Assembly: GCA_035645145.1 (NCBI GenBank)
Contig: DASQNC010000073.1
Coordinates: forward strand, 1 to 64,000
DNA from: Azospirillaceae bacterium
GTDB lineage: Bacteria > Pseudomonadota > Alphaproteobacteria > Azospirillales > Azospirillaceae
Reading direction: 5' to 3'
Length of the DNA stretch: 64,000 nt
Both the position numbers and the translations under genes were made by a program. The notes beneath the pieces were generated by a model that saw only the letters and a program-made list of their open reading frames with translations, searched no databases and had not been told where the DNA came from. Of this stretch, positions 1 to 64,000 are shown one piece after another (position 1 is the stretch's first letter; each line of letters begins with the position of its first letter).

Positions 1-156
1 GACGGCGAAGGCGGCGCCGTTGTCGGAGGCATCGGCGACCTGGTAGCCGGTGCTGACGCGCTTCTGAACCTGGGCCAACTCTTGGTTGGTCTTGTTCAAC
101 GTCTGCAGGGCGATGAGGGCGCCCGAGTTCGTATTGACCGAGTTGATGACCGTCAT
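1..156 (-). CDS. fliC: Flagellin, N-terminal fragment (gene runs off the window)
   Basis: The 52 visible codons encode the N-terminal helix of a flagellin, the subunit of the flagellar filament exported through the flagellar type III apparatus. The reading MTVINSVNTNSGALIALQTL followed by an NKTNQELAQVQKRVSTGY-type stretch matches the conserved D0/D1 coiled region that packs the filament core. The start ATG at 156 has a strong Shine-Dalgarno (AGAAGGAGA) just upstream. The rest of the gene lies left of base 1. Family assignment is firm; which flagellin paralogue it is cannot be told from this fragment. Confidence 0.9.
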   Translation of the reverse strand, partial: MTVINSVNTNSGALIALQTLNKTNQELAQVQKRVSTGYQVADASDNGAAFAV

Positions 157-258
157 ATCGTCTCTCCTTCTGAGGGCTTGCCGCGCTTGGCTGCGGCGGA
201 AGGGGCATTTACCCCTATCCCGTCGAAAGGAGTATCACCGTGACATTACACGTTCAAG

Positions 259-274
259 GAGAGATTTATCTCTC
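259..274. repeat. Inverted repeat in the flagellin leader
   Basis: GAGAGAT and ATCTCTC are perfect reverse complements separated by TT. The repeat lies about 100 bp upstream of the flagellin start, in an AT-richer patch between flagellin and methylmalonyl-CoA mutase. It could be an operator, an mRNA leader hairpin or the end of the mutase transcript. No sigma-28 or sigma-54 consensus was recognised nearby. Confidence 0.4.
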
Positions 275-358
275 TAAGTAAATAGCCGCGCGCATCGACG
301 TCGAACACACATCCCTACGCGCGGCCAACCACGGCACTTTGACCCGTTCAACCCGTTC

Positions 359-2518
<2,160 letters not shown>

Positions 2519-2680
2519 AGCTCCCCTCCATGCAAGTACCGCGGCAAAGACCATCCGCCGCCAATACCCTTCATATAGCCGGGCATGCCCGTGGGCGCCA
2601 CGACTGAAGGAAACCGCCGGCTGGACAAGCGCCGATGTTCCGCCGATACATATTGAGGTAGGTAATTTCGTGGACCCCGG

Positions 2681-2998
2681 ATGCCCCACCCCTCCAAGCA
2701 CGGCGCGCAGATTGTCTCGAAGACGGTGATCGTCAACGGCCGAAGCCAGGATCTCGCGCTGGAAGGAATCTATTGGGATGGGCTGGACGCCATCGCGGGG
2801 CGCGAGGGGAAACCCCTGACCGACATCCTGGCGCTCGTCGATGCGCGCCGGCACGGCGAGCCCCTGGAGGACGCCTTGCGCGGCTTCATGAACCGGTACA
2901 ACCGCACAATGGCCGGCGCCGCCCGGCCGGGGGTGGCGGAAGTCGCACCATCGCCGGGGTTCCTGGACGAGGTGCTGACCATTTTCGACGCGCGTTGA
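2681..2998 (+). CDS. Ribbon-helix-helix domain protein
   Basis: Small 105-residue protein read divergently from methylmalonyl-CoA mutase. The central part ([20 protein letters not shown], then [20 protein letters not shown]) matches the ribbon-helix-helix family common in alphaproteobacteria, where a short beta strand is followed by two helices and the protein binds DNA as a dimer. It is probably a transcriptional regulator, but no target is evident; its divergent position makes the mutase promoter one candidate. The start ATG has a weak ribosome-binding site. The C-terminal 25 residues have no recognisable feature. Confidence 0.7.
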
Positions 2999-3029
2999 CC
3001 GCCCCGGCCGACCCGTTCGGCCCCGCCCG

Positions 3030-3854
3030 TCAGGCCGGCAACGGCAGTCCGGACACGGTCGCCGCCGTCTCGAACGCCGGCCGGGCGAACAGGAAGCCCT
3101 GCTGCAGCCGGATCCCGAGGCGACGAAGCGTCGTTGCCTCCGACACGTCCTCGATCCCCTCGGCCACCAATTCGATCCCCGCGTCGCGGCAGAACCCGAC
3201 CATGGCGGCGACCAGGGCGCACCGGTAGGCGTCCCCCTGGCCGATCCCCCGGATCAGGCTCATGTCCAGCTTGACCACGTCGGGGCGGAGTTCGACCAGC
3301 CTCCGCAACCCGGAAGAGCCCGCCCCGAAGTCATCCAATGCGATCCGGAAGCCCCGTTTCCTGTACGCGTTGACGATGCTGTGCAGATGGGCGGCGTCCT
3401 CCTCCTCGACCTCGGTCACCTCGAGGATGATGCGGTCGAACGGAAACCCCGTCCGCTCCACCGCCGCCAGGGTCGCCTGCAGGCAGGCTTCCGGATCGTT
3501 CACGGCGTTCGGCAGGAAATTGAGGCTCAACGCGCCGGCAAGGCCGAGGCTCCGGGCCAGACCGAGCGCCTTCGTCCGGCAGGCCTGGTCGAAGTCGTGG
3601 AGATCCTCCCGCGTGATCCGTGACAGCACCTCGCCCGCGCCCTGGCCGGCGGTGCCGCGGACCAGAGCCTCGTGGGCGAACACAATCCCCGTGTCCACAT
3701 CCACGATGGGTTGGAAGGCCATGGTGATATCGAAGTCGGTGCGCGCGGCGCGCGTCCGCCCACCCCCGTTTCGGGCCACGTCTCCGGACCTGTTCCGGAA
3801 TAGCGGCCAGGCAGGATGCCCGATGTGCCTCGGCGGTTCCTGGACGTTGGACAT
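3030..3854 (-). CDS. Stand-alone EAL-domain protein (c-di-GMP phosphodiesterase type)
   Basis: A 274-residue protein consisting almost entirely of one EAL domain, which hydrolyses cyclic di-GMP to pGpG. Metal- and substrate-binding motifs appear intact: [34 protein letters not shown] and a terminal QGFLFARP. No GGDEF, PAS or membrane segment precedes it, only about 45 polar residues, so it is probably cytosolic and controlled at the level of expression or by partners. The ATG at 3854 was preferred over an upstream TTG because AAAGGA is well spaced before it. Catalytic activity is inferred from the motif set. Confidence 0.85.
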
Positions 3855-4244
3855 GGCGTCAATCCTTTCCAAGGACCGCGGACGCGCGGCCGATCCACAG
3901 AACAGCCATGAGCGGCCGCATTGCCGCGTTCCTGGTGGTCGAACTTTCCAACATCCGAGGCCTGCGCCCTTGCCGGACCGAATGTGTTAGAGCCTATACA
4001 AACAGTTAGGACCGGCAAGCCGCATAGGCCCAAAATTGTAGCCACCATCGGGACCTAATCTCCCGAACGGATCACCGGCCCCTTGTCATAGGCCTTTCGA
4101 GAAGCGGCCCCTCCATCCTGAGCAACCCTCCCCCGCCCGGTTGCGGCCGGACCGCGGCCGGGCCATGCTTCGGGCCTGCCTTGCCATGCCGCGCCCGGTG
4201 GCCCGCCCATGCCGGATGCGGGCCCAGCCATACGGACCGATCCC
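3855..4244. other. Intergenic region between EAL gene and kynU
   Basis: No coding sequence was recognised between these divergent genes. The stretch around 3985-4045 is clearly AT-richer than its surroundings and is the likeliest site for the outward promoters, but no element good enough to name was found. Confidence 0.4.
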
Positions 4245-5483
4245 ATGCACCTTGACCGCCGATACGCCCAGGATCTCGATGCGGCCGATCCGCTGGCACC
4301 GTTCCGCGACCGCTTCGACCTGCCCGCCGGGACCATCTACCTGGACGGCAATTCCCTGGGCCCCTTGCCGAAGGCCACCGCGGACCGGGTGGCCCAGGTG
4401 GTCCGGCAGCAGTGGGGCCGCGACCTGATCGCCAGCTGGAACACCCACGACTGGATCAACATGGCCCAGCGGATCGGCGACAAGATCGGCCGGCTGGTGG
4501 GGGCGGCACCGGGCGAAGTGTTGGCGGGAGACAGCACGTCGGTGAACCTGTTCAAGCTCGTGGCCGGCGCCCTGGCCTTGCGTCCGGGCCGGCGGGTGGT
4601 GCTGTCGGACACCGGCAATTTCCCCACCGACCTCTACATGGTCCAGGGCCTGTCCCGCCTGCTGGAGGGGCGCTGCGAGCTGCGGCTGGTGGACGAAGCG
4701 GCGGTGGCCGACGCCGTGGACGCCAACACCGCCCTTGTGATGCTGACCGAGGTCAACTACCGCACCGGCCGCCGGCACGACATGGCGGACATCACCCGCG
4801 CGGCCCAGGCCAAGGGGGCACTCGTCCTATGGGACCTGGCCCATTCCGCCGGCGCGTTCCCGGTGGACCTGAACGGCTGCAACGCCGATTTCGCGGTTGG
4901 CTGCGGGTACAAGTACCTGAACGGCGGCCCCGGCGCGCCGGCCTTCCTGTTCGTGGCCAAGCGGTGGCAGGACGCCATGCGCTCGCCGCTCTCCGGCTGG
5001 CTCGGCCATGAAGCCCCCTTCGCCTTCGACCTGGCCTACCGGCCCGGCGAAGGCATCCGCCGGCAGCAGTGCGGCACCCCGCCCATCCTGTCGCTGGCGG
5101 CCCTGGAGGTGGGCGTCGACCTGATGCTGGAGGCCGACATGGCCGAGATCCGGCGCAAGTCGCAGGCCATGACCGACCTGTTCATCGCCGGCGTCCGGCA
5201 GGAGTGCGCCGGCTTCGGGTTCGAAATCGCCACACCGGCCGCGCACGCCGCCCGCGGCAGCCAGGTCAGCCTGCGCCATCCGGAAGGCTATGCCATCATG
5301 CAGGCGCTGATCCGCCGTGGCGTGGTGGGCGATTTCCGTGCCCCCGACATTCTGCGCTTCGGCTTCACGCCGCTGACGCTCCGCTACGCGGAGGTCTGGG
5401 ACGCGGTGCAGGTCCTGAAGGACGTGATGGCGACTGCCGCCTGGGACCGCGACGAGCTGCGGCAGCGGGCCTTGGTGACCTGA
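4245..5483 (+). CDS. kynU: Kynureninase
   Basis: PLP-dependent hydrolase cleaving kynurenine to anthranilate and alanine in aerobic tryptophan breakdown. The 412-residue frame from the ATG at 4245 matches the family length; an in-frame ATG at 4209 would add 12 residues. The N-terminal [15 protein letters not shown] motif is typical. The PLP-binding region includes [13 protein letters not shown], and the Schiff-base lysine sits in [12 protein letters not shown]. Downstream, [14 protein letters not shown] is the usual C-terminal signature. It leads a short run with a YbjQ and an OsmC gene. A possible partner, an arylformamidase-like protein, is encoded at 34799-35650; tryptophan dioxygenase is not in the window. 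Confidence 0.95.
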
Positions 5484-5506
5484 TACCCGGCAATGGGAGG
5501 ACGAGC

Positions 5507-5827
5507 ATGATCGTGACCACCACCTCCACCATCGAGGGACGCCGGATCACCGCCTATCTCGGCATCGTCAGCGGCGAAGCGATCATGGGCGCCAATGTGT
5601 TCCGGGACTTCTTCGCCTCCATCCGCGACATCGTCGGCGGCCGCTCGGGTTCGTACGAATCCGTGCTGCGCCAGGGCAAGGACGAGGCGATGCGGGAGAT
5701 GCTGGAGGAAGCGCACGCCCTGGGCGCCGACGCCGTCGTCGGAATCGACCTGGATTACGAGAGCGTGGGATCGAACGGGTCCATGCTGCTGGTCTCGGCC
5801 AGCGGCACGGCCGTCCGGCTCGGCTGA
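5507..5827 (+). CDS. YbjQ/UPF0145 family protein
   Basis: A 106-residue protein of the heavy-metal-binding YbjQ family, at its usual length. Visible features are the N-terminal [20 protein letters not shown] segment, a central [17 protein letters not shown] helix, and the [15 protein letters not shown] motif. These proteins form homopentamers; their biochemical role is unproven and metal binding is only a database label. The gene starts 23 bp after kynU behind GGGAGGACGAGC and is probably co-transcribed with kynU and osmC. No functional link to tryptophan breakdown is apparent. Confidence 0.85.
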
Positions 5828-5851
5828 GCCCCCCGCACTTCGGAGGGCCGC

Positions 5852-6304
5852 ATGCCCGACCTGTCCCGGATCCCGCCGAAAACCGAAGCCCATGCCGCCA
5901 CCGTCGCGGAGGCCGGTCCCGCCCGGTTCGCCCAAACCGTCACGGCCCGACGCCACACCCTGACCGCCGACGAACCCGGGGCATTCGGCGGCGGGGACAC
6001 CGGCCCGTCACCCTACGAGCTGCTGCTGGCCGGCCTCGGCGCCTGCACGTCCATGACCGTACGCATGTACGCCGACCGCAAGGGCTGGCCCCTGGACGGC
6101 GTACATGTCGATCTGAAGCACGAGAAGGTGCCGGCCCCCGGCGGTGGCGGCCGCATCGACCGCTTCCGCCGCACCCTGCGCTTCGACGGTCCCCTGGACG
6201 CGGCGCAGCGCGCCCGGCTGCTGGAGATCGCCAATGCATGTCCCGTGCACAGGACCCTGCACCAGGGCACGAACGAAGTGGTGACCATGCTGGCGGAAGA
6301 CTGA
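5852..6304 (+). CDS. OsmC-family peroxiredoxin-like protein
   Basis: A 150-residue OsmC/Ohr-fold protein. These homodimers reduce organic hydroperoxides with two cysteines. Both reactive positions are visible: the Cys of [15 protein letters not shown] and the Cys of [26 protein letters not shown] is the family N-terminal signature. The gene lies 24 bp after the ybjQ stop with GGAGG upstream, so it closes the kynU run. It is shorter than the fused OsmC-hydrolase proteins. Which subgroup it belongs to (OsmC, Ohr or YhfA-like) is not resolved, so no symbol is given. Confidence 0.88.
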
Positions 6305-6320
6305 GCCGCACCGGCCCCGG

Positions 6321-6719
6321 TCAGAGACGCAAGGGGGGGTGGCCGGATGGGGGATCGCGCGACAGGCCGCGTTCGGCCAGCGCATCCAAGTACCGCTGCC
6401 AGATCTCGTCCTGCCGTTCGCCCAGCTCGTACAGGTAGGACCAGGTGAAGATCCCGGTGTCGTGGCCGTCGTCGAACAGCAGCCGCACGGCATAGCTGCC
6501 CACCGGCTCCACGCCGCGGATGCCGACGTCGCGTTTGCCCGCGACGATGCGTTTCTGCTTTCCGCCGTGGCCCTGCACCTCGGCCGACGGGCTTTCCACG
6601 CGCAGGAGTTCGGCCAGCAGGCGGAACGTGCGCCCGTCGTCGAAGGCCACCTCAAGCCGGCGTTCGGCCGCCTTCAAGCGGATTTCCACCGGCCAGCGGC
6701 CAGCCCCTTCGCAGGTCAT
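6321..6719 (-). CDS. DUF971 protein (gamma-butyrobetaine hydroxylase-like N-terminal domain)
   Basis: A 132-residue protein made of one DUF971 domain, the small fold also found at the N terminus of gamma-butyrobetaine dioxygenases. Diagnostic stretches are RRLEVAFDDGRTFRLLAELLRV, IRGVEPVGSYAVRLLFDDGHDTGIFTWSYLYELG (read in two parts) and QRYLDAL. Stand-alone DUF971 proteins have been associated with iron-sulfur cluster metabolism, but no activity is established. The ATG at 6719 gives the expected domain start. The gene is last in a minus-strand run with Trm112, LON-domain and thioredoxin genes, 7 bp after Trm112, which suggests co-transcription. Confidence 0.82.
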   Translation of the reverse strand: MTCEGAGRWPVEIRLKAAERRLEVAFDDGRTFRLLAELLRVESPSAEVQGHGGKQKRIVAGKRDVGIRGVEPVGSYAVRLLFDDGHDTGIFTWSYLYELGERQDEIWQRYLDALAERGLSRDPPSGHPPLRL

Positions 6720-6726
6720 CGGAGCC

Positions 6727-6939
6727 TCAGGGGTCCAGACGGCGGGCCTCGTCCACCAGCATGATGGGGATGCCGTCGCGGATGGGATAGGCAAGGCCGG
6801 CCTTGTCGCTGATCAGCTCCTGGCGCTGCGCATCGTAGCGCAACGGCCCCTTGCTGAGCGGGCACACCAGGATCTCCAGCAGCTTGGGATCGACCTTGTG
6901 GCCGCCCGGGCTGGGGGCGGCGGAGTTGGTCTCGTCCAT
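6727..6939 (-). CDS. Trm112/YcaR family small protein
   Basis: A 70-residue zinc-ribbon-like protein. The core [21 protein letters not shown] followed by [20 protein letters not shown] is the standard bacterial Trm112/YcaR signature. In eukaryotes Trm112 activates several methyltransferases; a comparable partner role is assumed but little tested in bacteria. Only one cysteine of the zinc motif remains (CPLSKGPL instead of CPxCKGPL), as is common in alphaproteobacteria. The ATG at 6939 is preferred over a start 36 bp upstream because it matches family length. Confidence 0.85.
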
Positions 6940-7003
6940 TCGTCCTCGGCCTTTCGAACCGTCCAGTCCATCCACGGGCCACCGGCCGATCGCCGGCGGA
7001 CCC

Positions 7004-7669
7004 TCAGTTCGGCAGTGCGCCGTCGGTGGCGGCCCCCCGGACCACCGCCATTTCCATCAGCGCGATCAGCAATTCCGCCCGCCCACCAGGATCCGGCGCC
7101 TCGAGAAGCAATTGCTTCTCGTCAGGCGCGAACGGGCAGATCATGGCGAGCAGCGTGACCAGCTTCCCGTCCGGCGTCGCCTCGATCGCCGCCCAATCGG
7201 CGGAGATCTGCTGGAGCTTGAAGTAACCCCGCAGCGCGTTCAAGAGCCGAGACCGGTCGACATCGCAGGGCGGCTCGCCACCGCAATCCGCCCGGAACCG
7301 GTCCCAAACCGGCACCACACGCCGGTAGCCGCGCACCTGGGGCAGCTCCTCGCCCACCTGGAACCGGCAGACACCGGTCAGGGTGATGAGATAGCGGCCA
7401 TCCTCGGTTTCGGCGAAACGGGTGATCCGGCCGGCGCACCCGACGCCGTGGACCGGCGGGCTCAAGCCCACATGGCCGGGATCCGACGGCTGGATCATGC
7501 CGACCAGCCGGTCGCCGCGCAGGGCATCGTCCACCATGGCGAGGTAGCGCGGTTCGTAGACGTTGAGCGGCAGCTTTCCCTGGGGCAGCAACAGGACCCC
7601 GGCCAGCGGGAAGATCGGGATCGTCCCCGGCAACCTTTCAAAGGGTATGTCGAACGGCGTCCTGTCCAT
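7004..7669 (-). CDS. LON peptidase substrate-binding domain protein
   Basis: A 221-residue protein equal to the N-terminal substrate-recognition domain of Lon protease, without the AAA+ ATPase or serine-lysine peptidase. [20 protein letters not shown] followed by [14 protein letters not shown] is the signature, and [20 protein letters not shown] forms the second half. It probably binds unfolded or hydrophobic segments. It sits between the CnoX-like chaperedoxin and Trm112, an arrangement repeated in many alphaproteobacteria and consistent with a protein-quality role. The ATG at 7669 lies just after a GC-rich leader, 95 bp after the thioredoxin stop. Confidence 0.88.
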
Positions 7670-7764
7670 GGGAATGACATAGGGCGTGCCGCCCCCGTGC
7701 CCAGAGGGGCCCTGCCCCCCTGTAGCCGCCCCACGCCCAATGGACGCGGGGCGGTCGCAGGACC

Positions 7765-8688
7765 TCAGCTGAACAGGATGGACGACAGGCGGCGACGGCC
7801 CTGGATCGTCAGCTTGTCGGTCGGACCGAAGGCCTCGAACAGCTTGACCAACTGCTTGCGCGCGGCCTGCTCGTTCCACTCCCGGTCGCGCTTCACCAGC
7901 TCCAGCAGCTCGTCCACCGCCGCCTCGCGCTGACCGGCCGCGACCAGGGCCATGGCGAGATCCAGGCGTGCCTGGTGGTCGTTCGGGTCCTTGGCCAGAC
8001 GCGCCTTGAGTTCGGCCGGCGAGCCGGCACCGGCGGCCTGGGACAGGAGGTCCAGCGACGCCTTGACCGAGACGATCTCGGCGTGGGCCGCGATCTCCTT
8101 CGGGGCCTGATCGATCATGGCCTTGGCCTGGTCGGTCTGGCCGGCCGCCATCAGGCAGCGCGCCAGGCCGGCGAAGGCGGCGGCGTTGGTCGGGTCGACC
8201 TCCATGATCTGCGAGAACAACTCGCTCGCGGACTGGGGGTCCCCCTGCTCCAGAAGCTGCTTGGCTTCGGTCAGCGCGGCCTCGATGTCCTCGGCCCCCG
8301 GCGGGCCGCCGGCAAGCTGCACCAGCCGGTCCACCCAGACCTTGATCTGCGATTCGGGCAGGGCGCCCACGAACGCGTCCACCGGCCGGCCCTGGAAGAA
8401 GGCGTAGACGGCGGGGATGGACTGCACCCGCAGCTGGCCGGCGACGGCCGGGTTCTCGTCGATGTTGATCTTCACCAGCTTGACGGCGCCGCGCGCGCCC
8501 TTGACCACCTTTTCGATGGCCGGGCCCAGCTGCTTGCACGGGCCGCACCACGGCGCCCAGAAGTCCACGATCACCGGGACGGTGCGCGAGGCCTCCATGA
8601 CGTCGGTCATGAAGCTGCGGTCGGTGCCGTCCTTGATCAGGTCGGCCGGAACGTTGTTGGCGGCGGCTTGGACGTTCAGCATGGTCAT
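7765..8688 (-). CDS. cnoX: Thioredoxin-TPR chaperedoxin (CnoX/YbbN type)
   Basis: A 307-residue cytosolic protein with a thioredoxin domain (about residues 25-130) followed by TPR-like helices (about 135-290). This is the layout of CnoX, which protects proteins from chlorine and oxidative damage and hands them to GroEL. The active site reads FWAPWCGPCKQLGP, so both redox cysteines are present. E. coli CnoX has lost this motif; the Caulobacter form keeps it. The C-terminal AAGQREAAVDELLELVKRDR and RRRLSSILFS segments are family-typical. Two in-frame ATG codons (8688, 8682) compete as start. Confidence 0.9.
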   Translation of the reverse strand: MTMLNVQAAANNVPADLIKDGTDRSFMTDVMEASRTVPVIVDFWAPWCGPCKQLGPAIEKVVKGARGAVKLVKINIDENPAVAGQLRVQSIPAVYAFFQGRPVDAFVGALPESQIKVWVDRLVQLAGGPPGAEDIEAALTEAKQLLEQGDPQSASELFSQIMEVDPTNAAAFAGLARCLMAAGQTDQAKAMIDQAPKEIAAHAEIVSVKASLDLLSQAAGAGSPAELKARLAKDPNDHQARLDLAMALVAAGQREAAVDELLELVKRDREWNEQAARKQLVKLFEAFGPTDKLTIQGRRRLSSILFS

Positions 8689-8809
8689 GGGGCACTTCCG
8701 AATCTGGCTGCGGCTTTAGATGATCCCGGCCGGCACCCGCTGCAACCCGTCGCGGCGCGAGTCGCCCGCCCCTCTCCCAACGAGTGGGCCAATGGGTGGG
8801 ACTGGGGTT

Positions 8810-9364
8810 TCACGCCAGCCTGGGCAGATCGACAACAAGCGGCGAATGCCCGCAGGCGCGGACGAAGGACAGCAGCCCTTCGGCCGGCAGGGCCGTGGTC
8901 ATGGTGTTGGTCAGCGGATGGTAGTGCAGCGGGTCGTGGGCCAGCATCCCGCGTTCCAGCACCACCCTCACCTGTTGTGTGCGGTCGTTCACCAGGGCGA
9001 AGGGCGTCACCGAGCCCGGCCGCACGCCCAGCACCTCGAACAGCCGTTCCGGTTTGCCGAAGGACAATCGCGCGGAACCGATGACGTCGGGCAGGCGCTT
9101 CAGGTCCACCCGCGTGTCCTCCAGCGCAACCACCAGCCACAACTGCCCTTTGGCGTCCTTCAGGAACAGGTTCTTGCAGTGGCCGCCCGGCAGGTCCCCG
9201 CGCAGTGCCTTGGCCTCCTCGACCGTGTGCAGCGGCGGATGGGAGACGGTGCGGGTGGGAATCCCCAACGCCGCGAGCCGGTCCAGAAGCGCCTGCGGGC
9301 TGGTCGGCAGGCCCGCGGCATCGGCGGGCATGGCGGCGGAGTGCGGGTGCGCGATCTCGGTCAT
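8810..9364 (-). CDS. ProX-type prolyl-tRNA deacylase (YbaK/EbsC family)
   Basis: A 184-residue free-standing editing protein of the YbaK/INS superfamily that hydrolyses mischarged Ala-tRNA(Pro). Seen features are the LGIPTRTVSHPPLHTVEEAK N-terminal strand-helix, HCKNLFLKDAKGQLWL with the conserved catalytic-region lysine, and GVRPGSVTPFALVND near the middle. The length suits ProXp-ala/PrdX rather than the larger bacterial INS insertion of ProRS. Start at 9364 (ATG) fits the family; an upstream ATG at 9463 adds arginine-rich residues unlike it. It is a single gene with no obvious operon. Confidence 0.87.
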   Translation of the reverse strand: MTEIAHPHSAAMPADAAGLPTSPQALLDRLAALGIPTRTVSHPPLHTVEEAKALRGDLPGGHCKNLFLKDAKGQLWLVVALEDTRVDLKRLPDVIGSARLSFGKPERLFEVLGVRPGSVTPFALVNDRTQQVRVVLERGMLAHDPLHYHPLTNTMTTALPAEGLLSFVRACGHSPLVVDLPRLA

Positions 9365-9532
9365 GGTGGCGGGAAGTCGTAGACGGTGGCCGTGGCCGGG
9401 GCAAGCCGGGGAGCGTCGGGCGGGGTCTCCGACATCCATTTCGCGGCGGGTGAAAAAAGCCACTTGCGGTACGCCCGCGGATCGTTATATTCCGCGCTCA
9501 CCGACGGGGCGCGCCCCGGACCGGTACGGAGC

Positions 9533-9607
9533 GCGGGCGTAGCTCAGGGGTAGAGCACAACCTTGCCAAGGTTGGGGTCGAGGGTTCGAATCCCTTCGCC
9601 CGCTCCA
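9533..9607 (+). tRNA. tRNA-Gly (anticodon GCC)
   Basis: A full cloverleaf can be drawn: acceptor GCGGGCG/CGCCCGC, D arm GCTC/GAGC, anticodon stem CAACC/GGTTG with loop TTGCCAA (anticodon GCC), and T arm GAGGG/CCCTT with TTCGAAT loop. The discriminator is T and the 3' CCA is encoded. It reads GGC and GGT glycine codons. A short variable loop (GGGTC) is normal. A strong terminator follows at once. Confidence 0.97.
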
Positions 9608-9624
9608 GTATCGAGACAGGTTTT

Positions 9625-9662
9625 GCGAAAGGGCCGGGTTCATCCCCGGCCCTTTCGCGTTT
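9625..9662 (+). terminator. Rho-independent terminator after tRNA-Gly
   Basis: GCGAAAGGGCCGGG (9625-9638) pairs perfectly with CCCGGCCCTTTCGC (9645-9658) around a 6-nt loop, a 14-bp stem. A short T run follows and another precedes it, so it may work in both directions. It separates the tRNA from the exported-protein gene. Confidence 0.85.
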
Positions 9663-9701
9663 CCGGGATTACCCCACCCTTGTCGGCAATCCGGGGGCAC
9701 T

Positions 9702-10956
9702 GTGCATCCGGTCCGGTTATCCCTGTTCCTGGCCTTGTTTCTTCTGCCCGGCACCGCTTTGGCCGGAAGCGCCGACCCGTGCGCCGGACGGGAGCGTTGC
9801 TCGGTCGTCCAGGTGCACGATGCCGGAACCGATTCGCGGGGCAACCGGCTGGCGGTGGTCGAAGCCTGGATCGCGAACCCGCCCGAAGCGGATGCGGACA
9901 ATCAGTGCCGGGACGGGGCGGATCCGCCCGGCGGACAGGAATACTGGCTGAAGACCACGACGCCCACGGGCGCCGTGACACTCGCCGAACGCCCGCTCCG
10001 GGCATTGTGCGACACCGGCCGCCCGGGGGCCGGGATCGGCGGGCATATGGTCGAGATCCAATCCAACCGCCTGAACCACAAGGAAATGGGCGGCACCTCG
10101 CACCGGTGGGAACTCGACCGCAGCTATCGCCTCTCCCCCTTCCAGCCTTTGGCCTGGGGGGAATGCTTCCACCGCCATATGGACGTCGGCGCTTCGTCAC
10201 TGGTGGCCACGGTCGAGCCCCTTGAAATCCGGTTCTGGGATGAACCCGAAGACGAGCCCGAGGATGGGAACGACCTCGTCGGCTGCCCCAACCGGTACGG
10301 CAAGCCGCACACCCTTCTCGGGCTTCCCATCGTGTCGCTGCGCACGGAGGTGGCCGCGGGAACGGTGATCGGAACCTGCGGGACGGAGATCACCGCGGAC
10401 AAGGGCTTCGCCGCACGGGGGGCCTCCGGCGGATCCTCGTTCAAAGCCGTGCTCGTCGAGGACGGAAGCCTGCTCGTCCAAGTTTCACGATCCGGATCGG
10501 ATGGCCGTGGCCGCAACGTCCAGGGTCGCCGCAGGCCACCTGGAGGTCTGGACCCATACCGGAAAGACCACCCGGATCGGAGTGAGCCTGCGGGACGGGG
10601 CTGTGCACACCAGTTGCGGAAACCCCATCCGGCCAAGGGTCAGCCGCTGGGATGCCCATGATGAGCGGGGGCGGCCGGTGACCCTGCTGCATTTGCGGTG
10701 GCCCTCGGCGGAGGCGGTCTTCGGAAGCCGCCGTTGGGATCCCGCCATGAGCCTCGTTTACGCCGAGGGCCGGAACGGGCAGGCGCCCCACCGGATGCTC
10801 GCCACCTCACCTGTGGATGCCGAGTCGGCGGAGGCCGGTGAGAGGAGCACGCTCGGCCCCACGAAGATCATGCCGGTCGCCTGCGCGATCGAAAACGGCG
10901 TTCTGACGATCACCGAAATCCTCCCATTCGAGTCCCCAACCAAACCGCTTCCCTGA
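9702..10956 (+). pseudogene. Exported protein gene, interrupted by an apparent frameshift
   Basis: The gene begins with a convincing signal peptide (HPVRLSLFLALFLLPGTALA, cleaved near AGSADPC). Frame 1 is protein-like to about 10478 (...EDGSLLV), then turns into Arg/Gly/Pro-rich out-of-frame sequence until a stop at 10661. From about 10480 a second frame carries the plausible continuation KFHDPDRMAVAATSRV, HLEVWTHTGKTTRIGV and RWPSAEAVFGSRRWDP, ending at 10956. Skipping the single C at 10479 joins them into one protein of roughly 417 residues. Several cysteine pairs suggest an oxidised secreted or periplasmic protein. I do not recognise the family. Either this is a genuine one-base insertion or a sequencing error. 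Confidence 0.65.
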
Positions 10957-10964
10957 CCGCCACC

Positions 10965-11534
10965 TCACCCCTGCCGGAGGACCGCAACGAGGTACCGGCA
11001 GGTCCCGCCGCTTGCATTGCGGAACACGCAGTCGGCGGGCGATCCAAGGGCGATGCAGTCGCCGGCCGACAGTTCGTGGACGGTGCCGCCCTCCACGAAG
11101 ACCAGTTCGCCGTCCAGAACCCACACCATCTGGCGAATGAAGGCGTAGGAGGCGGCCGGAAAGGCGACCTCGGCGCCGGCCGGCAGTTCCACCTGCGTCA
11201 GTTCGAGCGGAATGTCCGAGGCCGGCGACACCTGCCGCCGCACATAGCCGGTGGCCGGGTCGGTCCACAGCGGCTGTTCCGCGGCCCGGACGACCCTGCC
11301 GCCGCCGCCCTCCGCGCGGGCCAGCAGGGTCGAAAGCGTCAGGCCGAACGCGCCGGACAAACGCCCGAGGAGGGCGGCCGTGGGGCTCGCCTCGGCCCGC
11401 TCCACCTTGCTGATCATCGCCTTGGACACGCCCGACCGTTCGGCCAGATCGGCAAGGGACCAGCCACGGGCCTCGCGTTCCAGGCGGATGCGTCGGGCCA
11501 GATCCGGTCCAGGTTCATCATCTATAATTGACAT
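10965..11534 (-). CDS. XRE-family regulator with C-terminal cupin domain
   Basis: A 189-residue transcription factor. An N-terminal helix-turn-helix (about residues 12-66: ARRIRLEREARGWSLADLAE, SGVSKAMISKVERAEASPT) is followed by a cupin sensor domain (about 105-185: LPAGAEVAFPAASYAF, VLDGELVFVEGGTVHELSAGD). This layout is that of the PuuR/SutR-like regulators, which sense small ligands. It is divergent from the GNAT gene at 11618 and probably controls that promoter and its own. No good Shine-Dalgarno precedes the ATG, and a TATAGT on the minus strand lies 7 nt upstream, so a leaderless message is possible. Confidence 0.88.
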   Translation of the reverse strand: MSIIDDEPGPDLARRIRLEREARGWSLADLAERSGVSKAMISKVERAEASPTAALLGRLSGAFGLTLSTLLARAEGGGGRVVRAAEQPLWTDPATGYVRRQVSPASDIPLELTQVELPAGAEVAFPAASYAFIRQMVWVLDGELVFVEGGTVHELSAGDCIALGSPADCVFRNASGGTCRYLVAVLRQG

Positions 11535-11617
11535 TCGTCCACTATATGGGAAGATCCCGCGGAGGCAAGAGGGTCCATGCCCGACCCCACCTTCGACCCT
11601 GGTGAGCAATCACACCG

Positions 11618-12178
11618 ATGAATTCGACGAAACCGCAGGAACCGGCGATCCGCCCCGTCGATGGCGGTGAAGCGGAGAACCTGGTGCCGGCTTTGGCCGA
11701 CATCCTGATCGACTGTGTCGAGAACGGCGCCTCGGTGGGTTTCATGAGTCCCTTGGCGCGCACCAAGGCGGAAGCCTTCTGGACGGAGGTCGCCGCGGGC
11801 GTCCGGCGGCGGGAGCGCACCCTTCTTGTCGCCGTCCTGGACGGCGAGGTCGTCGGCACGGCGCAGGTCGTGTTCGCGCGGCCGGAAAACCAGCCCCACC
11901 GCGCGGACGTTTCGAAGGTGCTGGTCCACAGCCGCGCCCGGGGTAAAGGGATCGGCTCCGCACTCATGCGGGCCGCGGAGGACGCCGCCCGCCAATCGGG
12001 GAAAACCCTGCTCGTCCTCGACACGATGACGGGAAGCGACGCCGAGCGCCTGTACACGCGCCTGGGCTGGACACCGGTGGGTGGCATTCCCGGTTTCGCC
12101 CTCTACCCCCAGGGCCGGCTCGGCGGAACCACCATCTTCTACAAGCATGTGTCACCGGCCGGCGCGGCTCCGACCTGA
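11618..12178 (+). CDS. GNAT-family N-acetyltransferase
   Basis: A 186-residue single-domain acetyltransferase using acetyl-CoA. Motif A is clear: ADVSKVLVHSRARGKGIGSA with the pyrophosphate-binding RxxGxG, followed by LMRAAEDAARQSGKTLLVLD. Motif B is SDAERLYTRLGWTPVGGIPG. The N-terminal half carries VAVLDGEVVGTAQVVFARP. The acceptor substrate is unknown. It faces the XRE-cupin regulator across an 83-bp gap, an arrangement that recurs in proteobacteria and suggests control by that protein. The ATG at 11618 has only a weak ribosome-binding site. Confidence 0.88.
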   Translation: MNSTKPQEPAIRPVDGGEAENLVPALADILIDCVENGASVGFMSPLARTKAEAFWTEVAAGVRRRERTLLVAVLDGEVVGTAQVVFARPENQPHRADVSKVLVHSRARGKGIGSALMRAAEDAARQSGKTLLVLDTMTGSDAERLYTRLGWTPVGGIPGFALYPQGRLGGTTIFYKHVSPAGAAPT

Positions 12179-12389
12179 CGAGGGTTGGTCGGCAAGGCCC
12201 CGCCCCGATCGGCCGGACCACCCGATTACCCCCATTTAGATCCCATCCGCACGCCTGCCCCATGCGGCTTGGCGTGGCATTCTTTCGTCGAGGTCCCCGG
12301 CAAGGGGTCCGCCGGTGGCTGCTGGAAAGCCGTTTCCCGAGGCCGCCCGAAACGAACGAAAACAACGGATCCAGGGAGGGGACAGGCCC

Positions 12390-13445
12390 ATGTCGAGCAT
12401 CCATCGACGCGTGGTCTTGCAGGGTGCCACCGCGGGTGCCGCGCTCACCGGCCTCACCACCGCGCTGCTGCCCCGCCGCGCGCGGGCGGCGACCACCCTG
12501 ACCTTTTCGTCCTGGCTGCCGCCCCGGCACCCGATCGTGGTCAATGCGTTCGAGCCGTGGGCCGAGGACGTCGCCAAGGCCACCGACGGCCGGGTGCGCG
12601 TGCGCATCCTGCCGAAGCCGCTGGGCGGCGCGCCGGCCCACTTCGACATGGCGCGCGACGGCATCGCCGACATCACCTACGGCCTGCACAGCTTCACGCC
12701 GGGCGAGCGGTTCCTGCTGAGCCGCGTGGCCGAATTCTCGTTCCTGGGCGACGACGCGGCCGAACTGTCGGTCGCCTACTGGAACCTGTACCGGAAGCGT
12801 CTGGCCGCGGCGCGTGAGCACGAGGGCGTGCACACGCTGGGCGTCTTCGCCCACGGGCCGGGGGCGATCCACAACAACGTCCGCCCCATCCGCCGGTCCG
12901 AGGACCTGCGCGGGCTCACCCTGCGCGTGCCCGGCGGCTATGTGGGCGACCTGATGTCCCGGCTGGGCACAACACCGCGCCAGGCGCCCTCGGGCGAGGT
13001 CTACCAGATGCTCTCCAGCAAGGTCATCCAGGGCGTGACCTTCACGCTGGAGGCCCTGACCGCGTTCAAGCTGACCGACCACCTGAAGTACACGACCACG
13101 GTGCCGGGCGGCATCTACAACACCTCGTGGTTCTTCGTGATGAACCCCGGCAAATGGAATGCCCTGACCGACGCCGACCGCGAGGCCATCACGAACCTGT
13201 CCGGCGAGGCCTTCGCCCGCCGCGTGGGCAAGGCCTGGATCGACGCCGACGCGGCGGCGCTGGACGGCATCCACAAGGCCGGCATCGAGATCACCCAGGC
13301 CGATCCCACCTTCGTCAAGGAACTCGCCCGCCACACCAACGAGCTGGAGGCCGAGTGGGCGCGGCAGGCCGAGGCCCGCGGCGTCGACGGACAGGCGGCG
13401 CTGCGCGAGGTCCGCGCCGCCACCGGTGTCACCCTGCCGTCATGA
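12390..13445 (+). CDS. dctP: TRAP transporter substrate-binding protein (DctP type)
   Basis: A 351-residue periplasmic binding protein for a tripartite ATP-independent transporter, capturing an organic acid for the DctQM permease. The N terminus has a twin-arginine-like signal (SIHRRVVLQGATAG, hydrophobic core, RRARAA cleavage region). Mature features are LTFSSWLPPRHPIVVNAFEP, LRGLTLRVPGGYVGDLMSRL, SKVIQGVTFTLEAL and YNTSWFFVMNPGKW. The ATG at 12390 follows AGGGAGGGGACAGG. The DctQ start overlaps its stop by 4 bp. The ligand is not shown by sequence; the FAD hydroxylase downstream suggests an aromatic or related carboxylate. Confidence 0.9.
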   Translation: MSSIHRRVVLQGATAGAALTGLTTALLPRRARAATTLTFSSWLPPRHPIVVNAFEPWAEDVAKATDGRVRVRILPKPLGGAPAHFDMARDGIADITYGLHSFTPGERFLLSRVAEFSFLGDDAAELSVAYWNLYRKRLAAAREHEGVHTLGVFAHGPGAIHNNVRPIRRSEDLRGLTLRVPGGYVGDLMSRLGTTPRQAPSGEVYQMLSSKVIQGVTFTLEALTAFKLTDHLKYTTTVPGGIYNTSWFFVMNPGKWNALTDADREAITNLSGEAFARRVGKAWIDADAAALDGIHKAGIEITQADPTFVKELARHTNELEAEWARQAEARGVDGQAALREVRAATGVTLPS

Positions 13446-13999
13446 CGGTGGAATCGGAGGACGTCCGGGGGAGGAGCGGAAACGAGGAACGCGCGCCGGC
13501 CGCACCCGCGCGGTGGGTCGGCCGCGTCCTGGGCTCTGCGGCGGCCGTCCTGCTGTTCGGGATGTCGGTCATGACCACCGCCGACGTGGTCGGCCGCGCC
13601 GTGTCCGGGGTCGGGGTGCCGGGCTCGTACGAGTTGACCGCGCTGATGATGGCGGCGCTGATCTTCGTCGCCCTGCCGTTGACCACCGAACGGGGCGAGC
13701 ACGTGACCGTCGACCTGCTCGACCACGTGCTGCCGCAACGGGCGGTGCAAGGGCTTGCCCGGATCATGGACCTGCTCGGGGCCGTCGTGCTGGCGGCCTT
13801 GGCCTGGCAGCTCTGGCTGCGGGGGGGGAGCCTCGCCGCCGACGGCGCCTTCACCGACCGGCTGCGGGTGCCGCTCGCCCCCGTCGCGTATCTCGCCGGC
13901 CTGTGCACGGGCGTGGCCGCCGTCGCCCTGATCGGCCGGTCGCTGGCAGGCCGGTCGCTGGCAGGCCGGTCGCCGGGCACGGCGGGGGGGCCGCGGTGA
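13442..13999 (+). CDS. dctQ: TRAP transporter small permease (DctQ type)
   Basis: A 185-residue membrane protein with about four transmembrane segments (visible cores LGSAAAVLLFGMSVMTTADV, LTALMMAALIFVALPLTT, LLGAVVLAALAWQLWL and YLAGLCTGVAAVALI). It forms the small subunit that links DctM to the binding protein. The motif ERGEHVTVDLLDH is a DctQ hallmark. It overlaps dctP (ATGA) and dctM (GTGA), pointing to translational coupling. The C-terminal tail contains a GRSLA repeat from a 15-bp DNA duplication. Confidence 0.87.
   Translation: MTVESEDVRGRSGNEERAPAAPARWVGRVLGSAAAVLLFGMSVMTTADVVGRAVSGVGVPGSYELTALMMAALIFVALPLTTERGEHVTVDLLDHVLPQRAVQGLARIMDLLGAVVLAALAWQLWLRGGSLAADGAFTDRLRVPLAPVAYLAGLCTGVAAVALIGRSLAGRSLAGRSPGTAGGPR
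13934..13973 (+). repeat. 15-bp tandem repeat in the 3' end of dctQ
   Basis: GGCCGGTCGCTGGCA occurs at 13934-13948 and 13949-13963, followed by a 10-bp partial copy. It encodes GRSLA-GRSLA-GRSP in the cytoplasmic or periplasmic tail. In-frame units mean copy-number slippage would change the tail length without breaking the gene. Confidence 0.7.
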
Positions 14000-15306
14000 C
14001 CGAATCCCTGGTCGGCTTCGCCGTCCTGTTCGGCCTGATCCTGCTGCGCATGCCCATCGGCTTCGCCATGGCGCTGGTGGGGACCGTGGGTTTCGCGTTG
14101 ATGGTCGGCTGGCGGCCGGCCTTCGCCATGCTGGGACAGAACACCTTCGAAGCCGGTTTCTCCTACACCCTGTCGGTGCTGCCGCTGTTCATCCTGATGG
14201 GCAACCTGGTGACCCGGGCCGGCATCTCCCACGAGCTTTACCAGGCGGCCTACGCCTTCCTCGGGCACCGCCGCGGCGGGCTGGCCATGGCGTCCGTCGC
14301 GGCGTGCGGCGGCTTTTCGGCCGTGTGCGGCTCGTCGCTGGCCACGGCGGCGACCATGAGCAAAGTCGCCATGCCGCCGATGCGCCGGTTCGGCTATCAC
14401 GACAGCCTGGCCGCGGGGTCGATTGCGGCGGGCGGCACGCTGGGCATTCTGATCCCGCCCTCGGTCATCATGGTGATCTACGGCCTGCTGACCCAGGCGG
14501 ACATCGGCAAGCTGTTCATCGCCGGCATCCTGCCGGGCGCCCTGGGCGTCGTGCTGTACACGCTGGCGGTGGCGGTCACGACCTGGATCCGGCCCGAACT
14601 CGGCCCCCCCGGCGAGCGGATGCCCTGGGGCCGGCGGCTGCAGGCGCTCAAGGGCGTGTCGGGCATGCTGGCGCTGTTCGGCGTGATCATGGGCGGCATC
14701 TACGGCGGGCTGTTCACGCCGACCGAGGCCGCGGGCGTCGGCGCCTTCGCCGCCTTCCTCATGGCGCTGGTCCGCCGCCGGCTCACCTGGGCGGTGTTCC
14801 TGGATCTGCTGGTGGACAGCGCGCGCACCACGGCGATGCTGTTCACGGTCGTCATCGGCGCGCTGCTGTTCGAGAACTTCGTCAACTTCGCCGGTTTCGC
14901 GGACGCGCTGAAGGACGTGGTGACGGGCCTCGCCGTCTCGCCCTGGCTGGTCATGCTGGTGATCGTCGGGATCTACCTGGTGCTCGGCTGCGTGCTGGAA
15001 AGCCTGTCCATGATCCTGCTGACGGTGCCGGTCTTCTACCCCATCGTCGTGGACCTGGATTACGGCATCGGCGACCCGGACCTGGTGCTGGTGTGGTTCG
15101 CGGTGATCGTGGTCGTGGTCACCGAGATCAGCCTGATCACCCCGCCCATCGGCATGAACGTGTTCGTGCTGCGCGGCGTGCTGGGCGACGTGCGGCTCGG
15201 CACCATCTTCCGGGGCCTTGTCCCCTTCCTTCTGTCCGACTTCGTGCGCCTGGGGCTGATCATCGCCTTTCCGGTGCTGAGCCTGCTGTTGCCGTCCCTG
15301 ATGTGA
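13996..15306 (+). CDS. dctM: TRAP transporter large permease (DctM type)
   Basis: A 436-residue integral membrane transporter subunit with about 12-13 hydrophobic segments. It catalyses sodium- or proton-driven uptake of the ligand brought by DctP. Family marks include LRMPIGFAMALVGTVGF, LPLFILMGNLVTRAGIS, CGGFSAVCGSSLATAATMSK, GGTLGILIPPSVIMVIYG, FTPTEAAGVGAFAAF and the late ISLITPPIGMNVFVLRG. The GTG start at 13996 overlaps the dctQ stop. A metallo-hydrolase gene follows after 24 bp. Confidence 0.93.
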   Translation: MTESLVGFAVLFGLILLRMPIGFAMALVGTVGFALMVGWRPAFAMLGQNTFEAGFSYTLSVLPLFILMGNLVTRAGISHELYQAAYAFLGHRRGGLAMASVAACGGFSAVCGSSLATAATMSKVAMPPMRRFGYHDSLAAGSIAAGGTLGILIPPSVIMVIYGLLTQADIGKLFIAGILPGALGVVLYTLAVAVTTWIRPELGPPGERMPWGRRLQALKGVSGMLALFGVIMGGIYGGLFTPTEAAGVGAFAAFLMALVRRRLTWAVFLDLLVDSARTTAMLFTVVIGALLFENFVNFAGFADALKDVVTGLAVSPWLVMLVIVGIYLVLGCVLESLSMILLTVPVFYPIVVDLDYGIGDPDLVLVWFAVIVVVVTEISLITPPIGMNVFVLRGVLGDVRLGTIFRGLVPFLLSDFVRLGLIIAFPVLSLLLPSLM

Positions 15307-15330
15307 CGCGTCCATCCGACGGGGGAGATC

Positions 15331-16281
15331 ATGACCAGGACCTTCGCCTCGCAAGCCGATCTCGCGGAGAAGGCGGTCCGCTTCGACCGCCTGTCCGACA
15401 ACGCCTACGCCTACACCGCCGAGGGCGATCCCAACACGGGCGTGGTGGTCGGCGACGATGCCGTCATGGTGATCGACACCCAGGCGACGCCGGTCATGGC
15501 CCAGGACGTGATCCGCCGCATCCGCGCGGTCACGGACAAGCCGGTCCGGCACATCGTCCTGTCCCACTACCACGCGGTGCGGGTGCTGGGCGCCTCGGCC
15601 TACGGCGTCGGGCAGGTCATTGCCAGCCAGGACACCCGCGACCTGATCGCGGAGCGCGGCGAGGCCGACATGAAGAGCGAGATCGGCCGCTTCCCGCGCC
15701 TGTTCCGGGCCGTGGAGTCCGTGCCGGGCCTGACCTGGCCCACCCTTGCCTTCCGGGGCGAGGTGACGCTGTGGCTCGGCGGGCTGGAGGTGAGGGTGAT
15801 GCAGCTCGGCCGTGGCCACACCAAGGGCGACACCGTGGTCTGGCTGCCGAAGGACCGGATCCTGTTTTCGGGCGATCTGGTGGAGTACGGGGCCACGCCC
15901 TATTGCGGCGACGCGTACTTCACCGACTGGCCCGGCACGCTGGACAGGCTGGCGGCACTGGAACCCCGGATGCTGGTGCCCGGCCGCGGGCCGGCGCTGA
16001 CCACGCCCGAACAGGTGCGCGAGGGGATCGCCAACACCCGCGCCTTCGTCGGCGACCTTTATGCCCTGATCCGGCAAGCCGTGGCCGAGGGCAGGGATCT
16101 GCGGACCACCTACCGGGCGGCCTGCGACACGCTGCGGCCCCGGTTCGGGCACTGGGTGATCTTCGACCATTGCATGCCCTTCAACGTGACCCGCGCCTAC
16201 GACGAGGCGTCGGGCCACACGGACCCGCGCGTGTGGACGGCCGAACGCGACCGGGAGATGTGGGCCCGGCTCGAAGGGTGA
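15331..16281 (+). CDS. MBL-fold metallo-hydrolase with altered first metal motif
   Basis: A 316-residue metallo-beta-lactamase-fold protein. The expected HxHxDH reads HYHAVR (in IVLSHYHAVRVLGASAYG), so the Asp and His ligands of metal site 2 are absent. Later ligand positions survive: GRGHTKGDTVVWLP and the Asp of ILFSGDLVEYG, followed by YCGDAYFTDW. It may use one metal, or have lost hydrolysis. ATG at 15331 is preceded by GGGGGAGATC. It lies between the TRAP genes and the FAD monooxygenase, so a role in processing the transported compound is likely but unproven. Confidence 0.85.
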   Translation: MTRTFASQADLAEKAVRFDRLSDNAYAYTAEGDPNTGVVVGDDAVMVIDTQATPVMAQDVIRRIRAVTDKPVRHIVLSHYHAVRVLGASAYGVGQVIASQDTRDLIAERGEADMKSEIGRFPRLFRAVESVPGLTWPTLAFRGEVTLWLGGLEVRVMQLGRGHTKGDTVVWLPKDRILFSGDLVEYGATPYCGDAYFTDWPGTLDRLAALEPRMLVPGRGPALTTPEQVREGIANTRAFVGDLYALIRQAVAEGRDLRTTYRAACDTLRPRFGHWVIFDHCMPFNVTRAYDEASGHTDPRVWTAERDREMWARLEG

Positions 16282-16301
16282 GACGACGGGAGGACCGGGC
16301 G

Positions 16302-17975
16302 GTGGACACGGACCCGCAGGCCATCCGCTTCCCCTACCGGCGCTCGACCGACCAGGACGCCGCGGTCGTACCCCGCCGGCCCGTGGTGGTGGTGGGCGCC
16401 GGGCCGGTCGGCCTGACGGCGGCCATCGACCTTGCGCAACGCGGCGTGCCGGTGGTGGTCCTGGACGAGGACGACAGACTGTCCACCGGGTCCCGCGCCA
16501 TCTGCTTCGCCAAGCGCACGCTGGAGATCTTCGACCGGCTCGGCTGCGGCCAGCGCATGGTCGACAAGGGGATTTCCTGGAACGTGGGCAAGGTCTTCTT
16601 CCGGAACGACCTGGTCTACCGGTTCGACCTGCTGCCCGAGGCCGGGCACCGGCGCCCCGCCTTCATCAACCTCCAGCAATACCATCTCGAAGCCCATCTG
16701 GTGGACCATGCGGCCACGCTCGGCGGGCTGGAGATCCGTTGGCGCAACCGGGTCGCCGGCCTGGACGCCCGTGCCGACGGGGTGGAGCTGACGGTGGAGA
16801 CGCCCGAGGGGCCGTACCGCCTCGCCTGCGACCATCTGATTGCCTGCGACGGCGCGCGGAGCACGGTGCGCCGGCTGATGGGGCTGGAGAGCAAGGGGCG
16901 GAGCTTCCGCGACCGGTTCCTGATCGCCGACGTGCGGATGCAGGCCAACTTCCCCACAGAACGTTGGTTCTGGTTCGACCCGCCGTTCCATCCCGGCCGG
17001 TCGGTGCTGCTGCACCGGCAGCCCGACGACGTGTGGCGGGTGGATTTCCAGCTCGGCCCCGACGCGGATCCGGAGGAGGAGAAGCGGCCCGAGCGGGTGG
17101 CCCCGCGCATCCAGGCGCTTTTGGGCCGGGACACCGCGTTCACCCTGGAATGGGTGAGCGTCTATTCCTTCGTCTGCATGCGCATGGAGCGGTTCCGCCA
17201 CGGCCGCGTGGTCTTCGCGGGCGATGCCGCCCACGGCGTTTCCCCGTTCGGCGCGCGCGGCGCCAACAGCGGCGTGCAGGACGCCGAGAACCTGGCCTGG
17301 AAGCTCGCGCTGGTGCTGGCGGGCCAGGCACCGGACGCGCTGCTCGACACCTATGGCGGCGAACGGGAGCCTGCCGCCGACGAGAACATCCGGAATTCCA
17401 CCCGCAGCACCGACTTCATCACGCCCAAAAGCGAGGTCAGCCGCCTGTTCCGGGATGCGACCCTGGCCCTGGCCAAGGACCATGCCTTCGCCCGCCGGCT
17501 GGTCAACAGCGGACGGCTGTCCACACCGGCGGTGCTGCGGGATTCGCCGCTCAACACCCCGGACGAGGACGTCTTTGCCGGTGCCATGGTGCCGGGGGCG
17601 CCCAGCACCGACGCGCCGGTCCGCACGCTGGGGCGGGACGACTGGTTCCTTGCCCAAGTCGGGCCGGGCTTCACCGCGGTCCTTTTCGGCGATGGCGGCC
17701 CGTTGCCCCCCGGGACCGCCGCGGCATTGGGCGCGCTGAGCGACGGCCCCCTTCCGGTCCGCCCCGTGCTGGCGGTGCCGCCCGGCGGGCCGGTCCCCGC
17801 CCTCCCCGGCCTCGACGTTGTGGAGGATGCCGAGGGCCTGCTGGCCCGGCGCTTCGACGCCCGGCCCGGAACCACCTACCTGTTCCGCCCCGACCAGCAC
17901 GTGTGCGCCCGGTGGCGGTGGCTGGACCCCGCCCGTGTCCGTGCCGCCGTCGCCCGCGCCACGTGCAACGCCTGA
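16302..17975 (+). CDS. FAD-dependent aromatic hydroxylase-type monooxygenase (PheA/TfdB-like)
   Basis: A 557-residue class A flavin monooxygenase. These hydroxylate phenolic or aromatic acid rings with NAD(P)H and O2. Visible are the Rossmann GAGPVGLTAAIDLAQRGVPV, the SRAICFAKRTLEIFDRLG segment, the DG motif in LIACDGARSTVRRLMGL, and the second FAD motif GRVVFAGDAAHGVSPFGARG followed by NSGVQDAENLAWKLALVL. A thioredoxin-like C-terminal domain without catalytic cysteines fits the phenol-hydroxylase group. The GTG at 16302 has GGGAGG before it; a GTG at 16278 overlapping the previous stop is an alternative. The substrate is not identifiable. Confidence 0.88.
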   Translation: MDTDPQAIRFPYRRSTDQDAAVVPRRPVVVVGAGPVGLTAAIDLAQRGVPVVVLDEDDRLSTGSRAICFAKRTLEIFDRLGCGQRMVDKGISWNVGKVFFRNDLVYRFDLLPEAGHRRPAFINLQQYHLEAHLVDHAATLGGLEIRWRNRVAGLDARADGVELTVETPEGPYRLACDHLIACDGARSTVRRLMGLESKGRSFRDRFLIADVRMQANFPTERWFWFDPPFHPGRSVLLHRQPDDVWRVDFQLGPDADPEEEKRPERVAPRIQALLGRDTAFTLEWVSVYSFVCMRMERFRHGRVVFAGDAAHGVSPFGARGANSGVQDAENLAWKLALVLAGQAPDALLDTYGGEREPAADENIRNSTRSTDFITPKSEVSRLFRDATLALAKDHAFARRLVNSGRLSTPAVLRDSPLNTPDEDVFAGAMVPGAPSTDAPVRTLGRDDWFLAQVGPGFTAVLFGDGGPLPPGTAAALGALSDGPLPVRPVLAVPPGGPVPALPGLDVVEDAEGLLARRFDARPGTTYLFRPDQHVCARWRWLDPARVRAAVARATCNA

Positions 17976-18000
17976 CCAACGCCCTTGGAAGGCCCCGGCC

Positions 18001-18192
18001 ATGCCGCTGAACACGGAACCGGCGATCGACAAACCCGACGACTTCTACCAGGCCCTGATCGACGCGCACCGGGATCTGTCACCGGAACAGAGCCGGATGC
18101 TCAACGCCAAGCTGATCCTGCTGCTCGCCAACCACATCGGGGACATGGCGGTCCTGGCCGAGGCGCTGCGGCGGGCGCGGCAAGGTGTGTGA
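18001..18192 (+). CDS. DUF2783 small protein
   Basis: A 63-residue acidic-basic helical protein with DDFYQALIDAHRDLSPEQSR and LNAKLILLLANHIGDMAVLA, matching DUF2783. Genes of this family typically sit next to flavin-dependent aromatic hydroxylases, as here, 25 bp downstream, so it is probably co-expressed and may assist or regulate the hydroxylase. No catalytic residues are apparent and no function is established. It is the last gene of the TRAP-hydroxylase module. Confidence 0.8.
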   Translation: MPLNTEPAIDKPDDFYQALIDAHRDLSPEQSRMLNAKLILLLANHIGDMAVLAEALRRARQGV

Positions 18193-18319
18193 GCCGCCGG
18201 GGTCGTGCATGGGCGCGTTGCAATGCGTTCAGGGAAAAGCGTGTCGAACCCGTCGTCCGCGAAACCCCGACCTGCTATCTGGTGGACGGGACCGCGCTGT
18301 TTGACGAGTGGGATTGCGC

Positions 18320-18889
18320 ATGCACGACCTGGACACCATCCGCCGTCGCGAGGGCTTCGCATTCCTGGCGGCCTTCGCCGCCTGCGTGCCGCTTGCGAAC
18401 TGGATGATCGGGAACGTCGGGACGGTCTGTGTCCCGAACGGGCCGTGCCTCATCCCCGTGGCGCCCGGCGGGCTGACGGCCCCCAGCGCCGTGCTCGTGA
18501 TCGGGGTGGCCCTGGTCCTGCGGGATCTGGTGCAGAGGCGGCTGGGGCTGAAGTGGGCGTTCCTCGCGGTGCTGATCGGCGCGGCCCTGTCGGCCCTGCT
18601 GGCACCGCCGGCGCTGGTGCTGGCGTCGGTCGCGGCGTTCCTGCTGTCCGAGACGGCCGACCTGTTCGTCTACACCCCGTTGCAGCGGCGCGGGCTCGTC
18701 CTTGCGGTCGTGGCCAGCAGCCTCGTCGGCCTCGTCGTGGACAGCGTGGCGTTCCTCTCCCTCGCCTTCGGCAGCCTGGATTTCCTGTCGGGCCAGGTCG
18801 TGGGCAAACTCTGGGCGGTCGTCCTGGCGGTCCCGGTGGTGCATTGGCTGCGCCGGCGCGACGACGAGCGGGGGCTTCTGCCGGCCTGA
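18320..18889 (+). CDS. VUT-family transporter (YhhQ-like, putative queuosine-precursor uptake)
   Basis: A roughly 189-residue membrane protein with about six hydrophobic segments (for example FAFLAAFAACVPLANWMIGN, LTAPSAVLVIGVALVLRDLV, LLAPPALVLASVAAFLLSET, VVASSLVGLVVDSVAFLSLA). The polar motifs RDLVQRR, ETADLFVYTPLQRR and the late Asp in VVDSVAFL are marks of the VUT/YhhQ family, which imports preQ0/preQ1. A GTG at 18308 is an alternative start. I looked for a preQ1 riboswitch in the 127 bp upstream and could not find one. Substrate assignment is therefore family-level only. Confidence 0.8.
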   Translation: MHDLDTIRRREGFAFLAAFAACVPLANWMIGNVGTVCVPNGPCLIPVAPGGLTAPSAVLVIGVALVLRDLVQRRLGLKWAFLAVLIGAALSALLAPPALVLASVAAFLLSETADLFVYTPLQRRGLVLAVVASSLVGLVVDSVAFLSLAFGSLDFLSGQVVGKLWAVVLAVPVVHWLRRRDDERGLLPA

Positions 18890-18896
18890 GATCCGG

Positions 18897-19958
18897 TCAG
18901 CCGCCCAGCCGGGCGCGACCGATCCACAGCCGGTTGAGCGCACGGGTCGGCAAGGACGGCCCCGGCCGTCCGGCGATGCGCTCCAGCGCCTCGAAGTAGG
19001 GCGGCACGTGGCGAAGCCGGCGGGGCAGGCGCGGCAGCAGACGGGCGGCAAGGTCCAGGGCCCGGTCCGCCCGCCGCAGCGCCGCCGCATCCCGGTCCAA
19101 CCCGAACGCCGACGCCAAGTGCGGTGGCAGCAGACCGGCCGTGACATCCCGGTACCAACGCGGGATCCGGATACCGGCCACACGTGCCCCCAGCAGGGTT
19201 CCCGCAGCCTCCCTCGCCCACGGGGTGACGGCCAGAAGCGGCCCGTCCAGCGCCCGGGCCATGGCCGTGGCAAAGGCCGGCCAATCGGGCGGCAGCAGAT
19301 CGTCCGGTATGCCGAACAGCGCGGCGCAGCGGCGGCTGTCCGCGTAGTAGCGGGCACGGGCGGCGGCGGGGAGCGGGCCGAACACACGCTCGTGCACCAT
19401 GGCCGCCGTGTCCACCAGCGTCATGTGCACCCACAGCAGCGCCCCCGCCTCGTTCGCCATGTAGGGCATGCCGGCGGCATAGGCCCCGCTCCCCTCGGGC
19501 AGGGTGCCCGCCACCGCCGCGTGCCGACGATGCAGGCGCCGCGCCGCATCCAGCGCATCGGTGGTCGCGCCGAAAACCAGCGCGTACACGGTGCCGAAGG
19601 TGCGGTGGAACCGGCCCACCGGATTGCCCAGCGTGTCCGAATGCTGGGAGATGGCCGCCGCCACCCACGGGTGCGCCAATTGCAGCAGCATCGCCCGCCC
19701 GGCCCCCAGGAACACGGCGGCCTCGCGGTTGACCGCCCAGAACGCCGATCCCGGCCCGAACAGGCCGGGATCCCCGCCACCCGGCCCCGGAGTCGTCCGC
19801 ACCGGGGCCGTACGCACCACGCCGGCCAACGTACGCTCGAACGCGTCCGCGTCCACCGGGCGGATCGCCGGTGTGCAGAGCGGCGGGGACGGGGGACCGT
19901 GGCCTTGGAACGGGTCGGGCAACATCATCTCCCGGTTGGTGCGGACCGCGGCCCGCAT
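18897..19958 (-). CDS. MpaB/DUF2236-type oxygenase-like protein
   Basis: A 353-residue soluble protein of the DUF2236 family, which includes latex-clearing protein Lcp and fungal MpaB', some members binding b-type heme. The signature is GSAFWAVNREAAVFLGAGRA then LLQLAHPWVAAAISQHSD, followed by NPVGRFHRTFGTVYALVFG and ALLWVHMTLVDTAAMVHERV. The His of LAHPW, HSD and HRT and the Arg/Glu positions expected in the family are present. The physiological substrate in bacteria is generally unknown. It is convergent with the VUT gene and divergent from the glutamate dehydrogenase gene. Confidence 0.85.
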   Translation of the reverse strand: MRAAVRTNREMMLPDPFQGHGPPSPPLCTPAIRPVDADAFERTLAGVVRTAPVRTTPGPGGGDPGLFGPGSAFWAVNREAAVFLGAGRAMLLQLAHPWVAAAISQHSDTLGNPVGRFHRTFGTVYALVFGATTDALDAARRLHRRHAAVAGTLPEGSGAYAAGMPYMANEAGALLWVHMTLVDTAAMVHERVFGPLPAAARARYYADSRRCAALFGIPDDLLPPDWPAFATAMARALDGPLLAVTPWAREAAGTLLGARVAGIRIPRWYRDVTAGLLPPHLASAFGLDRDAAALRRADRALDLAARLLPRLPRRLRHVPPYFEALERIAGRPGPSLPTRALNRLWIGRARLGG

Positions 19959-20133
19959 CGGAATGGGTTACAGACCACCCGGACGGGGTTCCCCGGTCGG
20001 GGACCTTCCGCACGGCCCTGGACGAACGGCACGACCCTGAGCATTGTGCCGCCGCGCACGTGACGCGCCATCATGCTAATGTGCACGGGTACGCCAGCCG
20101 ATAGAGCGGCGACAAAGCCTTTGGGAGAACGAA

Positions 20134-23100
20134 ATGCCCGACCGCCACCTCGATACCAAGTCGCGCCTGCTGGAGCAGACCGTCGCCCTCGTGGCGGCGC
20201 GGCTCGGCCCCGAGGAGGCCCCGCTCGGGGAACGGTTCACCCGCCTGTTCTATGCCAACGTGCCGCCGGTCGACATGGCCGAAACCGCGCCCGAGGATCT
20301 GGCCGGCGCGGCGCTCGCCTGCTGGCGCCGCTTCGTCAAGCGCACCCCGGGCAAGGCCAGCGTCGCCGTCTTCAAGCCCACCCGGGAGACCGAGGGCTTC
20401 AGCGCCCACCATAGCGCCGCCGTCTCCGTCAACGACGACATGCCGTTCCTGGTGGACAGCACCACCGACGAACTGACCCGGCGCGGCTGGGCCATCCACC
20501 TGGTCATCCATCCGGTGCTGGCGGTCAGGCGCACGCCGGACGGCCATCTGGCCGAGCTGTACGAACCCGGCAAGGCCCCGGCCGACGCGGCCAAGGAAAG
20601 CGTCATGCTCGTCGCCTTCGACGAACAGACCGATCCCCAGGTGCTGGCCGAGGTGCAGACCTCGCTCGAAGGCGTCCTGGCCGACGTGCGCGCCGCCGTC
20701 ACCGACTGGCGCGCCATGACCGCCAAGGCGTGGGAGGCGGTCGGCGAGATCGCCCGCGGCCCGGTGTCCGCGGGGGTCGAGGAACTGGCCGAGGCGCAGG
20801 CCTTCCTGGAATGGCTGATCAAGGACAAGTTCACGTTCCTGGGCTACCGCGAGTACCGGTTCGAAGGCGACAGCGAGGACACCCGCACGCTGCAGATCGT
20901 CGGTGACGCGGGTCTGGGCATCCTGCGCGACCCGGACTTCACGATCCTCCAGGGTCTGCGCAACTTCCAGACCCTGCCGCCCGAGATCCGCGAGTTCCTG
21001 AGCCAGCCGCGCCCGATGATGGTCACCCGGTCCACCCGCCGGTCGACCGTGCACCGCGCGGTCCCGCTGGACGCGATCCTGGTCAAGACCTTCGACGCCA
21101 ACGGACGCATCACCGGCGAGCGGCTGTTCGTCGGCCTGTTCACGTCGGTGGCGCTCGCCGCGCGGGCGGACCAGACCCCGTTCCTGCGCCGCAAGGTGCA
21201 GCAGGTGCTCGCCCGCTCCGGATTCGATCCGCGCGGACACGACGGCAAGGCGCTGATCCACATCATCGAGCACCTGCCCCGGCACGAACTGTACCAGATG
21301 GAAGAGGAGGCGCTGTTCGACCTGGCGGTCGGCGTCCTGCACCTGCAGGAACGTCAGCGCACCGCGCTGTTCATCCGCCGCGACCCGTTCGAACGGTTCG
21401 TCAGCAGCCTGGTCTACGTCCCCCGCGACCGCTACGACACCGCCGTCCGTCGCCGGTTCCAGACCATCCTGGAGCGGGCGTTCGGCGGCGGCGAAACCAG
21501 CTTCAACGTGCTGCTCGGCGATGATCCGCTGGCCCGGGTGCACATCGTCGTGCAGACCGAACCCGGCCGCATCCCCGCCTACGACGCCGTCGCCATTGAG
21601 AACGAGCTGATCGAGGCCAGCCGGAGCTGGGCCGACAAGCTGCGCGAGGTGCTGGTCGCCCGCCATGGCGAAGCCAAGGGCCTCGACCTGCTGCGGCGGC
21701 ACGCCGACGTCTTCCCGGCGCCCTACCGGGAGCAGGTGGACGCCAAGGTGGCGCCGGACGACTTGGCGAACGTCGAACAGGTCACGGCCACGGGCCGCCT
21801 GCGCGGCGTCCTGCACCGCACCAACGACGGTGCGCTGGCCTTCCGCATCTTCCATCCGGGGGCGCCGATCCAGCTGTCCCGCATCCTGCCGGTGCTGGAG
21901 AATTTCGGCCTGCCGGTGGCGCGGGAGGAAGGCCCCTTCGAACTCAAGCCCGCCGGCACGGCACCGGTGTTCCTGCAGGACTTCGTCTCCACCGCCGAGG
22001 CGCCGGATGCCGAACGGCTGGCCGCGCTGGGGCCGGTGTTCGAGGAGGCCTTCCTCGCCTGCTGGGAGCGCCGGTCGGGCAACGACCGGCTGAACCGGCT
22101 GGTGCTGCTGGCGGGGCTGGACCACCGCCAGGTCACCGTCCTGCGCGCCTATGCCCGCTACCTCCGGCAGGTGCGGTTCCCGAACAGCCAGGAGTTCCTG
22201 GCCGACACGTTGGCCGCCCACCCCGAATTCGCCCGCGACCTGATCGAGCTGTTCACGCTGCTGTTCGATCCGGCCCGCCAGCCGGCCGACGGCAAGACGG
22301 TCGCCGCGGTCGAAAAGCGTCTGGAAGGCATGCTCGCCAAGGTCCAGAGCCTTGAGGAGGACCGCGCCCTGCGCCGGTTCATGAACCTCATCCGCTCGAC
22401 CCTGCGCACCAACCACTTCAAAACGGCTTCCGACGGCACGCCGCTCGACTACCTGTCGCTCAAGCTCGACAGCCGGGGGATCGACGGGCTGCCCAAGCCG
22501 CGGCCGTTCGTCGAAATCTTCGTCTACAACCAGCGGGTCGAGGCCATCCACCTGCGCGGCGGGCGGATCGCACGCGGCGGCATCCGCTGGTCGGACCGGC
22601 GCGAGGATTTCCGGACCGAGATCCTGGGCCTGATGCGCACGCAGATGGTCAAGAACGCGGTCATCGTGCCGGTCGGCTCGAAGGGCGGCTTCGTTGTGAA
22701 GCGCCCGCCCGCCCCCAGTGAAGGCCGTGAAGCGTTCCTGAACGAGGGCGTCGCCTGCTACCGCATCATGATGCGCGGCATGCTCGACATCACCGACACG
22801 CTGGCGGCCGACGGCACCCTCGTCCCGCCGACGCAGGTGGTGCGCCGTGACGGCGACGATCCGTATCTGGTGGTGGCCGCCGACAAGGGCACGGCCACCT
22901 TCTCCGACATCGCCAACGGCATCAGCCAGGAATACGGCTTCTGGTTGGACGACGCCTTCGCGTCGGGCGGGTCGGCGGGCTACGACCACAAGAAGATGGG
23001 CATCACCGCCCGCGGCGCGTGGGAAAGCGTGAAGCGGCACTTCCGCGAACTGGGCCTGGACACCCAGTCCCAGGATTTCACGGTGGCCGGCGTGGGCGAC

Positions 23101-24957
23101 ATGTCGGGCGACGTGTTCGGGAACGGCATGCTGCTGTCCGAGCACATCCGCCTGGTCGCCGCCTTCGACCACCGCCACATCTTCCTCGACCCCGATCCCG
23201 ACCCCGCCAGGTCCTTCGCCGAGCGCAAGCGCCTGTTCGACCTGCCCCGCTCCTCGTGGGCGGACTACGACGCCAAGCTCCTGTCGAAGGGCGGCATGAT
23301 CGTCGAGCGCACGGCCAAGGAAGTGAAACTGACGCCCGAGGTCCGTGCCCGCCTGGGCATCGAGGACGAAACGGTGACCCCGGCCGACCTGATGCGCGCC
23401 ATCCTGTCGGCCCAGGTGGACCTCCTGTGGTTCGGCGGCATCGGCACCTACATCCGCGCGACCACCGAAACCGACGCCGATGCGGGCGACAAGGCGAACG
23501 ACGCCCTGCGCATCACCGCCGCCGATGTCCGGGCCAAGGTGGTGGGCGAAGGCGCCAACCTGGCCATGACCCAGAAGGCGCGCATCGAGGCCGCACGCCA
23601 CGGCGTCCGGCTGAACACCGACTTCCTCGACAACTCGGCCGGCGTGGACACCTCCGACCACGAGGTGAACATCAAGATCCTGCTGGGCGAGGTGCTGGCC
23701 AACGGCGCCATGGACCGGCCCAGCCGCGACAAGCTCCTGGCCGAGATGACCGACGAGGTCGCCCAGCTGGTGCTGCGCGACAACTACCTGCAGACCCAGG
23801 CGCTGAGCATCGAGGAGGCGCTGGGCAGCGCCGGCCTGGAGGGTCAGGCGCGGCTGCTGCGCGATCTGGAAAAGTCCGGCAAGCTCGACCGGACGGTCGA
23901 GATGCTCCCCGGCGACGAGGAGATCGCGGCCCGTCGGCAGGCCGGCCAGGGCCTGATGCGGCCGGAACTCGCCGTGCTGCTGAGCTACGCCAAGATCCGC
24001 CTGTTCGACGATCTGCTGGCGACCGACCTGCCGGACGATCCGCAGATGGAAACCGACCTGGTCGGCTATTTCCCGACGCCGCTGCGCGACCGGTTCCGCG
24101 ACGCCATCCTGCGCCACCGGCTGCGGCGCGAGATCGTGGCCACCGCCGTGGCGAACGGCATCGTCAACCGCATGGGCCCGACCTTCGTGCCCGATACCGT
24201 CGAGAAGACCGGCGCCGGGCCGGGCGACGTCGCCCGCGCCTTCGTGGCGGCTCGCGAGGTGTTCGACCTGCCGTCCATCTGGGCCGCCATCGAAGCCCTG
24301 GACAACAAGGTCCCGGCATCGGTCCAGATCCGCATGCTCCAGGAGACCCGCGGCCTTCTCGAACGCGCGGTCGCCTGGCTGGCGGTGGGCGGGAAGCTGG
24401 ACCTGACGGCCTGCGTGCGCACCTACGGCGCCGGGGTGAAGGCGCTGTCCAAGGCGCTGCCCCGCATCCTGTCGGCCGAACACAAGGCGGATCTGGATGC
24501 GCGTGCCCAGGCCCTGACGGCCGAGGGTGTTCCGGCCGATCTGGCGGCCCGGGTGGCGGCGCTGCCGGTGCTGGCCGCGGCGCTCGACGTGACCCGGATC
24601 GCCGAGACCTCCGGCAAGGACGTGGGCAACGTGGCGGTCGCCTACTTCGCCCTGGGTCACCGGTTCGGCTTCGAGTGGCTGCGCGGCATGGCGCGGGCCC
24701 TGAAGACCGAGAACCATTGGGAACGTCAGGCGCTGGCCGCGGTGGTGGACGATCTCTACGCCCAGCAGAGCGAGCTGACGGTCCATGCGCTGAGGGTCAA
24801 CGGCAAGGGTGATCCGATCCAGGCCTTTGCGGCCACCCGCCCCGCCCCCGTCGCCCGGGCCGAACAGCTGCTCACCGAGTTGCGCGCGGCGCCGACGGTC
24901 GATCTGGCCATGCTGTCGATCGCCAACCGGCAGCTGCGGGGTTTGGTCGCAGGGTGA
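20134..24957 (+). CDS. gdhB: NAD-specific glutamate dehydrogenase, large (GDH-180) type
   Basis: A 1607-residue cytosolic enzyme that deaminates glutamate to 2-oxoglutarate with NAD. The length is that of the GDH-180 class with long N- and C-terminal regulatory regions. The catalytic core starts near residue 800: GGRIARGGIRWSDRREDFRT, then KNAVIVPVGSKGGFVVKR with the substrate-binding lysines. The nucleotide domain has VAGVGDMSGDVFGNGML, WFGGIGTYIRA and VVGEGANLAMTQKARIE. ATG at 20134 follows TTGGGAGAACGAA. Its stop overlaps the next gene's GTG by 4 bp. The catabolic direction fits use of amino acids as carbon. In this class regulation is usually allosteric; nothing specific can be seen here. 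Confidence 0.96.
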   Translation: MPDRHLDTKSRLLEQTVALVAARLGPEEAPLGERFTRLFYANVPPVDMAETAPEDLAGAALACWRRFVKRTPGKASVAVFKPTRETEGFSAHHSAAVSVNDDMPFLVDSTTDELTRRGWAIHLVIHPVLAVRRTPDGHLAELYEPGKAPADAAKESVMLVAFDEQTDPQVLAEVQTSLEGVLADVRAAVTDWRAMTAKAWEAVGEIARGPVSAGVEELAEAQAFLEWLIKDKFTFLGYREYRFEGDSEDTRTLQIVGDAGLGILRDPDFTILQGLRNFQTLPPEIREFLSQPRPMMVTRSTRRSTVHRAVPLDAILVKTFDANGRITGERLFVGLFTSVALAARADQTPFLRRKVQQVLARSGFDPRGHDGKALIHIIEHLPRHELYQMEEEALFDLAVGVLHLQERQRTALFIRRDPFERFVSSLVYVPRDRYDTAVRRRFQTILERAFGGGETSFNVLLGDDPLARVHIVVQTEPGRIPAYDAVAIENELIEASRSWADKLREVLVARHGEAKGLDLLRRHADVFPAPYREQVDAKVAPDDLANVEQVTATGRLRGVLHRTNDGALAFRIFHPGAPIQLSRILPVLENFGLPVAREEGPFELKPAGTAPVFLQDFVSTAEAPDAERLAALGPVFEEAFLACWERRSGNDRLNRLVLLAGLDHRQVTVLRAYARYLRQVRFPNSQEFLADTLAAHPEFARDLIELFTLLFDPARQPADGKTVAAVEKRLEGMLAKVQSLEEDRALRRFMNLIRSTLRTNHFKTASDGTPLDYLSLKLDSRGIDGLPKPRPFVEIFVYNQRVEAIHLRGGRIARGGIRWSDRREDFRTEILGLMRTQMVKNAVIVPVGSKGGFVVKRPPAPSEGREAFLNEGVACYRIMMRGMLDITDTLAADGTLVPPTQVVRRDGDDPYLVVAADKGTATFSDIANGISQEYGFWLDDAFASGGSAGYDHKKMGITARGAWESVKRHFRELGLDTQSQDFTVAGVGDMSGDVFGNGMLLSEHIRLVAAFDHRHIFLDPDPDPARSFAERKRLFDLPRSSWADYDAKLLSKGGMIVERTAKEVKLTPEVRARLGIEDETVTPADLMRAILSAQVDLLWFGGIGTYIRATTETDADAGDKANDALRITAADVRAKVVGEGANLAMTQKARIEAARHGVRLNTDFLDNSAGVDTSDHEVNIKILLGEVLANGAMDRPSRDKLLAEMTDEVAQLVLRDNYLQTQALSIEEALGSAGLEGQARLLRDLEKSGKLDRTVEMLPGDEEIAARRQAGQGLMRPELAVLLSYAKIRLFDDLLATDLPDDPQMETDLVGYFPTPLRDRFRDAILRHRLRREIVATAVANGIVNRMGPTFVPDTVEKTGAGPGDVARAFVAAREVFDLPSIWAAIEALDNKVPASVQIRMLQETRGLLERAVAWLAVGGKLDLTACVRTYGAGVKALSKALPRILSAEHKADLDARAQALTAEGVPADLAARVAALPVLAAALDVTRIAETSGKDVGNVAVAYFALGHRFGFEWLRGMARALKTENHWERQALAAVVDDLYAQQSELTVHALRVNGKGDPIQAFAATRPAPVARAEQLLTELRAAPTVDLAMLSIANRQLRGLVAG

Positions 24958-25724
24958 ACCGCGCCGCCTGGGCGCCGCTGGCCGAGGAACTCGCCCGCTG
25001 GGACGCGGCCGGAATGGCCGCGACCTTCTGGTGGCGCGACGACGACGCCGCCGCCCCGGGCCCGGCGCTTGATCGGCTACTCGACATGGGCGAGCGGTAC
25101 GGCGTGCCGCTCGCCCTGGCCGTTGTACCGGAACCCGCCGTCCCCCCCCTGGCGGACCGGCTGGCGCGGGAACCGCAAACGACCGTTCTCCAGCACGGCT
25201 GGGCCCACCGCAACTGGGCGCCGGATGGCGAGAAACGGCAGGAATTGGGACCGCACCGTCCCACCGCCGCCGTGTGCGCGGACATCGAACGGGGCCGCGA
25301 ACGCATCGCCGCCCTGTTCGGGGACCGCGCGCTTCCGGTCCTGGTTCCGCCGTGGAACCGGATCGCGCCCGCGGTCGTGGAACAATTGCCCGCGTTCGGG
25401 ATTTCCGGACTCTCCACCTTCGGCCCACGTCCGGCGCGGGTGGCGGCGCGCAGTGTCCTTGCGGTGAATACCCACGTGGATATGATTGACTGGCGCAATC
25501 GCTGTGCCGCGGCTCCGGAGGTTGTGGCCGCGCAGGCGGCGGCGCATCTCGCCGCCCGCCGGACCGGCCGGGCCGACCCGGACGAGCCGACCGGGTTTCT
25601 GACGCACCATCTGGTGCACGGGGATGCGGCATGGGATCTCTGTGCCCGCGTCCTCGATTTCTCCATGGCCTGCATGGCCGTCCGCTGGCTCGATCCGCGG
25701 ACCGTATTCGAGGTTCGAGGATGA
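24954..25724 (+). CDS. Polysaccharide-deacetylase-like protein
   Basis: A 256-residue protein with the outline of a carbohydrate esterase 4 (NodB-like) barrel. WWRDDDAAAPGPALDRLLDM replaces the usual TFDDG strand and supplies acidic metal ligands. LQHGWAHRNWAP stands where the HxxxH/S metal motif falls, and LVPPWNRIAP matches the third motif (R-x-P-x-W region). No signal peptide is present, so it may be cytosolic and act on a soluble amide or sugar. The GTG start overlaps the GDH stop (GTGA). It may be an atypical deacetylase rather than a cell-wall enzyme. Confidence 0.7.
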   Translation: MNRAAWAPLAEELARWDAAGMAATFWWRDDDAAAPGPALDRLLDMGERYGVPLALAVVPEPAVPPLADRLAREPQTTVLQHGWAHRNWAPDGEKRQELGPHRPTAAVCADIERGRERIAALFGDRALPVLVPPWNRIAPAVVEQLPAFGISGLSTFGPRPARVAARSVLAVNTHVDMIDWRNRCAAAPEVVAAQAAAHLAARRTGRADPDEPTGFLTHHLVHGDAAWDLCARVLDFSMACMAVRWLDPRTVFEVRG

Positions 25725-26299
25725 CCCCCGCTTCGACCTTCCGCTATCCCTTCAGCACCCTGGCCGCGGATTACGCCCGCGCTGCCGCGGGCCTGGCGCT
25801 CACGGCACTGCCGCTGTCGGTCCTGGACGTCCATCCCGTGGTCGGCTGGACCCTGGCGGCGATGGCGGCGCTGTTCCTGGCCTTCCTTCTGCGCACGGCC
25901 GAGCGGCAGATGACCGCGGTGTCGCTCGACGGCGAGGGGGTTTCGGTGGCCGGCTGGCGCCGCCGCTCGGTGGCTTGGCACGACCTTTCCGATCTTCGGC
26001 TGGCCTTCTATTCCACCCGCCGCGACAAGGCGAAGGGCTGGATGCAGTTGACCGTCAAGGGCGGCGGCCGGGCCCTGACGGTGGAATCGACGCTGGACGG
26101 GTTCGACGAGTTGGCCGAGCAGGCCGCCGAGGCCGCGTTCCGCAACGGCGTGGCGATGAGCGACGCCACCCTGGGCAATCTGGCGGCGCTCGGGATCACC
26201 AATCCGGGGACCGGGTCCCCGGACGAGGGGACCCACGCCCGGACCGGCACCGGAGGGCGGGAGACCGTGGGTTGGGGGGATTGGGGCCGGAGCCGATGA
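25721..26299 (+). CDS. Small membrane protein of unknown function
   Basis: A 192-residue protein with two adjacent hydrophobic segments near the N terminus (AGLALTALPLSVLDV, VGWTLAAMAALFLAFLLR). A soluble part follows with a PH-like strand pattern (AVSLDGEGVSVAGWRRRSVA, LAFYSTRRDKAKGWMQLTVK). The last 30 residues are Gly/Thr-rich and disordered in appearance. It overlaps both neighbours by 4 bp (ATGA at each end), so it is translated with them. I do not recognise a function. The strand pattern resembles bacterial PH-domain membrane proteins, but this is a weak resemblance. Confidence 0.65.
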   Translation: MTPASTFRYPFSTLAADYARAAAGLALTALPLSVLDVHPVVGWTLAAMAALFLAFLLRTAERQMTAVSLDGEGVSVAGWRRRSVAWHDLSDLRLAFYSTRRDKAKGWMQLTVKGGGRALTVESTLDGFDELAEQAAEAAFRNGVAMSDATLGNLAALGITNPGTGSPDEGTHARTGTGGRETVGWGDWGRSR

Positions 26300-28197
26300 C
26301 CGACCTGCTCAACGTCCGGGACCTGAAGGTCGAATTCCGCGTCCAAGGGGGCGTGGTCCGGGCGGTGCGCGGTGTTTCCTTCCGGGTGAGGCCCGGGTCG
26401 ACCGTGGCCCTTGTGGGTGAATCGGGGTCCGGCAAATCGGTCATCAGCCAGGCGATCATGGGCATCCTGCCCCAATCCGGCCGGATCACATCCGGCCGGA
26501 TTCTTTTCCGGGACCCCCTGGGCGACGGGACGGTGACGGATATCGCCGCACTGGATCCCGAAGGGTACCGGATGCGCGACATCCGGGGCGGCCGCATCTC
26601 GATCATCTTCCAGGAGCCGATGACCTCGCTGTCGCCGCTGCACACCATCGGCGACCAGATCGGCGAGGCGGTGCGGCTGCACCGGGGCGTGTCCCGGGCC
26701 GACGCCCGCAGACTGACGGCGGTGATGCTGCGCCGGGTACGGTTCCCGAACCCCAGGCAGGCCCTGGACACCTACCCGTTCGAATTGTCGGGCGGCCTGC
26801 GCCAACGGGCGATGATCGCCATGGCGCTGATCTGCCGTCCGGCGCTGCTGATCGCGGATGAACCGACCACCGCGCTCGACGTGACCATCCAGGCCCAGAT
26901 CCTGAAACTGATCCGGGATCTCCAGGCGGAGCTGGGGATGGCCGTCCTGATGATCACCCACGACCTGGGCGTGGTCGCCAACATGGCCGAGGAAGTGGTC
27001 GTCATGTACAATGGCGAGGTCATGGAGGCCGGGCCGTCGGAGGAGATCTTCCGGGCGCCGCGCCACCCCTATTTGAAGGCCCTGCTCCACGCGGTGCCGC
27101 GCTTCCGGATGGCGCCCGGCGAGCGGCTGGTGCCCATCCGCGAGATCCGGTCCGAGCCCGAGGGCCGGCTCCTGCAGCGGGACCGCGCCCCCTGGCCGGC
27201 CGGCGCCGACGCCGCCGGGCCGCTGCTGCAGGTGTCCGGGGTCTCCAAGACCTTCACGCCCCGCGGCGGTGGCCTGTTCCGCCAATCCGGCGCCGGTGCC
27301 CCGCGCATCCTGGCGGTGAACGACGTCAGCTTCGAGGTCCGCCGGGGCGAATGCCTGGGATTGGTGGGCGAAAGCGGCTGCGGGAAGACGACCCTCGGCA
27401 AGATCCTGATGCGGGCGCTCGCACCCGACGGCGGCAAGGTGGTCTTCAACGACCATGGCACGCCGGTTGATGTGCTGGGACTGGAGGGCAATGCGCTCAC
27501 CGCGTTCCGCCGGCGGCTCCAGTTCATCTTCCAGGACCCGTTCGGCTCGCTGAACCCGCGGATGACGGTGTACGACATCATCGCCGAGCCCCTGGTGATC
27601 CACGGCATCGGCACGCCGGCCCAGCGCGAGGAGCTGGTCCGCGAACTGATGACCCTGGTCGGCCTGGACCTCCGGCACCTCCGCCGCTATCCGCACAGCT
27701 TTTCCGGCGGCCAGCGCCAGCGCATCGGCATCGCCCGCGCGCTGGCGCTGCGCCCCGACATGCTGATCTGCGACGAGCCGGTGTCCGCGCTGGACGTGTC
27801 GATCCAGGCGCAGATCCTCAACCTGCTGAAGGACCTCCAGGCCAAGCTGGGGCTCACCTACCTGTTCATCAGCCACAACCTTGCGGTCGTGGACTACATG
27901 GCGGACCGGATCATGGTCATGTGCCGGGGCCGGATCGTCGAGATCGCCCCGCGCGAGGCCTTGTTCCGTTGGCCCGTGCATCCCTATACCCGCGCGCTGC
28001 TGAACGCCGTCCCCGAGCCCGACCTGGACGCGCCTTTGGATTTCGACGCCCTTCTCGGCGCGCGCGCCTCGGATCCGACGACCTGGCCCCAGCCCTTCAC
28101 CATCGGGGCCGGCCCGGCCCCCGGTCTGGTCGAGGTCGGCGAGGACCATCTGGTCCGCGCCTCGCACGCCCCCGCACGCCTGGAGATGGCCGTATGA
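26296..28197 (+). CDS. Peptide-type ABC transporter, fused double ATPase
   Basis: A 633-residue cytoplasmic protein with two OppD/OppF-type ABC domains, which power import of peptides or related solutes. Domain 1 (about 1-290) has Walker [10 protein letters not shown], the [15 protein letters not shown] signature and [14 protein letters not shown]. Domain 2 (about 310-600) has [27 protein letters not shown] and [14 protein letters not shown]. Each is followed by an oligopeptide-type C-terminal extension ([14 protein letters not shown] and [14 protein letters not shown]). The ATG overlaps the upstream gene and the stop overlaps the binding-protein gene, both by 4 bp. Confidence 0.93.
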
Positions 28198-30128
28198 TCC
28201 GCGTCCGCGCCCTCGCCGCCCTCGCCGTCGCGTGCCTGCTTGCGGCGGCGCCGGCCGCCCTCGCGCAGACCGCCGCCCAGACCGCGACGCCGGACCCGCA
28301 GGAGCCGCCGATGCTCCAGGAACAGGTCGGGGCCGGCAAACTGCCGCCCGTGGCCGAGCGGCTGCCCCGGCCGGCGAAGGTGGCCACGCTGGTCGACGGC
28401 GAACAGGTCGTGGGCCGGCACGGCGGTGACATCACCACCTTGATGGGCCGCGCCCGGGACACGCGCATCATCTTCGCCTACGGCTACGCCCGGCTGGTGG
28501 CCTGGACGCCCAAGCTGGAGCTGGAGCCCGATATCCTGGAACGGGTGGACACGGAGGAAAGCCGGGTCTTCACCCTGCACCTGCGCGAAGGCCACCGCTG
28601 GTCCGACGGCCAGCCCTTCACCACCGAGGATTTCCGCTACTGGTGGGAGGATGTGGCCAACAATCCCGCCCTGTCCCCCTACGGCCCGCCGGCCGAGATC
28701 CTGGTGGACAACGAACCCCCGACCGTCGAGATCCTGTCCCCGACCGCCATCCGGTACACCTGGCCGAAGCCGAACCCCTACTTCCTGCCGGCGCTGGCCG
28801 GCGCACGGCCGATCCAGATCTATTCGCCGGCCCACTACCTGCGCCGGTTCCACGAGAAATATGCGAACCCGGAGGAGTTGAAGCAGCGCATCCAGCAGGG
28901 CGGGCAGCGCGGCTGGGCCCAACTGCACAACCGGATGGACAATGCCTACAACTTCGACAACCCCGACCTGCCCACGCTCCAGCCCTGGCAGGTGACGAAC
29001 GCCCCGCCGTCCGAGCGCTTCGTGTTCGTGCGCAATCCCTATTTCCACCGGATCGACCCGGAGGGCCGGCAGCTTCCCTACGCCGACCGGCTGGTCATGC
29101 AGGTGGCCGACAGCCGCCTGATCCCCGCCAAGACCGGTGCCGGCGAAACGGACCTCCAGGCCCGCTACATCCGGTTCGACAACTACACGTTCCTCAAGGA
29201 CGCGGAGCAACGGAACAACTACACCGTCCGCCTCTGGAAGACGGGCAGCGGTGCGCAGCTCGCCCTGTACCCCAACCTGAACGCCACCGACCCGGTCTGG
29301 CGCACGCTGATGCGCGATGTCCGCTTCCGGCGGGCGCTTTCGCTCGCCATCAACCGGGACGAGATCAACCAGGTCGTCTATTTCGGCCTGGCCACCCCGT
29401 CGCAGAACACGGTCCTGCCGGAAAGCCCGCTGTACCACGATGCCTACCGGGACGCCTGGGCCGGCTTCGACGTGAAGAAGGCCAACCAGCTTCTGGACGA
29501 GGTCGGCCTGACGAAGAAGGACCGCGCCGGAACCCGCCTGTTGCCCGACGGCCGGCCGGTCGAAATCGTGGTGGAGACCGCCGGCGAGAACACCGAGGAG
29601 ACCGACGTCCTGCAACTGATCGCGGACGGCTGGAAACGCGTGGGCGTCCGCCTGTTCTCGCGCCCCTCCCAGTTGGAGGTGTTCCGCAACCGCGTCTATG
29701 CCGGGGATGCCGTCATGGTGATCGCCAAGGGCGTGGACAACGGCATCCCCACCGCGGACATGCCCCCCGGTGAATTCGTCCCGGTCGATCAGGGCCAGTA
29801 CCATTGGCCGAAATGGGGGCAGTTCCGCCAAACCCGCGGGGGCGCCGGCGAGGCGCCCGACCTGCCGCCGGCCCTGAGTCTTCTGGACCTGCTTGGAACC
29901 TGGCAGAACGCCAGGGACAGGGCCGGGCGCGCGGATGCCTGGCGCCGGATCCTGGAAATCCATGCCGACCAGGTCTTCACCATCGGCATCGTCGCCGGGG
30001 TGCAGCAGCCAATCGTCGTGCGCAACATGCTCCGCAACGTCCCGCGCGAGGCTCTTTTCAACTGGGACCCGGGGGCTTTCTTCGGCATGTACCGCCCGGA
30101 CCTGTTCTGGTTCGAGCGGCGCGGCTAG
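28194..30128 (+). CDS. Extracellular solute-binding protein, peptide family 5
   Basis: A 644-residue periplasmic binding protein (SBP_bac_5 family) with a clear signal peptide (AALAVACLLAAAPAALAQT). It carries the family core LREGHRWSDGQPFTTEDFRY followed by WWEDV, and RFRRALSLAINRDEINQV-type sequence near residue 375. It is about 100 residues longer than DppA/OppA, like the binding proteins of some oligopeptide or opine-type systems. It lies between the fused ATPase and the two permeases, so it delivers ligand to that transporter. The ligand is not predictable from sequence. Confidence 0.9.
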   Translation: MIRVRALAALAVACLLAAAPAALAQTAAQTATPDPQEPPMLQEQVGAGKLPPVAERLPRPAKVATLVDGEQVVGRHGGDITTLMGRARDTRIIFAYGYARLVAWTPKLELEPDILERVDTEESRVFTLHLREGHRWSDGQPFTTEDFRYWWEDVANNPALSPYGPPAEILVDNEPPTVEILSPTAIRYTWPKPNPYFLPALAGARPIQIYSPAHYLRRFHEKYANPEELKQRIQQGGQRGWAQLHNRMDNAYNFDNPDLPTLQPWQVTNAPPSERFVFVRNPYFHRIDPEGRQLPYADRLVMQVADSRLIPAKTGAGETDLQARYIRFDNYTFLKDAEQRNNYTVRLWKTGSGAQLALYPNLNATDPVWRTLMRDVRFRRALSLAINRDEINQVVYFGLATPSQNTVLPESPLYHDAYRDAWAGFDVKKANQLLDEVGLTKKDRAGTRLLPDGRPVEIVVETAGENTEETDVLQLIADGWKRVGVRLFSRPSQLEVFRNRVYAGDAVMVIAKGVDNGIPTADMPPGEFVPVDQGQYHWPKWGQFRQTRGGAGEAPDLPPALSLLDLLGTWQNARDRAGRADAWRRILEIHADQVFTIGIVAGVQQPIVVRNMLRNVPREALFNWDPGAFFGMYRPDLFWFERRG

Positions 30129-30204
30129 GCCGGCCCGGACCCCGGCCCTGGGGCCCTCTTGCGTGAACGCGTTCCCGTGAGCACACCGTCGGAGGCCCTG
30201 ACCG

Positions 30205-31203
30205 ATGCTGGCCTACACCGTCCGGCGCATCATGATGATGATCCCGACGCTGCTCGCGATCAGCGTCATCACCTTCGTCATCATCCAACTGCCCCCGGGC
30301 GACTACCTGACGACGCTGGTGAACGAGCTGCAAAGCCGCGGCGAGAATGTGGACCAGGGCCGCCTGGATTTCCTGCGCCGGACCTACGGGCTCGACCGTC
30401 CCATGGCGGAGCAGTACCTGATCTGGCTGGGCGGCATGCTGACCGGTGATTTCGGGTACTCCTTCGAATACCAGATGCCGGTGCGCGACATGATCGGCGA
30501 CCGGCTTTGGCTCACGATGCTGGTCTCGTTCACCACGATCCTGTTCATCTGGATCGTGTCCTTCCCCATCGCGATCTATTCGGCCACGCACCAGTATTCC
30601 TGGGGCGACTATGTGCTGACGTTCATCGGCTTCATCGGTCTCGCCACGCCCAGCTTCATGCTGGCGCTGGTGCTGCTGTACTTGGCCAATGTGCATTTCG
30701 GCCTGTCCATCGGCGGGCTGATGGACCCGGAGTATCTCGACGCCCCCTGGAGCTGGGCCAAGGTCGGATCGGTGCTGGAACACCTGGTCATTCCGACGCT
30801 GGTGATCGGCGCATCGGGCACCGCGGCCATGATCCGGCGGCTGCGCGCGAACCTCCTGGACGAGTTGCAGAAGCAGTATTACGTGACCGCGCTGGCCAAG
30901 GGCCTGCCGCGGCGCCGGGCCCTGTGGAAATATCCGCTGCGGATGAGCCTGAACCCGTTCATTTCCGACATCGGGAATCTGCTGCCGCAACTGGTGTCGA
31001 GCGCAGCCATCGTCTCCATCGTGATGTCGCTGCCCACCACCGGGCCCATGCTTCTGGACGCGCTGCGCAGCCAGGACATGTACCTGGCCGGGACGTTCCT
31101 GATGTTCCTGGCGCTGCTGACGGTGGTCGGCGTGTTCCTGTCGGATCTCGCGCTGGCGGTGCTGGACCCCCGCATCCGCCTGACCGGAGGGGCGACGAAA
31201 TGA
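30205..31203 (+). CDS. Peptide-type ABC transporter permease 1 (OppB/DppB-like)
   Basis: A 332-residue inner-membrane permease with about six transmembrane segments. The N-terminal YTVRRIMMMIPTLLAISVIT and the periplasmic loop RTYGLDRPMAEQYLIWLGG are family marks. The EAA-like coupling loop appears as YYVTALAKGLPRRRALWKYP followed by LRMSLNPFISDIG. It begins 76 bp after the binding-protein stop behind GGAGG and ends in a 4-bp overlap with the second permease. Confidence 0.92.
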   Translation: MLAYTVRRIMMMIPTLLAISVITFVIIQLPPGDYLTTLVNELQSRGENVDQGRLDFLRRTYGLDRPMAEQYLIWLGGMLTGDFGYSFEYQMPVRDMIGDRLWLTMLVSFTTILFIWIVSFPIAIYSATHQYSWGDYVLTFIGFIGLATPSFMLALVLLYLANVHFGLSIGGLMDPEYLDAPWSWAKVGSVLEHLVIPTLVIGASGTAAMIRRLRANLLDELQKQYYVTALAKGLPRRRALWKYPLRMSLNPFISDIGNLLPQLVSSAAIVSIVMSLPTTGPMLLDALRSQDMYLAGTFLMFLALLTVVGVFLSDLALAVLDPRIRLTGGATK

Positions 31204-32408
31204 GCGCGACCGACCTGCCGGATGCGGATACCCCCCGCCCCGCCGGGCCGCGGGACGGCCGGCTGCCCCACTACGTCTCGGACGCGCCGTTCGATCCCTA
31301 TGCGGTCGAGCGCATGCCGCCCGAGCAGGAACGCTACTTCATGGCGTCCCAGTGGCGGATGATGTGGTGGAAGTTCAAGCGCCACCGCCTCGCCGTCGCC
31401 GCGGCCGTCGTCCTGGCCCTCCTGTACCTCAGCACGCTGGTCAGCGAGATCCTGGCACCGTACGGCCTGGACACCCGGCACGGCCGCTACCTCCATGCCC
31501 CGCCGCAGGCCGTGCACCTGTTCCACGAGGGCGAGTTCATCGGACCGTTCGTGTACGGGCTGCGCTACCAGTTGAACATGCAGACCCTGAAGCGGGAGTA
31601 CACGGAGGACCGGACCAAGGTCCAGCCGATCCGCTTCCTATGCTCCGGGGACGAGTACCTGTTCTGGGGTCTGGTCAGCTGGGATTTCCACCTCGTCTGC
31701 CCGGCCGAGGGCGGGACGCTGTTCCTTCTGGGAACGGACAGGCTGGGCCGGGACCAGTTGTCCCGCATCATCCACGGCACCCGGATCTCGCTGACCGTGG
31801 GCCTGATCGGCATCGCCGTCAGCTTCACGCTGGGAGTCGTGATCGGGGGGATCGCCGGCTATTACGGCGGCTGGGCCGACAACCTGATCCAGCGGATCAT
31901 CGAGATCATCCGCAGCTTCCCCGAACTGCCGTTGTGGATGGCCCTGTCGGCCGCGATGCCGGTGAACTGGAGTCCGATCCTCGTCTATTTCGGAATCACC
32001 ATCATCCTCGGCCTCCTGGATTGGACGGGCCTCGCCCGCGCGGTCCGGTCCAAGCTGCTGGCGCTTCGCGAGGAGGATTTCTGCGTGGCCGCCGAACTGA
32101 TGGGCGCCCGGCCGCGCCGGATCATCTTCCGGCACCTGATGCCCAGCTTCATGAGCCATCTCATCGCCTCGGCCACCTTGTCGATCCCGGGCATGATCCT
32201 GGGCGAGACGGCGCTGTCGTTCCTCGGGCTCGGCCTGCGGGCGCCGATCACAAGCTGGGGTGTGCTGCTGAGCGAAGCGCAGAACATCAACGTGGTGGCG
32301 CTCTATCCCTGGCTGATGTGGCCGGTGGTGCCCGTGGTGGTGACAGTGCTCGCATTCAACTTCCTAGGCGACGGCCTACGCGATGCGGCCGATCCATACA
32401 CCCGCTAG
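31200..32408 (+). CDS. Peptide-type ABC transporter permease 2 (OppC/DppC-like)
   Basis: A 402-residue permease pairing with the upstream one. About 50 polar residues precede the first membrane helix (HRLAVAAAVVLALLYLSTLV), followed by an unusually long periplasmic segment of about 110 residues before the core domain (LLGTDRLGRDQLSRIIHGTR). The coupling loop reads REEDFCVAAELMGARPRRII, and GETALSFLGLGLRAPITSWG follows. The extended N-terminal segment contains two cysteines (LCSGDEY, HLVCPAEG) that might form a disulfide. It closes the transporter operon. Confidence 0.92.
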   Translation: MSATDLPDADTPRPAGPRDGRLPHYVSDAPFDPYAVERMPPEQERYFMASQWRMMWWKFKRHRLAVAAAVVLALLYLSTLVSEILAPYGLDTRHGRYLHAPPQAVHLFHEGEFIGPFVYGLRYQLNMQTLKREYTEDRTKVQPIRFLCSGDEYLFWGLVSWDFHLVCPAEGGTLFLLGTDRLGRDQLSRIIHGTRISLTVGLIGIAVSFTLGVVIGGIAGYYGGWADNLIQRIIEIIRSFPELPLWMALSAAMPVNWSPILVYFGITIILGLLDWTGLARAVRSKLLALREEDFCVAAELMGARPRRIIFRHLMPSFMSHLIASATLSIPGMILGETALSFLGLGLRAPITSWGVLLSEAQNINVVALYPWLMWPVVPVVVTVLAFNFLGDGLRDAADPYTR

Positions 32409-32443
32409 GCTAGATCTATGACTAGGGTCTGATGCGCGAGAAG

Positions 32444-32463
32444 ACGGGGGTATCTACCCCCGT
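32444..32463 (+). terminator. Hairpin after the peptide ABC operon
   Basis: ACGGGGGTA and TACCCCCGT form a 9-bp perfect stem with a very short loop, 36 bp after the last permease. There is no clear T run, so intrinsic termination is uncertain. Confidence 0.5.
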
Positions 32464-32569
32464 TGCGTGTCTCACCCTGGTTCGGAACAGGGGGATAAAC
32501 TTCCTTCCGATGATTGGGGACACCCCCACGGACGGGTCAGCCCAACGAAATCCCGGACAGGAGACCGAC

Positions 32570-32926
32570 ATGGTTGAAGCGAGCAACCGTCAAACCGCGC
32601 TTGCGACCTACCGGCTTCGCTACCAGACGGCGACCATCGACGCCTTCAGTGTCTGGACGGAGATGGCACGGAACATTCGGCCCAGCACGCTGAAGGCCCT
32701 GGTGGACGACATCACCCGTGCGGTCGAGATGGACCCCGAGAGCCGGCCGCTGCGCGCGCTCAAGGAATGGATGCTCAGCGTGCAGGAGTCCGCGCAGAAG
32801 ACCCGTACGGTCGCGGAGCTGGACAACCGGCTGGCGACCCGGGCGATGGAGCGCCAGCGCCCCACCGCGCTCGCCGCCTCGCTGGTGCAGCAACTGTCCG
32901 AAAGCTCGGCGGCCGGCGCCGCCTGA
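32570..32926 (+). CDS. Conserved-looking small protein of unknown function
   Basis: A 118-residue soluble, mostly helical protein with no signal peptide. Charged heptad-like stretches (SVWTEMARNIRPSTLKALVD, LDNRLATRAMERQRPT) suggest a helical bundle. ATG at 32570 follows GACAGGAGACCGAC, a good ribosome-binding site, and codon use matches its neighbours, so it is probably real. No domain was recognised. It stands alone, between the ABC operon and a convergent metallo-hydrolase. Confidence 0.65.
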   Translation: MVEASNRQTALATYRLRYQTATIDAFSVWTEMARNIRPSTLKALVDDITRAVEMDPESRPLRALKEWMLSVQESAQKTRTVAELDNRLATRAMERQRPTALAASLVQQLSESSAAGAA

Positions 32927-32941
32927 AGCCGGCGCGAATCC

Positions 32942-32968
32942 CCCTCTCCCGCCCGGTGCGGGAGAGGG
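32942..32968. repeat. CCCTCTCCCGC hairpin, terminator or dispersed repeat
   Basis: CCCTCTCCCGC pairs with GCGGGAGAGGG over 11 bp around CCGGT. It lies between two convergent genes and could stop both transcripts. Hairpins of this C/T-rich form are scattered between genes in many GC-rich proteobacteria, so it may be one copy of a repeat family. Confidence 0.6.
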
Positions 32969-33003
32969 ATGGACCGCGCCATAGGCCCCCTGCGGCGATC
33001 CCC

Positions 33004-33855
33004 TTACAGGTTGAGCACCATGCCCTCACGGGCAACCACCGTGCCCGGCCGGATCCGGTCGGCGGTCTGCGCGATTCGGTCCATGAACGCGTCGTCGTGG
33101 GACGGGTCGTGGTGGAAGAGAACCACCTGCTTCACGCCGGCGGCGTCGGCCACACGCAACGCCTCCTGCCAGGTCGAATGCCCCCAGCCCTGGAAGCGGG
33201 GGTATTCCTCGTCCGTGTACATGGCGTCATAAACCATGACGTCCGCATCCCGGGCCAGCGTCAGCACCCGCGGGTCGGGACCACCGGGCAAGTGCTCGGT
33301 GTCCGTGATGAGCGCGAACACCTTGCCGCCGAACTCCAGCCGGTAGCCGCAGGCGTTGTTCGGATGGTTCAACAATCCCGTCTTCAGCACCACGCCCGGC
33401 ACCGGCGCAAGCGTCGTGCCACAGGCGAACTCGTTGAAGGTGCAGCTTGCCTGGAACACGTCGAGCGACACCGGGAACAGCGGCGCCATCATCAGGTTCG
33501 TCAGCACGTCGCGCAGCGTCTGCCCGGGCACCAGGTGCCCGGCCCAGAGCCGGATGTGGTTGCGCGAATCGAACGCCGGCCCGAAGAACGGCAGACCGCC
33601 CACATGGTCCCAATGGGTGTGGGTGAAGAACAGGTCCAGGGAGACCGGCGCGTGCGACCCGAGTTCAGCCCCCAGGGCCCGTATGCCGGTCCCCGCGTCG
33701 AAGACGATCAGGTGCTCGCCGCACCGGACCTCGATGCAGGTTGTGTTCCCACCATAGCGCACGGTCTCGGGGCCGGGGCACGCAATGCTGCCCCGGACGC
33801 CCCAGAACTTGATCGTGAAGTCACCGGCACCGCGCAAGGTCCGCGGATCTCCCAA
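33004..33855 (-). CDS. MBL-fold metallo-hydrolase
   Basis: A 283-residue metallo-beta-lactamase-fold enzyme with a complete metal set: FFTHTHWDHVGGLPFFGP (HxHxDH), His in GLLNHPNNACGYRLEF, Asp in LITDTEH, and the final His of VVLFHHDPSHDD. The N-terminal KFWGVRGSIACPGPETVRYG and GNTTCIEV are typical of a subgroup related to RNase Z and PqqB-like hydrolases. The substrate is unknown; phosphodiesters are typical for relatives. No ATG lies near the start, and the TTG at 33855 is the best candidate. Confidence 0.85.
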   Translation of the reverse strand: MGDPRTLRGAGDFTIKFWGVRGSIACPGPETVRYGGNTTCIEVRCGEHLIVFDAGTGIRALGAELGSHAPVSLDLFFTHTHWDHVGGLPFFGPAFDSRNHIRLWAGHLVPGQTLRDVLTNLMMAPLFPVSLDVFQASCTFNEFACGTTLAPVPGVVLKTGLLNHPNNACGYRLEFGGKVFALITDTEHLPGGPDPRVLTLARDADVMVYDAMYTDEEYPRFQGWGHSTWQEALRVADAAGVKQVVLFHHDPSHDDAFMDRIAQTADRIRPGTVVAREGMVLNL

Positions 33856-33990
33856 TCCGATATATGTCGCTCGAACACACTCTCGCCCGAGGCGTCTTCG
33901 CGTGTCGAGGGGAAAAGGGGGTAGGACGGGCCCATGGGGCCGGCCAGGGCCGGTGGGGGAGCACGGCCGGGGGGGGTGCGTCCCTACGCC

Positions 33991-34680
33991 TCAAGGTACG
34001 AGACGGTAGCCGCCCGGTTCGGTCACCAGAATTCTGGCTGCCGACGGGTCGCTTTCGATCTTCTGGCGGAGACGGTAGACATGTGTCTCCAGCGTGTGCG
34101 TCGTAACGCCCGCGTTGTAGCCCCAGACCTCGCCCAGCAGCACCTCGCGCCCGACCGGCTTCCGGCCCGACCGGTAGAGGTATTTCAGGATCTGGGTCTC
34201 CTTCTCGGTCAGGCGGATCTTGCGGTTGCGCGCCACGTCGATCAGCACCTTGTTACCGGGCCGGAAACTGTAGGGTCCGATCTGGAACACGGCGTCGTCG
34301 GTTTGCTCGAACTGGCGCATCTGGGCCCGTAGCCGCGCATGCAGCACGCCCAGGCGGAATGGCTTGACGATGTAGTCGTTGGCCCCCGAGTCCAGACCCT
34401 GGATGGTGTCGGCATCGCTGCCGGCCACCGTCAGCATCAGGATCGGACAGCGCACCCCTTCCTGGCGCATCGACCGGCACAGGTCCCGCCCATCCATGTC
34501 GGGCAGGCCAACGTCCAACAGGATGGCACCGAACTGTTCGCCCCGCACCCGTTCGAGCGCTTCCGCCCCGGACTCGGCCACCTCCACCTGGAATTCATCG
34601 AGCAGGTTCAGTTGCTCGGCCAGGGACTGGCGCAACGCCTTGTCGTCCTCGACCAGCAGGATGCGTTTGACCCCGGTCAT
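33991..34680 (-). CDS. OmpR-family response regulator (orphan)
   Basis: A 229-residue two-component regulator. The receiver domain (1-120) has the acidic pair in LLVEDDKALR, the phospho-acceptor Asp in AILLDVGLPDMDG, Thr in MLTVAGSD and Lys in DYIVKPFRLG. A winged-helix DNA-binding domain follows (about 130-229: LTEKETQILKYLYRSGRKPV, VTTHTLETHVYRLRQKIE). No histidine kinase gene is adjacent on either side, so the partner is elsewhere. ATG at 34680 was chosen because it begins the MTGVKRILLVEDD receiver start. Confidence 0.93.
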   Translation of the reverse strand: MTGVKRILLVEDDKALRQSLAEQLNLLDEFQVEVAESGAEALERVRGEQFGAILLDVGLPDMDGRDLCRSMRQEGVRCPILMLTVAGSDADTIQGLDSGANDYIVKPFRLGVLHARLRAQMRQFEQTDDAVFQIGPYSFRPGNKVLIDVARNRKIRLTEKETQILKYLYRSGRKPVGREVLLGEVWGYNAGVTTHTLETHVYRLRQKIESDPSAARILVTEPGGYRLVP

Positions 34681-34798
34681 CGTTCCACATCTCCGCCCGG
34701 CCGCGCAAACCCGGAGCGGCTCCACGCCGGGCCCGCATTGCCCCGGTCATCGGCGACCGGGACGGTGTTCCGGATGGCATGGGCCATCGCGGTTCTCC

Positions 34799-35650
34799 TC
34801 AGCCCATCAGCAGCCCGCGAGCCGTCGCGAACATGGGGCCTTCCGGATCGGCAAGCTTGTCGACCACGCTGAAATGGTGGGTCCCCGGCATCGGGATGAC
34901 CTCTGCCGGCAGGCCCCGGCTGGCCCAGGCGGCATGGTAGTCCGCCTGCTGGCGCTGGAACTCGTCCGTCTCGTCGCCCCCGACCGCCAGCAGCAGCGGC
35001 GGCGATGCCGCGGGCAGCACGTGCAGCGGGCTGTTCCGCCGGGCGGTGGCCGCGTCCAGGTGCAGATGCTGGTTCAGGTAGCTCAGCCGAATCGGTTCGA
35101 GGTCGAACAGTCCGCTGATCGCAAGCCCGCCGACCACGCCCTTCGGCCGGCCGGCGTCGGACAGCACCATGGCGGTGAGGTGCCCGCCGGCCGAATGGCC
35201 CGTCACCAGGATGCGGGCGGGATCGAAGCCCAGGTCGGCGGCATTGGCCCCCAGCCAGGCCACGGCCGCCCGGTTCTGGCGCACGATTTCGTCCATCGTC
35301 ACATGCGGGCACAGGGCGTAGTTGATCGCGGCCACGGCCACGCCGCACTCGACCCAGGGGGCCGCCAGATAGCTGAAGTAGCGCTTGTCGAAGGCGAACC
35401 AGTAGCCGCCGTGGATGAAGACCAGCAACGGCGGCGCCCGCCGGCCGGACCCCACGGCCGGGAACAGGTCCAGGGTTTCGAGATCATGGGAACCGTAGCG
35501 CAGGTCCTGCCGGACCGGCAGCCGCGCGCGCGTGGCGGCGCTTTCGCTTTCCCACCTGTCGAAGATCGTCTGACAGCCCGGAACCGCAAGGCGCATATTG
35601 TATTGCGCGTCCAGACCGGCCTGGTCATAGACGTGATAAATCAAGGCCAT
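34799..35650 (-). CDS. Alpha/beta hydrolase, arylformamidase-like
   Basis: A 283-residue alpha/beta-hydrolase. [20 protein letters not shown] carries the HGGYW oxyanion motif typical of kynurenine formamidases and related esterases. [13 protein letters not shown] holds the nucleophile Ser, [13 protein letters not shown] the likely acid, and [12 protein letters not shown] the catalytic His. It may hydrolyse N-formylkynurenine to kynurenine, which would feed the kynureninase encoded at 4245-5483. The two genes are 29 kb apart and unlinked. A more general esterase role is possible. The ATG at 35650 gives the usual length. Confidence 0.75.
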
Positions 35651-35753
35651 GGCCTGCTCGCCTCCCTCTGGGGCGAGAATTGCCCCGACCGCCGGGGTGG
35701 TCAAGACGCCAGGAGTGGGGGCCCGCGGACGCTCCCGCGTGCCCACTACCCCC

Positions 35754-37199
35754 TCAGCTTTCGAGCATGCGCCGGAGCAGCTCGACATCCTCCGCGAACG
35801 AGCGGTCGATGGTGCACAGCTCCTCGACCTTGCGGACCGCGTGCATGACCGTGGTGTGGTCGCGACCGCCGAACTTGCGTCCGATTTCCGGCAGCGAGCG
35901 CTGGGTCAACTGCTTGGCCAGGTACATGGCCACCTGCCGCGGCCGGGCGACTGCGCGGGCACGACGGGCCGAGGACATGTCGGCCAGGCGCACATTGTAG
36001 TGCTCGGCCACCTTCTTCTGGATCTCGTCGATGGTGATGCGCCGGTCGTTGGCGCGCAGCAGGTCGTGCAGAACCTCCTGCGTGGACTCCAGGGTGATCG
36101 GCCGCCCCACCAATTCGGCATGGGCCACGATCCGGTTGAGCGCTCCTTCGAGCTCGCGCACGTTGGAACTGATCTTGTGGGCCAGGAACTCCTGGACCTT
36201 CTGCGGGATCAGATGGCCAAGCACCTCGGCCTTGGCCTGGATGATGCCCAGCCGCAGCTCGTACGTGGTCGGATGGATGTCGGCCACCAAGCCCCATCCC
36301 AGCCGCGAGCGCAGCCGCTCCTCCATCCCTTCGAGGTCGGACGGCGACTTGTCGGCGGAAACGATGACCTGGCGGTTGTTGTCCACCAGCGCGTTGAAGG
36401 TGTGGAAGAATTCCTCCTGGGTGGAATCCTTGCCGCTGATGAACTGCACATCGTCGATCATCAGCACGTCCACGGAGCGGAACTGCTCCTTGAACGCCAT
36501 GGTGTCCTTGAACCGCAGCGCCCGGATGAACTGGTACATGAACTTTTCGGCCGAGAGATAAATCACCCGGCGATTTGGGTCGCGCTTGCGGATGTGCCAC
36601 GCGATGGCATGCATCAGGTGGGTCTTGCCGAGGCCGACGCTGCCGTACAGGAACAACGGGTTGAAGGTGACGGTCGTCGCCTCGGCCACCCGGCGGGCCG
36701 CCGCGAACGCCAACTCGTTCGGCTTGCCCACCACGAAGTTTTCAAAGGTGAAACGCGCGTCGAGCGGTGCGGACAGGTCGTCGCGCTCCTCGGCGACATG
36801 CCCCCCCTGCGTCCCAGCCGCCGGGGCCGCGATGGCCGTTCCGCCCGACGACCGCACCGGCGCCGGGGCAATGTCGTCGACAGGCGCATGGCCGCCGAGG
36901 CCCGCGGGCTCCATCTGGGGTTCGGCCACGGACACGGGCGCGCACGGGGCCACGACCACGTCGACCTTCTGAACGCGCGGGTTTTCGCCCGTCCACAGCA
37001 TGCGGATACGATCGGCGTAGTGGGTGACCACCCAGTCGCGCATGAATCGGGTGGGCGCAGCGAAGCGCACTTCGCCGTCGGTCATGTCCTGGAGCTGCAG
37101 CGGCATCAGCCAGCTACGGAACGCCGTCTCGCCGACCTCGTCCTTCAGCCTGCCGCGCACGCGCGCCCATTGCTGATCCAGCGAAACGCTCAACGACAT
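35754..37199 (-). CDS. dnaA: Chromosomal replication initiator DnaA
   Basis: A 481-residue AAA+ initiator that binds DnaA boxes and melts the origin. Domain I begins [20 protein letters not shown]; a Pro/Ala-rich linker follows (about 90-150). Domain III carries Walker [18 protein letters not shown], Walker [16 protein letters not shown] and the sensor region [19 protein letters not shown]. Domain IV ends with the DnaA-box helix [18 protein letters not shown]. It is transcribed in the same direction as rpsT upstream but separated from it by a terminator, so it should have its own promoter in the 460-bp gap. Confidence 0.98.
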
Positions 37200-37611
37200 G
37201 CACCCCGGTCCCTATGACACAGCTTGCCCGTCCGCAAAGGACGGTCTTCCTCGGCGGACGCAACGCCAAAACTTGCCCGTGCTGGCCAAGGATGCTCCAA
37301 GGCCAGTTTACGAAAAGTTTTAAATGTAAGGTGTTACCCCAATTTAGCGGCCCGGAATTCTGATCGGTTTTGGTAGAGAGTCAATGACGCTCTACACGTT
37401 CTACTTTCGATCGATTCCGATAACGCCTTGGACATCGGTCGTCCTCACAGAGGACGGGACTTTAGCCCTGACCGCTGGGGCTGACAACAGGACGAATCCA
37501 GAACGACGAAAAAAGCAAAGGTCTTTCGCCGATACCATTTGGACGCAAGAAACCCGCACGGTCACCACCCTAAGTAGGCAGCGGACCGTCCGGAGTTAGC
37601 GCATAGGCATG
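37200..37611. promoter_or_regulatory. AT-richer dnaA upstream region
   Basis: This 410-bp gap holds no convincing gene. It is richer in A and T than the flanks, especially 37310-37390, and must contain the dnaA promoter because the rpsT terminator lies at its right end. I searched by eye for DnaA boxes of the TTATCCACA type on both strands and saw none, so it is not obviously the replication origin. Confidence 0.5.
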
Positions 37612-37644
37612 AAAAAGGCCGCACCGACTCAGCGGTGCGGCCTT
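37612..37644 (-). terminator. Rho-independent terminator of rpsT
   Basis: On the minus strand AAGGCCGCACCG pairs with CGGTGCGGCCTT over 12 bp with a 6-nt loop, followed by a run of five T. It lies 16 bp after the rpsT stop and separates it from dnaA. Confidence 0.9.
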
Positions 37645-37660
37645 GCGTTGTGGTGCGCGG

Positions 37661-37927
37661 TCAGGCGCCGAGCTGCTTGATGCGGCTCGACAGGCGCGAG
37701 ATCTTACGGGCCGCCGTGTTCTTGTGCAGCACGCCCTTGTTCACGCCGCTCTGGATCTCGGGCTGGGCCACCTTGAAGGCTTCCTGCGCAGCCGACTGGT
37801 TGCCGCTGGCGATGGCCGCCTCGACCTTCTTCACGAAGGTGCGGATACGGCTGACGCGGGCCCGGTTGACCTCGGTGCGGCGCTCGGTTTGGCGGATGCG
37901 CTTTTCTGCGGACTTGTGATTAGCCAT
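37661..37927 (-). CDS. rpsT: 30S ribosomal protein S20
   Basis: An 88-residue basic protein that binds 16S rRNA early in 30S assembly. [20 protein letters not shown] at the N terminus and [16 protein letters not shown] at the C terminus are diagnostic. It has the family length. The order mutM - hypothetical - enoyl-CoA hydratase - rpsT - dnaA on one strand is a common alphaproteobacterial arrangement. A perfect terminator follows. Confidence 0.97.
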
Positions 37928-38045
37928 GGAATTCCTTGCTCTCGGACGCAGTGGGCCCGGAAGAGGCGCGGTATTTAGCGCCGAGCCCGATCCCCGTCAA
38001 GGGGATTCCGAACCCGGCCGCCGCGCCCCCTCCGGCGGATGGACG

Positions 38046-38822
38046 TCAACGACCCTTGAAGGCCGGCTGGCGCTTGTCGACGAAGGCCGCCATGCCTTCC
38101 TTCTGGTCTTCGGTGGCGAAGGTGGAATGGAACAGGCGGCGTTCGAACCGGATGCCTTCCTCCAGCGTCGTCTCGAAGGCGCGATTGACCGCTTCCTTGC
38201 ACATCATGACGACCGGGGCCGACAGCTTGGAGATGCGCTCGGCCACCTTCACCGCTTCGTCCACCAGTTCGCCCAGGGGCACGATCCGGCTGACCAGGCC
38301 GCAGCGCTCGGCCTCGGCGGCATCCATCATGCGGCCGGTCAGGCACATTTCCATGGCCTTGGATTTGCCGATGAACCGGGTGAGCCGCTGGGTCCCGCCC
38401 GATCCGGGGATTGTCCCGATGGTGATCTCCGGCTGGCCGAACTTGGCGTTGTCGGCCGCCAGGATGAAGTCGCACATCATGGCCAGTTCGCACCCGCCGC
38501 CCAGCGCATAGCCCGCAACGGCGGCGATGACCGGCTTCCGGCAGGTGGACAGGCGCTGCCATTTCCGGGTGATGAAGTCGGACTTGTAGACGTCCATGAA
38601 CGAGAAGCCGGCCATCTCCTTGATGTCGGCACCGGCGGCAAAGGCCTTTTCGCTGCCGGTGACCACCAGGGCGCCGATCTCGTCGTCGGCCTCGAAGACG
38701 TCCACCGCCTGGGCCAACTCGGTGACCAGCTTGTCGCTCAATGCGTTCAGCGCCTTGGGCCGGTTCAGGGTGATGAGGCCGACGGGGCCGCGGGCCTCGG
38801 CGATGATGGTTTCGTAAGCCAT
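38046..38822 (-). CDS. Enoyl-CoA hydratase
   Basis: A 258-residue crotonase-fold hydratase adding water to trans-2-enoyl-CoA in beta-oxidation. Both catalytic glutamates expected for true hydratases are present, 20 residues apart: [16 protein letters not shown] and [18 protein letters not shown]. The oxyanion segment is [15 protein letters not shown]. The C terminus ([12 protein letters not shown]) is canonical. The length and motifs match short-chain mitochondrial-type hydratases. Its place upstream of rpsT-dnaA is conserved in alphaproteobacteria without a known functional reason. Confidence 0.93.
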
Positions 38823-38897
38823 GGAACGGTCTCCGCGTTCAGCAGTGGGTCACCCGGTCGGACGGTCCGGTGGAACGGGCCGGCGGGAACGGCCGGC

Positions 38898-39287
38898 TCA
38901 TTCCGGTGACAGAATGAACCGCACGGTTAGTGTGCCGCGCGTGCCGGCGCCAGTCTCCGGAAGAATTTCCAAACGGAGCACCTCGCCCTCGCGGGTGTAG
39001 ACCAGCTCGCCGGCGGGACGCCAGCCCAGCTGGGGAAGGCTGTCCCGGTAGAAGCCGCGCACCTGGGCCGCATCCACACGTCCGCGGGCCGCCGCCTCGA
39101 CGACCCGGCCTTGCGGTTTGTCGAACCGCACGAGCTGGTCGGGCAACGGGGTGAGGCCGGGCATGAGCGGCAGATCCTCGACGCCCGCGACGAAGCGGAC
39201 GGGGTCGGCCGCACGCACCGGACCCGCGGACAGGAGCGCGACCGCGGCGAGGGCCAGCAGAACGAGGGGCTTCAAGGTGCGCAGCAT
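38898..39287 (-). CDS. Exported protein of unknown function
   Basis: A 129-residue protein with a clear signal peptide (LKPLVLLALAAVALLSAGPV, cleaved near RAADPVRF). The mature part of about 105 residues, with VAGVEDLPLMPGLTPLPDQL, AQVRGFYRDSLPQLGWRPAG and a terminal TLTVRFILSPE, suggests a small alpha/beta periplasmic domain. Genes for similar exported proteins are often found at this spot between mutM and the hydratase in alphaproteobacteria. No catalytic motif is evident. The ATG at 39287 begins the signal peptide. Confidence 0.7.
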   Translation of the reverse strand: MLRTLKPLVLLALAAVALLSAGPVRAADPVRFVAGVEDLPLMPGLTPLPDQLVRFDKPQGRVVEAAARGRVDAAQVRGFYRDSLPQLGWRPAGELVYTREGEVLRLEILPETGAGTRGTLTVRFILSPE

Positions 39288-39344
39288 CGGGCGCCGATGG
39301 GAACGGGGGCGCAAGGGCTGCGCCGGGTCACCGCTTGTCGTACC

Positions 39345-40187
39345 TCAGCGCTGGCGCCGCGGGCAATGGAAAGTGGATCGCCCGGCCTGCACCGTCCGGC
39401 GGATCCCCCCGGTCCGGGCCACGTCGCAGGTGCACCCGGGACAAGCCCCCCGTTCCCGGCCGTAGACCCCGAAACGGTGCTGGAAATAGCCGAGTTCGCC
39501 CGTGACCTGCACGTGGTCGCGCAGGGACGAGCCGCCGGCGGCGATGGCTTCCTCCAGCACGGCGCGGATCGCGGCGGACAGCCGCTCGGCACGCGCGCCG
39601 ACGACGGTGCAGGCCGCGCGCAGCGGGCTGATCCCGGCACGGAACAGCGCCTCGTTCACATAGATGTTGCCCAGCCCTGCCACCACGGCCTGGTCCAGCA
39701 ACGCCGCCTTGATGGACGTGAGGCGGCCGGCCAGGCGTTCGGACAGGACGGCGGCGTTGAACCCGTTGCCCAGCGGCTCGGGCCCCAGCCCGCGGATCAG
39801 CGGATGGGCCTCCCAGTCGGCCTGCGTGGCCAAATCCATCATCCCGAAACGCCGGGCGTCGTTGAAGCGGACGGTGGCGCGGTCCTCGGTGTCGAAAACC
39901 ACGTGGTCGTGGATGCCGTAGGGCGCCTGCGGGTCGTTGCCCACCACCATGCGCCCCGACATGCCGAGATGCGCGATCAGCACCGTGCCGTCGTCCATAT
40001 CGGCCAGGATGTACTTGGCGCGCCGGCGCACCCGCTCCACCCGGCGGCCCTCCAGGCGCGCGGCGAAGCCCGCCGGCAGCGGCCAGCGGAGATCCGGGCG
40101 GCGCTGCACCACGCGCGCGAGGCGCCGGCCCTCCAGCACGGGCCGCAGGCCACGGACGACGGTCTCGACTTCGGGAAGCTCGGGCAT
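39345..40187 (-). CDS. mutM: Formamidopyrimidine-DNA glycosylase, unusual zinc finger
   Basis: A 280-residue bifunctional glycosylase/AP lyase removing 8-oxoguanine. The catalytic N-terminal Pro-Glu ([13 protein letters not shown]), [25 protein letters not shown] and the helix-two-turn-helix [20 protein letters not shown] are all intact. The C-terminal zinc finger is odd. It starts with CPGC, but the second pair reads FHCPRRQR, with Arg where the fourth ligand Cys should be. The loop between pairs is also about six residues longer than in E. coli and carries an extra Cys (CTCD). A single T-to-C change could explain the lost cysteine. Confidence 0.95.
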
Positions 40188-40202
40188 GGGGTGAGCCTTA
40201 GA

Positions 40203-40242
40203 GCAAATTCCACCCGGGTGGAACCGCCCGGGTGGAATTTGC
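40203..40242. repeat. Large perfect inverted repeat 1
   Basis: GCAAATTCCACCCGGG (40203-40218) and CCCGGGTGGAATTTGC (40227-40242) form a 16-bp perfect stem with an 8-nt loop, beginning 16 bp upstream of the mutM start. It lies between divergent genes, so it is not simply a terminator. It could be an operator, a cruciform-forming site or a dispersed repeat. Confidence 0.8.
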
Positions 40243-40258
40243 CCAATCGGACAAGCAG

Positions 40259-40302
40259 CTAGAGCACGACCGCTCGATCCACGGGATCGAGCCGTGCTCT
40301 AG
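40259..40302. repeat. Large inverted repeat 2
   Basis: CTAGAGCACG pairs with CGTGCTCTAG (outer 10 bp) and CTCGATCC pairs with GGATCGAG (inner 8 bp, loop ACG), with a small asymmetric bulge between the stems. It directly follows inverted repeat 1, and both begin with the same TAGAGCA. Elements starting TAGAGCA are common intergenic repeats in alphaproteobacteria. Confidence 0.75.
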
Positions 40303-40365
40303 CGCCTTTCCGGTTTGCGGGGAATGGGCGTGGTGCGGAAACACGCGCCTGCGTGTTCCCCCGGC

Positions 40366-41583
40366 ATGCCGCACCAACCGCCCTCCCCCCGCGGACCGAC
40401 CGCCTATTTCCTGGGCGCCGGCGCATCCGCCGCCCAGGGTGTGCCGACGACGGAAAAGCTCGGCTTCGGGATCGCCCACTATGTCCGCGAATGCCAGTGC
40501 AACCGCGACGATCCCGTCGCGCTGGCCAGCTATCTCACGCTGGTCCACGGAGTGGGCGAGGATACCATCGCGCGCATGGCCGGGGCGTGGACCGACTATC
40601 TGCGGCGACGGACCGAGCGGCTTCCGGGCTCGGACGGATTTCCCAGCCTGATCGAACTGCTGAGCATCCTCGACCTCAGCATCGCCAAGGGCCTGAGCTT
40701 CGGCCCCTCCGAACGGCGGCGCGGCCGGGCGCCGGCGACCTTCGAGTTCGACACCCGCACGCTCGCCGATGTGCGCGAGGAGCTGACCAACGCCCTGGTC
40801 TTCACCTTCCACAAGCTGCGTTCGCGCGAGATCGAGAACCGGTACGACGAGTTCCTCGACCGCCTTGCCCCCGGCGACACCCTCATCACCACCAACTGGG
40901 ACACGTATCTGGACTTCGCCATGGCAGGGTCCGCACCGGGCCGCCGGGTGGACTACGGCATACCGGAGGCCCGCGTGTCCCTGCGCCGCGGGCCCGCCGG
41001 CACGGACACACCGCCCGCCGGCCAGCCGCCGCTGCTGAAGCTGCACGGCTCGCTGAACTGGCTGTTCTGCCCGCGCTGCGCGAACCTCCACGTCAACATG
41101 CACAAGGACATCGCCTCGTTCCGCGGCTCGGAAGCCGAGCGCCGGCGCTGGCCGTCCGACCGCTATTGCGGATGCGGGGCCGAAATGGATGCGGTGATCG
41201 TTGCGCCGTCGTTCGTGAAAACCTATGGCAACCCCCACCTGGCCCGGATCTGGACCCAGGCCCAGAAGGCGCTGGAGGCGGCGCCGCGGTGGGTGTTCAT
41301 CGGCTATTCGCTGCCCAGCGACGACCTGGAGATCCGCGCCATGCTGCTGCGCGCGCTGGCCACCCGCCGCATCCAGGCCGCACCGCCGGCGGTGGAGGTC
41401 TACACGGCCGGGTCGCGGCCGGATCTGGAAGGCCGGTACGCCGACCTTCTGCGCGGATGCCCGATGCGGATCGACGGGCGCGGGTTCGAGGGCTTCATCG
41501 AGGGCGGCGGCGGGGAGGATCAGCCGCCGGCCTTGTCCCCGGCAGACCACTCCCGCGTGCCCAGGGCTTCGGCCAGACGGTGA
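40366..41583 (+). CDS. SIR2-family protein with zinc ribbon
   Basis: A 405-residue protein with a sirtuin-type NAD-binding core. AYFLGAGASAAQGVPTTEKL is the NAD-binding GAGxS loop, TLITTNWDTYLDFAMAG the TTNxD motif, LLKLHGSLNWLFCPRCANLH the catalytic-region His plus the first zinc Cys pair, YCGCGAEMD the second pair, and VFIGYSLPSDDLEIR the late NAD-contact strand. It could deacylate proteins, or cleave NAD as defence-type SIR2 proteins do. No partner effector is adjacent. The start ATG has no clear ribosome-binding site, and a hairpin (40337-40359) lies just before it. Its 3' end overlaps the convergent methyltransferase by 64 bp. Confidence 0.82.
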   Translation: MPHQPPSPRGPTAYFLGAGASAAQGVPTTEKLGFGIAHYVRECQCNRDDPVALASYLTLVHGVGEDTIARMAGAWTDYLRRRTERLPGSDGFPSLIELLSILDLSIAKGLSFGPSERRRGRAPATFEFDTRTLADVREELTNALVFTFHKLRSREIENRYDEFLDRLAPGDTLITTNWDTYLDFAMAGSAPGRRVDYGIPEARVSLRRGPAGTDTPPAGQPPLLKLHGSLNWLFCPRCANLHVNMHKDIASFRGSEAERRRWPSDRYCGCGAEMDAVIVAPSFVKTYGNPHLARIWTQAQKALEAAPRWVFIGYSLPSDDLEIRAMLLRALATRRIQAAPPAVEVYTAGSRPDLEGRYADLLRGCPMRIDGRGFEGFIEGGGGEDQPPALSPADHSRVPRASARR

Positions 41584-42437
41584 GCCGCACTGCCCCGCCG
41601 GGCCGGCTTCTGCTGGCTCTCATGGGGGGCCCACCCCGCCAGATACAGGACCTGGAAGGTGGCCGGAACACGGCCGTCCGGTTCGGCGAACAGCTCCACA
41701 TAACGCTGGGCCGCGCGGAACAGCAGCTCGCGGCCGGCCGGCGTCCGGGGCCGGTCGAGGACGGCGTTGGTCTCGCCCATCGCCCGAAGGTCGCGCATCA
41801 GGGCGAAGGGATCCTTGTAGCTGACCGTGATGGTGTCGCTGTCCACCACCGGCAGGGCGAAGCCCGCGCGTTGCAGCAGACCGCCCGCGTCCTTCACCTC
41901 GGCGAAGGGCGAGATGCGCGGGGACAGGCCGCCCTTCAGCTCCAGCTCGGCCTCCATCAGCGCCCGGCGCAGTTCGAACAAGGTCTCGCCCCCCAGCATG
42001 GCACCCAGGAAGAACCCGTCCGGCCGCAACGCCCGGCACACCTGCACCAGCGCCCCCGGCAGGTCGTTGACCCAGTGCAGTGACAGGTTGCTGACCACCA
42101 GATCGAAGCTGTCGTCCGCAAAAGGCAGGGCCTCCTCGTCCGCCGCGACGACGGTGACCGCCGGCAAGCGGGGGACCCTGGCCGCGAGCGCGGGCGACAA
42201 GTCGGCGCAGACCACCCGCTCGACCCCTTTCACGCCCAGGATGCGCCGGGCCATCTCGCCGCCGTGGCTGCCCAGGTCGAGGGCCGAGGGAAAGCCGCGG
42301 TTCACGTCCAGCAGCCGGTCGGCCAGCCGGTCGGCCACCTCCTCGAACAGGAACGCGTGCCCGGCCCAGCCGGGGGCTGCGCGGTCGCGGCGGCGGCGCA
42401 CCAGGCGCCGATCGAAGACGTACATGGCGTCGGACAT
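41520..42437 (-). CDS. Class I methyltransferase, NDUFAF5/BioC-like
   Basis: A 305-residue SAM-dependent protein. The N-terminal MYVFDRRLVRRRRDRAAPGW is the hallmark of bacterial relatives of NDUFAF5, the complex I assembly factor that hydroxylates an Arg of the 20-kDa subunit. The Rossmann motifs follow: ALDLGSHGGEMARRIL, VVCADLSPAL, LPFADDSFDLVVSNLSLHWV and ALRPDGFFLGAMLGGETLFE. A role in maturing respiratory complex I is likely; a BioC-type malonyl-ACP methyltransferase is the alternative. It is divergent from comF and convergent with the SIR2 gene, the reading frames overlapping. Confidence 0.85.
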   Translation of the reverse strand: MSDAMYVFDRRLVRRRRDRAAPGWAGHAFLFEEVADRLADRLLDVNRGFPSALDLGSHGGEMARRILGVKGVERVVCADLSPALAARVPRLPAVTVVAADEEALPFADDSFDLVVSNLSLHWVNDLPGALVQVCRALRPDGFFLGAMLGGETLFELRRALMEAELELKGGLSPRISPFAEVKDAGGLLQRAGFALPVVDSDTITVSYKDPFALMRDLRAMGETNAVLDRPRTPAGRELLFRAAQRYVELFAEPDGRVPATFQVLYLAGWAPHESQQKPARRGSAAHRLAEALGTREWSAGDKAGG

Positions 42438-42503
42438 GCGCGCCCATATGGGCGTGCCGTTCCCGTATTGACAGGGCCGCCCGCATGTCCGCCCACTTCC
42501 CCG

Positions 42504-43277
42504 ATGGTTGCGGTCGTCACACCCCTGGTGCGGGAGGGCCTGGTGCGGGCCGGGGGGCTCCTGCTGGATCTTCTGCTTCCGCCGCGCTGCCTTTGCTGCG
42601 GCGAGATCGTCGGCGCCCAGGGGGCGCTGTGCCCCCGGTGCTGGGCCGGCCTCACCTTCATCGGACCGCCCCTGTGCGACGGCTGCGGCCTGCCGTTCGA
42701 GACGGTCGGCCCGGACGCGGGAAACGCCGCCCTGCTGTGCGGCGCCTGCGCGGCACGGCCGCCCGGGTTCCGCAAGGCGCGGGCGGCCCTGGTCTACGAC
42801 GATGCCAGCCGGTCCCTGGTGCTGCCGTTCAAGCACGCCGACCGCACCCATGCGGCCATGGCCTTTGGCGCGTGGATGGCCCGGGCGGGGCACGACCTGT
42901 TGGCCGACGCCGATCTGGTGGCGCCGGTGCCCCTGCATCCGCTGCGCCTGTTCCTGCGCCGCTACAACCAGGCCGCCCTGCTGGCCCACGCCGTCGGCCG
43001 GGCGGCCGGGGTGGAGGTGGCGCCCGACCTGCTGGTCCGCCGGCGCCGCACCCGGAGCCAGGGCGGACTGTCCCGGACGCAGAGGGCGAAGAACGTCCGC
43101 GGGGCGTTCGGGGTGCATCCCCGGCGCGCGGACCTTGTCCGGGGCCGGGCGGTGGTCCTGGTGGACGATGTGTTCACCACCGGCGCGACGGCCGAGGAAT
43201 GCGCCCGCGCCTTGCGGACCGCGGGTGCGGCCCGGGTGGATGTGCTGGCGCTGGCGCGGGTGACGAGGGACGCCTGA
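42504..43277 (+). CDS. comF: ComF-family phosphoribosyltransferase-like protein
   Basis: A 257-residue protein. The N-terminal zinc finger carries paired cysteines (LPPRCLCCGEIV, CPRCWAGL, CDGCGLPFE, LLCGACAARPPG). The C-terminal PRTase-like domain has LVAPVPLHPLRLFLRRYNQA, GLSRTQRAKNVRGAF and the phosphoribosyl-binding VVLVDDVFTTGATAEECARA. ComF homologues help take up or process DNA during transformation and have been linked to recombination; the chemical reaction is not known. It is transcribed divergently from the NDUFAF5-like gene. Confidence 0.92.
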   Translation: MVAVVTPLVREGLVRAGGLLLDLLLPPRCLCCGEIVGAQGALCPRCWAGLTFIGPPLCDGCGLPFETVGPDAGNAALLCGACAARPPGFRKARAALVYDDASRSLVLPFKHADRTHAAMAFGAWMARAGHDLLADADLVAPVPLHPLRLFLRRYNQAALLAHAVGRAAGVEVAPDLLVRRRRTRSQGGLSRTQRAKNVRGAFGVHPRRADLVRGRAVVLVDDVFTTGATAEECARALRTAGAARVDVLALARVTRDA

Positions 43278-43397
43278 GGGACGGCACGCCACCGATCCGT
43301 GCGTGTTGATGTCCGGGCATGTCGATGTTTGCCGCGGCATCCGCCACGGCCTATGTGAGGACGATGCAACCCAAAGGAAGGTAGGGACCGGACGGCC

Positions 43398-43661
43398 ATG
43401 GCGAAGGTGCTGATGTATTCCAGCCCGTTCTGCGGATACTGCATGCGGGCGAAGGCGCTGCTGAACAGCAAAAGGGTCGAGTTCGAAGACATCGACGTCG
43501 ACGCGGAACCCCGGCGCCGGCAGGAAATGATCCAGAAGGCTGGGGGTCGGACCAGCGTCCCGCAGATTTTCATCAACGGCGTCCACATCGGCGGCAGCGA
43601 CGACCTGCACGCGCTGGATCGCACGGGGAAGCTGGACGAGATGCTGGCGGCCCAGGCCTGA
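43398..43661 (+). CDS. grxC: Glutaredoxin 3
   Basis: An 87-residue glutathione-dependent disulfide reductase. VLMYSSPFCGYCMRAKALLN holds the active site as CGYC rather than CPYC, as often in alphaproteobacteria. TSVPQIFINGVHIGGSDDLH contains the cis-Pro and glutathione-binding residues. Length and fold match GrxC. It follows comF by 120 bp; this pair is conserved in many alphaproteobacteria. Confidence 0.95.
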   Translation: MAKVLMYSSPFCGYCMRAKALLNSKRVEFEDIDVDAEPRRRQEMIQKAGGRTSVPQIFINGVHIGGSDDLHALDRTGKLDEMLAAQA

Positions 43662-44216
43662 GGGAGCCGGATTGGACGTCCGCTGGCGGGTGCGCTTGGC
43701 GCCGCGGACATTGCCGGTTGCCCCGGTCCAAAGGCGAGGCCGTCGCGCCCGAAGGGCGTCGAGGCGGCGGCCCGCCTTCTCCCGTTTGTCCGGAACACCG
43801 CACGGCACCCGGTGCGCCATGGCGGGCAGGCCGTGCGCGCCGCTTTGCATGGCCCGAAGAGACCGGAACGACGCAGCCGTTCCCGACCGGCGTCCCGAAG
43901 GCCGCGGATCGGCGAGGCCGTAGGCTTTGCCAAGCCGGACTGCCTAGATCGGCCGGGAACCGGTTGTAACCCAACCCCTTCGATAGTTCCGGCGCCCCAA
44001 CCTCCGGCTAGGGCCGGGAATGTTCCATTTCGAAGTGAGGGATAGCCCAATTATATGTAATTCCCGCTCATCACTTACCGCCATGGATCGTCTATCGGCG
44101 CGATCGTTCCGACGCTAACGTCATTTCACAATAATTTTAACAAAACCTCTTGGAGCCCGGTCGCACGTGGCAACAGCGGCTGGATCTCCGGTGGAAGATG
44201 CGTCGGAGGAAAATCC
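43662..44216. promoter_or_regulatory. Long upstream region of the hfa-like locus
   Basis: The first 370 bp are GC-rich and hold no convincing gene. From about 44040 to 44150 the DNA becomes AT-rich and includes AATTA/TAATT arms around TATG (44049-44062). This is the likely promoter and regulator-binding area for the surface-protein genes that follow; no standard -35/-10 pair stands out. Confidence 0.5.
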
Positions 44217-44579
44217 ATGCGCAAGACGATCGCGGCCGCACTGCTGCTCGGCAGCATCGCCGCCCCGGCCCAGGCGAACGGCCTGGGCGAAGACCGTCCC
44301 TTCCAGTTCCGCAGCCCGGCCGAGATTCAGGTTCGCATGAATGCGCTGGACCTGATGGAGCGCAAGAAAGGCAACTACTACGGCCAGTGGACGGCCAGCC
44401 ACAATTACACGACGTTCCAAACCTTCAACGCGGGCAACATGGTCAACATCACCAACGGCGGGACGACATCGTCCACCGGCGGTGGCGGCGGGGTGCCGGT
44501 GGGAACGCCGCTGAACCTGACCCAGACCAACAACGCGACCAACACGACGAACAACACTGGCGCGCAACCGTCGCGCTGA
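44217..44579 (+). CDS. Small exported protein, HfaA-like position and character
   Basis: A 120-residue secreted protein with a signal peptide (RKTIAAALLLGSIAAPAQA). The mature protein of about 100 residues starts acidic, then becomes rich in Asn, Thr and Gly (NYTTFQTFNAGNMVNITNGG, a GGGGG run, and LNLTQTNNATNTTNNTG). This composition is curli-like, as in the Caulobacter holdfast-anchor subunit HfaA. It is the first gene before a CsgG-type secretion gene and a large repeat protein. GGAGGAAAATCC precedes the ATG. Homology to HfaA is suggested by size, composition and order; direct similarity is weak. Confidence 0.65.
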   Translation: MRKTIAAALLLGSIAAPAQANGLGEDRPFQFRSPAEIQVRMNALDLMERKKGNYYGQWTASHNYTTFQTFNAGNMVNITNGGTTSSTGGGGGVPVGTPLNLTQTNNATNTTNNTGAQPSR

Positions 44580-44613
44580 GCCCCGCGTCGCGATCAAAAC
44601 AGGGTTTTGGACC

Positions 44614-45519
44614 ATGAAGAATTTGAAGGGTGGCCTGCGCGCCACCGTGGCGGCACTCGGCCTGCTCACCATGAGCGCCTGCGCCTCCGATGGCCAGTAC
44701 GCGGTCCAGGGCGGCACGCCTCCGACCACCAATTTCCAGCCGCTCACCGATGCCTTCGCGTGCGTCGGCCGAGAGATCCGGGGCAGTGGTCCGGTCCGCA
44801 TCGCCGTCGGCGACGTGAAGGACTACACCGGCAAGGTCAGCTTCGAGGCCGAGGAAGGCGGCTACAAGGTGACCCAGGGCGGCGCCTTGATGGTGATGAG
44901 TGCGCTCGGCCGGCTCGCGCCGCAGATCCAGCAGGTGGAGCGCTTCGACACCAGCGTCTTCCGCCAGGAACTCGATTTCGTCGGCAAGCAGATGGTGCGC
45001 GACCCCGGCCCCGGCATGGGCGTGGTGCGCGTTCCCACCGCCGGCATGATCGAGGGGGCCGACTTCCACATCCTGGGTGGCATCACCGAGGTGAACTACA
45101 ACATCCAGTCCGCCGGGGCGGAGGTGAACGTCGCCGGCATCGGCGCCGGGGCGCGGTACTTCGTGCTCAACGTCGCCGCCGACCTGCGGCTGGTGGACGC
45201 CCGGTCGCTACGGGTGGTCAAGACCGTGAGCCTGCAAAAACAGGTCGCGGGCCACGAGGTGAAGGCGAACGTCTTCCGCTTCTTCTTCGCCGACAGCCTG
45301 TTCGACATCAACGCGGGCTCCAAGCAGCAGGAACCGATCCAGATGGCCGTCCGTGCGGTCCTGAACCGCGCGACCCTGGAGCTGGTCACCGCCGCCTACG
45401 GCAAGAGTTTCGATACGTGCGTGGATGCGGCCGAACAACCGTTCAGCCTGCCCAAGCCGGATCGTCAGAGGCCCATCGTGTCCGAGGCGCCGGCGGTCAT
45501 TCGCCCGGACCGCGCCTAG
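44614..45519 (+). CDS. hfaB: CsgG/HfaB-family outer-membrane secretion lipoprotein
   Basis: A 301-residue lipoprotein with a lipobox at LLTMSACASDG. The CsgG-like fold is visible in RIAVGDVKDYTGKVSFEAEE, GGALMVMSALGRLAPQIQQV-type sequence, RFDTSVFRQELDFVGKQMV, ADFHILGGITEVNYNIQSAG, RYFVLNVAADLRLVDARSLR and VVKTVSLQKQVAGHEVKANV. CsgG forms a nonameric outer-membrane pore exporting amyloid subunits; HfaB is its relative in the holdfast anchor. It probably exports the flanking Asn-rich proteins. The name follows family plus gene order, and plain CsgG is the alternative. Confidence 0.8.
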   Translation: MKNLKGGLRATVAALGLLTMSACASDGQYAVQGGTPPTTNFQPLTDAFACVGREIRGSGPVRIAVGDVKDYTGKVSFEAEEGGYKVTQGGALMVMSALGRLAPQIQQVERFDTSVFRQELDFVGKQMVRDPGPGMGVVRVPTAGMIEGADFHILGGITEVNYNIQSAGAEVNVAGIGAGARYFVLNVAADLRLVDARSLRVVKTVSLQKQVAGHEVKANVFRFFFADSLFDINAGSKQQEPIQMAVRAVLNRATLELVTAAYGKSFDTCVDAAEQPFSLPKPDRQRPIVSEAPAVIRPDRA

Positions 45520-45533
45520 GGCATCAAAAGGCA

Positions 45534-45562
45534 CCGCCCGCCGCATGGGTGGCGGCGGGCGG
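45534..45562 (+). terminator. GC-rich hairpin between hfaB-like and hfaD-like genes
   Basis: CCGCCCGCCGC and GCGGCGGGCGG form an 11-bp perfect stem with a 7-nt loop, 15 bp after the hfaB-like stop. No T run follows. It may attenuate or end the first transcript, which would allow different expression of the large repeat protein. Confidence 0.5.
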
Positions 45563-45700
45563 GGAATTGTGCGCCACCCTCGGTCCGTTGCAGCGGACCG
45601 CCAGCAACGCGCCTGTCGCTTGGGTTTCCCTGGCAGGATGTTCCCGAACGATGGGTGCGAGGTTAACAACCAACGCTCCAAAGGGGCAAGGGAGACTTTC

Positions 45701-47059
45701 ATGAACCTCAAATCGCACCTGCTCGGCGCCGCCGCCTCCATCGCCCTCGTCACCGTCGCCGGCGCCGCTTCGGCGCAGAACGTGGTCGAGCCGGTTCAGC
45801 ACAACCACGCCCCGGTGGTCGGCCAAGTGCTGATCAACACCACGGGTGGCGGCATGCACATCCCGAACGGGATGAACGCCACCTCGCTGGCGGTCGGCAA
45901 CGCGATCTCGATCAACGTCGAGAACGCCGCCAAGTCGATCACCCCGGCCACCTATCAGCGCAACCGCTCCAGCGCCCCGGTGTCGGCCTCGCTGGACGTG
46001 AAGGTCGGCAACGCCACCCTGTCCGGCCCGGCCACGATCAACGCCACGGCGCAGGCCCAGGGCAACAGCCTCGCCACCGCGCCCACCAACGTGGGCTCGA
46101 TCAAGCGCGCCGACATCAACCAGTGGAACCAGGGCCAGATCACCTCGACCGTGTCCGTCGCGGCGACCGCCCCGATGAACCAGCTCGAGGCGGTGTCGAG
46201 CGCCCAGGGCAACAACGTCTTCATCAAGGCCAAGACGATCGGCGCCGGCGACTACATCGAGATCGAGCAGGACAACAGCGGCGCCGTCACGTCCAACCTG
46301 ACCATCGCCAAGGGCTCGGCGTTCAACGTCCTCGCCAACTCCGACAGCAAGATCAACTCCCAGGCGGTGGGCAACCTGATCTCGCTGGAAGGCACCGGCT
46401 TCGTGCCCCACGGCTACGGCCAGGGCGCCTACAACATCTCCATCGACGCCGACCGCCTGCGTCAGGAGAACATGGGCAAGATCACGGCCAACCTGAGCAT
46501 CGGCGAGGCCGGCACCGGCGGCGCGACCGAGTTCAAGAAGGTCGAGGCCTCCGCCCGCGCCATCGGCAACGTGATCAGCCTGACCGGCAAGAACTCCGAC
46601 GCCGCGCACACGTCGGTCGAGCACGTGATCCAGAAGAACAGCGGCGCGGTCTCGGCGAACGCCGTCATCCGCGACGTGAACGCCACCTCCGCGGACTTCA
46701 GCGCGGTCGCCGTCGGCAACTCGCTGTCGCTGACCGGCGCGACGGTCAACCTCGGCGAGCCCGGTTGGGACAAGTACTACGGCCCGCATGGGGTGTCGCA
46801 GCTCAACACCGCCCCGGTCACCGCAACCATGACCGGCGGCGGCACCACCAGCGTGTCGGGCGTCTACAACGTGACGGCCGCCGCGATGGGCAACGTCATG
46901 AGCGCGACCGGAACCTCCTACACCGACTACAACCTGTCGCAGACCAACATGGCGCAGGTGACGGCGGTGAACACCTTCACCACGACCGGCCTGAACGCCG
47001 GTACGCTGAACGTGTCGGCCCAGGCGGTCGGCAACTCCTTCAGCTTCACCTTGAAGTAA
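45701..47059 (+). CDS. Exported repeat protein, HfaD-like adhesin/anchor
   Basis: A 452-residue protein with signal peptide (LGAAASIALVTVAGAASAQ). The mature chain is eight repeats of about 47-65 residues. Each has a Q-x-N-x(3)-V/I-x-A/S strand (Q at 33, 86, 141, 190, 255, 311, 367, 414) and about 30 residues later an A-x-A-x-G-N-x-I/L-S strand (GN at about 66, 121, 170, 224, 289, 339, 397, 444). Cysteine is absent. Regularly spaced Q/N ladders with short beta strands suggest a beta-solenoid or amyloid-like fibre. It follows the CsgG-type gene by 181 bp behind AAGGGAGA. Size and place fit HfaD; sequence-level homology is unverified. Confidence 0.72.
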   Translation: MNLKSHLLGAAASIALVTVAGAASAQNVVEPVQHNHAPVVGQVLINTTGGGMHIPNGMNATSLAVGNAISINVENAAKSITPATYQRNRSSAPVSASLDVKVGNATLSGPATINATAQAQGNSLATAPTNVGSIKRADINQWNQGQITSTVSVAATAPMNQLEAVSSAQGNNVFIKAKTIGAGDYIEIEQDNSGAVTSNLTIAKGSAFNVLANSDSKINSQAVGNLISLEGTGFVPHGYGQGAYNISIDADRLRQENMGKITANLSIGEAGTGGATEFKKVEASARAIGNVISLTGKNSDAAHTSVEHVIQKNSGAVSANAVIRDVNATSADFSAVAVGNSLSLTGATVNLGEPGWDKYYGPHGVSQLNTAPVTATMTGGGTTSVSGVYNVTAAAMGNVMSATGTSYTDYNLSQTNMAQVTAVNTFTTTGLNAGTLNVSAQAVGNSFSFTLK

Positions 47060-47065
47060 GGGCGC

Positions 47066-47102
47066 TCCGGCCGGCGGGGGCTTGAGGCTTCCGCCGGCCG
47101 GA
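47066..47102 (+). terminator. Hairpin after the hfaD-like gene
   Basis: TCCGGCCGGCGG and CCGCCGGCCGGA pair over 12 bp, 7 bp after the stop. There is no T run. Probable transcript end of the surface locus. Confidence 0.55.
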
Positions 47103-47219
47103 CCGGATGTGGCACCGAGGAGCCTGGAGGACCCGCTGGTGACGCATCACGACCCTTTGACAAGGTCGACCACCATCCAGCGGTGCGACCGCCCCCTTGC
47201 CACGGGGGGACGGCGGCCG

Positions 47220-47248
47220 GGAAGGGCGGGCCGTCAACCCGCCCTTCC
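47220..47248 (-). terminator. Hairpin downstream of a small exported-protein gene
   Basis: GGAAGGGCGGG and CCCGCCCTTCC pair over 11 bp with a 7-nt loop. It lies 40 bp after the minus-strand gene ending at 47289 and could also limit read-through from the left. Confidence 0.5.
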
Positions 47249-47288
47249 TGCATTGCGGTTCGCCGGCCCCATCGAGGGTCTCCGCCGC

Positions 47289-47600
47289 CTACCGGCGGTG
47301 GAGACCGGCGATGTTCGGATGCGGCCCGGCGGCGAACCCGAACTCGAAGCCGTGGATACCCAACGAGAAGGACGCGAAGGACCCGCGGCCGTCATCGGGA
47401 TCGTCGCGGCCATGGACGACAATGATGGCCGGCCGCCAATCGTGGGCAACAGGAGCCGGCGGCAGATCGCCGACCTGGACCGGCTGGCCGATGGCGACCG
47501 ACCGGGCCAGCGGCGATCCCACCGCCGGAACGGGCGCCGGCTGCGCCGGGACGGAAAAAGGGATGGCGGCCAAGGCCGCTGCCAGCACGATGCACCGCAT
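47289..47600 (-). CDS. Small exported protein of unknown function
   Basis: A 103-residue protein with a convincing signal peptide (RCIVLAAALAAIPFSVPAQ). GGAGGT lies 5-6 bp before the ATG, a strong ribosome-binding site. The mature part is Pro-rich at first (PAPVPAVGSPLARSVAIGQP) and then has DWRPAIIVVHGRDDPDDGRG and FSLGIHGFEFGFAAGPHPN. No family was recognised. Its support is the signal peptide and ribosome-binding site together. It lies between the surface locus and a methyltransferase on the same strand. Confidence 0.55.
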   Translation of the reverse strand: MRCIVLAAALAAIPFSVPAQPAPVPAVGSPLARSVAIGQPVQVGDLPPAPVAHDWRPAIIVVHGRDDPDDGRGSFASFSLGIHGFEFGFAAGPHPNIAGLHRR

Positions 47601-47707
47601 ACCGGACCTCCGCAACGGAACCGTGGCGGGAACGCCGCGCCGCCGCCGGCGGTTCCGAAACCACGGCTCGCACGCGGCCTCCGACCCACGTGCTCCGGCC
47701 CGGACCG

Positions 47708-48292
47708 TCAGGCGGACGGCAGGGGTTTCGGCTCGGGATCGCCGTCGAGGCCCACGCCGGGTGCCGGGTCCTTGACCGCACACAGGCGCTGGACCACGGC
47801 GGCCTTGGGCGAGGCAACCTCGCCCTGCTCGAACGCCACGATCTGCATGCGGCCCCCCTGCGGGCCGCCCCATGCAAGGTCCAGGAGCTCGCCCGAGCGC
47901 AGCAGGAAATCGGGGCTGCCCGGGCGGCCGTAGCGTTCGTTACCCCGCATGTACGTCTCGTAGACGAGCACGCCCCCCGGCTCCAACGCATCCAGGATGG
48001 CCGGGAACAGGGGCCGGTGCAGGTAGTTCGTGGCGACCACGGCCGCGAAGCGGCGGCCGGGCAGCGGCCAGGGGTTGCCCTGCTCCAGGTCCGCCCGCAC
48101 CAGTTCGACCGGCCCCCTTCCGGCCAGGTCCTGCACGCCGCGCAGATCGAGATCCACGGCGACGACCGGATGGCCGCGGTGCAGGAACAGCCGTGCATGG
48201 CGGCCGCCGCCGCATGCCAGATCGAGCACCGGCCCGCCCGTCCGGACGAGCGGGGCGAAACGCGTCACCCAGGGAGAGGGGGGTTGGAACAT
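47708..48292 (-). CDS. Class I SAM-dependent methyltransferase
   Basis: A 194-residue methyltransferase of the small TehB/UbiE-like type. VLDLACGGGRHARLFLHRGH is the SAM-binding glycine loop, VVAVDLDLRGVQDLAG the second strand, and FAAVVATNYLHRPLFPAILD the motif IV region, with EPGGVLVYETYMRGNERYGR behind it. The substrate is unknown. ATG at 48292 begins the family-typical FQPPSPWVTRFAPLV start. It is divergent from the DUF1178 gene. The long open frame upstream of it is not coding. Confidence 0.85.
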   Translation of the reverse strand: MFQPPSPWVTRFAPLVRTGGPVLDLACGGGRHARLFLHRGHPVVAVDLDLRGVQDLAGRGPVELVRADLEQGNPWPLPGRRFAAVVATNYLHRPLFPAILDALEPGGVLVYETYMRGNERYGRPGSPDFLLRSGELLDLAWGGPQGGRMQIVAFEQGEVASPKAAVVQRLCAVKDPAPGVGLDGDPEPKPLPSA

Positions 48293-48397
48293 CCTCAGCA
48301 CGTCCCAAAGCCGAGTGCCAAATTCGTCTTGTCCAGGAACGAAGCCTGCCCAATTGATAGGGGAAGGCCCACATTCCGCGACAGTGCGCGCGCGCCC

Positions 48398-48811
48398 ATG
48401 ATCAAGTTCGAACTCCGATGCACAGCCGACCATACCTTTGAAGGGTGGTTCCGCAACGGTGCGACCTTCGACGCCCAGGCCGCCGCGCACGAAATCAGCT
48501 GCCCGGTCTGCGGCTCGACCGACGTGTCCAAGGCTTTGATGGCTCCGCGCATCGCCAAGGGCAAGCCCTCGCCCGACGAAGCGAAGGCCCTCAAGACGGA
48601 AGCCATGAAGCAGTTGCAGGCCCTGCGCCGCGAGGTTGAGGCCAACGCCGAGTACGTGGGCCCGAACTTCGCCGAGGAGGCCCGCAAGATCCACTACGGC
48701 GAAGTGGAGACCAAGGCGATCTACGGCGAGGCCAGCGATCAGGAGGCCGCCGCGTTGCGGGAGGAAGGCGTCGAATTCGCCCGCATCCCCTGGGTGCCCA
48801 ACACGAACTGA
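48398..48811 (+). CDS. DUF1178 protein
   Basis: A 137-residue protein of the alphaproteobacterial/betaproteobacterial DUF1178 family. The N-terminal MIKFELRCTADHTFEGWFRN and the zinc-ribbon-like ISCPVCGSTDVSKALMAP are typical. The C-terminal VGPNFAEEARKIHYGEVETK and EGVEFARIPWVPNTN close it. Function is unknown; paired cysteines (C near residue 8; CPVC) suggest metal binding. Its neighbour 45 bp downstream is endonuclease V. Confidence 0.88.
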   Translation: MIKFELRCTADHTFEGWFRNGATFDAQAAAHEISCPVCGSTDVSKALMAPRIAKGKPSPDEAKALKTEAMKQLQALRREVEANAEYVGPNFAEEARKIHYGEVETKAIYGEASDQEAAALREEGVEFARIPWVPNTN

Positions 48812-48855
48812 CCGGCCGCATGGCCCCGGCGGCCGGCCCCGCGCGTTGAACGGGC

Positions 48856-49557
48856 ATGGATGCCCGCATGCCCGCCCCTGCCACCCATCAGCCCCCCCTC
48901 CCTCTTGAATTGTGGCCCACCGACCTGGACGGTGCCCGTGCGGTCCAGGAACGGCTGCGCAGCCGTGTGCTGCCCGAGGACCGCTTGGGTCCGATCCGTC
49001 GAATCGCCGCCATCGACGCCCACCACAGCGAGTCCACCGGCTTGAGTTGGGCGGCGGTGGCCGAGGTCGATGCCGCGACCTTGGAACTGACGCGCAGCGT
49101 GATGCTGTGCCTGCCGACCCGCTTTCCCTATGTGCCGGGTTTCCTGTCCTTCCGCGAGGCACCGGCCATGGTGGCGGCGCTGGCCCTGCTGCCCGAGCCG
49201 CCCGACCTGGTGGTGGTGGACGGGCAAGGCCTGGCGCATCCGCGGCGATTGGGCATCGCCTGCCATGTCGGCGTGCTGACCGGCCTGCCGACCATCGGGA
49301 TTGCGAAGTCGATCCTGGTGGGCCGGCACGGCCCCCTCGGTCCCGCCCGCGGCGAACGCGCGCCCATGGTCCACCGCCGCGAGGTGGTGGGCATGGCCCT
49401 GCGCACACGGGACGGCACGCAGCCGGTCTATGTGTCGGTGGGGCACCGGGTGGGGCTGGACACAGCGGTCGAACTCGCCCTGCGCCTGTCGCCGAAGTAC
49501 CGGATTTCCGAACCGGTCCGTCTGGCGGACAGGATTTCCCGCATGCACCCGGCCTGA
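48856..49557 (+). CDS. nfi: Endonuclease V
   Basis: A 233-residue deaminated-purine repair nuclease that cuts the second phosphodiester 3' of inosine. Catalytic regions are visible: RRIAAIDAHHS with the first Asp, YVPGFLSFREAPAMVAAL with the Glu and strand-wedge PYIPG-like loop, LVVVDGQGLAHPRRLGIACH with the second Asp and His, and GLPTIGIAKSIL. Residue 40 region reads IDAHHS rather than the usual VDVSY/F, a mild divergence. ATG at 48856 is used; a second ATG at 48868 is possible. Confidence 0.92.
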   Translation: MDARMPAPATHQPPLPLELWPTDLDGARAVQERLRSRVLPEDRLGPIRRIAAIDAHHSESTGLSWAAVAEVDAATLELTRSVMLCLPTRFPYVPGFLSFREAPAMVAALALLPEPPDLVVVDGQGLAHPRRLGIACHVGVLTGLPTIGIAKSILVGRHGPLGPARGERAPMVHRREVVGMALRTRDGTQPVYVSVGHRVGLDTAVELALRLSPKYRISEPVRLADRISRMHPA

Positions 49558-49718
49558 CGCATGCAGGCATGCGCCCGGCTTTGTCCAGTTCCCCAGGCGC
49601 CGGCACTCCGCTTGGCTTGCGCGCCAGTCGGCACGGGGTGCCGTCGCCCCCTCCGGCATGCGAAGGCCGCAACCTTCGCACACCGGCATCAGAGCCGATG
49701 GAATGTCCACCGGAGCCG

Positions 49719-50471
49719 CTAGCGCCCGCCCGCGTGGCGAAGGGCGGCGGTGCGCGCGTGGGGAGCAAGGTCCGCATACTCCCCGCCGCCCGACGCCTGC
49801 ATCAGCCCGGCCCGCAACAGCTCGAATCCGAGGTCGGCGCCGTCGGTGAACTCGCACCGTGTGACCTGGCGGATGGCGCGGCAGGCGACCGAGCGGTCGC
49901 GTGCGTCCAGGAAGTCGGCAATGGCCGCGGGCGACCGGCCGACGGCGGGGACCAGCCCATCCAACCGAACCTCCACGCCCGCGACCCGGAAGCGGTTGCC
50001 GCCCGCGTATCCCGGCACGCCGAGGGCCTGGACCTCCTTTTCGTAGGCCCATTGCACCTCGGCCCGGCGCACGTAGCCCTCCTCGGCCCCGCGGACGACG
50101 CGGATCCATTCGCCCGGCGCGGTGCGCCCCTGTCCCAGCGACAGCAGGGGATCGCCGGCGCCGGCCCGCCACAGGACCGGCGCATCGGCCCGGGGTTCGG
50201 CCAGGATTTGGGTGGGGGACCGGGCCAGATAACGGGTCATCCGGGCCGGCTCGTCCGTTGCCGCCGGCCGGGATCCGGGCGCCACCCCGGCGGCGGGCGG
50301 CGGCGACGCGGTTTCGACCGCCGGATTGGCGACCGGACCGGCCGCCGATGCCGGGGCCGCGACCGGCTGGCCCGACGGCGGTCGCAGCGGACGTACGGGG
50401 CCGTCGTCCTGGCATCCCGCCACGAGCAGCGCCATCGTTACCAAGCCCGCCCGCCCGGCCCGAAGGGCCAT
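49719..50471 (-). CDS. Lipoprotein with SH3-like and degenerate nuclease-like segments
   Basis: A 250-residue lipoprotein; the lipobox is LLVAGC after a short signal (start taken at 50471). A Pro/Ala-rich linker of about 60 residues follows. The region near 80-145 (ILAEPRADAPVLWRAGAGDP, EWIRVVRGAEEGYVRRAEVQ) resembles a bacterial SH3 domain. The C-terminal part (FRVAGVEVRLDGLVPAVGRS, CEFTDGADLGFELLRAGLMQ, LAPHARTAALR) follows the pattern of staphylococcal-nuclease-like domains but lacks the catalytic Arg/Glu motifs. It is probably a cell-envelope protein rather than an active nuclease. Confidence 0.7.
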   Translation of the reverse strand: MALRAGRAGLVTMALLVAGCQDDGPVRPLRPPSGQPVAAPASAAGPVANPAVETASPPPAAGVAPGSRPAATDEPARMTRYLARSPTQILAEPRADAPVLWRAGAGDPLLSLGQGRTAPGEWIRVVRGAEEGYVRRAEVQWAYEKEVQALGVPGYAGGNRFRVAGVEVRLDGLVPAVGRSPAAIADFLDARDRSVACRAIRQVTRCEFTDGADLGFELLRAGLMQASGGGEYADLAPHARTAALRHAGGR

Positions 50472-50550
50472 GCGTTCCGCGCCCCGGCCCACGGCCACCG
50501 CGCCCATCGATACCGCCGTCATGCCGCCCGCCCCGCCTCAGCCCCGCGCA

Positions 50551-51300
50551 TCAACCATTGGGCACGGCCCGGCCCATGTAGTTGATGTCCAGGTCCCCCG
50601 GCGCCAGACGGAAGGCGTCGGCGAACGGGTCGTAGGCCACGCCCGTCAGGTCGCGCACCTGGAGCCCGTGGCGCCGCAGCGCGGCCGCCAATTCGGACGG
50701 CCGGACCAGCTTGCGCCAGTCATGGGTTCCGCGCGGCAGCCAGCGCAGGATCCACTCGGCCCCGATGATGGCGAAGGCGAAGGACTTGGGCGTTCGGTTG
50801 ATGGTGGCGAAGAACAGCAGGCCGCCCGGATCGAGGACGCGGCTGATCGCCTCGACGAACAGGTCCATATCGGCCACGTGCTCCACCACCTCCATGGCAA
50901 GTACGGTGTCGAAGCGCTCGCCGGCCTCGGCCAGCGCCTCGACAGTGGTGGCGCGGTAGTCCACCACAACCCCTGAGTCGCGGGCATGCGCGGCCGCCAC
51001 GCCGACCGAATCCGCCTCGGCGTCGATGCCGACGACCTCGGCCCCCATGCGGGCGAGCGGCTCGGACAGGAGCCCGCCGCCACAGCCCACATCCAACACG
51101 CGCAGGCCGGCCAGCGGCTGCGGCGCATGCGCGTCGCGGCCGAAATGGGCGCACAGTGCATCCCGGATGTAGGCGAGCCGGACCGGGTTCAGCTTGTGCA
51201 ACGGCCGGAACTTGCCGCGCGGATCCCACCATTGGGCGGCGATGCTGCGGAAGCGGGCGACCTCGGCCGGGTCGATGGTGGAAGCTGTCTCGGCGCGCAT
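50551..51300 (-). CDS. ubiG: Ubiquinone biosynthesis O-methyltransferase UbiG
   Basis: A 249-residue SAM-dependent enzyme performing both O-methylations of ubiquinone synthesis. [20 protein letters not shown] and [18 protein letters not shown] are the UbiG N-terminal marks. [20 protein letters not shown] is the SAM loop. [40 protein letters not shown] and the membrane-associating [18 protein letters not shown] follow. The ATG at 51300 was preferred to a TTG at 51318. It is divergent from lysC; this pair is frequent in alphaproteobacteria. Confidence 0.96.
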
Positions 51301-51425
51301 CGGGCGGAACTCGGACAAAAAAGGGAGCCCATTCGGGCAAAAGGCTGTGCGTCCGGGCTAACCTTGCCTCGGAACGGTGCCACAGAGTATGGAAGAGCTT
51401 TCCACCGGCACAAGAGCGGGAGCCA

Positions 51426-52661
51426 ATGGCGCGCCTCGTCCTCAAGTTCGGCGGCACCTCCGTCGCGGACATAGAGCGCATCCGCAACATCGCGCGCAAG
51501 GTCGAGGCCGAGGTGAAGGCCGGCCACGAGGTCGCCGTCGTCGTCTCGGCCATGGCCGGCGTGACCAACCAACTGGTCAAGTACTGCACCGACATGTCCC
51601 GGCTGCACGACGCGCGCGAATACGACGCCGTCGTTTCGTCCGGCGAACAGGTGACCGCCGGCCTTGCGGCCATCGCGCTGCAATCCATCGGCATTCCGTC
51701 GCGGAGCTGGCTCGGCTGGCAGGTTCCCGTCCGCACCGACGACACCTTCGCCAAGGCCCGCATCCAGGAGATCGACGGGACGGAGCTTTTGCACCGGATG
51801 GCCCAGGGCGAGGTGCCGGTGATCCCCGGTTTCCAGGGCGTGGCGCCGAACGGGCGCATCACCACGCTGGGCCGCGGCGGATCGGACACCACGGCCGTGG
51901 CCTTGGCCGCGGCGCTCAAGGCCGACCGCTGCGACATCTACACCGACGTCGACGGGGTCTACACCACGGACCCGCGTATCGTGTCGACCGCGCGCAAGCT
52001 GCCGCGGCTCAGTTACGAGGAAATGCTGGAAATGGCGTCGCTGGGCGCCAAGGTGCTGCAGACCCGCTCGGTCGAGATCGCCATGAACCACGGCGTGCGG
52101 GTGCAGGTGCTCTCCAGCTTCGAGGCGGCGCCCGGCAGCGATCTTCCGGGAACCCTGGTGGTCAGCGAGGACGAGATCGTGGAACAGCAGATGGTCAGCG
52201 GCATCGCTTACAGCCGCGACGAAGCCAAGGTCACGCTCCGGCGCGTGGCGGACACGCCGGGCGTCGCCGCCCGCATCTTCGGCCCGTTGGCCGATGCCGC
52301 CGTCAACGTGGACATGATCGTCCAGAACGTCTCGGACGACGGGAAGTCCACCGACCTGACGTTCACGGTCGGCCGGGCGGACCTGGACCGGGCGGTGGCG
52401 GTGCTGGAGAAGGCCCGCGAAACCCTGGCCTACGAGGGTGTGACCACCGACCCGAACGTGGTGAAGGTGTCGGTGATCGGCGTCGGCATGCGCAGCCATG
52501 CCGGCGTCGCCCTGACCATGTTCCAGGCCCTGGCGAACGAGGGCATCAATATCCAAGTGATCACAACCTCCGAGATCAAGATCAGCGTTCTGATCGCGGA
52601 GCGCTATACGGAGCTCGCACTGCGCGCCCTGCATACCGCATACGGTCTCGACAAGGCCTGA
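51426..52661 (+). CDS. lysC: Aspartate kinase
   Basis: A 411-residue kinase phosphorylating aspartate, the first step to lysine, threonine, methionine and diaminopimelate. The amino-acid kinase domain has VLKFGGTSVADIERIRNIA, VVVSAMAGVTNQLV, VVSSGEQVTAGLAAIALQ and TTLGRGGSDTTAVALAAAL. Two C-terminal ACT domains (VADTPGVAARIFGPLADAAV, VIGVGMRSHAGVALTMFQAL) bind the feedback effectors, usually lysine plus threonine. It begins with a good GGGAGCCA site and is 4 bp from the next gene. Confidence 0.96.
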   Translation: MARLVLKFGGTSVADIERIRNIARKVEAEVKAGHEVAVVVSAMAGVTNQLVKYCTDMSRLHDAREYDAVVSSGEQVTAGLAAIALQSIGIPSRSWLGWQVPVRTDDTFAKARIQEIDGTELLHRMAQGEVPVIPGFQGVAPNGRITTLGRGGSDTTAVALAAALKADRCDIYTDVDGVYTTDPRIVSTARKLPRLSYEEMLEMASLGAKVLQTRSVEIAMNHGVRVQVLSSFEAAPGSDLPGTLVVSEDEIVEQQMVSGIAYSRDEAKVTLRRVADTPGVAARIFGPLADAAVNVDMIVQNVSDDGKSTDLTFTVGRADLDRAVAVLEKARETLAYEGVTTDPNVVKVSVIGVGMRSHAGVALTMFQALANEGINIQVITTSEIKISVLIAERYTELALRALHTAYGLDKA

Positions 52662-52665
52662 TATC

Positions 52666-53718
52666 ATGGACACCGCCGACGCCCGGGCACATCTGGATCG
52701 ACTCTGGGCGCGGGGCCGTGCGTTCCTGGAAACCGACCTCGCCGTGATGGGCGGGGCGATGACCTGGGTCTCCGAACGCAATCTGGTGGCCGCCATCTCG
52801 AACGGCGGCGGCTTCGGGGTGCTGGCGTCGGGCTCGATGACGCCCGACATGCTGGCGGCGGAGATCGAGGGCACCAAGGCCCTGACCCGGCGGCCGTTCG
52901 GTGTCAACCTGATCACCCTGCACCCGCAGCTCGACCAACTGATCGACGTGTGCGGCGCGCAGGAGGTGCGTACCATCGTGCTGGCGGGCGGTCTTCCGCC
53001 GGCCGCGGCGATCAAGCGGGCCAAGGACACGGGTGCACGGGTGGTGTGCTTCGCCCCAGCCCTGGTCCTGGCCCGGAAGCTGGTGCGCATGGGCGTGGAC
53101 GCGCTGGTGGTTGAAGGCATGGAGGCCGGCGGCCACATCGGCCCGGTGTCCACCTCGGTCCTGGCGCAGGAGATCCTGCCCGTCGTGCGCGAAGTGCCCG
53201 TGTTCGTGGCCGGCGGCATCGGCCGCGGCGAGGCCATCGTGGCCTTTCTGGAAATGGGCGCCGCCGGCGTGCAGCTCGGCACGCGGTTCGTCTGCGCCAC
53301 CGAGTCCCGGGCCCACCCCAGGTTCAAGCAGGCGTTCATCCGGGCCGAGGCGCGCGACGCGGTGCCGTCGGTCCAACTCGACCCGCGGTTCCCCGTCATC
53401 CCCGTCCGCGCGCTCGCCAACGAGGGCACGCAGCGCTTCGCCGACGTCCAGCGCGGCGTCATCGAGCGCGTGAACCGGGGCGAGCTGACCCAGAAGGAAG
53501 GCCAGCTCGAGATCGAGCATTTCTGGGCCGGCGCCTTGAGGCGGGCGGTCGTGGACGGCGATGTGGAGACCGGCTCGGTCATGGCGGGCCAATCCGTGGG
53601 CATGGTGGCGCGCGAGCAGCCCACGGCCGAGATCCTGGCCGAACTGATCGAGCAGGCGGTCGAGGCCATTGCGGCGCGCAGGCGCCGGTACGAGGACCGG
53701 CCCAGGGCGGCCGACTGA
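52666..53718 (+). CDS. NAD(P)H-dependent flavin oxidoreductase (nitronate monooxygenase/FabK-like)
   Basis: A 350-residue FMN-dependent TIM-barrel enzyme. AAISNGGGFGVLASGSMTPD, VNLITLHPQLDQLIDVC, ALVVEGMEAGGHIGPVS and VFVAGGIGRGEAIVAFLEMG are the FMN and substrate loops of the nitronate monooxygenase/FabK family; the His of AGGHIG is the catalytic-region residue. GVQLGTRFVCATESRAHP is the FMN phosphate loop. True activity (2-nitropropane detoxification or another reduction) is not predictable. It follows lysC by only 4 bp and is followed by ptsP, an arrangement suggesting one transcript. Confidence 0.88.
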   Translation: MDTADARAHLDRLWARGRAFLETDLAVMGGAMTWVSERNLVAAISNGGGFGVLASGSMTPDMLAAEIEGTKALTRRPFGVNLITLHPQLDQLIDVCGAQEVRTIVLAGGLPPAAAIKRAKDTGARVVCFAPALVLARKLVRMGVDALVVEGMEAGGHIGPVSTSVLAQEILPVVREVPVFVAGGIGRGEAIVAFLEMGAAGVQLGTRFVCATESRAHPRFKQAFIRAEARDAVPSVQLDPRFPVIPVRALANEGTQRFADVQRGVIERVNRGELTQKEGQLEIEHFWAGALRRAVVDGDVETGSVMAGQSVGMVAREQPTAEILAELIEQAVEAIAARRRRYEDRPRAAD

Positions 53719-53719
53719 C

Positions 53720-56071
53720 ATGACGGAAGCATCGGGGACGATCACCCCAGGACGCGGCGCTCCGGGAGCGGGGCCATCGGAAGGACCGGTGGCGAACGGC
53801 ATTCCCGTCGGCGGCACCGCCGGCACGCTCCGACGGCTTTTGTCGGCGCTGCGGGACGTGATGGCGGGGTCGGGCAGCGCCCAGACCCGGCTGGACAAGA
53901 TCGTGCAGCTGATCGCTGCCGAAATGGGCGCGGACGTGTGCTCGTGCTACGTCATGCGCGCAGGCGAGGTGCTGGAGCTGTTCGCCACCAAGGGTCTGAA
54001 CCCGGCGGCCGTGCACACCACGCGCCTGCGGGTGGGCGAAGGGCTGATCGGCGACATCGCGGCCCGGTCGCGGCCCATCGCCCATTCCGACGTGCGCGCC
54101 TATCCGAACTTCGCCTACCGGCCCGAGACCGGCGAAGACCCGTTCGAGTCCCTGATGGGCGTGCCCGTGCTGCGCGACGGCCGCGTGCGCGGCGTCCTCG
54201 CCCTCCAGCACAGGGCCAGGCGCCACTACCACGAGGAGGAGGTGGAGGCGCTCCAGACCATCGCCATGGTCGTTGCGGAACTGATGGCCACGGGCGGGCT
54301 GGTGGCCCCGCAGGAGATCGGCCACCGCACCGAGGAGGCGCTGCTGCCCTCGCGCCTGGTGGGCATCGCGCTGAACAGCGGGCTGGCGAAGGGCCTTGCG
54401 GTGCTGCACCGTCCGCAGCCCACCGTCCGGCAGACGGTGGCCGACGACCCGGAGCACGAGCTGGCCCGCCTGGACCGGGCGGTCGAGGCCATGCACCTGG
54501 CCATCGACGAGCTGGTGGAACTGACGCTGGCCGCCGGCGACGGCGAACACAGCGACATCCTGGAAACCTACCGCATGTTCGCGGCGGACCGCGGCTGGCG
54601 CAGCCGGCTGCGCGAGGCCGTGCGCAACGGGCTGACCGCAGAGGCCGCGGTCATGAAGGTGCAGAACGACATGCGGGCGCGCATCGCCCAGGCCAGCGAC
54701 CCGTACCTGCGCGAACGGCTGCACGACCTGGAGGATCTGACCAACCGCCTGATCCAGCATCTGGCGGGCAAGGCGTCGGAGGCGGCGTCGGGCACGCTGC
54801 CGGACGATGTGGTCCTGGTCGCGCGCACCTTGGGCCCGGCGGAGCTGCTCGACTACGACCGTCGGCGGCTGCGCGCCGTGGTGCTGGAGGAGGGATCGGC
54901 CTCCAGCCATGTCGCCATCGTGGCGCGGGCGCTGGGCCTGCCCGTGGTGGGTCAGGTGCCCGGGCTGCTCTCCCGCATCGACCCATTGGACCAGTTGATC
55001 GTCGATGGCGACAACGGCACGGTCCTTGTCCGGCCGAGCGACGATGTTCTGAACGCGTTCGACGAGGCGATGCGGACGCGGGCCAACCTGGAACGCGCCT
55101 ACGCCGACCTGCGCGCCCTGCCGGCCGAGACGCGGGACGGCGTCCGGGTCCGGCTGGACCTGAACGTCAGCCTGCTGGTCGACCTGCCCCACCTGGAGGC
55201 GAGCGGCGCCGACGGCATCGGCCTGTACCGGACCGAAATCCCGTTCATGATGCGCCACGCCTTCCCCGACGTGGAGGCGCAGACCGAATTGTACAACCGC
55301 GTGCTGGATGCCGCGGGCGAACGGCCGGTGGCGTTCCGGACGCTCGACATCGGGGCCGACAAGAAGCTGCCCTACATGCCGGCCCTGGAGGAGGAGAACC
55401 CGGCGCTCGGCTGGCGGGCGATCCGTATCGGCCTCGACCGTCCGTCGATCCTGCGCCAACAGTTGCGGGCCATCCTGCGCGCCGGCGCCGGGCGTGCGGT
55501 GTCGGTCATGTTCCCGATGGTGGCCGAGGTCGCGGAATTCGATGCCGCGCGCCGCATCCTGGACATGGAGCAGGCCCGCGCCGCGGCCGAGGGCGTGCCG
55601 CCCCCCGCGTCGCTGAGGGTGGGCGTCATGCTGGAGGTGCCGGCCCTCTGGTTCCAGTTGGACGCCCTGCTCCGGCGCACGGACTTCATCGCGGTCGGGT
55701 CCAACGACCTGCTGCAATACCTGTTCGCCAGCGACCGGGGAAACCCGGACATCGCCAACCGCTACGACAACCTGTCCCCGGCCATGCTGCGGCTCATCCG
55801 CGACCTGGCCACACGGTGCGATGCGGTGGGAGTCGCGCTGTCGGTGTGCGGCGAAATGGCGGGACGCCCGGTCGATGCCATGGCGCTGGTGGCGCTCGGT
55901 GTGCGGCGCCTGTCCATGGCGCCGCCGTCGATCGGAGCGGTCAAGAGCATGGTCCGCGCGCTCGACGTGGGCGCGCTCCGGCCGTTGCTCGACCGGTTGA
56001 TCGAGGGCACGGATCATTCGATCCGTCAGCGTCTCACCGCTTACGCCAGAGATCACGGCGTGCCGGTCTGA
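53720..56071 (+). CDS. ptsP: PtsP, nitrogen-type phosphoenolpyruvate phosphotransferase (EI-Ntr)
   Basis: A 783-residue enzyme that starts the nitrogen phosphotransferase relay by taking phosphate from PEP and passing it to NPr. An N-terminal GAF domain (about 45-195: RLDKIVQLIAAEMGADVCSC, GEGLIGDIAARSRPIAHSDV) senses amino-nitrogen signals. The EI domain follows: active-site His in VLEEGSASSHVAIVARALG, PEP-binding ASGADGIGLYRTEIPFMM, VAFRTLDIGADKKLPYM and VGSNDLLQYLFASDRGNPD. The C-terminal RRLSMAPPSIGAVKSMVRAL is canonical. Start at 53720 is 2 bp after the previous stop. The relay typically regulates potassium, nitrogen and polymer storage. Confidence 0.95.
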   Translation: MTEASGTITPGRGAPGAGPSEGPVANGIPVGGTAGTLRRLLSALRDVMAGSGSAQTRLDKIVQLIAAEMGADVCSCYVMRAGEVLELFATKGLNPAAVHTTRLRVGEGLIGDIAARSRPIAHSDVRAYPNFAYRPETGEDPFESLMGVPVLRDGRVRGVLALQHRARRHYHEEEVEALQTIAMVVAELMATGGLVAPQEIGHRTEEALLPSRLVGIALNSGLAKGLAVLHRPQPTVRQTVADDPEHELARLDRAVEAMHLAIDELVELTLAAGDGEHSDILETYRMFAADRGWRSRLREAVRNGLTAEAAVMKVQNDMRARIAQASDPYLRERLHDLEDLTNRLIQHLAGKASEAASGTLPDDVVLVARTLGPAELLDYDRRRLRAVVLEEGSASSHVAIVARALGLPVVGQVPGLLSRIDPLDQLIVDGDNGTVLVRPSDDVLNAFDEAMRTRANLERAYADLRALPAETRDGVRVRLDLNVSLLVDLPHLEASGADGIGLYRTEIPFMMRHAFPDVEAQTELYNRVLDAAGERPVAFRTLDIGADKKLPYMPALEEENPALGWRAIRIGLDRPSILRQQLRAILRAGAGRAVSVMFPMVAEVAEFDAARRILDMEQARAAAEGVPPPASLRVGVMLEVPALWFQLDALLRRTDFIAVGSNDLLQYLFASDRGNPDIANRYDNLSPAMLRLIRDLATRCDAVGVALSVCGEMAGRPVDAMALVALGVRRLSMAPPSIGAVKSMVRALDVGALRPLLDRLIEGTDHSIRQRLTAYARDHGVPV

Positions 56072-56163
56072 AAAGGGTGTGCAACTTATTGATTACTCCA
56101 ATTGGTTTTGGTATCGACACTCCCTGGTGCAACTTTCGCCTAGCCCTGACTGTAAGATTTGCA

Positions 56164-56197
56164 ATCGGATTTATTTGTAATTCACAATAAATCCGAT
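56164..56197. terminator. AT-rich hairpin between ptsP and the RodZ-like gene
   Basis: ATCGGATTTATT (56164-56175) and AATAAATCCGAT (56186-56197) are perfect 12-bp reverse complements with a 10-nt loop. The surrounding 56075-56195 is markedly AT-rich for this genome. It could stop the lysC-ptsP transcript or be an operator for the next gene. Confidence 0.55.
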
Positions 56198-56250
56198 GCG
56201 AGTCGGTCCGATCCGGATCCGGGGGCGGCCCGCACGGGAGCAAGGGTGCT

Positions 56251-57522
56251 TTGCTGACGCGTGTTCGCAAGCGCAAGATCACGGACCACCCCGAAGGGCT
56301 GGCCGATGCGGCTCCGCACCTGAACATGGACCGCCCCCTGTCCGTCGGCGCAACCTTGAGGGCGCGCCGGATCGAACAAGGGATCGACCTGGCCGCCGTC
56401 GCCGACGCGACACGCATTCGCCGCGTGTATCTCGAAGCGATCGAGGAGGGTGAATTTTCCGGACTGCCCGGCGGACAGGCCTACGCCATCGGCTTTCTGC
56501 GCACCTACGCGGGCTATCTCGGCTTCGATGAGCAGGCGATCGTCCGCCGCTTCAAGGACGAGCTGGCCGGCGACGTCAAGCGGCCGGCCTATCGGCTGCC
56601 GAAACCCATGCCGGAAGGTCGTGCGCCGACGGGGGCCATCCTGCTGATGGCGACCCTGCTGGGCGGCCTCGGATATGGCGGCTGGTACTACCTGTCGGCG
56701 ACCGAGCAGACCCTGGCCGAGGCCGTGGCCCCCCTGCCCGCCCGGCTGCAGACCCTGATCGAGGGTTGGGGCACCACGCCCGCCGGCGTGGACGTGGCGA
56801 CCGCGGTGGCCTCGCAGCCGCTTCCCCCGGCGCCGATCGCCCCCGGAATGCCGTCGCCCGCGGTGGGACCGGTTCCGGCGAGCACGGCGGATGTCCAGCT
56901 TCCGCCCATCGTCGTGGGGCCGCTGACCCCGCGCACGACCGCATCCGGGACACCGGCCATCCCGGCCGCATCCGGCACGCAGACCGCACCGGCATTGCCC
57001 ACCGCACCGATCCCCACGCCCCGACCGGCCGAGCCCCAGGCGGCGGATGGGGACGGCGAAGGGGAGGTGGCGCCGGTCGCGGTCGAACTGATCGGCAACG
57101 GCGGAACGGCCCAGCCGGCGTCCGGTGTGCTTCCGGTCCCCGCCCCCGCTTCCCAGACGCAGGCGGCCGCCACCCAGACCACCCAGCCGGCCCCGATCGC
57201 GCCCCCGCAACCGGGGGAGGCCCCGACCCGCATCTTCGGTGCGGTGGATGGCCCCTCGCGCATCCAGATCCGCGCCACCGCCGACAGTTGGTTCCAGGTC
57301 CGCGACGGACGGGGCGAACTGCTGTTCACCCGCGTCATGCGGCCGGGCGACGTCTACCGCGTGCCCGACCAGGTCGGCCTGCGCATGGTCACCGGCAATG
57401 CGGGTGGCCTTGCCATCGCCATCGACGGCACGCCGGTTCCGCCGCTGGGCACACAGGGTCAGGTGCTGCGGGACGTGCCGTTGGACCCCGCGCGGCTGGC
57501 CCCACGGCCGGCAACCAATTGA
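56251..57522 (+). CDS. rodZ: RodZ-like transmembrane helix-turn-helix protein
   Basis: A 423-residue bitopic membrane protein. An N-terminal helix-turn-helix (SVGATLRARRIEQGIDLAAV, ATRIRRVYLEAIEEGEFSGL, YAIGFLRTYAGYLGFDEQAI) precedes one transmembrane helix (GAILLMATLLGGLGYGGWYY). A long Pro/Ala/Thr-rich periplasmic linker then leads to a C-terminal beta domain of the DUF4115 type (IQIRATADSWFQVRDGRGEL, RVMRPGDVYRVPDQVGLRMV). RodZ links MreB to the elongasome and sets rod shape. The TTG at 56251 follows GGGAGCAAGGG; the ATG at 56326 is an alternative. ispG lies two genes downstream, as in many bacteria. Confidence 0.88.
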   Translation: MLTRVRKRKITDHPEGLADAAPHLNMDRPLSVGATLRARRIEQGIDLAAVADATRIRRVYLEAIEEGEFSGLPGGQAYAIGFLRTYAGYLGFDEQAIVRRFKDELAGDVKRPAYRLPKPMPEGRAPTGAILLMATLLGGLGYGGWYYLSATEQTLAEAVAPLPARLQTLIEGWGTTPAGVDVATAVASQPLPPAPIAPGMPSPAVGPVPASTADVQLPPIVVGPLTPRTTASGTPAIPAASGTQTAPALPTAPIPTPRPAEPQAADGDGEGEVAPVAVELIGNGGTAQPASGVLPVPAPASQTQAAATQTTQPAPIAPPQPGEAPTRIFGAVDGPSRIQIRATADSWFQVRDGRGELLFTRVMRPGDVYRVPDQVGLRMVTGNAGGLAIAIDGTPVPPLGTQGQVLRDVPLDPARLAPRPATN

Positions 57523-57628
57523 TCCCGGCGCGATGTCGCGCCCGGGTTGAGGTCGGCCGGGGCCTTTGACGCCCCCTCGCACGGAAGCCGCCGGCCTCCA
57601 TAGGCTTGGCGCAAACAGGAGCCCCGGC

Positions 57629-58051
57629 ATGTCCATCGGCACGGAAAGCAGAAACGCCTCGGTCCGATCGCTTGCGCCCTTTGTGCCGGCCAAGGATTTC
57701 GAGGCGAGCAAAAAATTCTATGCCGACCTGGGCTTCGCATTGGAGCCCGTGGACGATGGCCTTGTCCAAGTCTCCATCGGCCAGTTCTCCTTCCTGCTGC
57801 AAGACTATTATGCCGAACAGTGGGCGGGGAATTTTGTAATGCACATGCTTGTGGACGATCTGAACGCATGGTGGGCGCATATCGCCGCGCTCGACCTTGC
57901 CGCGCGCTATGGCGTGGAAAGCCCGCGACCGCCGAAGCTGGAGAGTTGGGGGCTGAACGTCGCCTATGTGTTCGATCCCTCCGGCGTGCTTTGGCATTTC
58001 GCCGAAGCGGCGGGACCGGGCCGCGGGGGCGTTGCCGCCCTGGGGGCTTGA
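57629..58051 (+). CDS. VOC-family (glyoxalase/bleomycin-resistance-like) protein
   Basis: A 140-residue single-unit VOC-fold protein with LAPFVPAKDFEASKKFYADL, FALEPVDDGLVQVSIGQFSF, MHMLVDDLNAWWAHIAALDL and VAYVFDPSGVLWHFAEA. The metal-ligand pattern is incomplete, so it may bind a ligand rather than catalyse. It uses codons such as TTT GTA, TAT TAT and GAT that are rarer in its neighbours. It separates rodZ from ispG, which are adjacent in many genomes, so it could be a later insertion. No mobile-element traces flank it. Confidence 0.8.
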   Translation: MSIGTESRNASVRSLAPFVPAKDFEASKKFYADLGFALEPVDDGLVQVSIGQFSFLLQDYYAEQWAGNFVMHMLVDDLNAWWAHIAALDLAARYGVESPRPPKLESWGLNVAYVFDPSGVLWHFAEAAGPGRGGVAALGA

Positions 58052-58217
58052 GGGTGGAAGGCGGCCCTTCCCGCAAGCGTATCCCCCTTCGAAAACGACC
58101 GCGCGACTGCGCCATTTCAAACCGGGACGCGACTTGATAGTCCCTTGACTCGCGGCGGCGCGTCCGCACCTTGAGGGCCGCCCCGCCGCGATCCGTGGCC
58201 GCAACCCGAAGGCCGAG

Positions 58218-59363
58218 ATGTCGCTCGACCACACGTCCGTCCGCCCGTACCGCCAGATCCTGCGCCGCAAGTCGCGCCAGATCCATGTGGGCAAGGTGCC
58301 CGTGGGCGGCGACGCGCCGATCACCGTGCAGTCGATGACCAACACCTTGACCACGGACGTGGCCGCGACCGTCGACCAGGTCCGGCGAATCGAGGAGGCC
58401 GGCGCCGACATCGTCCGCATCTCCTGCCCCGACCAGGAGTCGGCGCTGGCGCTGAAGCAGATCGTCCGGGAAGTGAAGATCCCGGTCGTCGCCGACATCC
58501 ACTTCCACTACCGCCGGGCCATCGAGGCGGCGCAGAGCGGGGCCGCCTGCCTGCGCATCAATCCCGGCAACATCGGCTCGCCCGACCGGGTGCGCGAGGT
58601 GGTGCAGGCGGCCAAGGACCATGGGTGTTCCATCCGCATCGGCGTGAACGCCGGCTCGTTGGAACAGGACCTTCTGGAAAAGTACGGCGAGCCCTGCCCC
58701 GAGGCGCTGGTGGAAAGCGCCCTGACCCACGCGCGGATCCTGGAAGACCACGACTTCCACGAGTTCAAAATCTCGGTGAAGGCGTCGGACGTGTTCCTGG
58801 CCGTGGCCGCCTACCAGCAACTGGCGGAGACGACGGACTATCCGCTGCACATCGGCATCACCGAGGCCGGCGGCCTGCGTGCCGGCACCGTGAAATCGTC
58901 GATCGGCCTGGGCATGCTGCTGTGGTCGGGGATCGGCGACACGATGCGCGTGTCGCTGTCCGCCGAGCCCGAGGAGGAGGTGCGCGTCGGGTTCGAGATC
59001 CTGAAGTCGCTCGGCCTCCGGCGCCGGGGCGTGACGGTCATCTCCTGCCCGTCCTGCGCCCGCCAGCAGTTCAACGTCATCAAGACCGTGGAGGTGCTGG
59101 AAGAGCGTCTCGCCCACATCTCCACCCCCATGAGCGTGTCGGTCATCGGGTGCGTGGTGAACGGTCCCGGCGAGGCCCTGATGACGGACATCGGCTTCAC
59201 CGGCGGCGGCAAGGGCACGCACCAGGTCTACATCAAGGGCCTGCCCGATCACCGGCTGAAGGACGACAAGATCGTCGACCATCTGGTGTCGCTGGTGGAG
59301 GCCCGGGCCCGCGAGATCGACGCGGAACTGGCCGCTGCCGAGGCCCGGGAAACCGTCGCCTAA
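58218..59363 (+). CDS. ispG: 4-hydroxy-3-methylbut-2-enyl-diphosphate synthase IspG
   Basis: A 381-residue [4Fe-4S] enzyme of the MEP isoprenoid pathway, converting MEcPP to [25 protein letters not shown]-type start (seen as [19 protein letters not shown]), [19 protein letters not shown] and [20 protein letters not shown] form the barrel. The cluster ligands are in [16 protein letters not shown] (two Cys) and [18 protein letters not shown] (one Cys), plus a conserved Glu in the same loop. Length matches family. Spacing from the VOC gene is 166 bp, so it may have its own promoter. Confidence 0.97.
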
Positions 59364-59388
59364 GCCACGGCGTCAACCGGAAACGCCG

Positions 59389-60075
59389 TCAGAACTCGAC
59401 TCCGAAGGTCGCGGCGAACCCCTGCGCGCCGGCCCGGGTCACCGTCACGGTGCGGTCGCCCTTGTCCTGCTCGATCCAGCGGAGGTCGAAGCAACGGGCG
59501 GCCAGGGCCACGCCGACGGCGCCGCCGATGTGCCATCGCCGCTCCGTCCAATCCAGGCACGGGCGGCAGAAGGCCCGCCGCCCCTTCGACCCCGTGTCCA
59601 GATCGACGCCGAAGCTCGCCAGGAAATCGGCCCCCGCCGGGGTGAGCGAGCCGCCGTCGTCGTCCAGCACCACGTGGCCGCGGGCGACAAGCGCGTCGGC
59701 CAGTGCCACACCCAGCCGGCCCGCCAGGTGGTTGTAGCAGGTCCGGGCATGGGCCAGGGCATCGTCGCGCGCCGAACGCGGCCGGTGCCGCGGCGGGCCG
59801 TCCACCGTCAGCGCCATGAGGCCTTCCAGCATCGCCGCGACCGCCCCGGACGCGAGACGGTAATAGCGGTGGCGGCCCTGTTTGACGACCGTCAGCAGGC
59901 GTCCCTCGACCAGCTTCGCCAGATGGCCGCTGGCGGTCGGGGCGGCCACGCCGGCGACATGGGCCAGCTCCGTGGCGGTCAACGCCCGGCCCGACATCAA
60001 CGCTTCCAGCATGTTGGCGCGCGCCGGATCGCCGACCAGCGCCGCCACTTCCGCCATGAGAGGTCCCGCACCCAT
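59389..60075 (-). CDS. ArsR-type winged-helix regulator, long form
   Basis: A 228-residue regulator. The N-terminal winged helix (about 8-90) reads VAALVGDPARANMLEALMSG, ALTATELAHVAGVAAPTASG and HLAKLVEGRLLTVVKQGRHR with YYRLA wing, as in ArsR/SmtB proteins, but lacks their metal-binding cysteines. A C-terminal domain of about 130 residues (CYNHLAGRLGVALADALVAR, GRRAFCRPCLDWTERRWHIG) is shared by a long ArsR subgroup. It is divergent from a hydrolase-monooxygenase pair, with a perfect palindrome between that is probably its operator. It likely represses that pair until a ligand binds. Confidence 0.88.
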   Translation of the reverse strand: MGAGPLMAEVAALVGDPARANMLEALMSGRALTATELAHVAGVAAPTASGHLAKLVEGRLLTVVKQGRHRYYRLASGAVAAMLEGLMALTVDGPPRHRPRSARDDALAHARTCYNHLAGRLGVALADALVARGHVVLDDDGGSLTPAGADFLASFGVDLDTGSKGRRAFCRPCLDWTERRWHIGGAVGVALAARCFDLRWIEQDKGDRTVTVTRAGAQGFAATFGVEF

Positions 60076-60119
60076 GGCCGGACGATAGCGCGGCGGTGGA
60101 CACCTGTCCCGCCCCCACA

Positions 60120-60137
60120 CTTCGGTGCGCACCGAAG
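60120..60137. promoter_or_regulatory. Perfect 18-bp palindrome, candidate operator
   Basis: CTTCGGTGCGCACCGAAG is a perfect palindrome without spacer. It lies 45 bp before the ArsR-type start and 69 bp before the hydrolase start, inside the divergent promoter. Its size and symmetry fit binding by a dimeric winged-helix repressor. Confidence 0.65.
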
Positions 60138-60205
60138 CGATCCGGGATGACGTGCGCGGCCCCAGCGGCGAGCCTGCCGTCCCCGACATCGGCGCAGGAA
60201 CCGCC

Positions 60206-61132
60206 ATGACCGAAGACATGCTTCTCCGCACGGCCGGACAGCCCACCCTGCTGGTCCGGCGCCGACCCGCGCGGGGACGGGGGCCCGGCAGGCCCGTCCT
60301 CTACATCCACGGCGCCACCTTCCCGTCCGCCCTGTCCGTCGCCTACCGGTTCGAGGGGCGGTCGTGGATGGACGATCTGGCGGACCGCGGCCTCGACGTG
60401 TGGGCGTTCGACTTTCCGGGCTATGGCGGCTCCGACCGCCCGGCCGTGTTCGACATGCCGGCCGAGGGCGGGCCACCGGTCGGACGCGCCACGGAGGCAG
60501 CGGAACAGATCGGACGTGTGGTCGCCCATGTCGCCGAGGTCACCGGCCATCCGCGCGTGTCCCTGCTGGCCCACTCCTGGGGGACGCTCGTGGCCGGGCT
60601 GTTCGCGGCGGAACACCCGGACCGCGTGGACCGGCTGGTGATGTTCGGCCACGTCGCCCGGCGGGACCTGCCCGACCTTTCCCCGCCCGATGCGGAGGGG
60701 CGTTGGCGGCTGGTCACGGTGGCGGCCCAGCTTGCCCGGTTCCTGCGGGATGTGCCGGCGGGGCATCCGCCCGTCCTGCTGGACCCGGAGTTGTCGGCCT
60801 GGGCGCCGGCTTGGCTGGCCTCCGACCCGTCCAGCGCCGGCCGCTCGCCGCCGTCGGTCAAGATCCCCGCCGGTCCGTCGGCGGACATGCTGGCGGCCTG
60901 GTCGGGCGCCCCCGCCTATGATCCACGTCGCATCACGGTGCCAACGTTGATCGTCCGCGGCGCCTGGGACAGCGTGACCACCGACGCCGATGCGCGTTGG
61001 CTGTTGAACGGTTTGGGTGGACCGGCCGCGGACGTGAAGGTGCCCGCGGCCACCCACCTGATGCACTTGGAACGGGGCCGCGAAGGCTTGTTCGAGGCGG
61101 CCGGAACCTTCCTTGCGGGGTGTTCGACATGA
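60206..61132 (+). CDS. Alpha/beta hydrolase
   Basis: A 308-residue alpha/beta-hydrolase. VLYIHGATFPSALSVAYRFE gives the oxyanion HG, VWAFDFPGYGGSDRP the following strand, LLAHSWGTLVAGLFAAEH the nucleophile elbow (Ser in HSWG), LIVRGAWDSVTT the acid Asp, and AATHLMHLERGREGLFEA the catalytic His. The substrate is unknown. ATG at 60206 follows GCAGGAACC. It overlaps the ABM-domain gene by 4 bp (ATGA), so the two are translated together and are probably controlled by the divergent ArsR-type regulator. Confidence 0.88.
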   Translation: MTEDMLLRTAGQPTLLVRRRPARGRGPGRPVLYIHGATFPSALSVAYRFEGRSWMDDLADRGLDVWAFDFPGYGGSDRPAVFDMPAEGGPPVGRATEAAEQIGRVVAHVAEVTGHPRVSLLAHSWGTLVAGLFAAEHPDRVDRLVMFGHVARRDLPDLSPPDAEGRWRLVTVAAQLARFLRDVPAGHPPVLLDPELSAWAPAWLASDPSSAGRSPPSVKIPAGPSADMLAAWSGAPAYDPRRITVPTLIVRGAWDSVTTDADARWLLNGLGGPAADVKVPAATHLMHLERGREGLFEAAGTFLAGCST

Positions 61133-61488
61133 TCGCGATCCTCTTCGAGGTCTGGCCGGCACCGGGGCGCCGGGACGACTATCTCGGCATCGCCGCCGAC
61201 CTGCGGTCCGAGCTGGCCGGGATGGACGGCTTCATTTCGGTCGAGCGGTTCGCCAGCCTGACCGACGAGGGCAAGATGCTTTCGCTGTCGTTCTGGCGGG
61301 ACGAGGACGCCGTGCGGGCCTGGCGCGAACATGCGGAGCACCGCGAGGCCCAACGCGCCGGCCGGGGCGGCATCTTCGCCGATTACCGCCTGCGCGTGGC
61401 GCACGTGGTGCGCGACGACGGCCTGCGCGAACGGACGGAGGCGCCCCAGGGCATGCCGCCGGCCGAAACGCCGGGCGCCAATCGATAG
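61129..61488 (+). CDS. Antibiotic biosynthesis monooxygenase (ABM) domain protein
   Basis: A 119-residue ferredoxin-like alpha/beta-barrel protein: AILFEVWPAPGRRDDYLGIA, MDGFISVERFASLTDEGKML, LSFWRDEDAVRAWREHAEHR and FADYRLRVAHVVRD. Members include quinone-forming monooxygenases and heme-degrading enzymes that work without added cofactor. It overlaps the hydrolase gene by 4 bp. Together with the following tautomerase and the divergent ArsR-type regulator it suggests a small detoxification or aromatic-turnover unit. The exact reaction is unknown. Confidence 0.88.
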   Translation: MIAILFEVWPAPGRRDDYLGIAADLRSELAGMDGFISVERFASLTDEGKMLSLSFWRDEDAVRAWREHAEHREAQRAGRGGIFADYRLRVAHVVRDDGLRERTEAPQGMPPAETPGANR

Positions 61489-61559
61489 GCCTTGCCTATC
61501 CGGGCGCCGTCGGCCCAGATCCCCCGCTGGGAGCAACCCTATCGGAAACGGGAAACGGC

Positions 61560-61772
61560 ATGCCCTACGTGAATCTCCAGATCATCAAAGGCGCGACGCG
61601 GTCGCAGAAGGAACAGCTCGTCCGCGCCTTCACCGATGCCCTGGTCGAGGTCCTCGGGAAGAAGCCCGAACACACCCACATCGTGATCCAGGAGATCGAG
61701 GAGGAGAACTGGGGCTTCGCCGGCATGCTGACCGACGATTTCATCCGGCAACAGCGTAAGGACAATGGTTAG
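61560..61772 (+). CDS. 4-oxalocrotonate tautomerase-like protein
   Basis: A 70-residue tautomerase-superfamily protein. After Met removal the N-terminal Pro (PYVNLQIIKGATRSQKEQLV) is the catalytic base. LVEVLGKKPEHTHIVIQEIE and ENWGFAGMLTDDF complete the 4-OT fold. These small proteins form hexamers and isomerise enols to ketones, some acting in aromatic ring-cleavage pathways. It follows the ABM gene by 71 bp and may belong to the same unit. Confidence 0.88.
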   Translation: MPYVNLQIIKGATRSQKEQLVRAFTDALVEVLGKKPEHTHIVIQEIEEENWGFAGMLTDDFIRQQRKDNG

Positions 61773-61862
61773 GGCCTAGGGTCAGGGCCTGGGGCTGAGG
61801 CCCGGCGGCGAGGCGCCGTCCCACGCCAAGACGGGGGACGGCGACAATTCCCGGGACCCAAC

Positions 61863-61898
61863 TCAGGCCGCGGGCAGGCCTCAGGCCGCGGGCAGGCC
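61863..61898. repeat. 18-bp tandem duplication at the htpG stop codon
   Basis: TCAGGCCGCGGGCAGGCC occurs twice in a row (61863-61880 and 61881-61898). The second copy contains the stop codon and the last codons of htpG (GLPAA), so the first copy is a duplicate lying just downstream in the 3' flank. Confidence 0.85.
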
Positions 61899-63746
61899 GC
61901 GTTCCACGAAGGCGGCCAGTCGGCGGGCAAAGGCGGCCGGGTCGGGCAGCGCCTCACCCTCCAGGATCCGCGCCTGATCCAGAAGCAGCCACGCCGTGTC
62001 CGCCAGTTCCGGCGTCCCGCCCTTTGCCGTCGCCATGCCGGCGAGGCGCCGGACCAGCGGGTGGCCGGCATTGATCTCCAGGATGCGCTTGGCCGCGGTG
62101 TCGAGCTGCTTGTGCTGCTTCAGCAGCCGTTCCAGGTGCATGTCCATGTCGCCCTCGTCCGCCACCAGGCAGACGGCGCTGTCGGTCAGGCGCTCGGACG
62201 GGCGGACGTCCTTGACCGCGTCGCCCAGCGTCGCCTTGAACAGGCCGATCAGGTTGGCGACGTCCCCTTCCGCCGTTGCCTCCGGCTTCGGCGCCTCGTC
62301 CGTCGTTTTGATCCGGCCGAGGTCGGCGCCGCCGCGCGTGACGGACTTGAAGGGCTTTTCCTTGTACGAGGCGACGACCGGGACCCAGAACTCGTCCACC
62401 GGGTCGGTCAGCAGCAGAACCTCCACGCCCCGGGCGCGGAAACCTTCCAGGTGCGGGCTGCGCAGCAGGGCCGCCGGATCGTCGCCGGTGATGTAGTAGA
62501 TGGCGTCCTGGCCCTCCTTCATGCGGCCCAGGTAGTCCTCCAGCGACACCAGCCCGTCCGCACCCGTCGAGCGGAAGCGCACCGCCTTCAGCAACGGGTC
62601 GCGGTGCTCCTGGTCCTCGTACAGGCCTTCCTTGAGGACGGCACCGAAGGCATTCCAGAAGGCCTCGTAGTTGCCGTCCGCATCCTCGGCCTTGCGCGCG
62701 ATCTCCTGCAGCACGCGGCGGGTCACGCCGCTCTTGATGCGCGCCAGCATCGGATTGTGCTGGAGCATCTCGCGGCTGATGTTCAGCGGCAGGTCCTCGC
62801 TGTCCACCACACCCTTGATGAACCGCAGATAGGCCGGAAGCAGCCCTTCCGCCTCGTCGGTGATGAACACCCGGCGCACGTAGAGCTTCACGTTGTGGCG
62901 CCGGCGCGGGTCGAACAGGTCGAACGGGCGCATCGTCGGGACGAACAGCAGCGCCGAATATTCGATCTTGCCCTCGGCCCGCCAATGGATGGTCAGCCAC
63001 GGGTCGTCGAAGGCGTGGGCGGCGTGGTGGTAGAACTCCTTGTACTCCGCCTCCGACACCTCGGACTTCGACCGCGTCCACAGGGCCGACGCGCGGTTCA
63101 GCGTGGGCGCGTCGTCGCCGGTGCCGAACCGGATCGGCAGCGCGATGTGGTCGGAATAGCGGCGCACGATGTGGGACAGGCGCGCCTGCTCCAGGAACTC
63201 GTCCTCGCCGTCCTTCAGGTGCAGCACGATGCGGGTGCCGCGGGCCACGTCGGCGGCCTCCGACACGGAGAACCCGCCCTTCCCGTCCGACACCCAGCGC
63301 CAGCCCTGCGCCTCCCCGGCCTTGCGGGTCAGCACCTCGACCTGGTCCGCCACCATGAACGCCGAATAGAAGCCGACGCCGAACTGGCCGATCAGGGACA
63401 GGTCCTTCTTGGCGTCGCCGGTCAGGTTTTCCAGGAACCGGGCGGTGCCGGACCGGGCGATGGTGCCCAGGTTCTCGACCAGCTCGTCCCGGTTCATGCC
63501 GATGCCGGTGTCGGCGACGGTCAGGGTCCGCGCCTCCTTGTCCACCAGCAGCCGGATCCCGAGGTCGGGATTGTCGGACAGCAGTTCGGGCTGGGTGATG
63601 GCGGCGTAGCGGAGCTTGTCGCAGGCGTCCGACGCGTTGGAGACCAGCTCGCGGAGGAAGACCTCCTTCTCGCTGTAGAGCGCGTGGGCGACGATTTCCA
63701 GCAGACGGGCGACGTCGGACTGGAAGTTCAGACGTTCCTCGGTCAT
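61881..63746 (-). CDS. htpG: Molecular chaperone HtpG (bacterial Hsp90)
   Basis: A 621-residue ATP-dependent chaperone. The GHKL ATPase domain has ALYSEKEVFLRELVSNASDA, LTVADTGIGMNRDELVENLG, GQFGVGFYSAFMVADQVEVL and RGTRIVLHLKDGEDEFLEQA. The middle domain has YVRRVFITDEAEGLLPAYLR and GVVDSEDLPLNISREMLQHN. The C-terminal dimerisation domain ends in RRLAAFVERGLPAA. Start at 63746 (MTEERLNFQ) fits family; an ATG-like start 24 bp upstream is less typical. Confidence 0.97.
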   Translation of the reverse strand: MTEERLNFQSDVARLLEIVAHALYSEKEVFLRELVSNASDACDKLRYAAITQPELLSDNPDLGIRLLVDKEARTLTVADTGIGMNRDELVENLGTIARSGTARFLENLTGDAKKDLSLIGQFGVGFYSAFMVADQVEVLTRKAGEAQGWRWVSDGKGGFSVSEAADVARGTRIVLHLKDGEDEFLEQARLSHIVRRYSDHIALPIRFGTGDDAPTLNRASALWTRSKSEVSEAEYKEFYHHAAHAFDDPWLTIHWRAEGKIEYSALLFVPTMRPFDLFDPRRRHNVKLYVRRVFITDEAEGLLPAYLRFIKGVVDSEDLPLNISREMLQHNPMLARIKSGVTRRVLQEIARKAEDADGNYEAFWNAFGAVLKEGLYEDQEHRDPLLKAVRFRSTGADGLVSLEDYLGRMKEGQDAIYYITGDDPAALLRSPHLEGFRARGVEVLLLTDPVDEFWVPVVASYKEKPFKSVTRGGADLGRIKTTDEAPKPEATAEGDVANLIGLFKATLGDAVKDVRPSERLTDSAVCLVADEGDMDMHLERLLKQHKQLDTAAKRILEINAGHPLVRRLAGMATAKGGTPELADTAWLLLDQARILEGEALPDPAAFARRLAAFVERGLPAA

Positions 63747-63883
63747 TGGCAGCTCACAGGGACGGTTCACCGGGACCGCAAACCCTTGGTCGGGTTCGCG
63801 TTTTCGCGGCTGATATGGACAAGCGCCGTCCCGTGCGCAAGCCGGGGCGTGCGCCGCATTGAACGCATGGGGAGTAGAAACGC

Positions 63884-63907
63884 ACCCGTCCCGCGCGTGG
63901 GACGGGT
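63884..63907 (-). terminator. Hairpin after the last, partial gene
   Basis: ACCCGTCCC and GGGACGGGT pair over 9 bp with a 6-nt loop, 8 bp after the stop of the minus-strand gene at the window edge. A short T run (TTTCT) follows at a distance of about 3 nt on that strand. Confidence 0.6.
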
Positions 63908-63914
63908 GGAACGC

Positions 63915-64000
63915 CTAGATCTGCCCGTCCCAGCCGCGGGCGTCGCGGGCATTGCCTTCGACCGCTTCCACATGCGGCTCCAGCGCGCCCGCCTGCACAT
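63915..64000 (-). CDS. 3' end of an unidentified gene
   Basis: The minus strand in the frame ending at TAG (63915-63917) reads QAGALEPHVEAVEGNARDAR then GWDGQI-stop. The start lies right of base 64000. Support comes from the terminator-like hairpin just beyond the stop and from a protein-like composition. Only 28 residues are visible and no family was recognised. Confidence 0.45.
   Translation of the reverse strand, partial: VQAGALEPHVEAVEGNARDARGWDGQI

What the first reader, a model, noticed from the sequence alone, without database searches (positions are those of the whole stretch)
44217..47059. Holdfast-anchor-like (hfaABD-type) surface locus
Three genes in order encode a small Asn/Thr/Gly-rich exported protein, a CsgG/HfaB-family outer-membrane lipoprotein and a large exported repeat protein. 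In Caulobacter, HfaA, HfaB and HfaD anchor the holdfast. Finding the set in what looks like an Azospirillum-type genome, with no polysaccharide or stalk genes nearby, suggests an anchoring or amyloid-like adhesion system that may work differently here.
Basis: partly seen in the sequence, partly recalled or inferred. Interest (0 to 1): 0.75.

Follow-up and report, generated by a model that had tools for sequence, protein, structure and literature searches.

The report
Holdfast-like secretion cassette lacking HfaA
Three neighbouring bacterial genes most likely build an outer-membrane channel and the repetitive sticky fibre that leaves through it; they are cousins of the anchor that Caulobacter uses for its glue, but one anchor part is replaced by a protein family missing from the databases searched, and the same gene trio also occurs in unrelated bacteria and in giant phages.

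Summary
At 44217-47059 lie (1) a 120-aa exported N/T/G-rich protein, (2) a 301-aa lipoprotein of the CsgG/HfaB family and (3) a 452-aa exported repeat protein (likely start 45701). Gene 2 is HfaB-like (NCBIfam HfaB E=2.3e-65) but scores 220 bits, below the equivalog cut-off of 300 that classical HfaBs pass, and lies outside the classical HfaB clade. Gene 3 has HfaD-type repeats (E=4e-10, below cut-off). Gene 1 is not HfaA: the HfaA model misses it and finds no HfaA in the genome.

Gene 1 belongs to a family ('X', motif GExxxW/FQF...D-IE-KKGxYY) with no match in Pfam, NCBIfam or PDB. In X-first searches every hit sits beside an HfaB-like gene. Among loci found with the HfaB-like protein, 61 of 62 carry X upstream and 52 of 53 a long repeat protein downstream (mostly Burkholderiales, some Alphaproteobacteria). 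The trio also occurs in jumbo phages of Caulobacter and Brevundimonas. A same-genus genome carries its copy elsewhere and has an empty site here.

Most likely a CsgG-type channel exports the repeat fibre, with X a channel-bound accessory working like CsgF. That CsgF step is inference: sequence similarity to CsgF is not significant. A holdfast link is unproven.

The parts
44217..44579 (+). Gene 1, family X: exported 120-aa protein, conserved N-terminal motif NGLGEDRPFQFRSP...LDLMERKKGNYY followed by an N/T/G-rich tail; not HfaA
   Evidence: alignment A1; no family or solved structure; HfaA test; always beside HfaB-like genes
44614..45519 (+). Gene 2, HfaB-like CsgG-family outer-membrane lipoprotein (lipobox MSAC), predicted secretion channel
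   Evidence: CsgG sequence; model, pLDDT 62; best PDB fold matches CsgG, E=2e-11; tree
45701..47059 (+). Gene 3, HfaD-like exported repeat protein, 8 A-x-G-N half-units alternating with 8 Q-x-N half-units; predicted secreted fibre or adhesin subunit
43662..44216 (.). 555-nt gap upstream of gene 1, presumed to hold the promoter; no sigma-70-like site was found by the simple scan
43398..43661 (+). GrxC-like glutaredoxin, left flank; in the same-genus genome G001 it is followed about 22 nt later by the methyltransferase, without the cassette

Best explanation
The locus is a three-gene export cassette, a sister of hfaABD. Gene 2 forms a CsgG-type oligomeric channel in the outer membrane. Gene 3, a repeat protein of alternating A-x-G-N and Q-x-N half-units, is the main substrate: it passes unfolded through the channel and folds outside into a beta-rich, probably amyloid-like or beta-solenoid surface fibre or adhesin. 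Gene 1 (X) is also exported; its conserved N-terminal (F/W)QF plus helix-like segment is proposed to sit in the channel, as the N-terminus of CsgF does in CsgG, leaving its N-rich tail outside to hold or nucleate the fibre. Shown here: export signals, homology of gene 2 to CsgG/HfaB, repeat architecture, and conserved association of the three genes across bacteria and phages. Inferred: oligomeric pore, direction of transport, surface fibre, the plug role of X, and a function in attachment.
For: Gene 2: Pfam CsgG 1.7e-18 and NCBIfam HfaB 2.3e-65; CsgG structures matched by sequence (1.6e-11) and by predicted fold (2e-11). Gene 3: HfaD model 4.1e-10, regular repeat, all-beta predicted model, similar repeat protein in phage CcrPW (3e-10). 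Association: X upstream in 61 of 62 loci and a repeat protein downstream in 52 of 53; starting from X, 8 genomes in the class sample and 3 in the family sample (10 different genomes) have X and each has it beside an HfaB-like gene. The X-HfaB-repeat order recurs in phages Domovoi and CcrPW. In Caulobacter HfaB is needed to place HfaA and HfaD on the surface (PMC6707917), and CsgF lines the CsgG lumen with its N-terminal 27 residues as a loop-helix-loop (PMC7304575).
Against: Profile comparison of X with CsgF gives only the signal peptide (hhalign probability 11.6%). FQFRSP of the window resembles FQFRNP of E. coli CsgF, but shuffles reach that score in 3.7% of cases and most other X proteins do not resemble CsgF. 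The gene 3 model is of modest confidence and no solved fold matches significantly. The HfaB-like model is also modest (pLDDT 62). No expression or surface data.
Confidence: 0.6

Rival explanations
1. It is a diverged holdfast anchor: gene 1 does the job of HfaA under another sequence, and the trio ties a polar polysaccharide to the outer membrane.
For: HfaB-like and HfaD-like genes are present in the same order as hfaABD. The genome has one Wza-type export gene in a polysaccharide cluster elsewhere.
Against: No HfaA by the HfaA model in the gene or genome. Gene 2 is below the HfaB equivalog cut-off and outside the classical HfaB clade. Most relatives of the cassette are in Burkholderiales, not known to me for holdfasts, and some on phages. 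The export gene's cluster was read by eye only and does not look like hfsDABC.
Confidence: 0.2
2. It is a curli (type VIII) system that lost or diverged CsgE/F and curlin sequences.
For: CsgG fold and family; N- and Q-rich repeats; canonical csgF-csgG-curlin loci exist in relatives of the same family.
Against: No curlin repeat in this genome; gene 1 has no CsgF hit; in the tree canonical CsgGs of the same family are on a long starred branch apart from the HfaB-like group.
Confidence: 0.1
3. It is a phage-derived cassette whose present role is to alter the cell surface (for example receptor masking, clumping or lysis timing) rather than attachment.
For: The nearest HfaB to the window's by identity and tree path is from Brevundimonas phage Domovoi (48-49%); the trio is on several jumbo phages; other phages carry csgF-csgG and curlin-annotated genes for which lysis or aggregation roles were proposed (PMC9004378).
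Against: No phage genes were recognised around the locus; GC3 matches the host; bacterial chromosomal copies are far more common, so the phages may have taken it from bacteria.
Confidence: 0.1

Closest known systems
HfaA-HfaB-HfaD holdfast anchor of Caulobacter (PMC6707917)
   Same: Gene order small exported protein, CsgG-family lipoprotein, repeat protein; HfaB and HfaD models match.
   Different: Gene 1 is not HfaA; HfaB and HfaD scores are below the equivalog cut-offs; separate HfaB clade; no link to holdfast synthesis genes shown.
Curli / type VIII secretion (CsgG-CsgF-CsgA/B)
   Same: CsgG family and fold; in phage Melnitz the order csgF-csgG-curlin is parallel; X resembles CsgF in place and in a short FQF motif only.
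   Different: No curlin repeats in the genome; X does not match CsgF by profile; repeat unit about 47-65 residues, not the curlin repeat.
HfaB-like genes of Caulobacter and Brevundimonas jumbo phages (phrog_20175)
   Same: Same trio X, HfaB-like, A-x-G-N/Q-x-N repeat protein; gene 2 48-51% identical over the aligned part.
   Different: On phage genomes; annotated there as hypothetical, CsgG-like or HfaB; function unknown.

Membership tests
HfaABD holdfast anchor | HfaA-family first protein | tested here: not met
   NF037934 misses gene 1 and the whole genome but finds HfaA in L024/L025 loci at about 1e-25
HfaABD holdfast anchor | HfaB equivalog | tested here: not met
   220 bits against a cut-off of 300; the 19 genomes over the cut-off score 310-414; outside the classical clade, SH-aLRT 99
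HfaABD holdfast anchor | HfaD equivalog | tested here: inconclusive
   E=4.1e-10 but 39.6 bits against a cut-off of 100; same repeat type
HfaABD holdfast anchor | holdfast polysaccharide synthesis and export genes in the genome | tested here: inconclusive
   One Wza-type gene, in a polysaccharide cluster on another contig; no hfs-specific test was available
Curli / type VIII secretion | CsgG-family channel | tested here: met
   Pfam CsgG above cut-off (67.1 against 20.8)
Curli / type VIII secretion | CsgF | tested here: not met
   Pfam scan of 15 X proteins gives no CsgF; profile comparison not significant
Curli / type VIII secretion | curlin repeat substrate | tested here: not met
   No PF07012 match in the genome
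X-HfaB-repeat cassette (defined here) | X upstream, HfaB-like in the middle, A-x-G-N/Q-x-N repeat protein downstream | tested here: met
X-HfaB-repeat cassette (defined here) | nonameric pore with X bound in the lumen | not testable with these tools

The most novel reading that the evidence does not exclude
X is an unrecognised plug and nucleator, working like CsgF, of a distinct branch of CsgG-type secretion that exports HfaD-like fibres independently of holdfast, is spread patchily over Alpha- and Betaproteobacteria, and is used by jumbo phages as well.
Probability: 0.35. Interest if true: 0.7.

Novelty: new variant of a known kind. Interest (0 to 1): 0.5.

Why it matters
Profile names ('HfaB', 'CsgG/HfaB family') would lead annotators to call this a holdfast anchor. 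The evidence instead points to a separate, recurrent cassette in which two of three proteins have no curated family. It gives a testable pair (X plus HfaB-like channel) for asking how CsgG-type channels choose and nucleate their fibres without CsgF or HfaA, and it raises the question of why giant phages of stalked bacteria carry the same set.

Tried and rejected
HfaA identity of gene 1: rejected by model and genome search. CsgF homology of X: profile comparison and shuffles do not support it; kept only as a functional proposal. Known-family search for X and for the Burkholderiales repeat proteins: nothing. PHROGs for genes 1 and 3: nothing. phmmer with gene 3 against the collected ORFs found only itself, probably because of composition correction; pairwise BLAST did better but repeats inflate such scores. 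Fold search with gene 3 gave no significant match; the first two (FapC and a CsgA) have E above 0.4 and are not evidence. Viral-contig scans added only CcrColossus, CcrPW and one fragment. tblastn of gene 1 against phages found nothing, so the phage X proteins were recognised by position and by the X profile, which included them.

Full report
What is there. Three + strand genes stand at 44217-44579, 44614-45519 and 45701-47059. The first and third have signal peptides, the second a lipobox (read from the sequence). Third-position GC of 0.88-0.93 agrees with the rest of the window. For the third gene the mechanical ORF starts at 45425, but the signal peptide begins at ATG 45701.

Gene 2. It matches Pfam CsgG (1.7e-18), NCBIfam HfaB (2.3e-65, 220 bits, cut-off 300) and CsgG (1.1e-11). 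CsgG structures match by sequence. An AlphaFold2 model from 13 sequences (pLDDT 62, pTM 0.58) has CsgG as its best PDB matches (E=2e-11). In 385 genomes of the class, 19 pass the HfaB cut-off with 310-414 bits, and a second group scores 141-234 bits; the window's protein is in the second. A rooted tree gives a classical HfaB clade (SH-aLRT 99), an X-cassette clade (97), a phage pair (98) and the window unresolved near the base; the nearest row by path and identity is phage Domovoi (48%). This was a quick tree with one support measure.

Gene 1. It is not HfaA. The HfaA model finds HfaA in two other loci at about 1e-25 and only Caulobacter among the controls, but not gene 1 nor anything in this genome. 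Instead it shares the mature N-terminus GExxx(W/F)QF...D-IE-KKGxYY with proteins just upstream of HfaB-like genes. Fifteen members hit no Pfam or NCBIfam family convincingly and no PDB entry. I call the family X. Of 62 named loci fetched with gene 2, 61 carry X and the exception is at a contig edge; of 53 with enough downstream sequence, 52 carry a long repeat protein, the exception being that same locus. These loci were found with gene 2 patterns and about ten of them trained the X profile, so the count is partly circular. The independent test is X-first: in the class sample 8 genomes and in the family sample 3 genomes (10 different) have X, and in each X lies beside an HfaB-like match (with 40, 41). 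None of the 19 genomes above the HfaB cut-off has X. A Loktanella plasmid also shows an X-like protein directly upstream of a 30%-identical HfaB-like gene; this was read by eye.

Gene 3. Eight [AV].GN motifs, 47-65 residues apart, alternate with eight Q.N motifs. The HfaD model matches at 4.1e-10, below cut-off. Invariant alignment columns with Burkholderiales and phage repeat proteins are these motif residues. The model is all beta, best in the C-terminal half (pLDDT 61, pTM 0.68), with no significant PDB match.

Spread. In the window's family 2 of 13 sampled genera have X (3 of 81 genomes). The trio is found in Comamonadaceae, Alcaligenaceae, Sphingomonadales, a Rhodobacteraceae-type and a Mesorhizobium genome, on a Variovorax plasmid and in jumbo phages. 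In G001, same genus, the cassette lies beside a cytochrome b gene, while grxC and the methyltransferase are about 22 nt apart with no cassette. The HfaB-like proteins of the two are 48% identical, GrxC 74% and LysC 70%. This suggests separate acquisition or relocation; it does not prove transfer.

Mechanism. HfaB is required for surface placement of HfaA and HfaD in Caulobacter (PMC6707917). CsgF lines the CsgG channel with its first 27 mature residues as loop-helix-loop (PMC7304575). By analogy gene 2 is the channel, gene 3 the fibre and X the channel-bound accessory. The last step is the weakest: profile comparison with CsgF aligns only signal peptides, and the FQFRSP/FQFRNP match has a shuffle frequency of 3.7% for the window and is mostly absent in other members.

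Holdfast. No HfaA, sub-cut-off HfaB and HfaD, and no holdfast genes nearby among the neighbours recognised by eye. The only Wza-type gene is in a polysaccharide cluster on another contig. Holdfast synthesis was not tested with Hfs sequences, so absence is not shown.

Literature. Only four open papers held contain both CsgG and HfaB, and none was found linking HfaB with Burkholderiales. The curli survey PMC3521004 found that many CsgG-model hits are likely paralogues and does not mention holdfast or hfa. The library lacks most subscription journals, so prior description cannot be excluded.

Noticed in passing
L097 4483-7012 (phage Domovoi), L098 4389-6754 (phage CcrPW), L170 (CcrColossus): Jumbo phages of Brevundimonas and Caulobacter carry X, HfaB-like and repeat genes in a row, annotated mostly as hypothetical.
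   Followed up: partly
L026, L027, L028 (genome G049): One genome has five HfaB-like copies, with other repeat proteins, another small exported protein and LuxR-type regulators nearby.
   Followed up: no
L099 4842-5561 and 6620-7636 (phage Melnitz-3): Two genes beside csgF-csgG are annotated as curlin-associated repeat proteins, whereas the phage paper (PMC9004378) states that csgA and csgB are lacking.
   Followed up: no
L036, L043, L058, L066 and other Burkholderiales/Sphingomonadales loci: Their HfaB-like proteins have an extra C-terminal domain of about 150 residues that looks OmpA-like by eye; the window's protein lacks it.
   Followed up: no
L191 3285-5170 (Variovorax plasmid); L021 6374-7132: An EAL-domain gene or a LuxR-type response regulator lies upstream of some cassettes, suggesting regulation by c-di-GMP or a CsgD-like factor; none is seen next to the window's copy.
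   Followed up: no
L022 7474-8115: The same-genus cassette has an additional 214-aa exported repeat protein between the HfaB-like and the HfaD-like gene.
   Followed up: no
window 40315-41583: ORF that by eye resembles a SIR2-like domain protein (AYFLGAGASAAQGVPT), possibly a defence gene.
   Followed up: no
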